This document shows positions 1 through 64,000 of a DNA stretch of 64,000 bases, one piece after another. The notes below the pieces were generated by a model. That model was not told the DNA's origin. It saw nothing but the letters and a program-made list of their open reading frames with translations, and did not search any database. A program made the translations under genes and the position numbers. Each line of letters starts with the position of its first letter. Position 1 is the stretch's first letter. This DNA is from Pseudoscleropodium purum (taxonomy: Eukaryota; Streptophyta; Bryopsida; Hypnales; Brachytheciaceae): the NCBI GenBank assembly GCA_963969395.1, contig OZ017796.1, forward strand, positions 42,894,243-42,958,242, in the 5' to 3' direction.

Positions 1-1194
1 AAGGAGACTTTTGACATCTCCAAGTTGACATGTGGGTGACAAAATTCTTGAAACAGAAAGGTAGAAGGGAACACATGAATCTAGGAATGAAAGAGAAGGT
101 ATGTTTTATTAATTATCGCACCATATAAAAAAGTAGGAGTCATGAAGACTTAGGAAGAATGCATATAACTAAATAACTACTTGTCTACAACTTTTCAAGA
201 TTATTTCCTTCCTAAAATATAGAGTGAATTGATCAAGGACTCCATTACTATGGAATAACTTCAGTGCATATTTTATGATTTTTTACAATCAATTGATGTG
301 TGTAGAAGAGGGAACTGTCAATGACGTCTGAAATGGAAGTGAGAGCGTTGATTAGGTATTTGTGCAATGTCCTAGAAAAGAGAAAGTACAAACACCGCTA
401 AGCCCAGAAAGGCAATTCCGTTTACCTTCCAAGTTAGAACGTTCAGGTCGACATAGGCAAGGTAGAAGCATGAGGGGAAAATATGAGTCTTTAGACTTGG
501 AACCCTCTAAAGATGATAGGTGTGGTGGACGGAGAGATTCACCAAGAAAGCCCAAACGTGGGTAGAGTGCAAAGTCCTACAATAGTGTGGAATCCAAGTC
601 TTCACTGATAAATCCCATTCATGGTCAATGTTGGTTGATTCTTTTTTTCTTGTATATTCATCTTCATAGAAATTCTGTAAGATAAATGACTATTTCTTTT
701 TTAAGCACATGTGAATTGATTTCAGCATGTAATTTTGCTACATCCCATGGTAGTTTTGCTTGCTCAAACCATTGGAAGACAAAAAACATATAGTTGGAAA
801 TCAAGAGGATGATTGTGAAGAAGTGAGAAATTGGTTGAAGGTCGTGGTTACTAGAGTAGACATTACTCCAAGGTGGAGGACTTGATTTCAACTAAGTACA
901 ACTTAAGCGACAATGGTGGAGACCGTCGGCAGCAGCAAAGGAAGATAGGTCACCATGTTTTACGAGACATGACATGATTGGAGCGAAAGAAGTACAAATA
1001 CGGTGACAATGGTGAATCTTCAAGAAACAGTGTAGGTGAAGCACGATACAAATGCCTCAGTGCAGAAGTGAAATCAGAGAAGACAAAAATGGATTCACCT
1101 AGAAGTGAGTCCAGGAAGAGGTAAGAGAGATACAATTGGCAAGGAGAAAAGGAAACTAAGAGACAAACTCGAGAAAGGCAAGGTCTGAAGGGCC

Positions 1195-2040
1195 ATTACA
1201 TTACAGTGAATGGAGTTGGGGTGCCATATGGTTTTGGAGTTGGAGCTTGGAGCTTGGAAGGCTGAGCTAAATAAGCTTTGCTCTGCATTGGATCCTTCTA
1301 TAACAAATATCCAGTACCAACCGAAAGAAGACATGGCAATGGTCAGGCGACGTTTAAAGGATAATTTTGAATATAGTGCACTAGTTGATCATTCTCACAT
1401 CTAGAAGCTAGCAGGGAAGTATGTGACACAACAATAGTCACGTATACTTAATGCAATGAAAGAAGGAGACAAATGCCCCAATGGCATGGACAAAGAAGTT
1501 TGGTGCCGCTAAGACTGCATTCGTTAGGATCCACATCCAGAAGAATTGTCATAGAGGATGAAATATGCAAATGTTGTGAGGGTAAACAAAGGAAGAACCG
1601 GTCCAAAAAGCAAAGATGGCATTCAGGAGGACCTTGAGAGGCAGCTTGGGAGGGAACCAGATCCAGAGGAAGTGGAATTTGAACTATGATGCAAAAAGGG
1701 CTACGGAGGAGTATCTAGAAAGAGTCAAGAGACTCAGCGAAGGCAATGCAGTCCTTCCATTGATTTGGATGACAATGAACCGACAAGAGAAGGGAGGAAT
1801 GCAAATGACTCACTAACCTTGGTGTGGTCAATAGTGGATATTGAAGATCAATTCGTGGACAGGAACTTAAGTCTTATTTGAAGGATGGAGAAAAAAATCC
1901 AATAGTTGCATGATGAAGTGAGTGTTGCTAGAAAACTATCAGTGTGCCAAGCAATGGAGGATTGCGGTCCATCTACATCGATGCATGTAGGTGGCCTTGA
2001 AAGCAACACCACATCACCGCCTAGGAATGAGAAGACAGTG
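1195..2040 (+). pseudogene. Decayed plant transposase-like coding sequence (Transposase_24-like)
   Basis: Plus-strand reading shows protein-like stretches broken by many stops. One around 1195-1400 contains GVPYGFGVGAW in a neighbouring frame and then ELNKLCSALDPSI. A second, at 1560-1690, contains RVNKGRTGPKSKDGIQEDL followed by LGREPDPEEVEFE. The second resembles the conserved C-terminal part of plant proteins annotated as Transposase_24 or Ptta/En/Spm-like; that match is from memory. Several stops sit where TGA or TAG could have come from CGA or CAG. Similar weak coding-like sequence continues to about 3.4 kb. No terminal repeats were found. I am fairly confident it is a dead mobile-element gene and unsure of the family. 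Confidence 0.4.
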
Positions 2041-2399
2041 AGTGTAATTGTTATTTTGGGTTTTTAATTTGTAATGATAGTGATGTAGTAGTATATTGGT
2101 AAATTTATTCTATTCATTTGTGTGAAAGAACGTGAATGGGGCTCAAAAAGGTTTGCCTAAACCTTTTTTTTTCCTAGTATGGGTTGTGGCGTTTTGTTCA
2201 TTGTTGGTTGCATAAAGTGGAATGGATACTCTTCCATGTCCGTGAGGAAGGATTGTCTAGCTTATAGGTCCATAGAATTTTGAAGGGCATTGAGTCAAAA
2301 AATAAGGTGTAATGGAGGTGGTCCTTTTTTGAAATGTGTATGAGATGTAGGCTAGCTACCTTTAGGAATGTTTATCATTCACATGATGTATTTAGATTT

Positions 2400-3700
2400 T
2401 GAACTGCAGGCGACTTCAACAAACTAGTCCGTTGAGGCAAGAAGGGAGAAAGCTAGTCATAACACATTGTCGCCACAAAGAAAGAAATTGAGGGGAAGCC
2501 GAAAACCTTAGTCACTTGAAGGTGAGTTCAGCATCACATGTTGCTTGAGATTGTTAGGCATCTTGTTTAGAATAATTGTGCACTTAATTTTTTTTGGAAA
2601 GTCTTGGAATGTCTGTAGCAATCTGTTTGGCAAAAAGTGATGAGGAGTTTAGATGATGGAAGTGCTGTAATACCAATGAAGGAAGCCAAGTCTTAAATGG
2701 AATGAATTTTGGAAGGGGGCTGAGGTCTTTTATGATTTGTGTCTAAAATTATCTAGAGGATATGTCGAAAGGGTTGTGAAACATTTAACGCAAGCACTAT
2801 ATAGGGAGAATTGTACCTCACATGGATTAGAATTCAATTAAAAAGAGTTGGGCAAATGCTATAACCGAGGGGCAATGTCACATAGGTTCAAATATAAATG
2901 TGTGAGTATGGATAGGCTTACTTTTAATTATGTTTGAATGTATTGCTCCTTTGTTTGCAATTGCTTTATCACATGAAGTAGAAGCGAGGAGTATGCGGTG
3001 GTCTATGGAAATGTTGAATTGACGTTTCTATGGAAATTGAAGAGTATGATGAGACGAAACGAGTATGCTAAAGTAAGTGTTGGCGTTGCCATTATGTACA
3101 TAGCTTAATGCGTTAATTATGCCTTGGTAGCAGCAAGAAGGTAGAATACAATTTGAGAAGTTTGAAGAGTATGAGTAGGGCAGATGTAGTTTTTACTTTT
3201 GATTATCAGATTGTATTCAAATTTCTTGTGGTCGACCTAGTGGAGCACCATAAAAGGAATATCTATAGAAGTAGAAGTGAACATTCGAACAAACAACAGG
3301 CAACACTAGTCAACAAACTATGGTTTTCAATAGATCCTTTCAAGTGTGGTTATTGAGAGGAATAAATTAGGAAGGATGTTGTTGTAGATGAATGAGTGGA
3401 CGGTGTGCTGCATTTTGACTGTGAATATGGACATTCCATTTTGACAAATGGGTATTTGCATGACATGTATGTGAGATATAGTGGAATGTGCATTACAAAA
3501 GTTAATATGTAGTGAAATGCATGATGTTGAAGAGTAGGAAGTCGTCATGTGTAGAAGAAGTTGTAATTAAAATGCTAACAAGGAGGGAAACGTACAGAGG
3601 AATGTACAAATGAATAGGTTGAATTTGTAGAGTTCTAAGATGAGAAAGGGAAAGGGGGAATGTGGAGAGTCATTAACAACAAAACCAGAATTTTATTTCA
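2400..3700 (+). pseudogene. Decayed coding-like sequence, probably same dead element
   Basis: Plus-strand frames contain protein-like pieces separated by stops, for example LTFNYV near 2.9 kb and FLWKLKSMMRRNEYAK near 3.03 kb. A 67-codon open stretch lies at 3153-3356. A possible splice acceptor (gaactgcag) occurs at about 2.4 kb. The family was not recognised. The same strand, adjacency to the transposase-like remains at 1.2-2.0 kb and similar decay suggest one degraded element. Confidence 0.25.
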
Positions 3701-6700
3701 AATTTATAGGCATTGAATATAATTGTAATAAAATGGGAGGCTAGGTAATCAATGTTGCAGCGACGTGAACACTATTAACAAATGTGGGACAATGACACTA
3801 AACTTAACCTTTGGCATTTGATCCATACTAAGAGTAGTGGACTAATTTGGAAATCCAGAACCGCCTTTGCAACATTTGAAAGGCGAGTCCAATACCATTC
3901 AGTGACTATTTACTATCTATAGAAGATTTTAATCAACTTACGGACTTTGGTGTGGCATAGGATAATTTAAGGAAATGAAGGATCCAATGAAAGCAATCCA
4001 CATGTACCGTAGTTATTCATAGAAATTCTTACATAGAATTCATCATAATTAGGAAGTCTTTTTATATAGCAGCTACAACTTGCACAAAGTGAAATCAATC
4101 AATTTTAAATGAGGCCATGAATAGCAGACACAACTGTCGATAATGTACCACAAAAATTAGGATACTAGATTTTCTTTAGCAAGTTGATTTTCAAACCAGT
4201 CATTTAGTTACCATGAAACGATTTTTCCAATTGTACTACCAACAAGGCAAGCTCCTTTGTTCAGAAATCCGACGTAGTAGTAATCAACATAGTTGTACTG
4301 AAAATTGTCCCAATTAAGTCGTCCTAATCAACTCTACAAAACAACAGAGATATGTGATTTCTTTATTATTGCGGACATGAAATTTTCTAATAGTGCACTA
4401 ACCCTCCCCAAACCCTACTAGACATCCTCCCCACCTTTTCCTTGCATCATGTAACTATAAGTTTACCAAAAAGTAATAGCTAGAATCTCAAATTCTCAGA
4501 CTCCAACACTCAATGCTCACACCTCTAATGTCGACGTTCCAAGTCTTCAGAATCATTGAGGTATATGCTAACCAAACTCTAGAATCCTATGGAATCGTAG
4601 AGATAGCAACGAAGCAAACCTAGAAAGCACCAAACCTTATTGTCCAATAGCAAATGATCAATGGTCCATTTTTTTTTTCCAATAGTGCTCTATCAGTGGC
4701 TATTTCCAACATGATACATTTTCTTAGCAGGATTGACGGACCACATTCACCACCATTTTTAGCATATGTGTAAAATCAAATCTACAACTGCTAAGGGGGG
4801 ATAACTTTTTCTTAAGAAAGTTTAGGGTTTTTTTTTGGGTAGTAGGGAGTGGCGAGTATAAGGCTACCTGCGACTTTTGGGCTCATTGTAATCTTCATAT
4901 ATGATAATATCAAAATACAAAATACAAATATACAATCAAAATTACTTGTCCTAAAAAAGGTCTTTAAAAATTTTAAGGGTTAAGATATGAGACTATATAT
5001 TATGATTTAAGACCTACATATAGATACCCATTTAGGATCTCATATAATAAAAACTTGAGACATTCTTTCCATTCACAAGACAAGGAGTTGACTTGAGCTA
5101 CTTTTGCAGTTGGTCAATTAAGTCAAAAAAATGAGTTGCTCTATTGTTGGTCAATTGCTAGCAACTCATACCCTCACAATTAGAATTAATTTCTAGAAAT
5201 TATTTAAATATTCTAACTTTGACAAATGGAATTGCAAACCTCAAATGTTTCTTTGTTCTATCCAATTGACGGATCTTTAAATTATTTACAAAATAAAATC
5301 AAGCAATGAGGGAAAAAAACTTATTATAATTTGAGCGCTATTAGAACCCATGTCCACCCAACTTGTTTGCACTTAACTAAGTTATGAATGACCAAATAGT
5401 TCAAACTACCTTAATTAGGTGGTAGTTGCTATAATATTATTCAACATGACTAAATGTTTTTTACATAAGAATCTAAGAAGAAAAATATTTAAAGACAAGT
5501 TGAATGTTGAAAGTTCAACATCTCATTCCAAAATGACAAAGAAATTGAAAGGTGTACATTGAAAGGTATTGACTACTAAGAAGAATTAAAAGAGATGAAT
5601 GAGAATGAATGGACCACATTTTAATTTTTTTCAAATGTAAGCCAATTCAAAGCATCATATATTAAATGGACTCAAGTGACATCACAACTCAAAGTTGTTG
5701 CTTGTGGAAACTCATGCAATTGTGATTTGTTTACAAAATTGACTAAGGGAGATCCTTATCGAAAATGTATAGCTTTTACTCAAAAGAATTTATGGATCAA
5801 TTTTGAATCCATAATTTCATGTATGCTAAGAGAATCTTGAAACCCCTTCCATCTTCAAGCTAATACTTTAACCACTTAATAGTAAGAAACCATAGTTACA
5901 TGTGTATTTATAAGATCTTAGATATAATTATTTTAAAGCTAGAATAAGATTTGATGTCTTCAAAAACTAGGATTGTCTTCCCAAACATTGCAACGGCAAT
6001 GTTAGATAGACACCACGCAACTTCTTTGCAATGTTTAATAGAATAAATTTTAATTTTACAAAAATTGAAATTATCCTTTGCTTACAATTTTGATATATTA
6101 AAGTTCCACTTTAATGAAGTGACTTAAATTCATGAACACATATTACATTCTAAACTTAAATTCATAATTATAGTAGAATTTCACATTGTTTCAGCTACTA
6201 AAAATGGCCTTATTGGACTAGGTTGTTCTTCATATTCAACATTTGGCTAGTATGACATGCAACGTTAGACGTCCAATATGTCACTAAAACCTGGAAATAT
6301 GTCCAACAAGACAACCTTGTCAAAAACTAACATAAGAATCTTCAAAAATATCAATGGATGAAAAACACATTTTTTTAATATTTGGGATGTATTTGTATTC
6401 ATCCATTGTTTAAAATTTTAACATTTGGTCCTTAATAGGTTAAGATTATAAGTTCTTGAATTGGAAGTTGAATTACAAATTTTTATTAGAAATAGAATTT
6501 AAATAATTTCAACAAAATTAATAACTATATTTTTAAAATGACATTATCCTAAATAAATTTGTTTATATTTGATTTCAAATAGTAGGTGCAAGAATAATGA
6601 TTAGCCAAAATTAGGCATTTTATTATCAATATCAATGTAGGTGGAACAATAACTCACAAGTGCCTTGACATTATTTAGTAGCTTAAATTTGAAAGGAGCT

Positions 6701-7496
6701 TGCTAGATTGCTCTAAACCTATGAGACCAAGCAATAAATCACTCTAAAAAATCATACTAATTAATACTATGATATATATGTGATTTGAGTCTAGATTAAA
6801 GTTTTCAAAAGAATTCATAGACATACAATGTCATCAACAAGCATTGATATAATACTACTTTTGTAGAAATGCCATTTCCCTATGAGAACGATACATGTGA
6901 TTTTTTAAAATATGTTTCTAAAAGATCAAATTTGATGAATCTTAAATGAATAAATGTGTATAATTACTTTATTATTTTTCAAATAATGAGCAATTACATG
7001 TAATCAAATCAAGTAAAGAGTATAATTTTGTATAAAATATAAAAGCATAACATTAAGATTGATCACTCTTGAAGTTAAATTGACAATATAAACTAGAATA
7101 ATCCAAAAACAAACTTTCAAAACCATCCAATTTTATGCAAGAATTCAATGTAGTGGCATTTGAATTAGGATTTTTTCCTTAAACAATATAGTCTAGTTTT
7201 TCATAGTAATTTTCTTGGTAGAGTGAATACTCAATTTCCTAATTTTAAAGAAATTGACTCCTAAAAGCATGAAATTTTAGTAATCCTTCCACTAGATGTA
7301 ATGTTTAAAAAATAAAGACTCATTTGAATCCAAGATTCTTTGGCCATGAAGTGTGTACCCCAAATAAATGATTGAATAAAAATCAAATATTCTAACTGGC
7401 TCTTTCTACTTATTATTTTTTAGATTCTATATCCCATCATTGACTTGACATCATACATTGTTGATTTCCATCAATAATGATGGGAGATAGAGATTG

Positions 7497-7538
<42 letters not shown>

Positions 7539-8560
7539 TCTTTATATCCAACATATTTTAATTGTAAGTACAAATACAAATGCATCTTCACAATACTCAA
7601 GTTTGAAGGTGATGTAGCTACTTTCTAAAGGTGAAGGTCAATCTAAGTGTTGATTTTGATTTAAAAAGGTTGTGTATCTCAAAATAATTTTTAGTCAGTT
7701 TTCCTTACAAGATAATTAAAAATTGTATCTAATCTACTTTGATTCATAATCTTTTTATACTAGTTATAATAGTCATTGATTTTTGAAGTTAGAATATAAA
7801 GTGCTCTAAAAGTGAACTCACTTTAAAATGGTCATTGGATGTTTGGATGTTATGATACAAAAGCTTTTCTATTACAATACAATAGTTGGTAGTACTTTTA
7901 TAAACTTGAAAAATGTTCATAGTAAATGTCTATTGAATTTGAAGTGGAGGACAATTTTTGAGAGAGAAGAACTTTCTAGAGACTAGATGATTATTACTTG
8001 TAAAGAATTAAAAATTTCCAAATGTTATTTCATTGAAAGCTTTTAAGATAATTTTCAATTCATTTAATATAGGTATTCTTAGTTGCAAGGACTGAATTTT
8101 TTGTTTTTATAATATTTTATTATTTTTTGGATTTTATATTTGACTTTGAAGTTCTAAACCACATGTTGGTTTTGAAAAGCTCAAAGAAGCATATTTTTAC
8201 TTTTTGAAATGTGCATTTTATAGAAATTATGAGGACAAATTTGTTTGGAATTTGTTGTTGAAGGTTGTGAATTATTTATAGGAGAAAGGGTGGTTTCTTG
8301 TGCAAATCAAGCATTTCTATGCACCTAGAGTGCATAATGGGACTTTGTATACTATATTGTAGTGTCCAATTATCCCACTCTTGGTAAATTTGAAATTGTA
8401 TTATATACCCCATTTCAAGAAAAGTTTTCATAGTAGAAATGGTCTTAGCTCACCACACCTTGGTATTCCATTAATAGCAAGGACAATTTGACCATATTTT
8501 TTTCCTTAGTGATTGTAGTACTCAGTCAAATGTAATACAAAAATGTGAAAAAAAATTGAG
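3700..8560. other. AT-rich intergenic spacer
   Basis: No open frame, RNA gene or recognisable element was seen in this AT-rich stretch. The only clear feature is a simple TA repeat at 7500-7535. The region ends at the first of two short direct repeats that flank the MYB gene. Confidence 0.6.
7500..7535. repeat. (TA)n microsatellite
   Basis: Eighteen uninterrupted TA dinucleotides in AT-rich spacer DNA. Confidence 0.95.
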
Positions 8561-8570
8561 TGGAAAAAAA

Positions 8571-8676
8571 ATTGTTGAATTGCTACAAAATTGGAATGGT
8601 ATTGTTCTTTTTCAATGAATGTATGAAGATTCGTTTATTTTAGGATGAATAATTAGTTTTCATCCATTTTTACATG
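8571..8676 (+). repeat. Direct repeat copy A flanking the MYB gene
   Basis: About 105 bp resembling 11863-11975 in the same orientation. Shared landmarks in order are a ctacaaaat block, a tattg block, a short TTAGG/TAGGTGAAT-like block and gttt(t)catccat. The copies are diverged and gapped. They lie on either side of the MYB gene. Confidence 0.45.
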
Positions 8677-9138
8677 TTTCATTCGCAGCCATGCAAGGAA
8701 ATAGCTTCATCCGCTCCTGCACAAAATCAAAGAAATCATAAATAAAAATCTCTGGATCAGGCATCAAAGGAATCTTGTAACAACTGCAACAAGATTCAAA
8801 CCAATCGACCGGGTATCTATAGATACCCGGATGATCCCGAACATCAATAGACAGTCCGTCTTTTTGTCTTCTTCTGTCGTTGGGGGGATAGTCCGGAGAG
8901 ACCGACCGACCAACCGACCGACGGACTGAAGAGCTGATTTCGTGTCTTCGTTCTCCTGGGAAGTACCGAAGTTTGATCTTTGCTGAAGATTCTTAGGGTT
9001 CGAAGAAGCGCTCCGTGTCGTTGCTGCTTCCGCATAAAATGAAGTTTCCGGTGATTTAGTTCGCTTCCATTTCTTCCGGAAGCTTTCCAGTGTCTCCGCA
9101 TTTTTTGTTTTGAGGAAGCAAGGAGTTTCTGTTTGGCC

Positions 9139-9558
9139 ATGTCTCTTGCGAACCTAGAACTCTGCTCCGCCGAGAGGAGGGAGCTTGAAGACGACGGAAG
9201 GGTGAGCAGGTTCGTTATCTCCCGATTGCGCATGCTTAATTTTAATTTACTTTAGAGTTTTGGACTTGCATGTTCAGGGGTTTTGCTGGTTTTTTGTTTT
9301 TTGACTCGGACTGGATTCTAATTCCGGTACGGAGAACTGAAATTGAAAATGGAAGGGTTTGGTTGAGATCTGTGCTCTTCTTCGGTAACGACGGCAGTCG
9401 ACCTGAGCGAAAATGCTCTCGGCAATGACTTTTTCGTTTATTCTGCGATTTTTTTCGATTATTTTGAGTTTGTTCGTTGCTTAATTAAGCTTTCTCGATT
9501 TCGTGTTCAGGACCTGACGTGCGCAGAATTTGGGCGAGGGTGTGGTTGCAGGTTGTAG
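9139..9558 (+). promoter_or_regulatory. Spliced upstream ORF in the 5' leader of the MYB gene
   Basis: An ATG at 9139 opens 21 codons to 9201, where GGTGAGC gives a good splice donor. A pyrimidine-rich acceptor (tcgtgttcag) ends at 9510. Splicing keeps the frame for 15 more codons to a TAG at 9556-9558, before the MYB start at 9715. This is either a 36-codon upstream ORF that would dampen MYB translation or an ordinary leader with a chance ATG. The leader is clearly more GC-rich than the spacer, which supports transcription. Exon borders are inferred. Confidence 0.4.
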
Positions 9559-9714
9559 GTCGTGTGGCGAAGTGTAAGAGATTTTGGTAGGAAGCACAAC
9601 AGTTAATTACGGATACTCTTCTTTTGGCTGCCACTCTCTTTCGTTGCTAAAGTATTTGAGGCTTAAGTAGTGAAATATTTATATCGAAGGTTTTTGAGAA
9701 TCAAAACAATTTCT

Positions 9715-11154
9715 ATGGCGGAGTCGCAGTCGTCTCTCACGACAGTGAATGGTTCGCTTTGGACTCGCGAACAAGACAAAGAGTTTGAGAATGCGCTTAA
9801 TATTTATGAGCAAGATAGTCCTACTCGATGGGATCAGATTGCAGCAGTGGTTTCTGGGAAGGATGCAGTGGAGGTGAAGCGGCACTTTGAAATATTACAG
9901 GAAGATATTAATTTGATAGACTCTGGACGAGTTGCACTCCCTAATTACAGTTTATCGTCGCTTTCATTATCTGAAGACGGTGCAGCATCCGACAGTCCGG
10001 GTGTGAAGAAAGGGACAGGGTTTTCAGGTCAAGCCGCAGGGCCTGGCGCTAATGCAAATGGCAATGGAAATTCTACGTTGGGAGGAAAGGGCGTGTCATC
10101 TAAGCCCGCTGACCAGGAGCGAAGAAAGGGCATTCCTTGGTCAGAGGAGGAACACAGGTGGGAATTGCTTACCTTTCAGCCTGTGAATTTGTTGTGCATC
10201 CTTTGCAATTATAAACCAGGAGCTTATTTTTTTTCTGGAGTTTACTTTGTCCACAGCAATTGAAAATATGCATTGTGCATAACCTTTTCCTGTTATTTTA
10301 CCTCATTTTTGCATACTTTCTAGATAGTCCAATCTTGGCACATTTTCGTAGTGTGGTCACTACATATGTTTTAGGAGGTTTGCGACTAGGTCCTCCGTCC
10401 ACCTGACGACATGCTTAACCTCCCAAGTGCTCACATGAAGGGACTACACCGTTGCCGTACGATAATTTACCATTTTACGAACCTTAAATCATGGCATAGG
10501 TCACGATGTAATTCGATAAATTCATGTATTCTATCCAATATATTTTCAGAAGTAATCGATACACTCTCGGGTTTCTTGAATATAGCCTTCCCTTTTTAAT
10601 CCAGTTTCTTCCTGCTGTCTTCGTTATTGTTTCAAGTTTTCTGTGTGATCCTTGAACTGTGTATCTAATCAAAAGAAACGTGACCAACTTGTCTTTGCAG
10701 GCTCTTTCTGTTAGGGCTGGCCAAATTTGGGAAGGGGGACTGGCGGAGTATATCTCGAAACTTTGTCATTTCAAGGACCCCTACACAGGTAGCAAGTCAC
10801 GCTCAAAAATACTTCATAAGGTTGAACTCGATCAACAAGGACAAGCGAAGATCCAGTATCCACGACATTACGAGTGTGAATAACGGAGATGCTGCCCAAC
10901 AAGGGCAAGGCCCTATCACAGGTCAACCTGGACCCGGCTCTGCCACAGGCCAGCCAATGCAACCCGGAATGTACCCTGGTCAGCAAATGATGGGCCAACA
11001 AACGGCTGTTGGAGCTCCTGTAATGCTGCCACCTCCAGGGCATGTCCCGTTTGGCCCCAGGGGCCATCTCCCGAGGCCTGTTATGCCTGGGCAGCAGATG
11101 GGTATGGCACCCCACATTGCTTACCCCATGCAACAGCCAGGTATGCATCATTGA
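9715..11154 (+). CDS. DIVARICATA-like MYB transcription factor (two SANT/MYB repeats, SHAQKYF type)
   Basis: Two coding exons, 9715-10157 and 10701-11154. The donor is AACACAG|GTGGG and the acceptor TTTGCAG|G; an AG|G arginine codon is split, giving 298 residues. Repeat one (about residues 10-65) has tryptophans in [15 protein letters not shown] and RWDQIAAVV. Repeat two starts at GIPWSEEEH and continues over the junction through [13 protein letters not shown] to the family signature SHAQKYF, then [12 protein letters not shown]. The C-terminus is rich in Gly, Pro, Gln and Met, with a [12 protein letters not shown] stretch typical of the group. DIVARICATA/DIV-like proteins are nuclear DNA-binding regulators that recognise I-box-like (GATAAG) sites. 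The ATG at 9715 is chosen because it directly precedes the MAESQ start; the frame upstream has no ATG. A polyadenylation-like AATAAA lies at 11330. It looks complete. Confidence 0.93.
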
Positions 11155-11339
11155 TGAAGGGGGTGGGGTCAGTGTTCCCCGAGGGTAAATTACACATAGT
11201 GTGCCCATGTTTCTATTTGTACATCGGTTTGTGGCCCATGAATTAGCAGAGCAACGGAAAAGTTGCGGGTTGGTTTGCTATGGTTGTCCAAGAATAGCTG
11301 CCTCCTTGTAATATAGTTTCTTCACTTGCAATAAATTAT

Positions 11340-13300
11340 AGCCTGCAGCACTGGCAATTATGGTAGTTCTCTTTGGGAGCACAGCTTTTTGGAGTTTGGT
11401 CCATTTCCATGAGTTGATGTTGACAACAGTCTCTTAAACCAGACGTAAGCTTACATCCTTTTCCTGCTTTGGTGTTTGCTGTTGCATTCATACTAACATC
11501 CATTGTAGCCTGTACTATATAACACCTGTAGCTTACTGAAGAACTACATTTGTAGCACTGTTTGGAGATGTGCATTGAATGCGAACATGTTCTGGTACCT
11601 TTGTGACTGTGATAGTGATGGCCGAAACTTCAAATCCGGGATTCGAATCTGATTTATTTAGTACTGGTTGCGATAAGAATTTACACCAAGCTACAGGAGA
11701 TACTGAGTGTCCGACATCTAGTTTCGTGCTCATGATATAATCTCAAGAAATTGCTGCAGTAGTATCTGGTCTAGTGTTTTTATTTTGGGCGATTTATCAC
11801 TCAAAACCTATGCAGTTTTTCTAGGGCTCAAAAATAGATTCCCCTATTTTTGATGGATGAAATCTCTCAATTACTACAAAATCTAGAGTAGGGACAATAT
11901 TGCTCTATTGTGGATGAATTTATATACTTCTAGGTGAATATGTTTGGTTTCATCCATATCAATGGATGTATATAGCTTCACTATTCTACTATAGATCATT
12001 TTGTGCATTATCCAAAAATAATGAAAAAAACCCTATTGATTTGATTGTTGAACATGCATAGGTAGACTCCTTTTATAATATCTCATACAAATGAAACATG
12101 TTTGCAAAGACTTTTGAAGGCTTTTTGAACTTCACTTTGATAGTAGTCCTATTCTTGGAATCTATCAAGAATAGTAAGGTAGAAGGTCCACAAAGTGTTT
12201 GGGCTCTAAAAGTGTCTTTTAAAGTAGAGATACATTGTGCTTTCTCATAGCACTAGCAATATACAATTTGTGTACATTTTAGAAAGTAGATGCTTTTAGA
12301 GAATATTGTATTTCAATTTCAAAATTTATAATTAAATTCTAAAAAGCCCCTCCAAAATATGAAACAATTTAGGTTAGATGGTGATTCCATATGTCTTTCA
12401 AGAAAAATTTATTGAAAAATGTTTCAAGAGGTCTAAACTCCCAAAATTAATTATCATCTTCATAAACCTCCTCTATTGAACTATTCAAAGTATGTGATAT
12501 GCAAGGGTTTGATTGAATCTAAGTTCAATCTTTTAGTGTCCAAATCTTTTTTTGAATTTTTGCAAATTTTTGCTTATATCTTTATATATTTATACGATTT
12601 ATCTTAATTTCATCAAATTTGACACATAGATTGCAGTACAAAGTCAAACATTGGTTTGGATAAATGAGAAGTTTTGAGGTCAAAAAAATCCCTATAACCT
12701 CCATTTATTCATCTTCCAAATTGCTAAGGGGTTAAGTATCTACAACTAAAAATATTTGAATATGCATTAGGGTATAATTGAATATAAAGAAAAAGTCAAC
12801 AAGATGTCCTTGTGTAAATGGCCCTTATACAATGAGCATCTATCTATTGTCTAAATTCATTTAGGACATGCTCTTGTCAAAAGCATTAAGTTATTGCAAT
12901 GGAATGAGTTAGTGAGCACAATATGGAACTACTAAGAATATAACCATTGTGAAGGTGTCCATTTTAGGATTGAACAATAAGGTAGAGGGACCCATAATTG
13001 ACCACTTAAGCAATTCTAGACATAATCTTAGAGTACTATTAAGGCAAAGCAAATATTTTCCTATGTGCAAAGATAGAAATGATGGGCATTGCAAAAAATT
13101 TGATAATTTTATTGCTTGAACTAAAATTGCTATGAATTTGAAAGCCAAAAGTTGGTCTAGACCTATGTCCAATATTTGAACTATTCCAAAACTGCTCATT
13201 TAAGAGATTACTTCTTGTTCTCTTTGGCACTCCAAACCAAGGACATGTGTCTTGACAAAAATGCATACCTCACGTGTACCATTTCTGGAATATTCCTTTG
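11340..13300. other. AT-rich intergenic spacer
   Basis: After the MYB 3'UTR (AATAAA at 11330) the sequence turns AT-rich. Apart from the direct-repeat copy at 11863-11975, I saw no gene, RNA or recognisable element. Short open stretches on the minus strand around 12.9-13.3 kb have no protein-like features. Confidence 0.5.
11863..11975 (+). repeat. Direct repeat copy B flanking the MYB gene
   Basis: Diverged same-orientation copy of 8571-8676, about 700 bp beyond the MYB stop codon. It may be a dispersed repeat that happens to occur on both sides. No terminal structure was recognised. Confidence 0.45.
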
Positions 13301-15033
13301 AGAGAAATTCAATTTTAACTGTTTTAGAACAGTCGTGTTATAAATAACTTACCGATCCTGGCCAGAGCCTTTGCACGAGTCCCTAATTTTGTAGGAGGTA
13401 AAGCCACCCTCGCAGCACGAGTGAATGATGTTGTGCACAGACCTGCCAGGCAACACCATGCCCACATCTCTGACTACGATTGTTTAGAATCTGTATTGCT
13501 GGCGTCTCCAGTGGCCATCGAGAGTGACAGAACCGTGAGAGGATGATTAAGGTATGAGGGGCTTCACTTTCAGCAGAGGATTTGAATGCAGATAGAAAGG
13601 AGAGACAAAGTTATACTAAAACAGTAAACCTGCAACTTCGGTGACATCACAGAGCTGCAGCATACGGACAACATAAAAGCGAACCTCAAACTGCATCTGC
13701 ATTAAGCTTCATTGATGATTCATGCGATCGCTAACTTTGAAGCTTTGTAGTACTGTTCTTTGTCATTGCAACTTCTGGACTGGGCAAAATCGGCAGTCAG
13801 GGATGGAAGGGAGTTACTCTTTGTCAGATCCTGGAAGCGGGATGTCCACAATTACATTGAGGGTTTGCGATCTACGTACCATTACATATTATATAATCAA
13901 AATAACTTGCGATAAATCTACTACAAAATGGAAAGGAGTGCACAACACTCCCAATTTGCAGGGCAGGCTCGCCCAAGATTTCACTTTGGATTCCAAAGTT
14001 TGGAGGATCTCGATTCCGGGCAGTTCTGTATGCTACACTGGAGACCCACATATACAAAATATTAAGAACATAAGGTACACAATAGACGATGCAAGTGAGA
14101 ACCTTCTCGAGAAGCGAATGTTTAACTGAAAGTAGTGCAAACCCAACCCACCACCCTGGTCCACACACTTGCTGCAAACATTGAAAAATGAACTAAATCG
14201 AATTAAAAATCATACCAAAGTGGTTTGAATTTCAAACACATATTATGTCCTGACAACATATAGATATACTAGATGCTTGAAATCTACAAACCACAACTTA
14301 ATGAAATGTCTATTAAACCGCCACAATTACAAATTTCAAAGCAAGAAACTGAATTGCCAACAATCCAATTGAAATATGGTATTTATTTTCGCATTGGCTA
14401 ACATCAGATCATACCTTGTAGAGGCCGCCGAACAGACAGTAAATCCCTAAGATTCCGCCACCTGCTTTCGGTGCTTGGACGTGCAATGAAAACGAAGGAC
14501 AAGCACTTCAGACGGTACACTACTGCAAACCAGCTTTTTTGCAGACGAGCGTTCAAGCAGATGCACTAATCTTCGTATACTCCAAGCAGACACTGGCGCA
14601 GAGATGCAAGGCCAGGACCAGCATGAAAGCTTAGCCTATCTACAACCATTTCCATTTCTGTACAGTCTGAAAATTATCTACAAATCTAAGGGCCGGCGGA
14701 GTTGAAAGACTTCTACAGAAGGTAGAAGTCACCTAAAATTTTCATGTACCCCAAAGCGCCACTTGATCAGATGCTGGTGTAGCATACATCACCTTAATCA
14801 ATATGTACCTACTGTCGACGAAGCAGTTTCAGAACATCTGCCAAAAAACCCGTGAGACTTCATAACATTTACATACAGTATCCAAATAACATACTCTCGT
14901 TGCATTGGAATCCTCTTTCATTTGCCATCAAGAACATCAACCAAAATGTAGCCAGTCTAATCGTAAGAACTATGGTCAAGAGCAAAAGACGCGATTTTGA
15001 ATGCCCCTACCTTACACAGATGAAATTCAGAAG
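13300..15033 (-). other. Probable 3'UTR / downstream transcribed region of the trihelix gene
   Basis: Base composition is visibly richer in G+C than the flanking spacer, especially at 13340-13720 and 14400-14850. This resembles transcribed non-coding DNA downstream of the minus-strand trihelix gene. No long protein-like frame stands out on either strand. It could also hold a small unrecognised gene. Transcript data would be needed to tell. Confidence 0.3.
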
Positions 15034-16763
15034 TCAGATGCATGTCGTAATATTTGAGCTACTGAACTTCTCGCAGGTTTGCACCGCCTGTTGCTCCACT
15101 CCAGGTGGTAATTTCTTCCCCTGTCCGATAACCTGCAGGCGTAGTCGCAGAAGCTCCAGTTTGAGATTCTCTCGCCTCTCCATATGCTTCTCTTGCATCA
15201 CCAGTTTCTGCTCCACCAGCTTCTGCTGCAACTCCAGTCGGCGCTCTTCCATTTTGATTTTCCTCTCCATGTGCCGCTCCTCATTCTCCAGTCGCCTTTC
15301 CTCCATTCTCTCCAGAAACTGATGCCGCCGCTCTTCCAGGGCCATAGTCATCTCCATCTTGGCTTGCTCGACACGCGCGTACGTGTCGGCAAAACCTTGC
15401 ACGATCTTCGCCACACTCTGCGCTGTGAGAGTCGCTCCTCCAAGCTTCCTGCGTTTCACGCTCTCCTTCCCTGGCTCCACACTACCTGCATTGCTATTAT
15501 GGTGGAAGCACCCGTTTCCATCACCTATCTGAAATTCGTCCCCCAAAGTAAACGAGAATCTGTTAGAATATAGTGATGTGAAATTGTTCCCTTGCAAAGG
15601 GCTCCACGGATCATAACCAAATATTAGGTGATGGTCTAGGGTTCAATTGGATGTGGAAATAACCTCCTCTACATGATAAAAATGGGCATCCTTACATTCC
15701 TACTTTTCTAAATTCACAATACATACAGCTTTTTGTCCAAAAACTGTGCTTCTATCCATCAAATTCCTGATTTTCAATGCAGAAGGAAAATAGGATTTCC
15801 AACATCTTTCCCCTCGCAATTCTTCCCCTATGTAAGTGACGGGAATGGGGTCTATTTACCTTATCAAGGTAGGGAATTAAACGCAAGGGTCCTTTGCAAT
15901 TGCATTTACTCATGAAATGCAAGAGTTCAAACACCAGACTTGTATGAAATGAAATACTATCACTGGCAAAGATTCTTCCAATGAGTTACATAGAAGATAC
16001 AATACCCATGGTCACTCTACAGTTGTGATTGGACCCTACCACTTCTAACTTCAACAATTCATAACTAATTCATGCCATAACCAAAGAATACATATTTCTG
16101 TGCATTGGAATCCTCTCAAAATCAGGACAAGATCCACCCAGAAAGAACATTGTTTTCTTTAAAAAGTCCATTCGTAAAATGGACACCACTAGAATAAGAC
16201 GAAAGAGACGGCAATAGGTTCCGTACCTTATTGCCGCGGCCACAAGTAGCACAAGGGGAAGGTGAAACTTCTGGCAGACGCTCCTCATGACAATCCCCAA
16301 TCCTCGACGACGCAGCCGCTCCTTTCACTCCCTGATCGCCATTCACCTCAGGCGGCATCGCATTCAGGAATGGAACTAGTCGATTACTACTGTCCTGGTG
16401 CATTACGACTTCCGGAGCTCCAATACTGGCCATCTCCCGCTTCGGAGTCCCCCACAACAAGTCACAGCGATCGTACCACTTCCATGTAATCAAATTGCGG
16501 TCATTCTCGCCTTTGCTCGACTTCTCCCGCTTGTACCGCTTCTTCAACGAGTCAATCTTGTTCTTCATCTGCGGCTGCTCTCGCTGATGCGCCAGACGCG
16601 CATTTACTTCACGGACCACGGTCTCCCAATGCCGCTTCCCGAGATTCTCCCTGTTCACGTGAATGTACGTGTTGCCCCACACGTCTAACAGAGCTTCCAC
16701 CTCCTCGTCAATCCATGTCTCTCTCTCTGAACCTAAACTCTGCAATCCCGATGCACTGTCCAT
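15034..16763 (-). CDS. Trihelix transcription factor, SIP1/ASIL-like
   Basis: Two exons on the minus strand, 16763-16227 and 15528-15034, joined at GGCAATAAG|GTACGG and TTTCAG|ATAGG in phase 0, giving 343 residues. Residues about 12-110 form the trihelix MYB-like DNA-binding domain: ETWIDEEVEALLDVW, then RENLGKRHWETVVREVNAR, then KNKIDSLKKRYKREK, with the three spaced tryptophan/hydrophobic positions, and ITWKWYDRCDLLWG. A serine/proline-rich linker contains CATCGRGNK. The second exon carries a basic KRRKLGG patch (probable nuclear signal). It is followed by about 100 residues of charged coiled coil (repeated MEERR, HMERR, EERRLE) and a leucine-rich end. This trihelix plus C-terminal coiled-coil layout is that of the SIP1 clade, nuclear regulators that often repress seed-maturation genes. 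The target genes here are unknown. Confidence 0.88.
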
Positions 16764-17045
16764 ATCGATCTCTAAACTAGCTCAACAAAATGGAAACATA
16801 AAAAAACGATAAAAATACTCTTTCACAAAAGTGCTGTGGACTGATACTCATGAGCTCAACTCCATCGCACGCATACCGAGACTCCAAACCCTACCACCTC
16901 GCAAACTCGGCAATCCCGATGTGCCACCGCTGTCGATTAATCTCTCCCAGACTATCTCAATAAAAATTGAACAATAAAAACTGAAAAATATACTCCGGTC
17001 ATGATTCAGCTGCGGCCACGGACTCCATCGCACATACACGGAAAT
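16735..17045. repeat. Imperfect tandem duplication at the 5' end of the trihelix gene
   Basis: Two adjacent, diverged copies of about 165 bp. GCAATCCCGATG occurs at about 16741 and again at 16909, and CTCCATCGCAC at 16859 and 17024. Other shared blocks, such as the ATCTCT...CTCAA segment, lie between. The first copy contains the start codon region of the trihelix gene; the second lies in its leader or promoter. The duplicate lacks a usable ATG in frame. Confidence 0.55.
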
Positions 17046-17349
17046 TACAAACCCTAGTACCTCAAATCAAGCTCCTAAGCTCAATTGGGCACCATTTCGA
17101 ACACCGTAAAGAGGAACGGATACGGCAGGGGTGTGCGGCATTCGCTGGCGTTGCGGCTGCGACAGCCAAAGCGAGCAGGAATGGGAGAGACAGACGAGAA
17201 TAGGCGATGGCAGTAACTCCTGGGGACGACAGAGAGAGACGCCGCAGAGGGCTTCGCCGAGCTAGGGCTTGCGGCAGCGGCCGGCCCACGCTACCGACCT
17301 TTAAAAAGCAAAAGTGATGCAACTTTTCCTTAAATGCACACATCAAAAT

Positions 17350-20300
17350 CTTGTCATACCCTGTCGAATAATTAATTAAATTTGGTAAATGTAATTTGTA
17401 AAATACCTAAAAATTGAAAATTTTTAATGCAATATTTTTCAAATAAAAACAAAATCCCAATAATTTCAACATTTGTTACTTTTATGATGAGAATGCTATG
17501 AAAAATTGCATTGATTTTTGGTCATTGCTCCTAGTCTATCCCTAAGTGTCCTTCACATGTAGGCATATTGAGATTCTGAATTTTTTGGCAAAGTAAATTG
17601 TTGCATGAATAAAATTTAGACATGAGATCTTTATTTTTACATTTTCTTTTTCTTTTCATCACATTAGTACATGAACTTGTTCAAAATCTTGCACAAGAAT
17701 CATGAAGCACCAAGTGACCACAAAAGTTGCATCATTGAAGAATAGACAAAAATTACCTTTTAAACAAATTTAACTATATTTTATTTGTTTCTTATAGGTT
17801 TGGCAATAAGCTCTTGAAAACGTTCATAATTGACCTAGTGGATGCAAGCTCTTGTAGAGCATCCTTTATTCAATTGTTAAAAGAGCCTTTTAACAAAATT
17901 GAATAATGATTCTTCAATGGAACCATAGTTGGTTGCTCCAAATTCATAGGCTTGGGCTTTGTATTTCAAGCCTTCACACCATATATTCCTAGCACTTTGA
18001 TAGCATACAAAGAGGCCCACCACAATTTCATGCTTCTCTTCAGCATGACTACGATTATAGAAATCCAAAATTTCCACATTCTAAAAGGAAAACAAGTAAG
18101 AAATGCGTGCTCAAAAGTTTGAGATTCAATGTAAAAATGAAGAAATTTCAAGTTCAAAGTAGGAAGCTTAGGCCAAAGAAGAGTTGCTAGCAAAAGAGCT
18201 AGACCAATTACACTCTCTAATTTATTCATGCTCACCATTAAGTAGTGTTGGGCTTATATCTTGTGTTTGCACTATTGATGCTTTTAGGGATTCAAGGTCT
18301 ATAGAGAACCATATATATGGTACCATATTTGACTCATAGAATACATATCATGAATTAAAATATAACAAGATATACCCCATTGGATTGATAAATAATCCAA
18401 CAAATTTAGCATTGTTTGTTTGAATATCATTTTAACCCCTAAAGTTCTTTAACTATGTTTTGGCCCAAAATGCTCCAAAACTGCCATTTCTTATACAAGT
18501 TTCAAAAGTTAGAAAAAAAAACATTTTTGGACTCATATAACCATAGGATCTTGTAGTACACTAGTTTCAAAAGATGTGGTAAAAATTAAACCTTACCATG
18601 CTCATATGTAGCACCATCTACATAGAATATATGACTTCTTTGAAGCTTTTGAAACTTATAGAAGGTGCAATCATGATCTAAATTAGAAAAGCCACATGTC
18701 ATTGTATCCAGGTCATTATGAATACAACTTTTGTTTCTACTATATTTCATTTCATGAACCTTCTATATTGAATACACAAAGAACATATTGCATCCTAAAT
18801 TAGGCTTCTTAGACCTTTAAGGGTTAACAATAAACTTCTAAACCATTGAAATGCAAGCTTTAGTACATTAAAATCTTCTTTGTTTTAATAACAAGAATAT
18901 TTTAAAATTTGACCAATTTAATAAAAGTAAATCAAATATTTAATATGTAAACATAATTTTTAGACAATAGTTATAGCATTTATTTGTTCTCTTATATTGT
19001 ACCTTCACAAGTATAGTGCCTTGCTTGTGATGTTGAATTATATTTGATAATTTAATATACATACATTGTAATTGTAGTTCAAGGTAAAAAAACAATTCTA
19101 AAAATAGATGCCAAAAATGTAGGGACATCATATTTTTTTTAAAAAGAAAATTTGCATGGTGAAAAAAAGAAGATGCATTTGCCAAATTTTTTTTAATTAT
19201 TCAACAAGAAAGTCATAAATATGTCCTACACTTATAATAAATCTCATGAATCCTATCAAAATTTATTATAAGTTTTAACCAATAGCTATGCAATACATGA
19301 CACTATTATACTAAAATACATAAATTCTAACATGTCCTCATGAAATAGTAATAGAAAGAAATAGGATGTTTATTTTTAATATTGGTTTAGACATTAGTCA
19401 ACAAACCAACTCCAATGAATTTGAAATTTCATCAAATTTTTTTGAAGAAAAGAAGCTTATAATTTTATAGCCAAATTTGAAAGTCCCTTATTGTATCTTC
19501 TAATTTTTTGCTATGTATGTATTAATCTTTTTGGTTTTTATTTCCAGAGATGAAATCACATGCTTGACATATGTTGTAAAATTATTTAGAATTTTTTATG
19601 TCAAATTACCATAAATTTTTGAAGAAAAAATGAAGAAAATTCATATCAAATACAAATCATGCTCAAAAAATCTGAAGATTTCAAAATAGAAGTACATCAT
19701 ATTATAGAACATTGTAGTATGGAGAAATTTCTATGCCACTCCATATTTACAAACAAGGTTGTAGGTCTTCAACTTCAAACTTCAATGAAATTATTATTTT
19801 AGGAAGTTTCTGAAATTTTCAAATAGCATAGAAACTATACTTTAGAAGCTTAATTTTTTTTAGTTTTACTCAAAAATAAAAGAAATAATTCTAAATGTCA
19901 AAATCAAGCTTTAAGAGTTTAAGGACAAAATGCTCAAAATATTGAAATTCATTTGATAGTCATACCATTTTTTTGATAAACTATTCCATAAAAGAATAAA
20001 AACAAAACTAAAATGTCTTGAATTTAAATCAAACATGTAAATACAACATCAAAGAAGATGAACACACAAAAATAGATGGAAATCATCCATTCTTCAATAT
20101 GCACTAGCAAGCACCAAATCATTTAGAAATGACATACTTACAAGGGAGGTATATTTTGATTGTTCAATGTCCAAATCCAAACTTTTTGATGTCTATTTCA
20201 TACAATTTTTTTTAATATTTAATATTTTTTAATTAAAATTTTTGAACCCAAAGTTTGTTCCAAGAAAGTGACCAAAAACAAACAACAATTTCTTATAATT

Positions 20301-20860
20301 TTTTGATATATTGCCAATGATGATATTTTTGAGTTCTACTTATATGTGAATGAATAAAAGTTTAATTTTGTCACCAATTTATTATTGAGTGTATTGAAGA
20401 TTCTCTGAGAGATAGATGATTGTTCATTGATATGGTAGAAGTACCCATTTTGGATAGCCCCCATGTAATGACTTTATACACTAACCTATTTTTCATTGAT
20501 AAAGATTTACTATTTATACCTCTTCATCCACTCATCTCTTTCCTCCTAACTTAGGGAGAAGTGCTAAAGCTAACTATAATAAGTGAGTCTATGAGACCAG
20601 AATGGATCAAGATGAAAAATTCACATTAATATTGAATAAAATGTTCATTCTTAGGAAAAAAGAATCTTTTTTTTTCCTTTCTTCCTTCCTCATCCTTAGG
20701 TTTGCACACATTGACCTCAATTTCTCAACGAATTTCCCATATCCTACAAGCTGAAATGCTTCAGTTATCACAAATAGGCTATAAACAAACACCATTGGAA
20801 ACAAATGATCTTCCAACATCATTCAACAATAAGGTGAAGAATTGAAAGGGGAAATGGAAG
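17350..20860. other. AT-rich intergenic spacer with one candidate exon
   Basis: The stretch is mostly AT-rich DNA without recognisable genes. From about 19.2 kb onward it is homologous to 45.7-46.5 kb, showing that it belongs to the duplicated hydrolase-locus segment. One protein-like open stretch is listed separately at 17877-18080. Confidence 0.5.
17877..18080 (-). other. Unrecognised candidate exon or gene fragment
   Basis: A 66-codon minus-strand frame is preceded by a pyrimidine-rich acceptor-like CCTTTTAG. It encodes a varied, protein-like stretch including EILDFYNRSHAEEKHEIV and FVCYQSARNIW, ending in a stop. The composition is unlike the surrounding AT-rich junk translations. I do not recognise the family. 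It may be a leftover exon of a dead gene or an exon of a gene with distant partners. Confidence 0.2.
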
Positions 20861-20865
20861 GTTAA

Positions 20866-23800
20866 TTAATGAGCTTGCTTCTGACTCCCAAGCTGGACTT
20901 GCATGAAGTGTCCAGAAAGAGGAGGCACCACAAATCTGCAACCAACAACAGTCTTTCCAACTTCAGGAGTCCCCATTAAAATTGACTACTGAATTGATTA
21001 AAATTGATTAAAATTGACATCATATGGTTAGTACCTTGAATATGCACAAAAGTAATGCTCCCAAAGGTAATTGGAAATCTGATCAGTGTTTTCGTCAATA
21101 AAAAATACCTGGCTTGAATTCCAGCTTTCCGGAGGTCTGCTTCAAAGTCATTCACGGACCCAATGAGTTGAAGCAGGGGGGCTACCCAACTGAAGTCATG
21201 CTCAGAAATTCCACACAACAAACATAATCATGTTAGTGAAAAGAATCAAAAAGAATGTTCACCCCAGAGTCTCTCATCAATGTAAGAAATAAAAATAGCA
21301 GGATTTAGGTGTTTCACAAAACTGTAGACAACTCGTCCATAAATATATGGAAGGTCTTTGAATGATCACAGATCGCATAAAAATCACCTTTAAAGAATGC
21401 ATAAGAAGCCGTCGGTATGGTCATTGACACCGCAAGGAAGACGCTTAGTGAATTATGACAGAGATTCAAATTATGGTATGGTCTTAATTTCCCTGAAAAC
21501 CTTGTTAAAACATTACGCAAGGGACATCTGCAAAAGGATTCGTGGATTACTAACCCCGTCATTTCCAGATGGGTAAGCTGTATGGGGACAACCACCTGAG
21601 GCTTCAGTATGTCCAGCAGACGCACAGCTTCCTCAACGCTCTCTGTCAATGGAAATCCAGCCACTTTGTACTGACGCCCGGGAGTGATGACCACATCAAC
21701 TGCACTCTCGCACAAAGCCATCAATGAGAAACACACGTACATTATGCTTTCTAAATAACTTGGTCTGTTACCACTTTGGCCCTCACGGCATGTATACGAA
21801 ACAAAAGCTAGTTTTTTCTTCCCTAGTTCATGACCTTCCAAGGCCTGAAAGAATAGCACGTGCTTTGTCATTTGCAGGCCATCTTGCATGTGAGACATAA
21901 GATGCATAAAGCATGCATTGCCCAAAATGAATTAAAATGATCTTCTCAATCTTTCTCGTTGTAACCCTTTTGTGTGATAATCACCAAGTTACTCTTATAG
22001 ACAAATGACATTGCATTTCCAGTAGTTGTCCTGTAGTGTGATAAGCCTCTCAATTACTTCATGACTAACATATCATTACTATAAGACCCTATAAACAATT
22101 TCGTCATCTGTTACTATTCTTGCAGTGGATTCTTTTGAAAAAAAATGAAACCTAGTGCACAATTGCAAGAAAAGAAAAGAGTACAAACCTGGACTCATCG
22201 ACCGGACAGATTCCTCGTCAAAACTGCAATGAGGTTCATAGTATAACCTGCGCAGCATCAAAGTTTACCAAAGTTTTACATCAAAAGCAAAGAATCACAA
22301 CTCTATGAGAACTCTTTAAGATGGAAATTCTTGTTGACACAAAAGCAATATCACACAAATATTAAAATTTCGAATAATGGTGGGCTTATTCCAAAAAATA
22401 GTACAGAACCGTAATCATCGATGAGAATGAGGAGCTTGGTTCATTCTTAGTAAAAGTTTGAAAACCTTCCCATTTTCCAATTGAAACTAATTTTCAACCT
22501 ATGCACTCAAAATACAAATTGAATATAGTCAAAAAGCATACCAAGGCTATCAATTTGAGTTCAAAGTGGTACTTGTTGATCTAAAACATGTTTCGAAAGT
22601 GAAATATTTGCCAAAATACACCAAGCGTTCAATATGCAATTCAACCCATTCTCCTAAGTGGTAAACTATTCATAGTCAAAAACTCCCTACCTTAACTTGG
22701 TTTGCATTTCCTGTAGCACAAAGCCATTCTCACGAAGCGCCCATGGAGGACCCACACGGCCACCCACAGTTGCCCATACTTGCAAACCATGGATCTGTGT
22801 GGAGGTGCCATGGGCAAGGCTTCTGACGTCCGAAAAGCCCAGTCGTTGGACAATTGTTGCAGCTTTGGCAGAGGCAATCACTGGAATATCCTTTCTACCC
22901 CCATTGACCACCCAACTATTACAAGGAGCAGTAAGAATGTTTTACAAGGATTGCCTCACTAATACAGAATCCACCCCTGAGGTGTTCTAGAAATCTAGCC
23001 ACATAACAATTGATCGGGTTTATATTAGTAATTGCCTAAGATGGAGTTTCAATTGTTAAGGTTAATACCTAAACTTCCTTACACAACATTACAATCGACA
23101 TGATTTGACGTAGATAGATATTTTACGAGTTTTTTTTAATCCGAATATCAACAGTTGTGGTTTACTAAATTCAATTGCCCACTTCACTGTCCACTGAAAT
23201 GCTCACGACATGGAAACATTCAAACTAATAGAAAGAATTTCGGTCAAGAAGGGAACATAAGAACTCGGATCTTGGTACCTCAATAGCTGGAGTGTCGGTA
23301 GGTGGCAGTGGTCTTCCCATTCCTGCGAAATCATATCCACGATTGCATGTAAGAGTTTTGAACGGACTTTAAACTGGAAGGCATAATTCAGAAAAAAATG
23401 AAACACATATTAGTCAATCCGAGAAAAGGTCATTGATCATTTTGGTCTTGAAAGCATTGGGAAAGGAGGAAGAAATCCTACAGTATGTTGGGTTTCATCC
23501 TCTGAGTCCAGTTTAGTACAAATTTGATATGTCCTTCATAGTCCATCGCCTGGAATTACTTATGCATACTGTTAAGTTTGAGGCACATACAGTAAGAGCT
23601 GTCTACGAAGATCCTTACAAATCACAGACCCCATAGAGCAGAGGAAAATGAGATCTACTGGGGTTTGTGATAAGACCAGAATGGCAGCAAGGCCATCCTG
23701 CTTAGGACCTAATAATGAAATTATAGAAAAGAGATCCCCCCTGGATTAATATCATTAAACCTTTGGTTTTTATAAACACACTAAGGGTTCTCTACATGAC

Positions 23801-25535
23801 TTTGCCGCCTTCAACACCCAATACAATGGAGGTCCTGCAGACTACTCTTGTCGTAAAATGTACCTGAGAGATGAGAATGGCATCAACGCTATTCACAAAC
23901 TCCATTGTCAAGTCCCCAGGAAATTCACCTTTCTGTCGAGACTGCGAGCGTCCTGCAAGATCAGCCACCAATCCAATTTCCACAATTAATTTCCGCTCCA
24001 GGAAATGAATCAAACAAAATGAAGCAATTTTTAGGTAATATATGAGTCAAACATAGTCAATCAAAGCAGAACATACTTGGCATCAGCTTCCCTCTCACTC
24101 CTTGGGCCCATCAACAGAAAATTATGGCATCCAAGATTTAATGATCCGCTGACAGTTACTTTCTTTCACGCAACTTTGCAAATATGCTGAGTTCAATACT
24201 TCAAAGCAGGCTTAAACACAAGTCATGAATTATCATGGTTCAAAAGTACCAAGCTTGAAATATATGCCATATGGATCTAAAGTTGCAGTTGCCATTAGTA
24301 GTTCTCACATCATGTTATTTGTTTATTTATTTATATAAGTCTTCAATAGTAATGGAAAGGATGCAAGCCCAGCACTATTCGAGAATGTTATGAGATGCTC
24401 AAGAATGTTATGAAAGGTCACTAGATTTCTGAACTAAAACCTAAAAATGGTCGAGAAATTTCAGACGCACCAGTGTAGAGCCAGCCCTGATCCCAAAACG
24501 TTTGGTTGTCAACAAGCCACGGATCAGCAAGCACTCGAAGCCCGGATGCTTCAAATTCCAGCAGCCACATGTTGCCCTCGGCCATGAAACGAAACGAAGG
24601 CCCCACTTCCGGCACCTCAATGGATTCATTCGCTGTGAGGACTTCGTTCGTTCCTCGTATTGCAGCTAACGCACGACGACTGCTCCTCCTTTCCATTACC
24701 ATTTTCATATGAGAATCATTGAAGCGCCTGCAAGTGCCACTGCATTGTCCACACGCTGAGGTCCCTAAACCCTGATTCTACTCAATTTCCGCAGCAAACT
24801 GATGTTTCATAGAGCCTATTGCTGCCAATTAGACACTCTGTGATTATAACTAAAGAGGAGGATCTAATTGTGCGGGGTCTCTTTTCCATGGACCGAAGAG
24901 TCATTCATTCCCAATGCAAGTGGCATCCAAACTTGTAAGAAATGAGATCAAATCCTAGGTCGTATCAGTCAAACTACACTAGACGCAATACTCATGGTTC
25001 AAGGATATAGAGTCGAGGCTTTGAACCCCTAATACTTCAAGCTTCAAATATTTTCTAACTAATTGATATAATATCCAATAACTCGTAGTTTAGAGCATCA
25101 ATATCCCGTCAAGCATGGAGGACGTCCAAGAAACGAAAAAAGAAAAAAAAGTTGCGAGATCAAATTCTTCAAACAATGGATACCACTCAAAACAACTGAA
25201 ACCCACTGGAATTCAGTCGTTCCCTACCTTACACAATTCTTACAAGCCTACCAATCCTACCAATCCTTCCAATTTAAGCAAAAATGGTTCTCAGATTTGC
25301 AAGAATTTAACGACTTGTTTCGAAACTTATGCAGAAATTTAAGCGTACACAAAATTTCAAAGAATTTCCAATTAGCAGATTACGAGTAGGAAGAGATTAG
25401 AAGTATTGGGCACCTAAATGAGGCGCATCGTAATCCAAGCTGCTGCTTCTGCGGGGAATTGAATTGATCTGAAACTGCAAGTGGCTTCGTTATTTCGCGG
25501 ACTCGCACGTAAGATGCAGACGCCATAGCTGCCAT
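20866..25535 (-). CDS. Metallo-beta-lactamase-fold hydrolase, probably plastid-targeted
   Basis: Nine minus-strand exons were placed by GT-AG borders: 25535-25414, 24727-24471, 23952-23864, 23322-23279, 22915-22691, 22247-22189, 21699-21555, 21189-21109 and 20935-20866. Phases close at every junction, giving 363 residues. The first about 55 residues are Ser/Ala/Arg-rich (start MAAMASASYV) and resemble a chloroplast transit peptide. The core follows the single-domain metallo-beta-lactamase superfamily: GNMWLLEF and VLADPWL strands, then DAILISQ joined to EWEDHCHLPT across the exon 3/4 border (the place of HxHxDH), DIPVIASAKAA, a GPPWALRENGF strand, and DVVITPG. Only part of the canonical His motif is kept, as I recall for plant and cyanobacterial relatives. 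The substrate is unknown. The exon 5 acceptor (GTAATAG) and the last exon are the least certain joins. A decayed duplicate lies at 45.7-49.0 kb. Confidence 0.82.
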
Positions 25536-25622
25536 TGTACCCACAGACGTTTCAAGACTCGGGAGAAGCTCAATGTCCAACCCCAAGTTTGCAAATTAGG
25601 GGAGCGCAATCCGTGCAAAAAA

Positions 25623-25820
25623 CATGAAAATGCTCGTGTTCGCGTCGTGATGACAAACCAATTCCGTTCAGTGACTGAATTGCATCAAAGCTCGACCCCA
25701 AAAGTTGCGAAGCTCAAAAGTGCAGTTTGGAAGAGGAGCCCGCTGGACAAGTGGAAGTGTCCCGGGGCCGAGAGGGGCAACTTACATGAACAATAATCAG
25801 TTTTGGAAGTAAGGTAAGTT
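25623..25820. repeat. Duplicated hydrolase 5' flank, proximal copy
   Basis: About 195 bp immediately upstream of the hydrolase first exon, matching 27176-27370 in the same orientation with scattered substitutions. Shared blocks include aaaatgct.gtgttcgc.tcgtgatgacaaa (discontinuous) and caagtggaagtgt/caagcggaagtgt. Many differences are C/T or G/A. It probably holds the gene's leader or promoter. Confidence 0.75.
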
Positions 25821-26184
25821 CACTGCACCTAATTGAGTCCAAACAAGCAACGGAGTATTGTTCCTAGTATGAAATTGTCTTATTTTTGGGTGGATTTTGT
25901 CGGAGGTTAAAAGACTATTCTAGATTTTCTTTTCATGCATTTTTTCGTCAGTGTAACTCTAAATTAAGAATTTTTCGAAGTAGTAAAAATAAGTAACCAT
26001 AAGTTCTCTTGAATAGAATCTTCACATTGTAGGCAAGAATAGTAGGGGTTGGTTTTGGAAAGGGGTTACATTTAGGTGTCTTTACACTTTTTACTATATC
26101 AAATTCTCTTAGGTGGAAAAATTATATAAAAACACTATAGGGATGTACATTTGAGTTCACAATGAGTGCAAATTTGTGGAGGCA

Positions 26185-26765
26185 TTTTTTGAGTGGATAG
26201 TGAAGAGAGGTACCCACTATCCACCAAAAAGTGACTCACAGTGCTCATTTTTGGATTTTAAAGGTTTTAAAATTTTCGTTTGTAATCCTCCCCCTCCCCC
26301 CTCTTGTAAATTTCAAAAATCAACATAATGACAATCAATATGAAATAATTCTTCCTATATCCGTATCCAATACTATATTTGTATTTGATATTTGTATTTG
26401 GTATTCATCCTGTATCCATATCCAATATTGTGTACATATCTAGTATCCATATTCAATATTCATCTTGTATTCATATCTGGTACTATATTCGTATCCGGTA
26501 TCTATATTTAGTGTTCATTCTATATTTGTATTCAATACTGGGTACATATCTAGTATTCATTTTGTATTTCATATTTGGATGGCTTAGATTAAATCTCATA
26601 AGATCAATTGCTTGTGATTTTTTGAGAAATCAACGGCAATTTCGAGGATAAGCATTTTTTCTTGAAAAAAATCAATTATTTGTAAATTTTTGGAGAGAAA
26701 GGGGGGCAACTAATGCAAACCAGAGGAGGAGCCATCTTTTGAGAAGATAGTGATGACTTGTACTA
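26185..26765 (+). repeat. Dispersed repeat, copy 1 (inverted partner at 44.5 kb)
   Basis: About 580 bp that reads, on the opposite strand, like 44495-45062. Order: a hairpin-forming segment with GGATAGTG...CACTATCC near 26200, a GTGACTCAC block, a C-run (cctccccctccccc), a degenerate minisatellite of TATCC/TATTCATAT units (26350-26570), and an end with GAGCCATCTTTTGAGAAGATAGTG. No coding capacity is visible; the open stretch at 26379-26651 is only a translation of the minisatellite. Probably a non-autonomous mobile element of unknown class. Confidence 0.6.
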
Positions 26766-27175
26766 TGCACTCAAATTGAGAGACCCTTGAATGTCCAATT
26801 TGTTAATTTCTAAAGATGACACCTTTATTCAATTTCATAATAGTATATCAAATATTTGACTCAAGTGTTCAAATGAATTGAGATAATGCGTATCTATTTA
26901 TATATTCATATCCAAAGGTATATATTTGTATCCATCCATGATCCATCCATATGGATCCATATTTATGCATTTGTAGGCAATCTTGAGTACATATTAATAG
27001 GAACAAGAAGTGGAATCAGATTTTTTTTGGTCAAAATACGAATTGTTCATGAATTTTTGAAAAAGTCTACCTCAAAGCTTGTAAGTGTCCAAAAATTTCC
27101 TCCAAAATTCATAGAAAAAGATTCTATATGCGACTAACCTACATTACCATAATATTTTTTTTAAGACAGTTGCAA

Positions 27176-27370
27176 TGTAAAAATGCTTGTGTTCGCATCG
27201 TGATGACAAATCAATTCCATTCAGTGCCTGAATTGCGTCAAATCTAGACCCCAAAGTTGGGAAGTTCAAAAAGTGCAGTTTTGAAGAGGAACCCATTGGA
27301 CAAGCGGAAGTGTTCAGGGGCCAAGAGGTGTAGATGAACGTTAATCAATTTTGGATGTAAGTTAGAAATA
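27176..27370. repeat. Duplicated hydrolase 5' flank, distal copy
   Basis: Second copy of the 25623-25820 segment, about 1.55 kb further out. It has several CG dinucleotides of the proximal copy replaced by TG or CA. The DNA between the two copies contains the 26.2-26.8 kb repeat. Confidence 0.75.
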
Positions 27371-28139
27371 TCTATATTAGATAACTTAAACATTTCAAAT
27401 TGGATGATGTAGGAAAGTCATAGGGAACTGAGTTCAATCTATGTGAAAATGAGGGTGTGGAAGCATGCCAAAAAACTCTAAATTTTTTGTCTAAAAATGA
27501 ATATTTTATTGAAATGAAAAGTGAATTTTACACCTGGACTCATTCCAGTTTCATAGGCTCACCTATTGTGGTTATCTCTGGCTCTTCTTCCACCTTAACA
27601 CTTTAGTGACCGGTTGACCAAATTATGGTTGATTTTGGGACTCATGGGAGACTCCTGTCCAAAGTAGGTTTCATTTGGAAAAACGCAAAGAGTAACGGAG
27701 ATGCAACATCTTGAGATGTATCTAATATACCAAATTTGGTTGCCAGCCGAGCTATAACGTGGTAGATGTGCAACTTCAATGGACATAGGCCTGGCCTGTA
27801 AGACATTACTAACATAAAGAAATATTTTTTCTTTGCAAAGGATGTCCAAAAATACGGAGGATTTGGCTAGCCAACTGTTAGAGACAGGGCGGGAAATGGG
27901 CACAGGGAACAAAGAAGAAAACATCATCATGAATACCATCTAGTGGACCTTCCTAGGTATGTTGCTTTACAAATAGTTGATGCTCAACAACCACTTGAAC
28001 GGAAGTGATCGTTAGGAGCTTGGAGAGGGATCTGAGGTAGTCACTATCACTGTGGGTGGTTGAGGTGCTCTGTGGAGGATGACTGGAACGGGGTGTGCAA
28101 CGGTTTGAGTATGTGGAGGCCGTGCTCTTTTTTAGTCAT

Positions 28140-29700
28140 GGACATGTGCTAAGGTGGTTTCAGAATTTGTACGTGACTGTCATAGGTTTGTACAGCTGAA
28201 ATCACAATAGCTAGATAGAGAGAGCGAGGAGTAGAGAAGGGAAACTCATTACAGTGTGTGGGAGACAAGAAATTTGTTGCACATCTCATTAGCAATAGTA
28301 GTGGGAGAGGGTGACTGTAGCTAATGAGGCAACCTCTATAGTTCCAAGATTGATCATTATTCAAAGTTGGGATGTGTCGTGGAGAGCATGCCAAGCTTGT
28401 CTGCAACAATAATGCTATGGCAGAAGGCAATGGAAGAAGGCCACGAACTACAGATAGTTGGCCCGATCTTCCTCTTCTAGGTAATGGTAATGTAGTTGCC
28501 ATCCAAATCCTTGAAGACTTTTGCAATAAAAGAAGAGTGGTTGGTAGGAATTCATGCATTCTTCTGGGATTGCTTTAGCAAGATTACTTGCTATCGCTAC
28601 CTATTCCTCAAGGTGCTACGGGATTTGAAGATTTGGGAGTTGTTACCAATTGCCAACTTCATGGAGTGTTTCACAAGCATTTGGCAACAATACTCAATTG
28701 GACCTATAGATGAGAGGAAGGAGATCCTAAAGGGATACCTACCGACCTCAATGACGTCCTCTGATCAATAGTCTACCTCGGAGTTTAGCACTCGACATAG
28801 AAAGGACTTCGAGCTAGGTAGTAGGGACATCGACAACAATTTATTGAACTCAATGTTCTCCGACTTGCCACAGTTAGTTGACCTCCCTTCTCTACTGCCC
28901 CATAGTGGTCGTGGGCCGCAGACATGAAGTGACTGGAAAGGAGCCAGAACAACAACTGCAGTTCAAAGAACCCCGCCATTGTCGCCTCCCGTACTACTTG
29001 AAGGGCACCATCGACTATTGAGCACTCCCCCTTGTAATAGGCCTAGAATTTCACTACATGGAGAAGATGTCGATGTAGCTACTAAACCGAAGCCCAAGCG
29101 ACCATATCGGAAGAGACAGAGTACTGCCAATGCCATGGACATAGCATCTGTAACGAAGGGCGGACCTCGTGGCCAAGGGTGCAAGCAGAGTTGTTCCAAT
29201 GCGCTTCAAAGGGGCCATCGTAGACATAGTGTGGACTTGACAATGCCATCCCTAGAGAGGCCAGTGCCCAGACTTGCCACACTGTTCACTTCGCCAAAGA
29301 CAAGGTCGACAAGCTGACGGATGAAGCCCTCAACAACCATCTCGTGCAATAGCACTCACATTATGTTTCCACTAAACGGGGCAACAGATGCCCCTCACTG
29401 CACTCGTTGACTAGGAAAGGAGCTTGCTCTAGATGGACCTAGTTCTAGTACAACACGTCATTCTAATGTGGTCGTCCCTCTTGACATGCTTCACTCCGTG
29501 CACGGTGCAACAATGATTGAACCTAATTTTGTTGAAATACCTTTCATCGACATGCAATGAGGGGGGAGTTGCTAGAGACTCCATATGGCACTATGCTTGG
29601 ACGAGTATTGCAAACAAACTTGTAGCCCGAAGGTGAATCGCCTTGTCTCTTATGTAATTTCGGAGCAAACTGTGGAATATAAGAAGTGTTTCTAAAAGAC
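28140..29700. other. Unrecognised, decayed coding-like region
   Basis: G+C is higher here than in the flanks, and plus-strand open stretches look protein-like. One (28496-28771) includes RDLKIWELLPIANF and DERKEILKGYLPTSM. Another (28979-29317) has a basic KPKPKRPYRKRQST patch. They lie in different frames and are separated by stops, so no intact gene is present. The region precedes the piggyBac remnant on the same strand by about 2 kb. It may be another part of that element or a separate dead element; I cannot assign a family. Confidence 0.3.
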
Positions 29701-31770
29701 TATCACTTTGTGGACATGGAAGCGCATGATCATGGAGACCTGACATGCCGGTGTTGCACATTGAACATGAAGTACGTCAGAAACAGCTACCTGCGTAGCT
29801 CCACATGTTCTCAAGTGTTGTCTTTTGCATTTCCTTCTATGAATTGGTGAACTTAGTCTTTCAAAATTTGCATGCATCGCAATGCTACCTTAGTCTAGAG
29901 TCCTCATCGAGTCTTTTGTATGATAGCTTCAATGTAGACTAGTCATCGTTAGGTTTCAGGATTTCCTTCTATATTTGCTATATTTGGATTCTATGTGTCT
30001 TCAGGATGTGACAGTCTTTGCTAGCCATGACAGCTTGGCTATTGACTCTTCCTCTTCCATAAGTGTTCTTTTCTTCTTCAATGTTGGCTTCACTCTTGAA
30101 ATTTACATTTAATAACCTTTGTGGTGTAATGCAAAATCCCCGAGTGATGGCACTATTCAAATAATGTGAATATTTGGCGAGGGGTCTCAATTCAATACTT
30201 CGGAGTAGGGTAGCTCGGAAATCATATTCCAATGTCATAAATCAATTATAAGTACTTGACCGGAATACTACACAAATAAAAAAGAAAATAAGGCCACAGT
30301 CAGAAAAGAGTTCATACCCTTTACAATTTGATACAACGGTGTTTGCAAAGCTGTAAGAGTGTAACTGTATAAGTCCATACCTTCGCAATGCTGGGAATAA
30401 GCTTGAACCTAGAATTTTGAAATGCATCGTCTCCATTGACAAACTGATCAAGTAACAATCCTGGTCAAATTGGCTTGTTAGCAACAAAGTACACTACCAT
30501 ACTATAATTAGGCTTGTGAGGAATCTGTCCATATAGCCACATCTTATCAAATCTCCCACAGTCATCAAAACTGGAGTTCATAGCCACTAGTTGGAGTTGC
30601 AGTACTAGTAGCATGTTTTATTGGTCAAACCACTACCGTAGTCTTGGAGGTTTTTATATGTGTTGGTTTTGGAGGGAAGGTACGTTTTGTTTTAGGTCAT
30701 TGTTGAATTCATTTCGGACGTGGCAACAAGTCACATTTGTTGTTGTGCAAGCAAGGATTGGTCAGTTCTAGTGGTGTTGTAAGAGGGCTGACCAATCCAT
30801 TCCCTGAACTGGTTGGTGAATGAGATCATTCGCTTGTCATCCCATGCAAATGACAAATTGTTGAAAACAAGATTAGCTCACATTAGAAATCACAATTCAA
30901 ATGATTTGGTGATTATTTGGTGACCAGTTTGAAATAATTTATCTAGCTAAGGAGTTACAGTTCAACATGAGGTTGCTTGCATGGGGTGCCAATTGTGGAC
31001 CTCTGTTTTGTTGTACTAGAAAGGTGACATTGAGCACTATGAATGATGACTTTGACATTCTTAATTGACATGTAGCATTGTGCAGATTTTGCCTTGAGTT
31101 CACGAATTGGATAAGAGTTTGCGACTATTGATCGGACCTTCATGCAGAATTTAGTCCAAGGTAATCTGAGGTTGCTAGATTAGTAGTATTGATGTTATAA
31201 TTGTAGGTCACTAATAATAGCTACAATTGTACTTTAAGTAACTGATGTGTCTCATGATCATCCCTTACTACTGGCAAGTTCTATAAGAGGTTTGGTGATG
31301 AATTTGAAATACTTATTCTTTAAAATTTGCATTCTTTGGAGGATTGTTGATGCTCAATGGGGCAAGAGTTCATGTATAATTGGCCGTTGCGGCTTGATGT
31401 GCTAACGTCACTGTGTGTTTCATGTTGTAGGGTGAATTTCATTATTCCTTGGAAGGAGTGCCTTCATCAAAAGATGACTGGAAACCTGACATGTGGGACT
31501 TTTGCTCTTTAGAGGATGGTTACTCTTCAAGAGACTGTGATGGAGGAAGGCAAGTAGGAGATGCTCCTATAGCATTACTCGGAGAACTTGGAGTTTATGC
31601 CAACGGACCACTTGCACAAGAAGAGGAGTTTTTGGTGAAGTATTCTGAAGTCAATTGGCATCTAAAGACATGGTTACTTTTACTCTGAAATTCCTTCTAC
31701 AGCCCAACTCCCAGTCCAACGGAAGAATTGGGTTCAAAGCCAAATACTCCTATTGACTGCTTCCTTACCG
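29700..31770. other. Spacer before the piggyBac remnant
   Basis: Nothing clear was seen. A short plus-strand open stretch at 31449-31688 immediately precedes the transposase-like sequence and might be its decayed N-terminal region, but it shows no diagnostic motif. Confidence 0.35.
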
Positions 31771-31775
31771 TCTAG

Positions 31776-33194
31776 GATGAGAAGATACAACGGAAGATTA
31801 TTCATGAGAGTAATGCCTATATGGACTACATTGATCCACAATCAAGAAAGCATAAAGGAGGTGTACTGCCATCTGCTCCAATAACAATCGGAGAGTATCG
31901 CCAATTCTGTGGGATCGTAATTCTCATGGGAATCAGGAAACAACCCAACATTAGGAACTATTGGCGGCGAGTTGGGAGTACTTTGCGATGTGATTCAATT
32001 GTGTAGACTACGAGTCGATTCATGATTATGTATATTCTCTAGTACTTGCACATGGTACCCAAAGGCTCCTACGTGACAAACAAGGTTGACCCTGCTTATG
32101 ACCCAATTGGGAAGTGTCGGTGGGTCTTGGAGGCATTGACAACAAATTTCAAAGCAAAGTAGAATCCACGTCATTACATCAGCATCGATGAGTGCATGAT
32201 TGGATACAACGGGAAATATTGTTCTTTCAAGCAATACATGCCACTGAAGCCTGTAACACATGGCATCAAATTGTGGATCTTGGCCGATAGTTCTACCAAG
32301 TTTGTGTGAAATATGGAAGTGTATGTGGGAGTAGAAGATGAACGTCGACATTGTCACGTGGAGCCTCCAGCAATGGGCATGGGAGTTGCAGTTGTCACAT
32401 GTCTCATTGTTGGCATGGAGGGGATGTTCTACTGAGTGGCGATAGACAAATTTTTTTCGCCAATGAAGCTCTTTGATGATTTGCTAAAGTGCGGCTTCTA
32501 TGCCATTGGAACAACACGACAACAACGCAAGGGTTTTCCTACGTCTTTGAACGTGACAAGTTAGGAAAGTTGAGGGACATTGCAGATACGTGTGCATCAA
32601 GACCACCAAATGGCAGCCATTCATTGGCAAGACATGAAGGGAGTACACTTCCTATCAACATCGGAAGATCCTATGGTCCAAGGGGGTGTCTCTGTTCTGC
32701 GCAATAAGGGTGTCCATTGACTACCAATACCAACTTCTGTAATCCAAATAGCTTATTCTGAGAACATGAGGGGCGAGGACATGAATGACCAACTAAAAGG
32801 CTCATATTCTATTCAAATCAACACCAAGTGGTGGCATTGTCTTTTTTTCTTTGCCATAGACATGGCATTGACAAATGCCTATGTGATCTACCAAGAATGT
32901 AGCGCAATGCACGGTGTCCGTCCAAAGAACCATCTGGACTTCCAATTGGAAATGGCTTATGCATTGATGGGACTACCAATTCCTGCAAGGTGCGATGGCT
33001 CAATAGAACCCATGCCACGACAATTGCAACTAATCACAATTCCGTGTTCTCGTGCAGGGCTTGCTCACACACCGCATTGAACGGAGTTGTGTCGAGTTTG
33101 CCTTCAGTGTCGAAAGTGGATTGCATACATATGTCGCCAATGTGGCAACAATTGATTGTATCCTATGTGTTGCTTTGATATTTACCATGAAGCC
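31776..33194 (+). pseudogene. piggyBac-type (DDE_Tnp_1_7) transposase pseudogene
   Basis: Plus-strand fragments follow the piggyBac transposase order. First comes an N-terminal piece with ITIGEYRQFCGIVILMGI and RNYW (31.85-31.97 kb). Next is DPAYDPIGKCRWVLEAL, then the first catalytic region ISIDECMIGYNGKYC (Asp codon 32187-32189) with FKQYMPLKP and GIKLWILADS. A second acidic site DKFFSP (Asp codon 32445-32447) is followed by LKCGFYAIGT, then MNDQLKGSYS...WWHCLFFFAIDMAL. Last is a C-terminal Cys-rich finger, CRVCLQCRKW...CRQCG...CCFDIYHE, at 33090-33194. At least six stops or frameshifts break it. Several stops are TAG/TGA at positions where related proteins have Trp, Gln or Arg. The cut-and-paste activity of the family is clearly lost here. 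I did not find the TTAA-flanked terminal repeats. Confidence 0.8.
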
Positions 33195-33199
33195 ATCTT

Positions 33200-34590
33200 A
33201 ACACACTCACGTCATCCTAGAAGCTTGGAATGATGAGCAATATCCGATGGGTTGTGAATTCTGAACTTTGATTTTGATAGCCCGGAGGTGGTTGTCAATG
33301 TTGTCTTCGTAGCATGAATTACAATTAACATCATTTGATTTACTCCTTATTCTGATGACTTCTTCCAATCCATGTAGAAAAGGAAACGAGGAAAAAATGG
33401 CAAGGTGGATGTCTTCAAGACGAGTGACTCCGAAGTAGTCCATGGCAAGGAAGATCAAGCTGATTTTGTTTCTGAGTGTCGTAGTTCTTCATCGTGTGTG
33501 TTTACTATAGACAAGCTTCAGGAGAGAAGTAATAGTTTTAGCAGGACATGGCCTTCTTGATGCCAAGCATGGACATGACATAAAAAAAAATTGAAAAACA
33601 ATTTTGAAACGTCCTTGTGTACATGTTTGACTTGCTAGATTTTCATGGAAAATGCTTGTTTTGAGTCTTTGCTAGTGCCGCAAGAACCATTCTATAGGTT
33701 CACTTGTTTGTGGTAGTTGGTCGAACGTAGAGAGGCTAAGCACGTAGTCACTGTCGCTGAATTGGCAATCATGATTACTAACTGCTTTCACCGTCACTGG
33801 ATTTTCCTTTGTCATGTCGAGAAGCAAATGGAAGCTTACTGCAATGATGGGAGCACAAGAGAATGCCATGATGGAGTCCCTAGGAACATGAAGTGGCTAT
33901 CACTCCTGCAAGTATTGTTGAAAAGATCGAGCGCCAACTGTTGATCGTGTGCAAAAGATACACCTAGTATTCAAACTTGTATTAGAGCCCTCATGTCACG
34001 TATTCCATTAAATTTGTCATTGAATCAGCTATAGTGGAGCAAAGGAAATGCACAGTATGGTATAGTAGTTGTCTACAAAGAAATGGAACCAGTCGGATTC
34101 ACCCTGAACCTTGTCATTTTGACATAAATCAGCCGCATTTGTTTCACTGGACTCGTATTGCTCAAATGATGGACCGATAAAAACACGCCATAGAAATTCT
34201 AAAACACCTCCTTATGTTTCGATTCTTCTTAAAACACATGAGTGTTGAAGCTAACTATGTTGCTTGGCAATCCTGCAACCCTACATTGAGTATTATGCTA
34301 GATATACACAACTAACGAAGAGCTTCTTTAGCTTCTCAGTGACTTATTCATTGGACTCATCAATCTTCGAGTAGTATAGGTGACGAGGTGGAGTACATGA
34401 TGTTTGTTTTTTCCTCTAGAGCATATTCAAAGGTCTTTCAAGTTCCAATCTATACAGTCCAATGACAAATCACGATTGCAGAACCCTTCCCAAATCACCT
34501 TTTTGGCAGTGTATAATGGAAAAAAGGCTCCCCCCCACCAAATCAACCATGGTCACTAAAGGATTAAGATAAGGTTACTGCACCTACACT
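33200..34590. other. Spacer after the piggyBac remnant
   Basis: Mixed-composition DNA with no recognisable gene. Its composition up to about 34.5 kb resembles the transposase remnant, so it may still be part of that element. Confidence 0.35.
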
Positions 34591-34592
34591 GA

Positions 34593-35002
34593 CTAACAAA
34601 ACTAAGTAAAAATCTGACATGATTTCATATGAACAACCATACTATAATCATCAATGCATGAAGTCCAAAATTAAATATAGAGAAGTTGTAGTGTGTGACA
34701 TACCACATATTACCAAGGAAGTTTGAAGAAAAAATAAATTGTGATTTGAAAAAAACAAACTTCAAAGTTAGCTATATCTAAAACCATGATGTGGAATTAC
34801 TTTATCTTTTTTCAATTTTTTCTTAAACTTCAAAAAAGATTTTTGTGCATTGGCATGTTGTTATATATCATTTTAGATTGTTGTACACAATAAATTAAAG
34901 GAAACTGACATTTACAGAAATTAAAATATCAACAATTTGACAAACATACAAATGTTGTCGGTTCTCACAATATTTTAATTTTGGAGGGGGAATTGAGAAC
35001 AT
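34593..35002 (+). repeat. Dispersed repeat, left half, interrupted by the Ty3 element
   Basis: This matches about 46690-47110 almost end to end with gaps, for example gaagttgtagtgtg.., accaaggaagtttgaagaaaaaat.. and caaatgttgtcggttctca. The match resumes at 41454 on the other side of the Ty3-type element, showing where the element landed. Confidence 0.8.
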
Positions 35003-35112
35003 TGTCGTGTAAAGAAAGATCGATAACCACAACAGATCGAGAGTCTCAACCAACATCAAACAAACGAAAAACATAGTCAAACACAACTATGCTAAGTATA
35101 CCCTTGAGACTA

Positions 35113-35486
35113 CGGAGACTACGGAGTTTGATGATTGGCCTTTGGAGGTAGGGCCACATCTTACCAGTGCCGAGGCACGAAGGGTGCGAGCGTTCATACA
35201 TTCGTATCGCAGCTGATTTGCCTTTAGTCTCCATGATTTGGAGGGCTATACAGGCAAACCTATTCACATTGAGTTGGAGGATGACCACCCGATCTTCCGA
35301 CGCCCGTACAAGCTCAGTCTTTCAGAGAAAGTTGGCATGCAGACTCGTTGTCAGGAGTTGTTGGCCACCAGCTTAATTGAGCTCTCTAACGGTGAATATG
35401 CTTGTGCCACAGTTATGCCATCAAAGAAGGATATCTTTGGCAATTGGACGGAGAAACGGATGTGTGGAGATTATAGACCGATCAAC
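35113..35486 (+). repeat. Inverted copy of the RT start, forming a hairpin with 35644-36022
   Basis: The plus strand encodes the same RT start as the minus strand at 35644-36022: EFDDWPLEVGPHLT, DDHPIFRRPYKLSLSEKVG, KRMCGDYRPIN. Differences are few (for example TGA instead of TGT after the IHSYRS-like stretch). The two arms of about 375 bp are separated by about 155 bp of RT sequence, so a transcript crossing it would fold into a long hairpin. Confidence 0.9.
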
Positions 35487-35487
35487 T

Positions 35488-36062
35488 CCCCAGAATGCAG
35501 TCTTCACTCGGTCATCCACCATCAATGGTAACTAATGATAACCAGACCGCAAATCTAGAGTACTAAATACTCTAGCGTGGCCCACCGCATCAAATAACTC
35601 CTCTGGCGTGGGCATGGGATATCAATCTGACTTGGTCTTGCGGTTGACCGGTCTATAATCTCCACACATCCGTTTCTCCGTCCAATTGCCAAAGATATCC
35701 TTCTTTGATGGCATAATTGTGGCACAAGCATATTCACCGTTAGAAAGCTCAATTAAGCTGGCGGCCAACAACTCCTGACAACGAGTCTGCATGCCAACTT
35801 TCTCTGAAAGATTGAGCTTGTACGGGCGTCGGAAGATCGGGTGGTCATCCTCCAACTCAATGTGAATAGGTTTGCCTCTATAGCCCTCCAAATCATGGAG
35901 ACTAAAGGCAAAACAGCTGCGATACAAACGTATGAACGCTCGCACCCTTCGTGCCTTGGCATTGGTAAGATGTGGCCCTACCTCCAAAGGCCAATCATCA
36001 AACTCCGTAGTCTCCTTCTCCACCGTAGAAGACTCACTGCGTACCGGCACGACCGATGATTG
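35488..36062 (-). pseudogene. Reverse transcriptase N-terminal part of the Ty3-type element
   Basis: Following an in-frame TAG at 36063-36065, the same frame continues into a Ty3-type RT start. It contains GKPIHIELEDDHPIFRRPYK, then QELLAASLIELSNGEYACAT, the MPSKKD and KRMCGDYRPVN strands, and after a TGA at 35622-35624 YPMPTPEELFDAVGHARVF, FSTLDLRSGYH. A TAG follows at 35532-35534, then LPLMVDDRVKTAFWG. The sequence stops being RT at about 35488, where it runs into the inverted copy. The YxDD catalytic strand and everything after it are absent. Confidence 0.85.
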
Positions 36063-36356
36063 CTACTTAGTAGCAGAGAGGGCATTCATGCCCCCAACCT
36101 TCTCACTCACGGGATCCACATAAAATCCCATATTGTGATGATAAAACCGAGAAAAGATATCCCCAGCATCCTCTCTACCAAAGTCCTCGGCCAAGGCTAC
36201 AAAGACACGCTGAGCACAAAGCTCTTCATCTACGTGCCTCTCCAAACGAAAAAGCAACTCCACTTCCTTGCTCTCTGTGAGATGTGGCACCGCTGCCCCC
36301 TGACCATCAGAGTCTGCCTCCAGCACGTGTGGCTGGTCACGTGAACGGTGCTGAAA

Positions 36357-37322
36357 GGCGAAATAGAGGCCACAAACCCAAACAAGAGTGTTAAGGTCAA
36401 TAGCTTGACCCAACAAATAACGACGTTGGCCCTCAGAGAGATCTGGTGCCGTAGTAGTGCCTGTCAAAAAGCCCATGGCCCGCTCCCTCTCATTGGCAGA
36501 AGGCTCCTCGTAAGTTTGAGAAGTAGAGTCCCAAACCATACCCGGACCGCGTGTCCTAAAGGCAAAAGACCCAGGGTAGCACATCAATGTGGGAAATGCC
36601 CCCCGTGTGAAACCAACGTGATTCACCACAGCCAAAGGTGGCTCATCATCCTTGGTAACCTCTATGGAAACACGATGGTCATCCAAGATGTCATCCACCT
36701 CACGCCGCACGGGTCGTTGCCCTTGTACAAGTGCAGAGGTGAGCGTTGCCGATGATGCCAAGTTGGTCCAAATCCAACGTGGCCGATGGGCGTAAGAGCC
36801 CAATGCCGCGGCATCAACATACGTGGGGGGACCAAGAAGGTGATGGATGTATGCCCCATCCTCACGCACCTTCGTCCGTGTATCCCCCAATGGAGGTACA
36901 TTCTCAAAAATGTACCCCGGTGGCATCGATTGGTGGATAATCCACCACTAGATGAGCCTAAGCAAATCCGCAAAGAGCCCCGACCGTGGATCATCCAAGC
37001 CACGTCCACTGCCCGCCCGTGAATGACCTTGGCAAGGCCATTCGGCAATCACCAAGTCCACATGACCCAATCGGCGAAGATCATCTTCACTAATCAAGGT
37101 CACATTACGTGGCAATTTACCAAAACACCCTCGAATCGCAGAAGGTGGTAACTGCTCTGGATACAACGCCAAAAGACGTTGGATGTGATGGTGAGCGGCA
37201 CGGTTGGCCGCAAAGCCACTATCCACATGAATGTACCGTCGTACTTTGAGCCCGGCTTCTAACACTACAGCTGGCCCTGTACCAATGCCAGCAAAGAGCT
37301 CCACGAGGGTAATATCCTCATC
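36357..37322 (-). pseudogene. DNMT3-like C5 cytosine DNA methyltransferase domain within the Ty3-type element
   Basis: The domain shows the C5-methyltransferase motifs in their normal, non-permuted order. Motif I is VELFAGIGTG (about 37307, AdoMet binding), followed by VRRYIHVD. DLVIAEWPCQGHSRAGSG is motif IV with the catalytic PCQ (about 37037). YIFENVPP is motif VI with the ENV glutamate. HRPRWIWTNL is motif VIII-like. ERERAMGF and YLLGQAIDLNTLVW are motifs IX-X. Spacing and the RYI, GRGLDDPRSGLF and ERERAMGF stretches resemble the DNMT3 branch. The domain is fused in frame between protease and RT, so it is element-encoded. An in-frame TAG (36948-36950) separates motif IV from VI, so this copy is not expected to make active enzyme. 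Precedent: charophyte and dinoflagellate retrotransposons with captured DNMTs. Confidence 0.88.
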
Positions 37323-37723
37323 TGGTGGACGCCACTGAATAGTGCGAGCCAACAACGGGGTAGAAGAATACTCTGAGTAATGCGAAACATCCAAAGCATC
37401 CACAATCTCTCGACTGCAGCGAGTGAGCTCCAATTGAGTCCCCCAAGGTGGAACCGGATCTTTGCAATGACGTGGAGGGATCTGTGGTGGTACATGCTCC
37501 CGTGATTCGACTACCCTTGACATAAAAGCATATGTCTCCTCTAGAAGCGTAGAACCACATGGCAAATTGGATGCCAAAGCGCTGCACCCAAACATAGCAT
37601 CCGCCGTAGGAGTCACTGTACTAGATGCGAAGACAACGGGGATGAGCTCCTTGCTGCCATCACCGGCAGACCACCCAGGCCTAATCCAAGCCTCCTCTGT
37701 CCAGTTATCCACCCCAAAGCCGA

Positions 37724-38090
37724 GTGGATAAAGTGCTTGCTGACCCACCCAAATGTCGTAGTTGGTGGCATTAGTCACAACGCACTGAAGAGAGACATGT
37801 GAAAACAATGGACCAGAGCCCACGCCAAACATCAACTGTAATGGATGTCGGGTGTACCCCATGGCCTTCTCCGTTCCCCCAACCGATGTGACAATTGTGA
37901 ATGGGCAAGGCTCGAGGTCTAAAGCACCTAGACCCAAATCTTGGGCTAACTGTTTGCCAATCATCACTGGCTGAGCCCCGGAATCCAACATAACACGTAG
38001 GGGGGTAGCTCGAGTGCGGTTGCCATCCGTACGGCCAACCACCATGACTCCATCATCATTCACCAAACGTATCACCCCTAGACGCACACT
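37724..38090 (-). pseudogene. Retropepsin-like aspartic protease domain of the Ty3-type element
   Basis: In the same frame, between Gag and the methyltransferase, VMLDSGAQPVMIGKQLAQDLGL carries the DSGA active-site signature of retroviral-type aspartic proteases. NYDIWVGQQALYPLGF follows about 75 residues later, like the family's ILG-D-L strand. A protease of this kind processes the Gag-Pol polyprotein. This part of the frame contains no stop. Confidence 0.8.
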
Positions 38091-38849
38091 ACGTCGCTCC
38101 CGTGCCGATCGGGCTGCAACATCAGACAAATAAGCCACTCCAGAGATCAAGGACTGATCCTTGGATGACTGCTCTATAGGTATGGAAGTGGCATTGGCCT
38201 CAAACACAGAAATAGCCTCCGCTGCCAACTTGGCCCGCATTGCCACCAAATCCTCCTCAATGGATGGAGCTGTCATTGCCTGTGACACCTCCAACGACGG
38301 AATGGGCACCTTGCCCTCCAACATACTACCCGCCAAGTGGAATACACCGGATGGTTGAAAATCCGGTGTGAGAAAGTCCACGCCAGCAAACACCGGCAAC
38401 TGCAACACCTTATACGCCAAGGTATGTGCAGCATCTCCACGACTAGAAGAAACCAGTGGGACCGGATTCAATGTGGGAGCGGCAGTAGAAGAAGCCGCAT
38501 CCGCGATGCTGAATGAAAGAGGTAGTCGGGACTGACCAATGTGGTTCGGCAAACCCACATGGCGTGAACGATTACTACTATTCGGCACAATGGAAGAGGG
38601 TGCCACCGCCTGTGCAATGGTCTGAGTATGAGTGGCAACTACTGCCACCACCTCCCCTGAAGCACCATACAAGTAGCGATCTAAGGCTAAAGATGAGCCT
38701 TGACCCCTCACCGCAGGCCGTGTGTCTGCCACTTGCCCCAAAGAAGCCATCGCGCTCATCTGCTTCTTTAGCGCCGCCAATTCGGCTTGAAGTGATTTCA
38801 CAGCCTCTGATCCGCCACCTGAAGACATCGGGCGCTTCTCAGGATGAAG

Positions 38850-40040
38850 AATGAAGCAATTCTCATCATTGTGGCCGAGCTTGCCACAATGAGAGCATGT
38901 CACAAGCTTCTTCCCCTTGCCCCCAGTCTTCTCCGCAGGTTTGGCCGCCTCGGTCTTGGGCTTGGCCTTCCCCGCCCCTACTCCCTTCTTTTTGGGACAA
39001 TTGGGGTCCCCTTTGGTGTGACCGGCCTCTCCACAAGCCCAGCAATACACAACCTTTTCAGGTTGTGCCTCCGCCAAACTACCTGTAGCTGTAGCAAGCT
39101 TCTTGGGCTTGGGAGCCTCTAAAAGCGACGTGACCAAGTTTGTAGCCTCGCTCATGCCTAATGCCCGGTCAAGCGATTCCACCTCGACGAACGCCTGAGC
39201 CAAGGTCGCGTTGCCGCCATATTGGAAGAGGAGGTGCGGGCTAATCAACTCAACCATCCGCTTGTTTAGCTTGGAGATAAAAATCTTCACAAGCTGACGT
39301 TCCGTGAACACATCACCAGCCTCTGTTGCCAACCGTAACAATCGAGTATACATAGTGCGTGGGGTATCCTCCTTCTCACGGCAGAAATCCTGGATGCGAT
39401 GCATCTGATCACGCCGAAAACCCCCATACTCCATCTCCAAATGCGCCAGAGGATTGAAGCGAGGCGGAGGACCGACTGCCTCCAATGCCGCCCATGTGGC
39501 TTGAGCCAAACGTGACATGGCCTCCAAGCCGGAACCCTCCTCATCCTTAGGCGAATCGCCAAAAGAAGGAGCTCGGGCAACCGCAGCCTCCTTGAGTGCA
39601 GTCACCAACTCCACACGATCGCGCCAATAGTCCTCAACTGAGCGCAATTCCTCTGCGTACAATGCAATCCACCTCCCGTATGTCTGAAGTGCCTCCAACT
39701 CCAAATGCTGTGGCAACAACTCAAATGCGTACTAGTCGTTGAACGACAATGTCCGCTGGCGCTTCTCTTTCATCCATGTCTGGAATCGGAGTTGCCAATC
39801 AGGCAAGGAGATACACCCAGCCCGTCCCGAGAACCTGTCTCGCACAATATGACGAAAATCATCCTCTATGTCGCCAAATGTGCCCATACTCCAAACTCGA
39901 AGCCTACGATCGGTATCCAACGCCGAAATAGGCTCAAAAGCCTCGTCGGTATCCGACCCTGGCCCAAAGTCTGCGGTGGAAACACTTTCCGGGTGGTCTG
40001 GTGAAGGGGAGCGGTAATACCGACTCCTGGTACTCACCAT
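38850..40040 (-). pseudogene. Gag region of the Ty3-type element
   Basis: The ATG at 40040 opens the frame (MVSTRSRYYRS). An in-frame TAG at 39732-39734 is followed by 4 codons and the long 923-codon open stretch from 39719. A retrotransposon-gag-like helical region (LEMEYGGFRRDQMHRIQDF, later TMYTRLLRLA and FISKLNKRMVELISPHLL) is followed by two zinc knuckles. The first is CWACGEAGHTKGDPNC, with six rather than four residues before the last Cys. The second is CSHCGKLGHNDENC, the standard CX2CX4HX4C. Gag packages the element RNA. The stop near the N-terminus would cut off the first about 100 residues unless translation restarts. Confidence 0.8.
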
Positions 40041-41453
40041 AAACAACAACCACCAAGGAAACTATCTACGGGTACTATCTAAAAGGTAAGGGTACGGACA
40101 GACAACCTGCACCTGCAAAATCACTAAGCTATGTGGATCACCGGTCATCACCTCCGGCTACCACAGGTCCAACCACAACCCCCCACGTAAAAAGGTCTTG
40201 TCGGCCATTAACCCGACTTCACCCCTACAGTACCCTATCACAATCTGGGACAACAAGAAATGGGGCCACCAGAAAACACCGGCAACAAGCCTGCAACACG
40301 GGGGAGGTACCGCACAAGAATCCAAAAATCAAAACCGGATCCTCTCCCCCAACAACATAAAAGCAGAATTGACAAAAGAATTAGAGCTACTAGCACGTGC
40401 CTGCAGTGGATAATCCCAAGTTGCAATATTTGCAAAGCAAGAGAAACACCAAAGATGTTCCCCAAATGTCTAAAACTAAGGAGGAGATGAAATCCTACAG
40501 TCGTGGTGTTCACAAACACTAATCCCCCATTACTTAGCAAAACAATGGGTGATAATGCGATAAAATGTCAATCCAACACTAGAATTGGATAAATGACGAG
40601 ATACTCAAACTATGGGCACAAATTTTACTCACAAACAAGTAAAATTGCCCTCACAAACTACCTCCAAAGTTTGACACTAAACTTTTTTTTTTTTTTTTCC
40701 AAACCACTTACAGTGTGAACACGGCTAAAATGAAACTGGTTCAGAAAATAACTCGAACCACTTACAGTGTGAACGCACTATCGGATGGATGAAAAATTGA
40801 AAACGGATGAAAAATTGCGGCGGATGAAAAATCGTTGCGGATGAGACTGCGAGAACTCCAGCAACTCCAGCAACTCCAGCAACTCCAGAACTTCTTTCTC
40901 CACAACTTCTTTCTCCACAACTTCGAATCTTCACAACTTCTCCAAAAATCGTTCGATTTGAGCGCCGTCGGTGGCGTTGGCTCCGTCTCCGCGCGCTCTA
41001 TAACAAAATCTAAACTACGCACAATTTTTTTTTGAATCACTCAATATCAAATTTGAGAACTATTGCAAGAAATGTGGGAGGGTCTTTGTCAAGTGAATAT
41101 GTTGCAAATCACAAGAGTAGTCAAGCGGCACGCACTCCACAAAGGAAGAATCAACGAGTGTAAAAAGTATGAGAGAATGCGGAGCCTTTACTAATGACAA
41201 ACAATCACTTACAAGCAATGGCAATCACTAACACTCTCTAACTCACTCACAAAGCTTGACTTGACAAAGACGTCAAGTCAAGAACATGTGTGCCACTATA
41301 CACACACACACACAAAACCCTAACGGATTAAACTCATCCGTAGAATGAATGAGGTGTGTCGGCCGCACGTCCCACACACACGTAGATTAGCAACAACTAA
41401 TTTACGCTAAAACACTACAATGTGGAGAGGCCCCCGATGCCACCTCCCGTGAC
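40041..41453 (-). other. 5' leader and presumed LTR region of the Ty3-type element
   Basis: Non-coding DNA upstream of the gag ATG. It contains a poly-T run (40682-40699), repeated cggatgaaaaat units (40795-40845), tandem caactccag units and a twofold aacttctttctccac unit (40856-40925), and a CA run near 41300. The outer end on the minus strand reads TGTCACGGGAGG, an LTR-like start. Without a second LTR the inner border and primer-binding site cannot be fixed. Confidence 0.5.
40856..40925. repeat. Short tandem repeats (caactccag and aacttctttctccac units)
   Basis: About four 9-bp caactccag units are followed by two 15-bp aacttctttctccac units inside the leader/LTR region of the Ty3-type element. 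Such short arrays are common in LTR promoters; no function can be read from sequence. Confidence 0.8.
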
Positions 41454-41680
41454 AACATGGTATAGCATTAGCCATTGTAGAAAAAGTATATGTTGCAATA
41501 TAGACCATTATTATATTTTAGTGCCCTTGCAATTGAAATATTTGTTGAAACAAACAATATATTTTATTTTATATTTTATATCTATAAAATGGATTTTTAG
41601 GTTCAATTTTTTGGATGAAGACTATAGTTCATGATGCACATAATTGATCCAAAAAATCCAAAATAAATAAATTATTATTG
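41454..41680 (+). repeat. Dispersed repeat, right half, interrupted by the Ty3 element
   Basis: This matches about 47108-47330: ggcattagccattgta, accattattac.., atatttgttgaa, catgatgcacataattgatcc. It continues the repeat that stops at 35002. Confidence 0.8.
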
Positions 41681-41699
41681 TTTGTTTCATCAAAAAATT

Positions 41700-44480
41700 G
41701 GAAATTGCCAAAAATTACACTAGCTTTCAAAAATTTCATAGTCATTTGTAGATCATTTTCCTTACTCTTGCCTCTAATCAATTCATGTAGGATCATGAAA
41801 TTTGTTATATTGGTGTGGTTCAAAGTACTAAAAATCTAGGACTCTTAGTTCTTCAAAGTTCTAAAAATAAAGATGAATAGAGACATAAGGTTAAAAAGAC
41901 TTGTGTTGAAAATGTGCCAATGTTGTTAGTGTTAGGGGTAATATATCAAATTAGATGTTTAGGAAACCAACAATTGAACCTAAAATTGATGAAATGGTTA
42001 AAATTTAAACAAGAGTCTTCACGACAACATATATAATGTTTGGAAGTCGTTCAACAAAAGATTTTCTTAACTAATTCTACTATTTCTAGTAATTTGTACT
42101 TAGGTTGCTCATTGCCTAGGGAATGTTAGGAAAATTGCTTCACAATAAACGAATTGATTTCATTATTTTTCTTCTTGTGGGATCTTAAGCAAGCCCTCTC
42201 AAAGACTAGAGATGTAGAAAATTGTACCAAAAATTGAGCAAGTTCATAGATAGGACTAACCTTCTTCTAAATGCCATGGTATTGGAAACAATTTTAAGAC
42301 TAATTTGCAACTCAAGGCCAAGTCTCTTGCAAAAATGATACTTCATCAAGCACTTCATAAAATGTTGTTTCACATTATCATATCTTTTGCCACCAATCTT
42401 GATCCTCAATAAATTATAAGGAGTCAAATCCTTGATATTTTGCACTAGTACATGTACCCCTTCCTTTCCTATACAATGCAATCTCCCAATACTTCCATTC
42501 AAAACACTCTCCAACATTTCTTTAGTTGCAGTGCTCTATATCAAGTATGAGACATATAAATGTTGAATTTATATTGTCAATCTTGAACTAAAAAGCAATG
42601 CTCATTGATATTGAACCCAAAAACAAACAATGGTAGCTCCTAGCTAATGACAAAAAATTTAAGTGCATGTTTTTATAAATAAAACAACAAGTTATACTTA
42701 TGTATACTAAGAGCATCTTTATGATTCAAACTCATGAGTATTGGCAATTGGGAAAGCTATGGCATCAAAGTATTACCATGCCAATACCTTGTAACAAGGT
42801 AACCTGCAAATTATTTGAGAATTTTGCACAAGTACATCAAATGTCACTAAAAAAAATGTTCAATGATTTGCTTACAAAGTGTTCTTTGTTTTCCAAACTA
42901 TTATCCTTCACAAAATTGCAAAGTACAAATTCATATGAAAGAATAGCCCAATCCATTAAAGGAGATTCACCTAGTTTGGAGGATTGTAAGTTTCATGGGA
43001 TTCTCAACCTATCGTAACTCATGGTAGTTGCTACCTGACATGGTAGAACAATTGCCATGTCATTTTTCAAATATTTTTTTTCAACTTTTTTTCATTTTCA
43101 GATTTTCATTTAATTAAATTTTTTCCAAATTAAATTCTTTGACAATGTCGCATTTTTTAATTGTGGGGGGAACTACGGGGGAACAAGCCTTGAAACAACC
43201 ATCCCACCCCCAAAAAACTCTTCTAATGCACTTCCTACTAGTAAAGCATGCACATTGAAGATTGTCTTATCTTGTACAATGTATGTTTGCTTGACCAAGT
43301 TCACCCCCTCAACAAAAGTCCTAAGAGACATGTCTTGTCCTTTGCCATGTGAAATACATAGCTGTGCACAAATTATTCTAGTAAATTAACAAAACAATTG
43401 TGTAGAATACATAAAAATATTAGAACAAATATTTAACTACTTATTACCATTTATTGGCAATAGTAATATTGTCTAAGAAATTAATCTACAAATAAAAATT
43501 CACATTGATAAGCAAATGATGTCACTTGCATACTATTTGATAGAATATGATGGTTACATACTCTATTTGGGTAGTACACAATTGTTGAAGACATACTATT
43601 TATCATCGCAAAAACATCATCATGATGAATTTTGAGCATATGGCACATACGTTGCCTCATAGAAAATCTTGTAATGGTATCCTCAAGAGCTGGCATCAAT
43701 TGTTGGCTATTGCCTAAATACATGACATATATCTTGGTTAAAGTAAATTTGAAAGCAATAACATATAGTTAGGTATCAAATTTTTGGTTCTCAAGACTTT
43801 TAAAGACTCTCAATACTACTTAAATGTTTTCATGTCCAATATATTCTACATACTAGCAACACAAGTAGAGAAGATGGACATAGCTCAATATTATTTTTGT
43901 AAATTCAATCACCATAAGAATTTGTAGGGTCCATCAAGTAGCTTGAAAAAAAGATGCAATATGGCAACAAAGGATGGAGACAAGATATCATTGCAATTGA
44001 TGATATTGAATGCTTTTTGATGCACTTAAAGATGGATGTTCTTTTATCAACTAAAAGTCTTGCTGTGAAACAAATTGGATCCTTAAACAAATATGCACAT
44101 TTCCTTAAAAAAGTTGACAACTTGATGCTAATTATTTTCCTATTAAAGCCTAAACATTGTTTCTAAAGTCACCTTATCCAAACCTTAAGTGATATTTGGT
44201 ACATGTCACCAATACTCAACAATAGTATGAAAATCAATCATAACTTCTATTATTTTTAAAAGATGTTTTATATACTTATTTCATTGCAAAATAATGACCA
44301 AGCATCTCATAGATCCACCACAAATCTTAGTCAACATGTTCTATACTTCATCATTAAAATTGTATCAATATATTTTCCATATACAATAGTATTGAGTTAA
44401 CTAGGTCTGCCGTAGTCAATGTTGTAATAGTCTTGATCCCTCACACAAACATTATTTGAAGGAAAAAAGGAACTTTACAC
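41700..44480. other. AT-rich spacer, no recognisable gene
   Basis: Open stretches of about 100 codons occur at 42206-42517 (-) and 42700-43017 (+), but neither shows a motif I recognise. No RNA gene or terminal repeats were seen. Confidence 0.45.
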
Positions 44481-44494
44481 TAACTTTCAACATC

Positions 44495-45062
44495 ATACTA
44501 TCCTTTCAAAAGATGGCTCCCTCTTGGTTTGCATTAGTTGCCCCCCTTTCTTCAAAAATTTACAAGCTGTTGATTTTTTTTTTAAATGCTTATCCTCAAA
44601 ATTGTGGTTGATTTCTCAGAAAATCACAAGCTGTTGATCTTGTGAGATTTAATCTGAGCTGTCCAAATATGAAATACAAAATGAATACCAGATGCGTACA
44701 CAGTTCCGGATATGGATATGGGATAAATACTGAATATATGTACCGAATACGAATACAATATCAAATATAGATACGGAATGAATACTGAATATATGTACTA
44801 AATATGAATACAATACCAAATAGAGATACATGATGAATATTAATTATGGATAATGGATATAAACATAGTACTAGATACAAATACAGGAGGAATTATCCTA
44901 TATTGATTGTCACTATGTTGATTTTTGAAAATTACAAAAGGGGGAAGGGAAACGGGGGTTGCAAATGAAAATTTTAAAATCTTTAAAACCCCAAAATGTG
45001 AGTCACTTTTGGGTGGATAGTGAGCACTATGAGTTACTATCCATCCAAAAGATGGCACACAT
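44495..45062 (-). repeat. Dispersed repeat, copy 2 (inverted relative to 26.2 kb)
   Basis: Reverse-orientation partner of 26185-26765. It shows CAAAAGATGGCTCC at 44507, TTGCATTAGTTGCCCCCC, the degenerate ATAT/GAATAC minisatellite (44680-44890), a G-rich run, GTGAGTCACTTTTGGG, and a hairpin of about 16-bp arms made by CTTTTGGGTGGATAGT and ACTATCCATCCAAAAG (45006-45052). A near-identical ACTATCC..TC/CAAAAGATGGC block occurs at both ends. Diverged cactaa.tttcaacatc sequences lie just outside each end and may be target duplications of about 17-20 bp. Confidence 0.6.
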
Positions 45063-45700
45063 ACACTAATTTTCAACATCGTATTACACACAAATGCTTG
45101 TTCAAAAGATAATTGAAATATACTTACCTCATTGATATGCTGGATAGAAAAAGGCATGATTTCCTTTAGTAATACATTAGCCCTAAAGTTAGTAGCTTAC
45201 TATAGTAAGTTGCTAGCACAAATTTCCTTTACAAATCAATTGGTCCTTAGTATGATACTAGAGTTTTTTTGCAAAGTAGAACATGGTCATTACCACCAAG
45301 TAGTACACTGAAAATACCAAGTAAACAAGAAAAACATGCACTGCCAAAACATATGTTATCTAATGAGGCAAATTGCCATCCATTGATAAGAATCTGTGTA
45401 GTGACCTCAAAAAGTTTAAGGTGTGAAAAGCCAATGATAAGGTAGACGGCAAAGAGGGCTACTATAGTGGGCACCTTAGCTTGTAAAGGTCTGACATAAT
45501 GACACTTCATTTCAACATTGCCTAAATTTAGTTTTCAAGCTTTAAAGCTACAACTTGTTAAGAGATAAGAAAAAAGACATTGTGAAAGAAAGAATTTGGC
45601 ACCAAAATTCTATTTTTAGCATTAATTGATCCTTATTTTTAAAAATTATTATTATTTAATACAAAAAGGATAACAACTTTGCCCTATATTTTCAAAAAAG
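45060..45700. other. Spacer with an unrecognised hydrophobic open stretch
   Basis: A minus-strand frame at 45510-45247 encodes about 87 hydrophobic residues (for example VPTIVALFAVYLIIGF). The family is not recognised and the flanks give no support for a gene. Confidence 0.2.
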
Positions 45701-46689
45701 TCTCATTAATCCTTTGAAATTATATTATAAGTTCTAACCAATAGCTATACAATTTATGACAGTCTAATATAAAAAATAAGTGAATTATTATATATCCTTA
45801 TAAAATAATATTAGAAATGAACATGATGTTCTTTTACATCAATTGGTATTGTATAGTACAATATTCCTAATAGTCTAATTTTCATTTGACTTTCATCTAT
45901 ATTCATCCATAATACATACTTTCGTCCAAATTCTATCCAAATTTTTACAAAAAGTTAGGTATCATGCATTCATAATTCATTCAATTAATTTGATAACATT
46001 GGGCACTAATCAAACTTTTACTCTAATTAGATTAATTTGTATAATTCAACCAATCTTGCAATTTACAAAATTATTATTACAAGGGGGAATGCTATAGCAT
46101 TGTAAGTTCATATATGAATGTCTTTAGTATAGGTGATAGGATTGTAGAGTGTATGAGGATTTGATCCTATGTATAAATATATACACATACATACATAAAT
46201 ATATATAGAGTGACACACACAATGCCATCAATCAACAAACCAACTCCAATGCATGATTTATTATATCTTAAACACTGCACACATTAGGTAATTGAGCTTC
46301 TAGCAAGCATCAAATTTCTTAGGATTAACATACTTCTAAGAGAGGTTTATTTGGATTGTTTAATTATTGTCCAAATCCAAACTTTTTGATGTCTATTTCA
46401 TACACTTTGGTGATGTACTTCCAATGGCGACATTCTTAAGTTCTACTTATATAAAAATGAATAAAAAGTTAAATTTTATCAACCACTTTTGAATAAATGC
46501 ACAGAAGATTCTCTCATACTTTTGAGGGAGGACTTTACCAAACAATAATTTGAATGGAAAAATGGAAGGTTTATTAATGAGTTGCCTTTTTATTCCCAAG
46601 CTGGACTTACAACCAACAACAATCTTTCCAGGCAACTTCATGAGTCATCCGTATTCATTAAAATTGATATCATATACAGTGACGAATGA

Positions 46690-47330
46690 AACTCAGTACA
46701 AATTTGAAACATTTTTATTCAAGCAACCATACCATAAGCATCAATGGATAAAGTTCAAAGATGATTGTATATGTATATATATATATATATAAGTTGTAGT
46801 GTGCATTATACTACACATTACCATGGAAGTTTGAAGAAAAAATTAGTTGTGACTTGAAAGCAAATGAATTTCAAAGTTAGTCATGTCTTAAACTCAATTT
46901 CATTCAACATGATTTAGAATACTTTATCTTTTGTCAATTTTTCTTAGAATTACAAAAAAAAAGTTTTTTGTTCTTTAACATGTTTTTATACATCATTTCA
47001 AAATGTTGTACATAAAGATTGAAGGAAATTGACATTTATCAAAATTGAAATATCAATAGTTTGACAACCATTCAAATGATGTTGGTTCTCAAAATACTTG
47101 GAATTGAGAGCATGGGATGGCATTAGCCATTGTATAGAGAGTATAGGGTGCAATGTGGACCATTATTACATCTCAATACCCTTGCATTTTAAATATTTGT
47201 TGAATTGGATAATGTATTCAATTTATGTTATACAATCATATAATGCATTTTTAAGTTCAAGGTTTTTGTCCAAAGACTAGAGTACATGATGCACATAATT
47301 GATCCAATAAATCCAAAGAAAATTACATTG
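46690..47330 (+). repeat. Dispersed repeat, uninterrupted copy (empty site of the Ty3 element)
   Basis: About 640 bp matching 34593-35002 plus 41454-41680 joined. At the join the sequence reads gagagcatgggatggcattagcc with no insert. A TA run at 46771-46791 is internal. No coding capacity was seen. Confidence 0.8.
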
Positions 47331-48373
47331 ACCTTCACAAAATTGACAAATTTTTGACGATATTGACAATGATAATTTAATAGAGAATAGGATTATTTCA
47401 CTAATAGAGAGTCTATTCCCCCTGGGTGTTTTAGAAATTTAGCCACAAAACAATTGATAGGATTTGTTGTAGTATTTGCCTAAGATGGAGTTACAATTGG
47501 TTAGATTAACATTACAACTTCCTTATACAACATTAAATCAACAACATTTGACACAAATAGATATTTCACGAGTTCTTTTCTTGATAAATATCAATAGTGG
47601 TGATTTACAAAATTCAAAACTTGGTAACTTAATTGCTTAAGTGTTGGTAGGTGGTAGTGGTATTCCTACTCCTACCAAATGACATTAACTATTGTATACA
47701 AGAGTTTTGGACAGACTTAAGCTTTAACCTTTAAAAGACCAAATGGCCGTTGAATGTATGCATTTGATTTTAGATAGGTGCTTATGAAGTCATTTTTAAT
47801 AGATGTTCTTCAAGTTTTGATAGAATGTGTGATAATATGGCCCCTCAATGGGAATATCATTTTTTCCAGTGGAGTGTCTATATCAAAAGTTTTGTTACCC
47901 TAAACTATTAGGGCAAACTAAGCAACTTTGAGTAACATGTACAAAACTCTTCCAATAATTCTGAAATCTGGTAGGCATGTAAATTACATAATACAAGATG
48001 CAAATGTCAAGAAAATAACCATGTATAGTGTAAATATCTCACTTTAGGAGGAGCTAAATTTTGTTAGACTTTTCATGCAAGATCAAAAAATCCTTTTTCT
48101 TCTAACTTCAAACATTATAATCATTCAATCTATATATTCAAAGATTTTGAAATTTTTTCTACACATTCTCATAGTAGTCTAGCATGAATTTCTATAATTG
48201 AATTTTGGAAAAAAAAACTTTTTTATTTCATTTTTTTCTCATTGTCGTGGAAAGTGGCAAATTTTCACAATTTGTGTCAAAAGTATGCCTTGGTCCTTTA
48301 GGGGTTTAAAAAAAATAAGACATGAACCTACAAATCAAAAACACTATACATAAGTAATCTAATTCTAGGCAAT

Positions 48374-48703
48374 CACTATAACAAAACATGGTAAAAAAAA
48401 CCGCACTCAAAATTGAGTGTTGTTTTTTTACCACCTTTTTGTGTAGATCCACTACGTGCACAGTTAGCTTCTTTTGCAATTTTTCATAGCATTTTTTAGA
48501 ATTTTGAACCACATAATATATCATTTAAAAGTTCTTAAAAATTACCTTTCCAATGGTATATTACTTGGTCCAAAATCCTAAAAATTGCAGTGAAAATTTG
48601 CAAAAGAAGATGAAGGCCCACTATGCATGCATGCACAAAAACATGGTAAAAAGAACCACACTCAATTGTGAGTGTGGTTTTTTTACCATGTTTTGTTATA
48701 GTG
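48374..48703. mobile_element. 330-bp CACTA-ended foldback MITE with 3-bp TSD (aat)
   Basis: The termini are inverted: CACTATAACAAAACATGG at the left, its complement at the right end, continuing for roughly 45 bp with few mismatches. The 3-bp aat at 48371-48373 repeats at 48704-48706. A CACTA terminus with a 3-bp duplication is characteristic of CACTA (En/Spm) transposons. Each terminal region is itself a hairpin: 48390-48432 (arms ggtaaaaaaa / tttttttacc around CACTCAAAATTGAGTG) and 48642-48690 (arms starting catggtaaaaa). No coding sequence is present, so it would need a transposase in trans. Confidence 0.85.
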
Positions 48704-49019
48704 AATTGACTATCAAGGTTAAGACCTGAACCTATAAATCACAAACACTCATAGAACAAAGAAAAATAAATCCTTTAGGGTTTGTAATAAGGTTAGAATG
48801 GCAAGAAGGCCATCCCACTTGGGATCTAATAAAGAAATTATAAGAAAAGGGGACTAGTCTAGGGTTAATCTCATTACACTTTGGGTTTTTATAAATAGAC
48901 TAAGGGTTCTTTATAAGACTTCACCACCTTCAGCATCCAATAAAATGTTGGCTCTTCTAGGCTACTCATTGACCATGAAATGTACTTGAAGGATGAGAAT
49001 GGCATATCCATTTATAATT

Positions 49020-52000
49020 TTCAACCTTTGAAAAAAATACTTGATCTTTGAAAATGTCAAAGAAAATGTCCCTTCCAACCTGTCTCTAAAATTTGTCTAT
49101 TATTTATTATTAGAGGCTCAAAATCTCTACTTGATTTCTAAAGATGAGAGTTAGCTTGATTTTACATGTTCACTTAGTTCCAAAGTTTTCAGAAAAAAAA
49201 TAATTCTACATTGCCTAAATGAAGTCTGAAATTCTACTATAAAAACGATTCTTGCCTTTCACTTAACTATGAGCAATTAAGCTCCTACTAATTCTAATTT
49301 ACATATTTCACATAGGTTGTTTTACCTCTTACTATCCCACTTGTATAAAGAGCTTGTCTTTTTATCTATTTCTATGTACACGGAATAAGTGGCTTCTAAA
49401 GCTTTGTGAGATAGTTGTTGAATATTTTGAATATACCACCACATTGGATGATTGAAACTCCACTAAACACTTCTAGTGCAAGGTAAATAAGAATATGGCT
49501 CTATTTGAATTTGTTTAAATTTTTAAGTAGCCATTGGTTAAACTACCATACTACATGGTGGTCACTCTTTGTAAACACAAGCCTATACAATGATCTTCAT
49601 ATTGCTAAAATTTTACTTATTTTTTATTTTTACATAACAAGAATATCATTTATTCTTAATTTGTTCATAATCTAAAATTGAATTTTATTTCTAGAAAATA
49701 TAATACAATGGCTAATAATAATTAACTAATACAATTGAAAAATTATAGATTATGGATTGTATTGTGCAACTTTTATTGGAATATCTTTGAACTTTAAACT
49801 TTTTATGGGTCGGAGTGTACATTTAGCTCATTGGAAGATGTTGGAATTCTTCATTTAATATGTGGTTTTTATGCTTTTTGATTCTCTTTCATGATTGCAA
49901 AGGCTCTTAGTCCGGACCTTTCTTTTTGTAGGTGACACTTTGAAAGTCCTTAAGATGTGCAGTGTATTAATTTAGAGATCTTTGTTGTCTAAAGCGACTT
50001 TTAGACCTTTATAGAGAAGAATCTAAAAGAAATATTGTTATTTTCAATTGAAGATGACACCTTCATTGGAGACTTCCAAAAAAGTGAACCTTAAAAATGG
50101 GTTGTGGATAATCTTCTACATTATGTCTTGATTCTTGTGCCCTTGCATTCATCTACTCTTATAAGGAGGACAAAAGACCTTTGGCCTCTTTCTATTTGCA
50201 TTCTTTGCCCCCTTCCTACTTTGCTATTAACAATGTTGGAAACCGCAAATGGAAACTTCAAAGTATCTTAATTAAAGATTATTATTGATGTTTAGTACAA
50301 AGTAATCAAGGTCTATATGTGGAATCAAATAGCTTTAGAACTCCTTTCTCCCTCTTCCCTTCTAGAGGGACGGATTACAGAGCTTTTGCATTCTAAAAAA
50401 GCCCTTAGGGCAGCAACTCCCTTACAATAAATTTGTACTTATGAAACTCATATTTGCACTTATTTGTAAATTTAGGGTATCATGGTTCTTCTTTTGATTG
50501 ATTGTTTAGGATAAGAGATTTTAAAAGACATGTAACTTATTAAAGTATAATAAGTATCAAATGAATGTAGTTGAGTGGTAATTTTTGTGATGTGCATTTC
50601 TAATTTTGAAGTGATAGTTCTAGTCTTTTAGCCTTTTGGATGTGAATTTAGGAATGCTAATTTGGTGTTATTGTTAGCCTAGTTGGACTTATATTTGGTA
50701 GAAGGTAGTCATGTTACCAATTGTAGTTAGGTTTTTGGATTCCCTATTCCAAACGCTACCAAGTTCGAACACCAGAGAATGATCTATATAAGGTTAGTGT
50801 AGTGTGTTCAAATGTCACTTTGTACTTAAGTATTGAAGATAGAATAAAAATTCCTTTTTATTCCCACTAAATAGCCTAAGAAACACTCAATAGTTCATTA
50901 TAAGATAAAAGACTCAGCATGCATGTCCCTGTCCTGTCTAGTGTACTACTGGCTCGTGACAATAGTTCAATGTGGATTGACTTGTGTATGAATGTAGTGT
51001 AGGACTTAGACTTTAGTACAGCCCACTATAGTACTTTGAAAATAATACAAATATATGTATTCAATATTTCAAAACAAAGTAGAATTAAGGGTTTGGAAAG
51101 GCTTACAATAAGTCACCCCAAGGCTCTAGGACAATATGGCCAATATCAAGGGTTAGTACGATCTACAACCCCAAAATCATAATAAATCAAGCAAGATACT
51201 TATTGTTTTACTAATAACTCACTAGTAACCTCACCTTTACTCCACCAATGAACCCAAACAGTCTCTTCCCTTAATGTTATTTCTTTTATTGAACAATAGG
51301 TCTACCATGCATGAGAAGTCTCTTTCCTTTCTAACCTTCTTTTTAAAATACTTAAACAAGTCCCTATTACTCCCACCTATAATCTAGACTTATAACCAAA
51401 TCCTAAGTTACCCTAATCTAAACCCTAAGATTCTAAACCTTACTAGGAAGACAATATGGTCTTTTGATTATTCAATTATAACTTAATTATTTAAAAGATT
51501 AAAATAAGTTTCCTAAATTCCAATTCTTTAAATTACCAAAATTTAAGTTAAGTTTTAAATGTAAATTCAATTTCTTAAATTGAAACTTAAATCATTTACA
51601 AACGACAATAGGTTCCTTTTTAAATTTATATCAATTGGGTATTTTTGAAAATTAATAACTTTTTACTGTAGATTTTGATTACTGTAATTTCAAAACCAAT
51701 AGGTAAAATATTCTATAATCTATGATAAATAATCAAAACTTAACTAAATATTTTGTAATATGAATTTAAAGTATAAGGGAAAATATCCTCAATTTATCAC
51801 TGAATCCCTAATTGTGTAACAATGACTTTTAACTGTAAGAATTGGTTATATTTGGAAATTGATAACTTGTAATGAACCCAATAATTTCAATAATTTTAAG
51901 TTCCAGCAGCCCATATATTCTATATTTTATTATATAGAATCAAATTTTAATAAATTGAATTATTATAAAAATTCAAAATGCGAACTAAAACTCCTAAATT

Positions 52001-52966
52001 TACAGCTAAATCTCTAACTTAAACTTGAAATAAGAGGTCATTAGCTGTAAAAATTGGGCAAATTCAGAAATCAATCCCTTTGACACATGATGTACAAAAT
52101 CAGTAAACTAAAGTCCATTAAGAACCTTATTTTATAATGTGTCACCAGATTTCAATAACTAATTAAAAAAAAAAAATTTATATTAATAACTTCAAATCAT
52201 GGAGATCAAAATCTTAAAGTACACAGCACCCAACATCTTTCAATTATGTGACAATAAGTCCTCTGGCTGTAAAACTTAGTCAGATATTAAAATGCATAAC
52301 TTTTACATACAATGACCAAATTCAGTATTCTAAACACGATTAGAGAATCTTTACTATAATGAATCACCAAACATCATAATTTAATTAAATAAACAGAAAT
52401 AATAATTTTAAAAACATAAGACGAAATGCCTGATTTGTGCACCCTCCCAGCACTTTCAATTACACTAGCAAAATAGCAGCATTGAAACAACACATCAACA
52501 ATTGATCACACCGCACTCTTGACAAATTCAGTACAATTCGAGAGCAAACAACAATTTTTTATTTTATTTTTTTATTAAGCATTAAGATTTACAGCACAAT
52601 TTCAGCGCACCAAGAAACACACAACACAGGAGAACGAACAAAAACGCAAGAGAGAAGAAATTGCAAGAAACAACAAAAATATAGGTTGAATTCGGGGGTG
52701 ATCAGAAAAGCTGTGAAACGCTTCGCGGCCGGCGCGACTTCTCTGTGCACCTCTTGAAACCCTAGGTTCCTTGTCTTTTCCATTTCCTTGTCTTTTTCCT
52801 TATCTTTCTCCTTTTTCTTTAATTTTTATCTTTTTCTTTCTAGAACTTTAACTTTAACTTTTTCTTTGCTTTTTTGCCCTTTTCTAGTAATTTGTAGCTA
52901 CTCACTAAAGTATCTTTTTACTTTTTGGACACTTTAATGCATTTAGAAGTTACTTTTACACTAAAA

Positions 52967-52970
<4 letters not shown>
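49020..52970. other. AT-rich intergenic spacer
   Basis: No protein-like frame, RNA gene or clear repeat was found across this long AT-rich stretch. Confidence 0.5.

Positions 52971-52971
<1 letters not shown>

Positions 52972-53026
<55 letters not shown>
52972..53026. repeat. (TA)n microsatellite
   Basis: About 27 uninterrupted TA/AT dinucleotides just before the CpG-dense patch. Confidence 0.95.
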
Positions 53027-53028
<2 letters not shown>

Positions 53029-53094
53029 GTATGAAATGTCATAGAAAATCGAAAAAGTTCTATAAAAAGCTGAAAAGCTAGACTACACCAACTT

Positions 53095-53276
53095 AGGCAG
53101 GGTTGATAGGACGGTCGGACGTCCGGGACGTCCGGATGCGAACGTTGTGTCTGCAGCGTCCGCTGACGTTCGCGGACGCTGTCCGCCCCGTCCACCCCGC
53201 CCTACCCGTCTGCCTTCCGACGACGGGAGGGACGCGGCGTCCGTGTGGACGGACGTCCGGGTTACGGACACCTTTT
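53095..53276. other. CpG-dense patch next to the copia insertion
   Basis: About 180 bp holding roughly 29 CpG dinucleotides, surrounded by AT-rich DNA. It contains several GGACGTCC-type palindromes (53118, 53129 and 53250 regions). The patch seems to continue briefly after the copia element (gggcggacgtagagattcg at 58249), so the copia inserted in or beside it. No gene was recognised. Confidence 0.6.
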
Positions 53277-53531
53277 TGTTAGAGATTCTGTACATACTAG
53301 CGTAGACCATGTACAGTTAGCCTTAGGAGTTGCTTTAGACACTTAGTTAGTGTTAGAGTCCATGGGTATTGCTCGTAGTCAAAGGCAGTCCAATGTAGTT
53401 AGTTATCCCACATGGTTTGTGGATAACTAGGAAAGGCTTCTCGCTTAAGTTGAGCCCACCTATGTGGCTTGGTATCGTTCTACCATCTAAGTAAAGCCTT
53501 TCTCTCATAACATAACTTTGTAATCTCAATA
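53277..53531 (+). repeat. 5' LTR of the copia element
   Basis: 255 bp starting TGTTAGAG and ending CTCAATA. It differs from the 3' LTR at four positions, all transitions. The terminal dinucleotide pair is TG...TA rather than TG...CA. Confidence 0.93.
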
Positions 53532-53789
53532 GGTTATGGGCCCACGCACTTGGAGTTGCGCTTGAGGGAGAATTTCATATCATTTGGAGACGATCTTGGA
53601 GCTTGGAGGAGCAATCAGTGTTTTGTGTCTTATTCACCTACAAACCATATGGTGTGAGTTATTTGGGGCTTTTGTTGGTTGGTTTGTGAGGTTTTGAGTG
53701 CATTTTGGGTGAGAGATTGCTTATGGTAGTAATCACACCTTGTGAGGGCTGCTTGCATGCTCCTAGTTTGAGTTTGTGCTTAGAAGAGT

Positions 53790-54140
53790 ACACTGAAAGC
53801 CCATTGAGGGCTGATTATGCATTTGGGTGCATTGTTGATTGTGATTATGGCAATTGCAATCTAGTGAGAGTCTTTTGTGAGGCTTAGAAGCACCTTTGGG
53901 TTGCTTGAGGTATTTGCTAATCCATTGAGGGCTGATTTGTGCCCTTGTGAGTGAGTGAGGCAAAAGAGTGGAATTTGCCATCCATTGAGGGCTGAGTTGT
54001 GTCCTTGTGAGCCTTGTGGAGCCATTGAGAGGCAAGTAGGCTACTTCGGAGTTTGGGTGATCCAACTAAGGGTGTTGGAGGCTATTGTTGCCCTTGAGGT
54101 GCTAATTGTGAGTAGTAGCCTCCATTTAGGGCTGATTGGA
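53790..54140 (+). repeat. Degenerate repeats in the copia leader (ccattgagggctga)
   Basis: The motif ccattgagggctga or a close variant recurs at about 53800, 53921, 53982, 54012 and 54120, often followed by tgtgcccttgtga-like sequence. It lies between the 5' LTR and gag. It could be leftover tandem duplication or an RNA structure element. Confidence 0.7.
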
Positions 54141-54527
54141 AGTTTGGAGCTTCATTAGGGTCTAAATTGGAGGTGGAGAAGATGTTTGGGGGGCCTCGGT
54201 CGGGTTTACTGTTTTCGGACGGGTGAGTTGGCCATGGCTTGGTTTCAAGAAGGTAGAGAATGGTTTATTGATTACAGGACCAAGGTATGGTAGAGGATGA
54301 AGGTCATGTCCAGGTGATGAGCCATGCCTGTGGACTGCGATTGGATTTGTATGCCTGCGCGGGCAGCTAACATGAATGTAGAATGCTTGGGCTGCTCGGG
54401 CGAAGTGCCTCTTACTATAGCGGACTTCTTGGTACTTAAGGCCATGTAGTTTTGTATTGTGCAGAGAAGTGCAAGTGTAAATAATCGGAATTGTTTTCAC
54501 TCATTTGAATGCTGCATTCAGAGCCGA

Positions 54528-54558
<31 letters not shown>

Positions 54559-54563
54559 CTTTT

Positions 54564-54745
54564 CTGTGACCACTTGTATCGGCTGCCAGCCGACACTAGC
54601 TGAAGAAGACCATTTTTTGTTTTTTTTATCTATAACCACTTGTATCGGCTGCTAGCCGACACCAGCTGAAGAAGACCATTTTTTGTTTTTTATCTGTGAC
54701 CACTTGTATCGGCTGCCAGCCGACACCAGCAGAAGAAGACCTTTC
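54564..54745 (+). repeat. Three 64-66 bp tandem units with internal hairpin, just before copia gag
   Basis: Units start at 54564, 54630 and 54694, each with accacttgtatcggctg followed by ccagccgaca. The CGGCTG-C-CAGCCG palindrome in each unit would form a short stem. A poly-T run precedes the array. The gag ATG follows 35 bp after the last unit. Confidence 0.88.
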
Positions 54746-54779
54746 CAGTGAAATCCAACACAATGGAAGCTGCGTCACC

Positions 54780-57700
54780 ATGGCATCCAGTGGAAGAGAG
54801 GGCGTGCGCATCATCGACAAGTTTGATGGAGAGAACTTTGGCATGTGGAAGTTCAAGATGGAGATGATCCTTGCGGAAAAGGACTTGTGGGACGTGGTGG
54901 ATGGGAGTGAGGAGCCTCCAAGTGAAGATGCGGATCCAAAGACCAAGAAGGCATGGGAGAGGAAGGAGAAGAAGGCCTTTGCTCTCATTGCCATCAACCT
55001 TGTAGATCACCAAATTACACACATTTGCCATTGCAAGGGACCAGCCCAAGCGTGGACCACCCTTTGCAACATCCATGAGACCAAGAGCCTCTCCAACCTC
55101 CTATTTCTTCGCCGCAAGTTCTTCACTAGCAAGATGCAAGAGGAGGACGATTTGTTGGATCACGTCAACAAGGTCAAGGCTCTTGCGGATGAGTTGGCTT
55201 GTTTGGAGGCGCCCGTGACCGAGGGAGATGTGGTGATGACCTTGTTGGCAAGCTTGCCATCGTCTTATGAGTTCCTCATCACCGCATAGAGACGAGGCCC
55301 ACCAAGGAACTGACCATGGAGTTTGTGACCGCACGCTTGATGCATGAAGTGACCAAACGCAAGGAGAATGAGGCCCAAGAGGAGGGATCAGCGCTTGTCT
55401 CAAGACATGAAAAAGGTGGCAACACCAAGGCGTCCAAGGAGACAAGGACGTGCTTCAAGTGTGGTAAACCGGGCCACATTGCTAGGCATTGTAAGATCAG
55501 CCAAGGCAAGGACAAGGCGAGTGCACACCCAGCTTCCAAAGAGGAGGAAGAAGAGGGTTTTGCCTTTGCAGCCAATGGAAGAGGGGAGAAGGCCAACATG
55601 TTCACTTGGATTGTGGACTCGGGGGCCATGCAACATATGACCAACCATCAAGATGCCTTCCACACGTATCAGCCCATTTCGGGGAAGAAGATTTATTTGG
55701 GAGACAATGGCATGGTGGAGGCCCTTGGCATGGGGGAGATCCTTGTAGAGGTGCAAGTGAAGGGGAAGACCAGGAGGATCCAAATCCAAGAGGTGCTCCA
55801 TGTCCCCAAGTTGCATGCCAACTTGCTTTCGGTGAGCAAATTGTCTTTGGGAGGTTTAAAAGTACATTTCAACATGGTGGGGTGTGTGGTGCGTTCACCA
55901 AGTGGAGTTTTGATTGCATCAGCCCCTCGTGAGGGCAACTTGTACCACCTCCATTTCACCAAGGTGAATGGCACTTCCTTGGCGTGTATTGTCCAAGGAT
56001 CAACCCATGAAGACCTTGTGGAGCTTTGGCATAGGAGGCTTGGGCACTTGAATGTGAAGAGCATGAAGAGCCTCCAACACATGATGAAGGGTCTGAACCT
56101 CTCTTCTTGCAAGCATGATTAGAGTTCTATGGTGTGCAAGGGGTGCATTGAGGGCAAACAAGCGAGGCAGCCCTTCCTCAAGGATGGGGCAACGCGCGCC
56201 ACCAAGCCATTGCAGCTTGTGCATTCGGATGTGTGCGGGCCAATGAAGACCACGTCCATAGGAGGAGCAAGGTATTTTGTGACCTTCATTGATGATTTCT
56301 CTCGCAAGATTTGGGGGTATATGCTGAAGTGCAAAAGTGAGGTGTTTGGGCGTTTTGAGACTTGGAAGGCCCTCGTGGAGGCTCAATCGGATTGCAAAGT
56401 GAAGGTGCTACGGTCGGATAATGGAGGGGAGTATGTGTCCAAGGCCTTTGAGGCGTACTTGAAGGCCCATGGCATTGAGCACCACACTTCCGCACCCTAC
56501 ACCCCTCAACAAAACGGCGTAGCGGAGCGTGCGAATCGTACCATTGTGGAGATGGCAAGGGCCATGATTTATGGCCAAGGTTTGAAGCTTGAGCTTTGGG
56601 GGGAGGCGGTGTCCACTGCGGTTTACACGAGGAACCGGTGCCCCACCCAAGCGTTGACAAGCAAGACACCGCAAGAAGCTTGGAGTGGGACAAGGCCCCA
56701 CGTGTCTCACATGCGCACCTTTGGGTGCATTGCCTATGCATTGGTCCCAAGTGCCAAGAGGACGAAATTGGATCCCAAGGGCATCAAGTGCCTTTTCCTT
56801 GGTTATTGTGAGGGAACCAAGGCTTATAGGCTGATGAATGTGGAGACCAAGGCCATCCTCAAGTGCCGAGATGTGACCTTTTTGGAGGATGGAGGAGCTG
56901 ATTCCAAGCTCTTGGAGATGAGCCCAAGTGGGAGAAGTGGAGGACCAGCCCAAAAGATGGGCACAACTCCAAGAGTGCACATAGAAGATGGAGATGAAGA
57001 TGAAGAGCAAGGTACTGAAGATGAGGACTTTGTGGAGCCCAAGAAGAAGGTGACCACACCTCAAGTAAAGAGATCAGCGGCGGCTTCTCCAAGCACTTCA
57101 CCAAGGGAGCAAGAGCATGATCAGCCCTTGGAGGAGCAAGATCAGCCCATTGGTGAGGAAGATCAAGGCACGGAGGAGCCACGTTATCCAACGAGGACCC
57201 GCAAGCCCCCTGGAGATTGGTGGCTGAATCACATTCTTCCCAAACAACAAGAAGAACAAGCCAATGTGGCTTTCCTTGGAGATCCATCCACGCTTGGAGA
57301 GGTGTTGCGTTGTGAAGATGCAAGCAAGTGGGAGGTGACCATGCAAGAGGAGTACAAGGCCCTCATTGACAAAGGGACATGGGAGCTTGCAGCCCTCCCT
57401 CCCAAGAGATCAAGTGTGAGTTGTAAGTGGGTTTTCTCTACCAAAAGGGATGCTTTGGGTTACATTGTGAGGTACAAGGCAAGGTTGGTTGCTAGGGGGT
57501 TTTCCCAAGTGGAAGGGGAGGAGGTCATCTACATGGATCAACCCCAAGGCTTTGTACAAGAAGGCCAAAAGCATTTGAAGTGCAAGTTGAAGAAGGCACT
57601 CCCCGGGTTGAAGCAATTGGGGAGAGTTTGGGATCGAGATATTGATGGCATGTTTGTGAGGAAAGGGTTTCGAAGGAGGCCATTTGGCTAAGGTAGCTCT

Positions 57701-57969
57701 TGGCTGATGTTGGTCTTGCGCAAGAGGGGAGCACACCCACCTGGTGTGACAACCAAGGGGCCATTGCTTTGGCCAAGAATCCCACCCATCACTCTCGGAC
57801 GAAGCACATTGATGTGCGCCACCATTTCATTCGTGAACGAGTGGAGGATGAGGTGATTGAGCTCAAGTATGTGCCTACCAAAGCTATGGTTGCTGATGTG
57901 TTGACCAAGGCCCTTGGGAAGCCACAACACCAAAGCTTCATTGAGAAGATGGGGCTTCGCGCCTTTTGA
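54780..57969 (+). pseudogene. Copia gag-pol polyprotein, broken and RT-deleted
   Basis: The ATG at 54780 starts a UBN2-type Gag (DKFDGENFGMWKFKME). A TAG at 55287-55289 with a frame change interrupts it; the frame resumes at about 55292 with CFKCGKPGHIARHC (zinc knuckle). Then come protease WIVDSGA, pre-integrase HRRLGH...CKGC, an in-frame TAG (56120-56122), and integrase with HSDVCGP, RSDNGGEY and QQNGVAERANR (the D, D, E residues). RT keeps KWVFSTKRDALG and RLVARGFSQVEG, then jumps in frame to IYMDQPQGFV. After FVRKGF it is lost, and RNase H resumes at 57700 (WCDNQGAIALAKNP, TKHIDVRHHFIRE, VADVLTKAL). The YVDD catalytic region is deleted. Codons are much more G+C-rich than the host flanks. 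Confidence 0.93.
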
Positions 57970-57987
57970 CCACTCTCAAAGTGGGAG

Positions 57988-58242
57988 TGTTAGAGATTTT
58001 GTACATACTAGCGTAGACCATGTACAGTTAGCCTTAAGAGTTGCTTTAGACACTTAGTTAGTGTTAGAGTCCATGGGTATTGCTTGTAGTCAAAGGCAGC
58101 CCAATGTAGTTAGTTATCCCACATGGTTTGTGGATAACTAGGAAAGGCTTCTCGCTTAAGTTGAGCCCACCTATGTGGCTTGGTATCGTTCTACCATCTA
58201 AGTAAAGCCTTTCTCTCATAACATAACTTTGTAATCTCAATA
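57988..58242 (+). repeat. 3' LTR of the copia element
   Basis: 255 bp, preceded by the polypurine tract aaagtgggag and followed by the target duplication ctttt. Four transitions separate it from the 5' LTR (about 98.4 per cent identity by hand alignment). Confidence 0.93.
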
Positions 58243-58249
58243 CTTTTTT

Positions 58250-59740
58250 GGGCGGACGTAGAGATTCGTCAACCCTAAACTTAGGATTGTCACATAGAAT
58301 GAAATGTAAAGAATTGCATGGTTTTCTAGTATTAGAAAGTTGCATTGGGAGTTGAAAAGATGAAGAGGGAGTGGTATTTAGGCTTTTTCCAAGTTGGTAT
58401 GGTCACCAACTTTGAGAGAGCTGATTGCATGTCCTAGCCAAGTAGGTTGTGTAATTTCTTTTGTTTTGGAGAGTTTATGAGATGATGGAGTGTGAGTTAT
58501 GGGTATAGTGTCAAGAAATTTAACATGTTAGTGGAATAAGTATGATCGGATGTTGAACTTGTAAATTAAGAAAATTGTAAAATTTAAATCAATGATATAC
58601 TCATCAATTTGAAATAATATGAAAATCTTCATGGTCAAATTGGTCTCTTTGTAATGTATATGGATGTTTGAAATTGTCAAAATTGATTGAAATTATGAAG
58701 GAATTTGTGAGCCTAATTGGAGGTTATGTGTGTGTTTGTATGGTTGCTATATGACAATTCAAGTTGGAATTAAGTTATAGTGTGAGTTGGTTGTGTAAGT
58801 GGCTTAATGTAATGAATAAAAGAAAATTGTGATTCTAGTGTATGAGTGCAATTTTGTGTAGTGATATATTTGGCTATGAAATTCCAAGTTGGATATTTGA
58901 ATTTAAGTCAAGATATTTTGATTTTAGATTTAGAATCTATTAGCATAGATTCACTACTTAATTGTCTGCCTTAGAACAAGCTTATTTTACTAAAAAGATA
59001 ATTTTTTAGTCGGTCTTTGTTTTCCTTCAACAGTAGGTCTATAACAAGAAAACTTATCTATACCTGGAAGAGAAAGGCAAGACATTTAGTTTTTATGACT
59101 TCTTGCATAATTATGAATATGATATGATGAATATTTAAAAATTTTGATATGTTATAAGAAGTAATGACAGTGATTGCTCTTGAATCTAAATGAATTTCAA
59201 TTTTAATTAAATTTAATATTCACATTTATCCTAAGAATCATTATACAAGTGTTATCTTTATACATATGATATGTTTATTATACGCTTATGCCAAATTAAA
59301 AACCCATCTTTAAAAGACTTATTACCCCAATCTTCCTTGTACATCATATCATAAGAGTTGTTGCCCAAGGAAATGCCATCAATAAAAATAAGCACTTTGA
59401 TAATTACAAGTTGTTGTCACTCTACTCTCAATATGTTTCTTTGCTTAAATTTCACATTATTTTGGAATATTTGTATATTACATGACCCAAATGAACACAA
59501 AGAACTTTCAATAGACAATAGTGTCATATTTGATTGTTTTTTTGCTATGATTCAAGGACATGATACTTTTAAACAAGAAAGAAAAATTTAGAAAGATCAA
59601 CATACAAATCTTAGCTTTAATTACAAACCATATAACCAAATCTTGTACATATTTCTTAATGGGTTGCAATAAATTTTCTATACAACCCAAAGCTCAACTA
59701 CATACTATGCATTAATACTTCTTACAAACCACTATTGTAA
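58250..59740. other. Spacer between copia and NLR gene
   Basis: AT-rich DNA with no recognised gene. The part nearest 59.74 kb should include the 3'UTR of the minus-strand NLR gene. An open stretch at 59358-59591 has no recognisable features. Confidence 0.5.
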
Positions 59741-59744
59741 TTAA

Positions 59745-62700
59745 TCATTGGCTTGAATTTTCCAAAGATAGCTTCCATTTTGTAAAACACTCAAGGCACA
59801 AATCATAGCCAATTCTAAAAGTAGCCTTTGCCTTTACACGAGGCCCAATTATAGGGATCACTTTGCATCTATCACACTGCACTCTAGCATGATAATTACC
59901 TTTAAGACAAAAAAATTTGCCTTCAAGACTAGCCAAAGAAGTTGGTGAAGATGACTCAACCAACATATAGGGTTCCAAGTTTGGACAATTCTCCCAAGAA
60001 AGAGTTTGTATTGAAGATATGCATCCCAAATTCTTTGGTAAAGAATTTAGCAAAACACAACCATCCAAATTGAGTTCAACCAAATGGTATAATTTTTCCA
60101 TTTCCTCTGGTAATGTTGCCAAGTGTGAACACTCACTTAGATTGAGAGTGGTCAAAGAAGACAAGTTCCCCACTTCCTTTGGCAAGGCCGCCAAGCTCAA
60201 ACATCTCCATAAATCAAAAGTGGTCAAGGAAGACAAATTCCCCACTTCCTTGGGCAAGGCTACCAAGTTTGAACATCCACCCAATTTGAGAGTGGTCAAG
60301 GAAGCTAAGTTCCCCACTTCTTTGGGCAAGGCCACCAAACTTGAACATCTACCCAATTTGAGAGTAGTCAAGGAAGACAAGTTCCCTACTTCCTTTGGCA
60401 ACACGACTAAGCTCGAACATCCATCCAATTTGAGAGTGGACAAGGAAGACAAATTCCCCACTTCTTTTGGCAAGGCCACCAAGCTTGAACAACCCCACAA
60501 ATCAAAAGTGGTCAAGAAAGACAAGTTCCCCATTTCCTTTGGCAAGGCTACCAAACTCAAACATCTCCGTAAATCAAGAGTGGACAAGGAAGACAGGTTT
60601 CCCACTTCCTTTGGCAAGGTCGCCAAGCTTAAACACTTACTTAGATTGAGAATGTTCAAAGAAGACAAGTTCCCTACTTCTTTGGGCAAGGCCAATAAGC
60701 TTACACATTCACTTAGATTAAGAATGGTTAAGGAAGACAAGTTCCTCACTTCTTTTGGTAAGGCCACCAAGCTTGAACAACCCCACAAATCAAGAGTGGT
60801 CAAGGAAGACAAGTTACCTACTTCCTTCGGCAAGGCCACCAAGCTTAAACATTCACTTAGATTGAGAGTAGTCAAGGTAGACAAATTCTCCACTTCTTTC
60901 GGCAAGGTCACCAAGCTTGAACAACCCCGCAAGTCAAGAGTGGTCAAGGAAGATAAATTTCTCACTTCCTTTGGCAAGACCACCAAGCTTAAAAATTTAT
61001 ATAGATTTAGAGTGGTCAAGGAAAACAAGTTCCACATTTCTTTCGGCAAGGTCACCAAGCTTGAACAACCCCACAAATCAAGAGTGGTCAAAGAAGACAA
61101 GTTCCCCACTTCCTTTGGCAAGGCCTCCAAGCTTGAACATCCACCAAATTTGAGAGAGGTCAAAGAAGACAAATTCCCCACTTCCTTTGGCAAGGCCACC
61201 AACCTTGAACACTTCCACAAACCAAAAGTGGTCAAGGAAGACAAATTCCCTATTTCCTCAGGCAAGGTCGCCAAGCTTATACACCTCCCTAAATCAAGAG
61301 TAGTCAAGGAAGACAAATTCCCTACTTCCTTTGGCAAGGCCGCCAAGCTTGAACATTCACTTAGATTGAGAGTGGTCAAAGAAGACAAGTTCCCCACTTC
61401 CTTCGGCAAGGCCACCAAACTTGAACATTCACTTAGATTGAAAGTGGTCAAAGAAGACAAGTTCCCCACTTCCTTTGGCAAGGCCACCAAACTTGAACAA
61501 CCCCACAAATCGAGAGTGGTCAAGAAAGACAAGTTCCCTACTTTCTTCGGCAAGGACATCAAGCTTGAACAACCCCACAAATCAATAGTAGTCAAGGAAG
61601 ACAAGTTCCCCACTTCCTTCGGTATGGTGGTCAAGCTTGAACACTCACTTAGATTGAGAGTGGTCAAGGAAAACAAGTTCTCCACTTCCTTTGGCAAGAC
61701 CGCCAAGCTTGAACATCCATCCAATTTGAGAATGGACAAGGAAGACAAATTCCCCACTTCTTTCGGCAAGGCCACTAAGCTTGAACAACCCCACAAATCA
61801 AGAGTGGTTAAGGAAGACAAGTTCCCCACTTCTTTTGGCAAGCCCGCCAAGCTCATACATCTTCGTAAATTAAGAGTGGTCAAGGAAGTCAAGCTCCCCA
61901 CTTCCTTCGGCAAGGTCACCAAGCTAAAACACTTACTTAGATTGAGAGTGGTCAAAGAAGACAAGTTCCCCACTTCTTTGGGCAAGGTCAACAAGCTTGA
62001 ACATTCACTTAGATTGAGAGTTGTCAAGGAAGACAAGGTCCCCACTTCATTTGGTAAGGCTACCAAGTGAAAACAAAAACTGAAATTGAGACTCAATAAA
62101 CTTTGGCTTGATGCAAATTTGTTAGGGAAGTGTTGAAGGAAGCCAAGCCCTACTAGATGTAGAATTTTTAGTGATGCATGAGTACCACAAAGATCTAATA
62201 TTCTCTCCCTCAAAGTAATTGTAGTACCCACTGGAAGTGTATCTGGCAATCTAATCCAATCTGGAGAGTTTCCTATTATAATTGCCTCCAATTGGGAACA
62301 TTGTGAAGCTACTTGAAGTAATAAACCCAAGTTGTCCAGATGTTCTTTAGGACTACCTATAGAGGTCACCAAAATCATCACACGAAGTTTTTGAAAATCA
62401 AAACACTTGTCTTGTTGAACAATATTTTCTTGCCCAAAAATGCCTTCATGAACCTCAAAATCCGATCGAACCTCAAAGTCATGTTGAACAATAGTTCCTT
62501 GCCAAGAAATGCCTTCAAGAACTTCAACATCCTGTAGTCAAAAAAATTCTTATTAGAACATATTACCTCATCATTAAGTGGCTTCAAATGAAAATTAACT
62601 TTTTTCTAACATATTTGAAAACTTGATTACAATTTGTAGAGTAATATAGGTTCAAATGTTTGTAAATTACATTCAAAATTATATTACAAAACATGACCAC

Positions 62701-64000
62701 TTTCCCACTTGCACTATTATATTAATACCTTGCTTGTAAATCCACTTTCTGGAATCATGGATGCCTTCCAAACTCTTGAATCTTTGGCAATCATTCGACC
62801 CATGTCACGAAGTTGGTCATGCATTTCTAGAATGTCACCATCTTCATTCACCTTCAACAAGGACATGTCAATCAATCTTTCTAATTTGTCCACTGGAAGG
62901 ATGCCATCTTTGGACCACATGTCCAAAATCATCGCCTTTGATATGCCAGATGGATAAACATCCCGACAAAAGAAACAAGCCACATCCAAAAACATATTCT
63001 TTTCAACACCATTGTTCAATTCATCGTAGCTTATTTTCAAGGTGTTCCAAATTTCTTCATCACCATCCAAATTCCTTCCTCTTGCCATCCTTTGTAAAGC
63101 TCGTTCCCAACTTCGCAACCTCTCTTTAGTGCGGAGAAATGAACCCATCACTTTCAAGCTCAAAGGCAAGCCATTGCAAGCTTTTACAACATGCTTGCGT
63201 AAGACCTCAAAGTCCGGTGATAAAGAACCAACACCCCAAGAAAGGTGAGTGGTGAAAAGTGTTGTTGCTGCCCTTTCATCCAACAATTCAACATCCAACT
63301 TTCCCTCAACACTCACAAATGATTCTATTGTGCTCCATTTGCGTGTTGTAAAAATTATTATAGTCCCTTTGCTAGCTTGCACAATGCTAGGAGGCACAAT
63401 ATCACGAACTTGAGCTTCATCTTTAACATCATCTAGTATTAAAAGAACCTTGTTTCCAACTAAGAGTTCTTTTATCATCATTTGGGCATCTTCCATATTC
63501 TTGGGTTTCTTATCATTCTCAAGTTTGGAAAATATCTTGCACAATATCTCATATGAACTTTGATAGTTTTTGCAGTGCGCAACAAAGCATGATGCATGAT
63601 ATAAGGATTTCACTTTCGTGTCATCAAATATTGCCTTTGCTAGTGTGGTCTTGCCAATTCCACCCATGCCAACAATTCCTACATAGTTCATTGTCAAAAG
63701 CTTTTTGGCTTTAGACAATTGATGTTCCAGATCAACCAAAACTTCCTTTGGAGATGCAAGTCCCTCATTCACCTGCATAAATACAAAAGTCATATTTACA
63801 GAATCATTTTCTCATATAAATAAAACACTTATATTGAAACTACAAATGCTAAATATCAAAGGGAATTACAACAAATAAACATCACTACATGACTATTCGA
63901 GTTTAGTAATTTCGTACCTTTTGCACATGGTCTATGATGGATATGGAATCTTCTAAGCTGTAGGGTGAGCCAAATTGTGGAACCATCTCACGTGAATATG
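59745..64000 (-). CDS. NLR disease-resistance protein (NB-ARC-LRR with C-terminal ZZ-like finger), 5' end outside window
   Basis: Three exons are visible: 64000-63918 (partial), 63772-62729 and 62531-59745, with GT-AG borders in phase 0. Exon two holds the NB-ARC switch: P-loop GMGGIGKTTLAKAIF, kinase-2 VLLILDDVKD, RNBS-B GTIIIFTTRKW, GLPL CNGLPLSLKVMGSF, RNBS-D-like MFLDVACFF and MHDQLRDMGR. LDDV and the RNBS-D form fit the TIR-NLR class, but the N-terminal domain lies beyond 64000. Exon three has a linker with a small internal duplication, 28-29 near-identical 24-residue LRRs (62069-59982), and a Cys-rich tail resembling a ZZ zinc finger. NLRs are cytosolic or nuclear immune receptors that bind ADP/ATP through NB-ARC and sense pathogen effectors. 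No break was seen. Confidence 0.9.
59784..59891 (-). other. Degenerate ZZ-type zinc-finger-like domain at the NLR C-terminus
   Basis: About 35 residues reading HARVQCDRCKVIPIIGPR followed by GYDLCLECF. The ZZ-finger hallmarks CDxC, PIxGxR and YDLCxxCF are present. The middle Cys pair normally after the Arg-Tyr is missing (KAKATFRI instead), and so are the two distal His. One zinc site (CDRC with CLEC) could still form. ZZ fingers bind protein N-termini or histone tails. The role here is unknown. Confidence 0.7.
59982..62069 (-). repeat. 72-bp tandem coding repeat (28-29 leucine-rich repeats)
   Basis: The NLR's LRR block consists of consecutive 24-codon units of the form SL.ALPKEVGNLSSLTTL.L..CS. 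The first and last units are more divergent (HLVALPNEVG, LLNSLPKNLG). The exact 72-nt period is kept through about 2.1 kb with no indel seen. The variable positions are mainly the residues after TTL, the solvent-exposed strand positions. The repeat also leaves a long antisense frame open. Confidence 0.93.

What the first reader, a model, noticed from the sequence alone, without database searches (positions are those of the whole stretch)
36357..40040. Ty3-type retrotransposon of a land plant with a built-in DNMT3-like cytosine methyltransferase
One reading frame links Gag (two zinc knuckles), a DSGA protease, a full set of C5-methyltransferase motifs (FAGIGTG, PCQ, ENV, ERERAMGF, LLGQAIDLN) and a Ty3-type RT start. 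Retrotransposons with captured DNMTs have been described from charophyte algae (Klebsormidium) and dinoflagellates, with de novo CpG methylation shown for some. An element of this type in a land plant would extend the phenomenon. It raises the idea that the element methylates its own DNA copies, either to hide or to limit damage. This copy is inactive, but its 923-codon intact stretch suggests recent relatives.
Basis: partly seen in the sequence, partly recalled or inferred. Interest (0 to 1): 0.92.

Follow-up and report, generated by a model that had tools for sequence, protein, structure and literature searches.

The report
Moss-like jumping gene encoding DNA methyltransferase
The stretch is a damaged copy of a virus-like jumping gene that carries its own DNA-methylating enzyme; the family sits at about a hundred places in this plant genome, and relatives occur in named mosses, liverworts and green algae, whereas the published green-plant case we found came from one alga.

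Summary
Window 35003-41454 (minus strand) is one dead copy of a Ty3/Gypsy retrotransposon: gag, protease, DNMT3-type C5-methyltransferase, UAG, RT. Less damaged copies add RNase H, DDE integrase and a PHD finger.

The methyltransferase belongs to the element: it matches at about 100 loci in this 313-Mb genome, and 63 of the 65 nearest RT loci have it upstream on the same strand. The only in-frame stop shared by all 11 aligned copies is that UAG, in leaky context, so it is probably programmed.

Repeats are split (A1-body-B1-A2-B2), as published for Klebsormidium; 4-bp target duplications point to integrase insertion. Variants shared between copies look purified in the methyltransferase (pN/pS 0.31, singletons 0.95), as in RT.

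Relatives occur in Marchantia, Calypogeia, Sphagnum, Closterium, Klebsormidium and Haematococcus; host DNMT3 and DRM fall outside them, though the node uniting the elements is weak. A 2019 paper calls methylase transposons absent from "land plants, such as tracheophytes".

Activity and target are not shown. The copies' CG/CHG-rich C-to-T load is also seen in a copia family without the enzyme. Methylating its own new DNA is the likely role (inferred).

The parts
35003..41454 (-). whole element copy (internally deleted), termini TGTC...GACA
41455..41458 (.). target-site duplication, 5' side (ATGT on the element strand)
34999..35002 (.). target-site duplication, 3' side
41098..41454 (-). repeat A1 (about 357 bp; left terminal repeat; inner edge good to a few bases)
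41082..41094 (-). putative primer-binding stretch just inside A1, complementary over 13 nt to 41259-41271 inside A1 (possible self-priming; inferred)
36066..40040 (-). ORF1: gag - protease - methyltransferase - tail; copy-specific TAG at 39732-39734 and 36948-36950
38997..39044 (-). first CCHC zinc knuckle
   Evidence: motif by eye
38856..38897 (-). second CCHC zinc knuckle
   Evidence: motif by eye
37863..38006 (-). aspartic protease match (DSGA at 37971-37991)
36357..37319 (-). DNMT3-type C5-methyltransferase domain, motifs I-IV-VI-VIII-IX-X in unrearranged order
   Evidence: fold from a sister copy
36063..36065 (-). UAG stop in CAAUCA context, in 11 of 11 aligned copies; probable readthrough site between MTase and RT
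35487..36062 (-). start of RT (Ty3 type), truncated, with two further stops
   Evidence: domain call from a family B copy
35114..35486 (+). inverted duplicate of 35643-36015 (foldback); the rest of pol, B1 and A2 are absent
35003..35108 (-). repeat B2 (right terminal repeat)
46780..47317 (+). uninterrupted paralogue of the target repeat (empty-site comparison, 77% identity to the joined flanks)

Best explanation
Shown from sequence: the finding is one defective copy of a multi-family Ty3/Gypsy retrotransposon lineage. It encodes gag-PR-MTase as ORF1 and, after a conserved UAG, RT-RH-IN-PHD as ORF2, has A1-body-B1-A2-B2 repeats and inserts with 4-bp duplications. The methyltransferase is DNMT3-type, and shared variants suggest purifying selection while the element was spreading. 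Inferred: the UAG is leaky, so gag, PR and MTase are made in excess over RT and IN and packed together. The enzyme then methylates the element's new DNA, as cDNA in the particle or soon after insertion. That could make the copy look like settled host DNA, or damp its own damage. The PHD finger on the integrase would read host chromatin at the target. Confidence below is for identity and architecture; for self-methylation as the selected role I would say 0.4.
For: Domains in sister copies. Nearest solved relatives and nearest folds are DNMT3A/B. Motif order unrearranged, unlike the host genes that look like DRM. Motif conservation in 124 element sequences (those of 197 that passed a length filter; gaps left out): Cys 112 of 116, Glu 122 of 122, two Arg 108 of 115 each. 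UAG in 11 of 11 family A copies while no other stop is in more than 4; UAG-CAA also in 2 of 2 family B copies read. MTase upstream of RT in 63 of 65 loci. TSD exact in 6 of 8 copies and in the window copy, 1 mismatch in 2. pN/pS in the MTase: shared 0.31, singletons 0.95, Fisher p 0.0098; RT-RH 0.29 and 0.75, p 0.0045 (9 copies). Empty site.
Against: No activity, transcript or methylome data were available. KnitGypsy-Dnmt3 gave no methylation in yeast (inconclusive). The C-to-T spectrum of the copies (CG 0.44, CHG 0.40, CHH 0.13 per site) does not single out the element's enzyme: a copia family without MTase shows the same ordering (0.19, 0.14, 0.06). The selection contrast rests on 33 shared MTase variants in 9 copies treated as independent; it is not significant for gag (p 0.09), PR (0.71) or IN-PHD (0.24), and with all 11 copies RT-RH weakens to 0.40 versus 0.66 while MTase stays at 0.33 versus 0.93. 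Readthrough is judged from context only. The split repeats are not the canonical LTR layout.
Confidence: 0.9

Rival explanations
1. A host DNMT gene into which, or next to which, the element happened to insert.
For: In this copy the frame is broken, and the host does have DNMT3-like genes.
Against: About 100 dispersed loci; MTase within 1 kb upstream of RT in 57 of 65 RT loci and upstream within 12 kb in 63 of 65; the domain is intronless, whereas the host DNMT3-like genes are split; host DNMT3 and DRM fall outside the element MTases; sharp element ends with TSD.
Confidence: 0.02
2. The domain is kept for something other than DNA methylation: RNA methylation, cDNA or RNA binding, or a structural role in the particle.
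For: It sits in ORF1 with gag, before the stop, so it is probably made in gag-like amounts; KnitGypsy-Dnmt3 was silent in yeast; Closterium rows and the Haematococcus row have E-C-Q instead of P-C-Q, although copies of this genome have P-C-Q (10 of 10 family A copies with letters).
Against: Catalytic Cys kept in 112 of 116 rows and Glu in 122 of 122; best relatives are DNMT3A/B; DNMT2-type RNA enzymes score far lower.
Confidence: 0.2
3. The enzyme acts on host chromatin at the insertion site together with the PHD finger (reader plus writer), steering or silencing neighbouring DNA rather than marking the cDNA.
For: A PHD finger follows the integrase in a family B copy and, by eye, in family A frames; precomputed Pfam lists PHD in 10 of the 75 proteins.
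Against: MTase and PHD are on different sides of the UAG; no insertion-site chromatin data.
Confidence: 0.2
4. Several captures of DNMT3-like genes by green-plant Gypsy elements, or sideways movement between hosts, rather than one old capture kept by descent.
For: In five unnamed proteins of the Haematococcus-containing clade RT comes before the MTase, in streptophytes after it. The node uniting all element MTases is weak, 75/66. Sphagnum P0108 falls among liverworts (100/100), away from this genome's families, and Klebsormidium groups with Closterium (91/77), so the tree does not simply follow the hosts. de Mendoza et al. describe an independent acquisition in the K. nitens lineage.
Against: Host DNMT3 and DRM of this genome fall outside all element MTases; the RT tree shows the same three main groups, though it has no Klebsormidium, Haematococcus or Sphagnum sequence.
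Confidence: 0.3

Closest known systems
KnitGypsy-Dnmt3 of Klebsormidium nitens (de Mendoza et al. 2018, PMC5890265)
   Same: Gypsy pol with an unrearranged DNMT3 domain and repeats arranged as in DIRS elements (section 9); K. nitens proteins P0100, P0110 and P0138 group with the streptophyte element MTases. That these three are that very element is my inference.
   Different: host here is a land plant (inferred); a conserved UAG between MTase and RT, a PHD finger and 4-bp TSDs are seen here, and the paper's main text has no 'PHD' or 'readthrough' and uses 'TSD' only for the LINE elements
SymbioDIRS-Dnmt3 (same paper)
   Same: DNMT3 domain in a retrotransposon polyprotein, split repeats (section 6)
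   Different: DIRS with tyrosine recombinase; here Ty3 RT and a DDE integrase; de novo CG activity shown for SymbioDIRS
Plant DNMT3 / DRM / MET1 host genes
   Same: C5-methyltransferase domain
   Different: host genes of this genome have introns (L034-L036) or permuted order (L031, L032); two DNMT3 and one DRM sampled lie outside the element MTases; names of the genes are by recalled resemblance
RIRE2-type rice Gypsy with candidate stop-codon readthrough (named in PMC2754532, passages read)
   Same: candidate readthrough in a plant Gypsy
   Different: position and context were not compared here

Membership tests
Ty3/Gypsy LTR retrotransposon | RT and RNase H of Ty3 type followed by integrase (RT-RH-IN order) | tested here: met
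   RVT_1 5.8e-28, RT_RNaseH 9e-39, H2C2 7e-6, rve 6e-13 in family B copy L030
Ty3/Gypsy LTR retrotransposon | TG...CA termini and short target duplication | tested here: met
   start TGTC in 7 of 8 and end GACA in 7 of 8 copies; 4-bp TSD exact in 6 of 8, 1 mismatch in 2; window copy exact
Ty3/Gypsy LTR retrotransposon | two full terminal repeats (LTR-body-LTR) | tested here: not met
   A1-body-B1-A2-B2 in 8 of 8 copies with both A repeats; the pol is Gypsy, the repeat layout is not canonical
DIRS/PAT/Ngaro | split direct repeats | tested here: met
DIRS/PAT/Ngaro | tyrosine recombinase and no target duplication | tested here: not met
   DDE integrase and 4-bp TSD
KnitGypsy-Dnmt3 type | Gypsy pol plus DNMT3 domain plus DIRS-like repeats | tested here: met
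   against the description
KnitGypsy-Dnmt3 type | common descent of the MTase domain | tested here: met
   K. nitens P0100/P0110/P0138 group with Closterium (91/77) in the streptophyte element clade (91/98)
DNMT3 methyltransferase | sequence and fold nearest to DNMT3, unrearranged motif order | tested here: met
DNMT3 methyltransferase | de novo cytosine methylation | not testable with these tools
   needs an enzyme assay
DRM | permuted motif order (VI-X before I-IV) | tested here: not met
   against host DRM-like genes
Chromovirus (Gypsy with chromodomain) | chromodomain after integrase | tested here: not met
   PHD finger; no chromodomain among the Pfam hits of the L030 frame, which ends soon after the PHD finger

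The most novel reading that the evidence does not exclude
A Ty3/Gypsy lineage took up a DNMT3-type enzyme once, in an early green plant before chlorophytes and streptophytes parted, and has kept it into living bryophytes. Such an element carries a DNA-methylation writer and, on its integrase, a PHD histone reader. It also meters MTase against RT with a leaky UAG, so it brings its own epigenetic kit to each new copy.
Probability: 0.3. Interest if true: 0.85.

Novelty: new member of a known kind. Interest (0 to 1): 0.68.

Why it matters
DNMT-bearing retrotransposons were published from dinoflagellates and one charophyte (PMC5890265). [quoted passage not shown] it has no mention of 'bryophyte' or 'Marchantia'). 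About 100 loci in one bryophyte-like genome, with relatives in Marchantia, Calypogeia and Sphagnum, show that they did not vanish on land as a whole. Marchantia is genetically tractable (recalled), so the open question of what a retrotransposon gains from its own methyltransferase becomes testable in a land plant. The selection contrast and the conserved stop suggest that the enzyme mattered to elements that spread.

Tried and rejected
Host-gene capture by chance: rejected. All stops as decay: rejected for the UAG at 36063. Ordinary LTR-body-LTR layout: not seen in 8 of 8 copies. A DIRS element: rejected (integrase, TSD). DRM origin: rejected by motif order. Mutation spectrum as proof of self-methylation: rejected because the copia control behaves alike. 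Searching the C-terminal half of the MTase of this copy alone against PDB gave only chance matches. Covariation of the putative self-priming helix in family B could not be tested: the A2 sequence of one B copy was not found at a 5' end in either B copy read. Age in years is not given, because fast C-to-T decay makes repeat divergence (A1/A2 2.2-5.2%) a poor clock. No tRNA gene in the window. The two RT loci without an MTase match (C48:15243727, C40:15412025) could not be read. The species could not be named.

Full report
What is there. The element lies on the minus strand. Frame 36948-39731 (927 aa) carries two CCHC knuckles, a DSGA protease motif and methyltransferase motifs I and IV; frame 36063-36947 carries motifs VI-X; frame 35622-36062 begins RT. 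Pfam gives DNA_methylase 2e-6 for the first half in this copy and 6e-12 when the domain is unbroken in a sister copy. Element ends were found from sister copies: 35003 and 41454, flanked by the same 4 bp. The joined flanks match an uninterrupted paralogous repeat at about 46780-47317 at 77%, with gaps elsewhere but none at the junction, which confirms the boundaries independently.

The damage. This copy has two stops of its own in ORF1 (39732, 36948). A 373-nt foldback (97% complementary) is followed directly by B2; most of pol, B1 and A2 are absent. Because the ends and the target duplication are intact, the simplest reading is that an aberrant cDNA, formed by strand switching, was integrated as such (inference).

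The family. A search of the same genome (G000, 313 Mb) with the 294-aa C-terminal half gave 134 matches (133 of 149 first-look candidates scored, so a lower bound). They merge to 100 loci: 32 at 75% identity or more, 57 at 40-74%, 11 lower. Besides the window copy I read 10 of the 31 other loci of the first class in 20-kb stretches (family A; mostly the best-scoring ones) and two loci of family B, the intact-looking group near 48% identity. Eight of the ten A copies have both A repeats. An RT search gave 70 matches (the best 67 of 1095 first-look candidates were scored, so only the nearest RTs). Merging five second pieces leaves 65 loci; 63 have an MTase match upstream on the same strand within 12 kb, 57 within 1 kb, and two have none.

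Architecture. Taken together, copies read A1 - gag - PR - MTase - UAG - RT - RH - IN - PHD - G-rich run - B1 - A2 - B2. A1/A2 are about 360 bp and 94.8-97.8% alike; B1/B2 are about 106 bp and differ at 1-7 positions. The unit starts TGTC in 7 of 8 copies (TATC in one) and ends GACA in 7 of 8 (AACA in one). The 4-bp duplication is exact in 6 of 8, has one mismatch in 2 of 8, and is exact in the window copy. The inner B1-A2 junction reads GACA-NN-TGTC in 8 of 8, that is, the two outer ends joined with two extra bases, as for ends before integrase trimming (my reading). de Mendoza et al. report DIRS-like repeats with Gypsy domains for K. nitens (section 9 read). Thirteen nucleotides just after A1 are complementary to a stretch inside A1 in 6 of 9 copies (12 nt in one, 10 in one, broken in one; 3 of 2000 shuffles of the 40-nt stretch reach 12). 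This would fit self-priming as in Tf1 (recalled), but the inner stretch is itself part of an inverted repeat, so I hold it lightly.

The programmed stop. In the aligned coding region of 11 copies the only stop in all 11 is UAG at 36063-36065; every other stop is in at most 4. Its 3' context is CAAUCA in 11 of 11 and CAACCA in both B copies. Both fit CARYYA, the leaky context known from tobamoviruses (recalled, not from a call). Candidate readthrough in rice Gypsy elements, with RIRE2 as reference, is mentioned in PMC2754532 (passages read). So MTase would be made with gag and PR, and pol in smaller amount (inferred).

The enzyme. A profile of 25 ORF1 proteins and one of 7 diverse MTase domains both hit DNMT3A/B/C best (2.9e-19; 7.3e-24), with DRM and HhaI far behind. 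An AlphaFold2 model of one open copy (41 sequences, mean pLDDT 83) matches DNMT3A/B best (Foldseek 1.4e-15, TM 0.81 on the target). Of 197 sequences, 124 element sequences passed a length filter. In these the catalytic Cys is kept in 112 of 116 rows with a letter, the Glu of ENV in 122 of 122, the two Arg of the AHRxR motif in 108 of 115 each. All 16 Closterium rows with a letter and the Haematococcus row have Glu before the Cys. Among the 11 family A copies, WPCQG is kept in 10 of 10 with letters, FENV in 11 of 11, AHRPR in 8 of 11.

Selection. In 9 family A copies (the divergent C44 copy and the window copy left out; codons with fewer than 6 copies and multiple changes dropped), variants seen in one copy only have pN/pS 0.95 in the MTase (29 synonymous, 83 others); variants shared by two or more have 0.31 (17, 16); Fisher p 0.0098. 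RT-RH: 0.75 and 0.29, p 0.0045. gag p 0.09, PR 0.71, IN-PHD 0.24. With all 11 copies MTase is 0.93 versus 0.33 and RT-RH 0.66 versus 0.40. So the MTase appears constrained about as strongly as RT while the element spread, with near-neutral decay afterwards; the counts are modest and not independent of copy relatedness.

Methylation footprints. In the same 9 copies 818 of 951 single-copy changes are C>T/G>A; rates per site are CG 296/678, CHG 213/534, CHH 309/2452, against 43/3471 for A/T transitions. A copia family of this window, 6 copies, no MTase seen in its frames: 67 of 84, with CG 17/90, CHG 7/50, CHH 43/687, A/T 3/731. Both look methylated in plant fashion. The CG and CHG excess over CHH is somewhat larger in family A in two matched 6-copy sets, but the copia counts are small, so nothing can be credited to the element's own enzyme.

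Relatives. A first search with the MTase region gave 43 proteins: Marchantia polymorpha (7), Calypogeia fissa (1), Closterium (8), 27 without organism name. A second from a Closterium protein gave 35, with Haematococcus lacustris and PHD-bearing unnamed proteins. A third with A2 gave 242 (120 listed), with three K. nitens proteins and one of Sphagnum troendelagicum. All 75 proteins of the first two searches match the domain, some in part. In an IQ-TREE of 37 sequences (30 element MTases of more than 120 available, 3 unnamed outliers, 4 DNMT3/DRM; rooted on the unnamed P0191) the streptophyte elements group (91/98), with a land-plant group within them (96/95), Klebsormidium with Closterium (91/77), and the Haematococcus-containing group outside (87/93). 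Host DNMT3 and DRM of this genome fall outside. The node joining all elements is 75/66, or 98/99 with the unnamed P0190 added. The tree does not simply follow the hosts: Sphagnum sits with the liverworts (100/100), away from this genome's families A and B, and Klebsormidium beside Closterium. The RT tree (19 sequences, midpoint-rooted, no Klebsormidium, Haematococcus or Sphagnum) has the same three main groups. In five unnamed proteins of the Haematococcus-containing clade (P0062, P0069, P0070, P0072, P0073) RT comes before the MTase; in this genome, Marchantia P0026 and Closterium P0036 it comes after.

Host. The record is unnamed. It has genes that look like DRM (rearranged), MET1, and intron-bearing unrearranged DNMT3 (names by recalled resemblance). 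DRM is restricted to streptophytes (PMC12344493, section 5 read). With NLR-like and SHAQKYF-MYB-like frames in the window (names recalled) and matches on 11 contigs, nine of known length 12.7-48 Mb, I infer a bryophyte, probably a moss.

Literature. Ten paper searches were run; three found nothing. No listed title or abstract start reports DNMT-bearing retrotransposons in bryophytes, nor do the passages read in six papers besides PMC5890265. PMC12344493 (section 5) cites de Mendoza et al. for such elements in streptophytes and dinoflagellates. PMC6338049 says they are not present in land plants, such as tracheophytes. The library holds open-licence papers only, and the supplements were not searched, so an unseen report is possible; the Marchantia proteins are in public databases under other names.

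Verdict. Observation confirmed and interpretation supported. It is a new, land-plant member of the KnitGypsy-Dnmt3 kind, with a probable leaky stop and an integrase PHD finger. What the enzyme does remains to be measured.

Noticed in passing
window 54636-57691 (+): Copia-type element; the genome has at least 124 matches to its integrase/RT part, many with long open frames. Used here as a control.
   Followed up: partly
window 59745-63811 (-): NLR-like frame (P-loop GMGGIGKTTLAK) followed by a long array of similar LRR units (LPKEVGNLSSLTTLNLSECSSL).
   Followed up: no
window 32721-33080 (+): Fragment that looks like a piggyBac-type transposase (recalled resemblance), unusual for a plant.
   Followed up: no
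window 35114-36015: 97% foldback inside an element with intact ends and TSD, suggesting integration of an aberrant self-copied cDNA.
   Followed up: partly
protein P0078: A 'Candidatus Obscuribacterales' MAG protein is 77% identical to the family A MTase; probably plant DNA in a bacterial bin.
   Followed up: no
Closterium and Haematococcus MTases: Motif IV reads W-E-C-Q instead of W-P-C-Q in most Closterium rows; all 16 with a letter there have Glu before the Cys column; unusual for C5-methyltransferases (recalled).
   Followed up: partly
G000 C47:8953218 and C47:9091136: Two family B copies 138 kb apart give the same scores in MTase, PF00145 and RT searches, which suggests a segmental duplication.
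   Followed up: no
window 48383-48701: Two copies of a 64-nt repeat, each with an internal hairpin around GGTAAAAA...TTTTTACC (hairpin by eye); perhaps a MITE.
   Followed up: no
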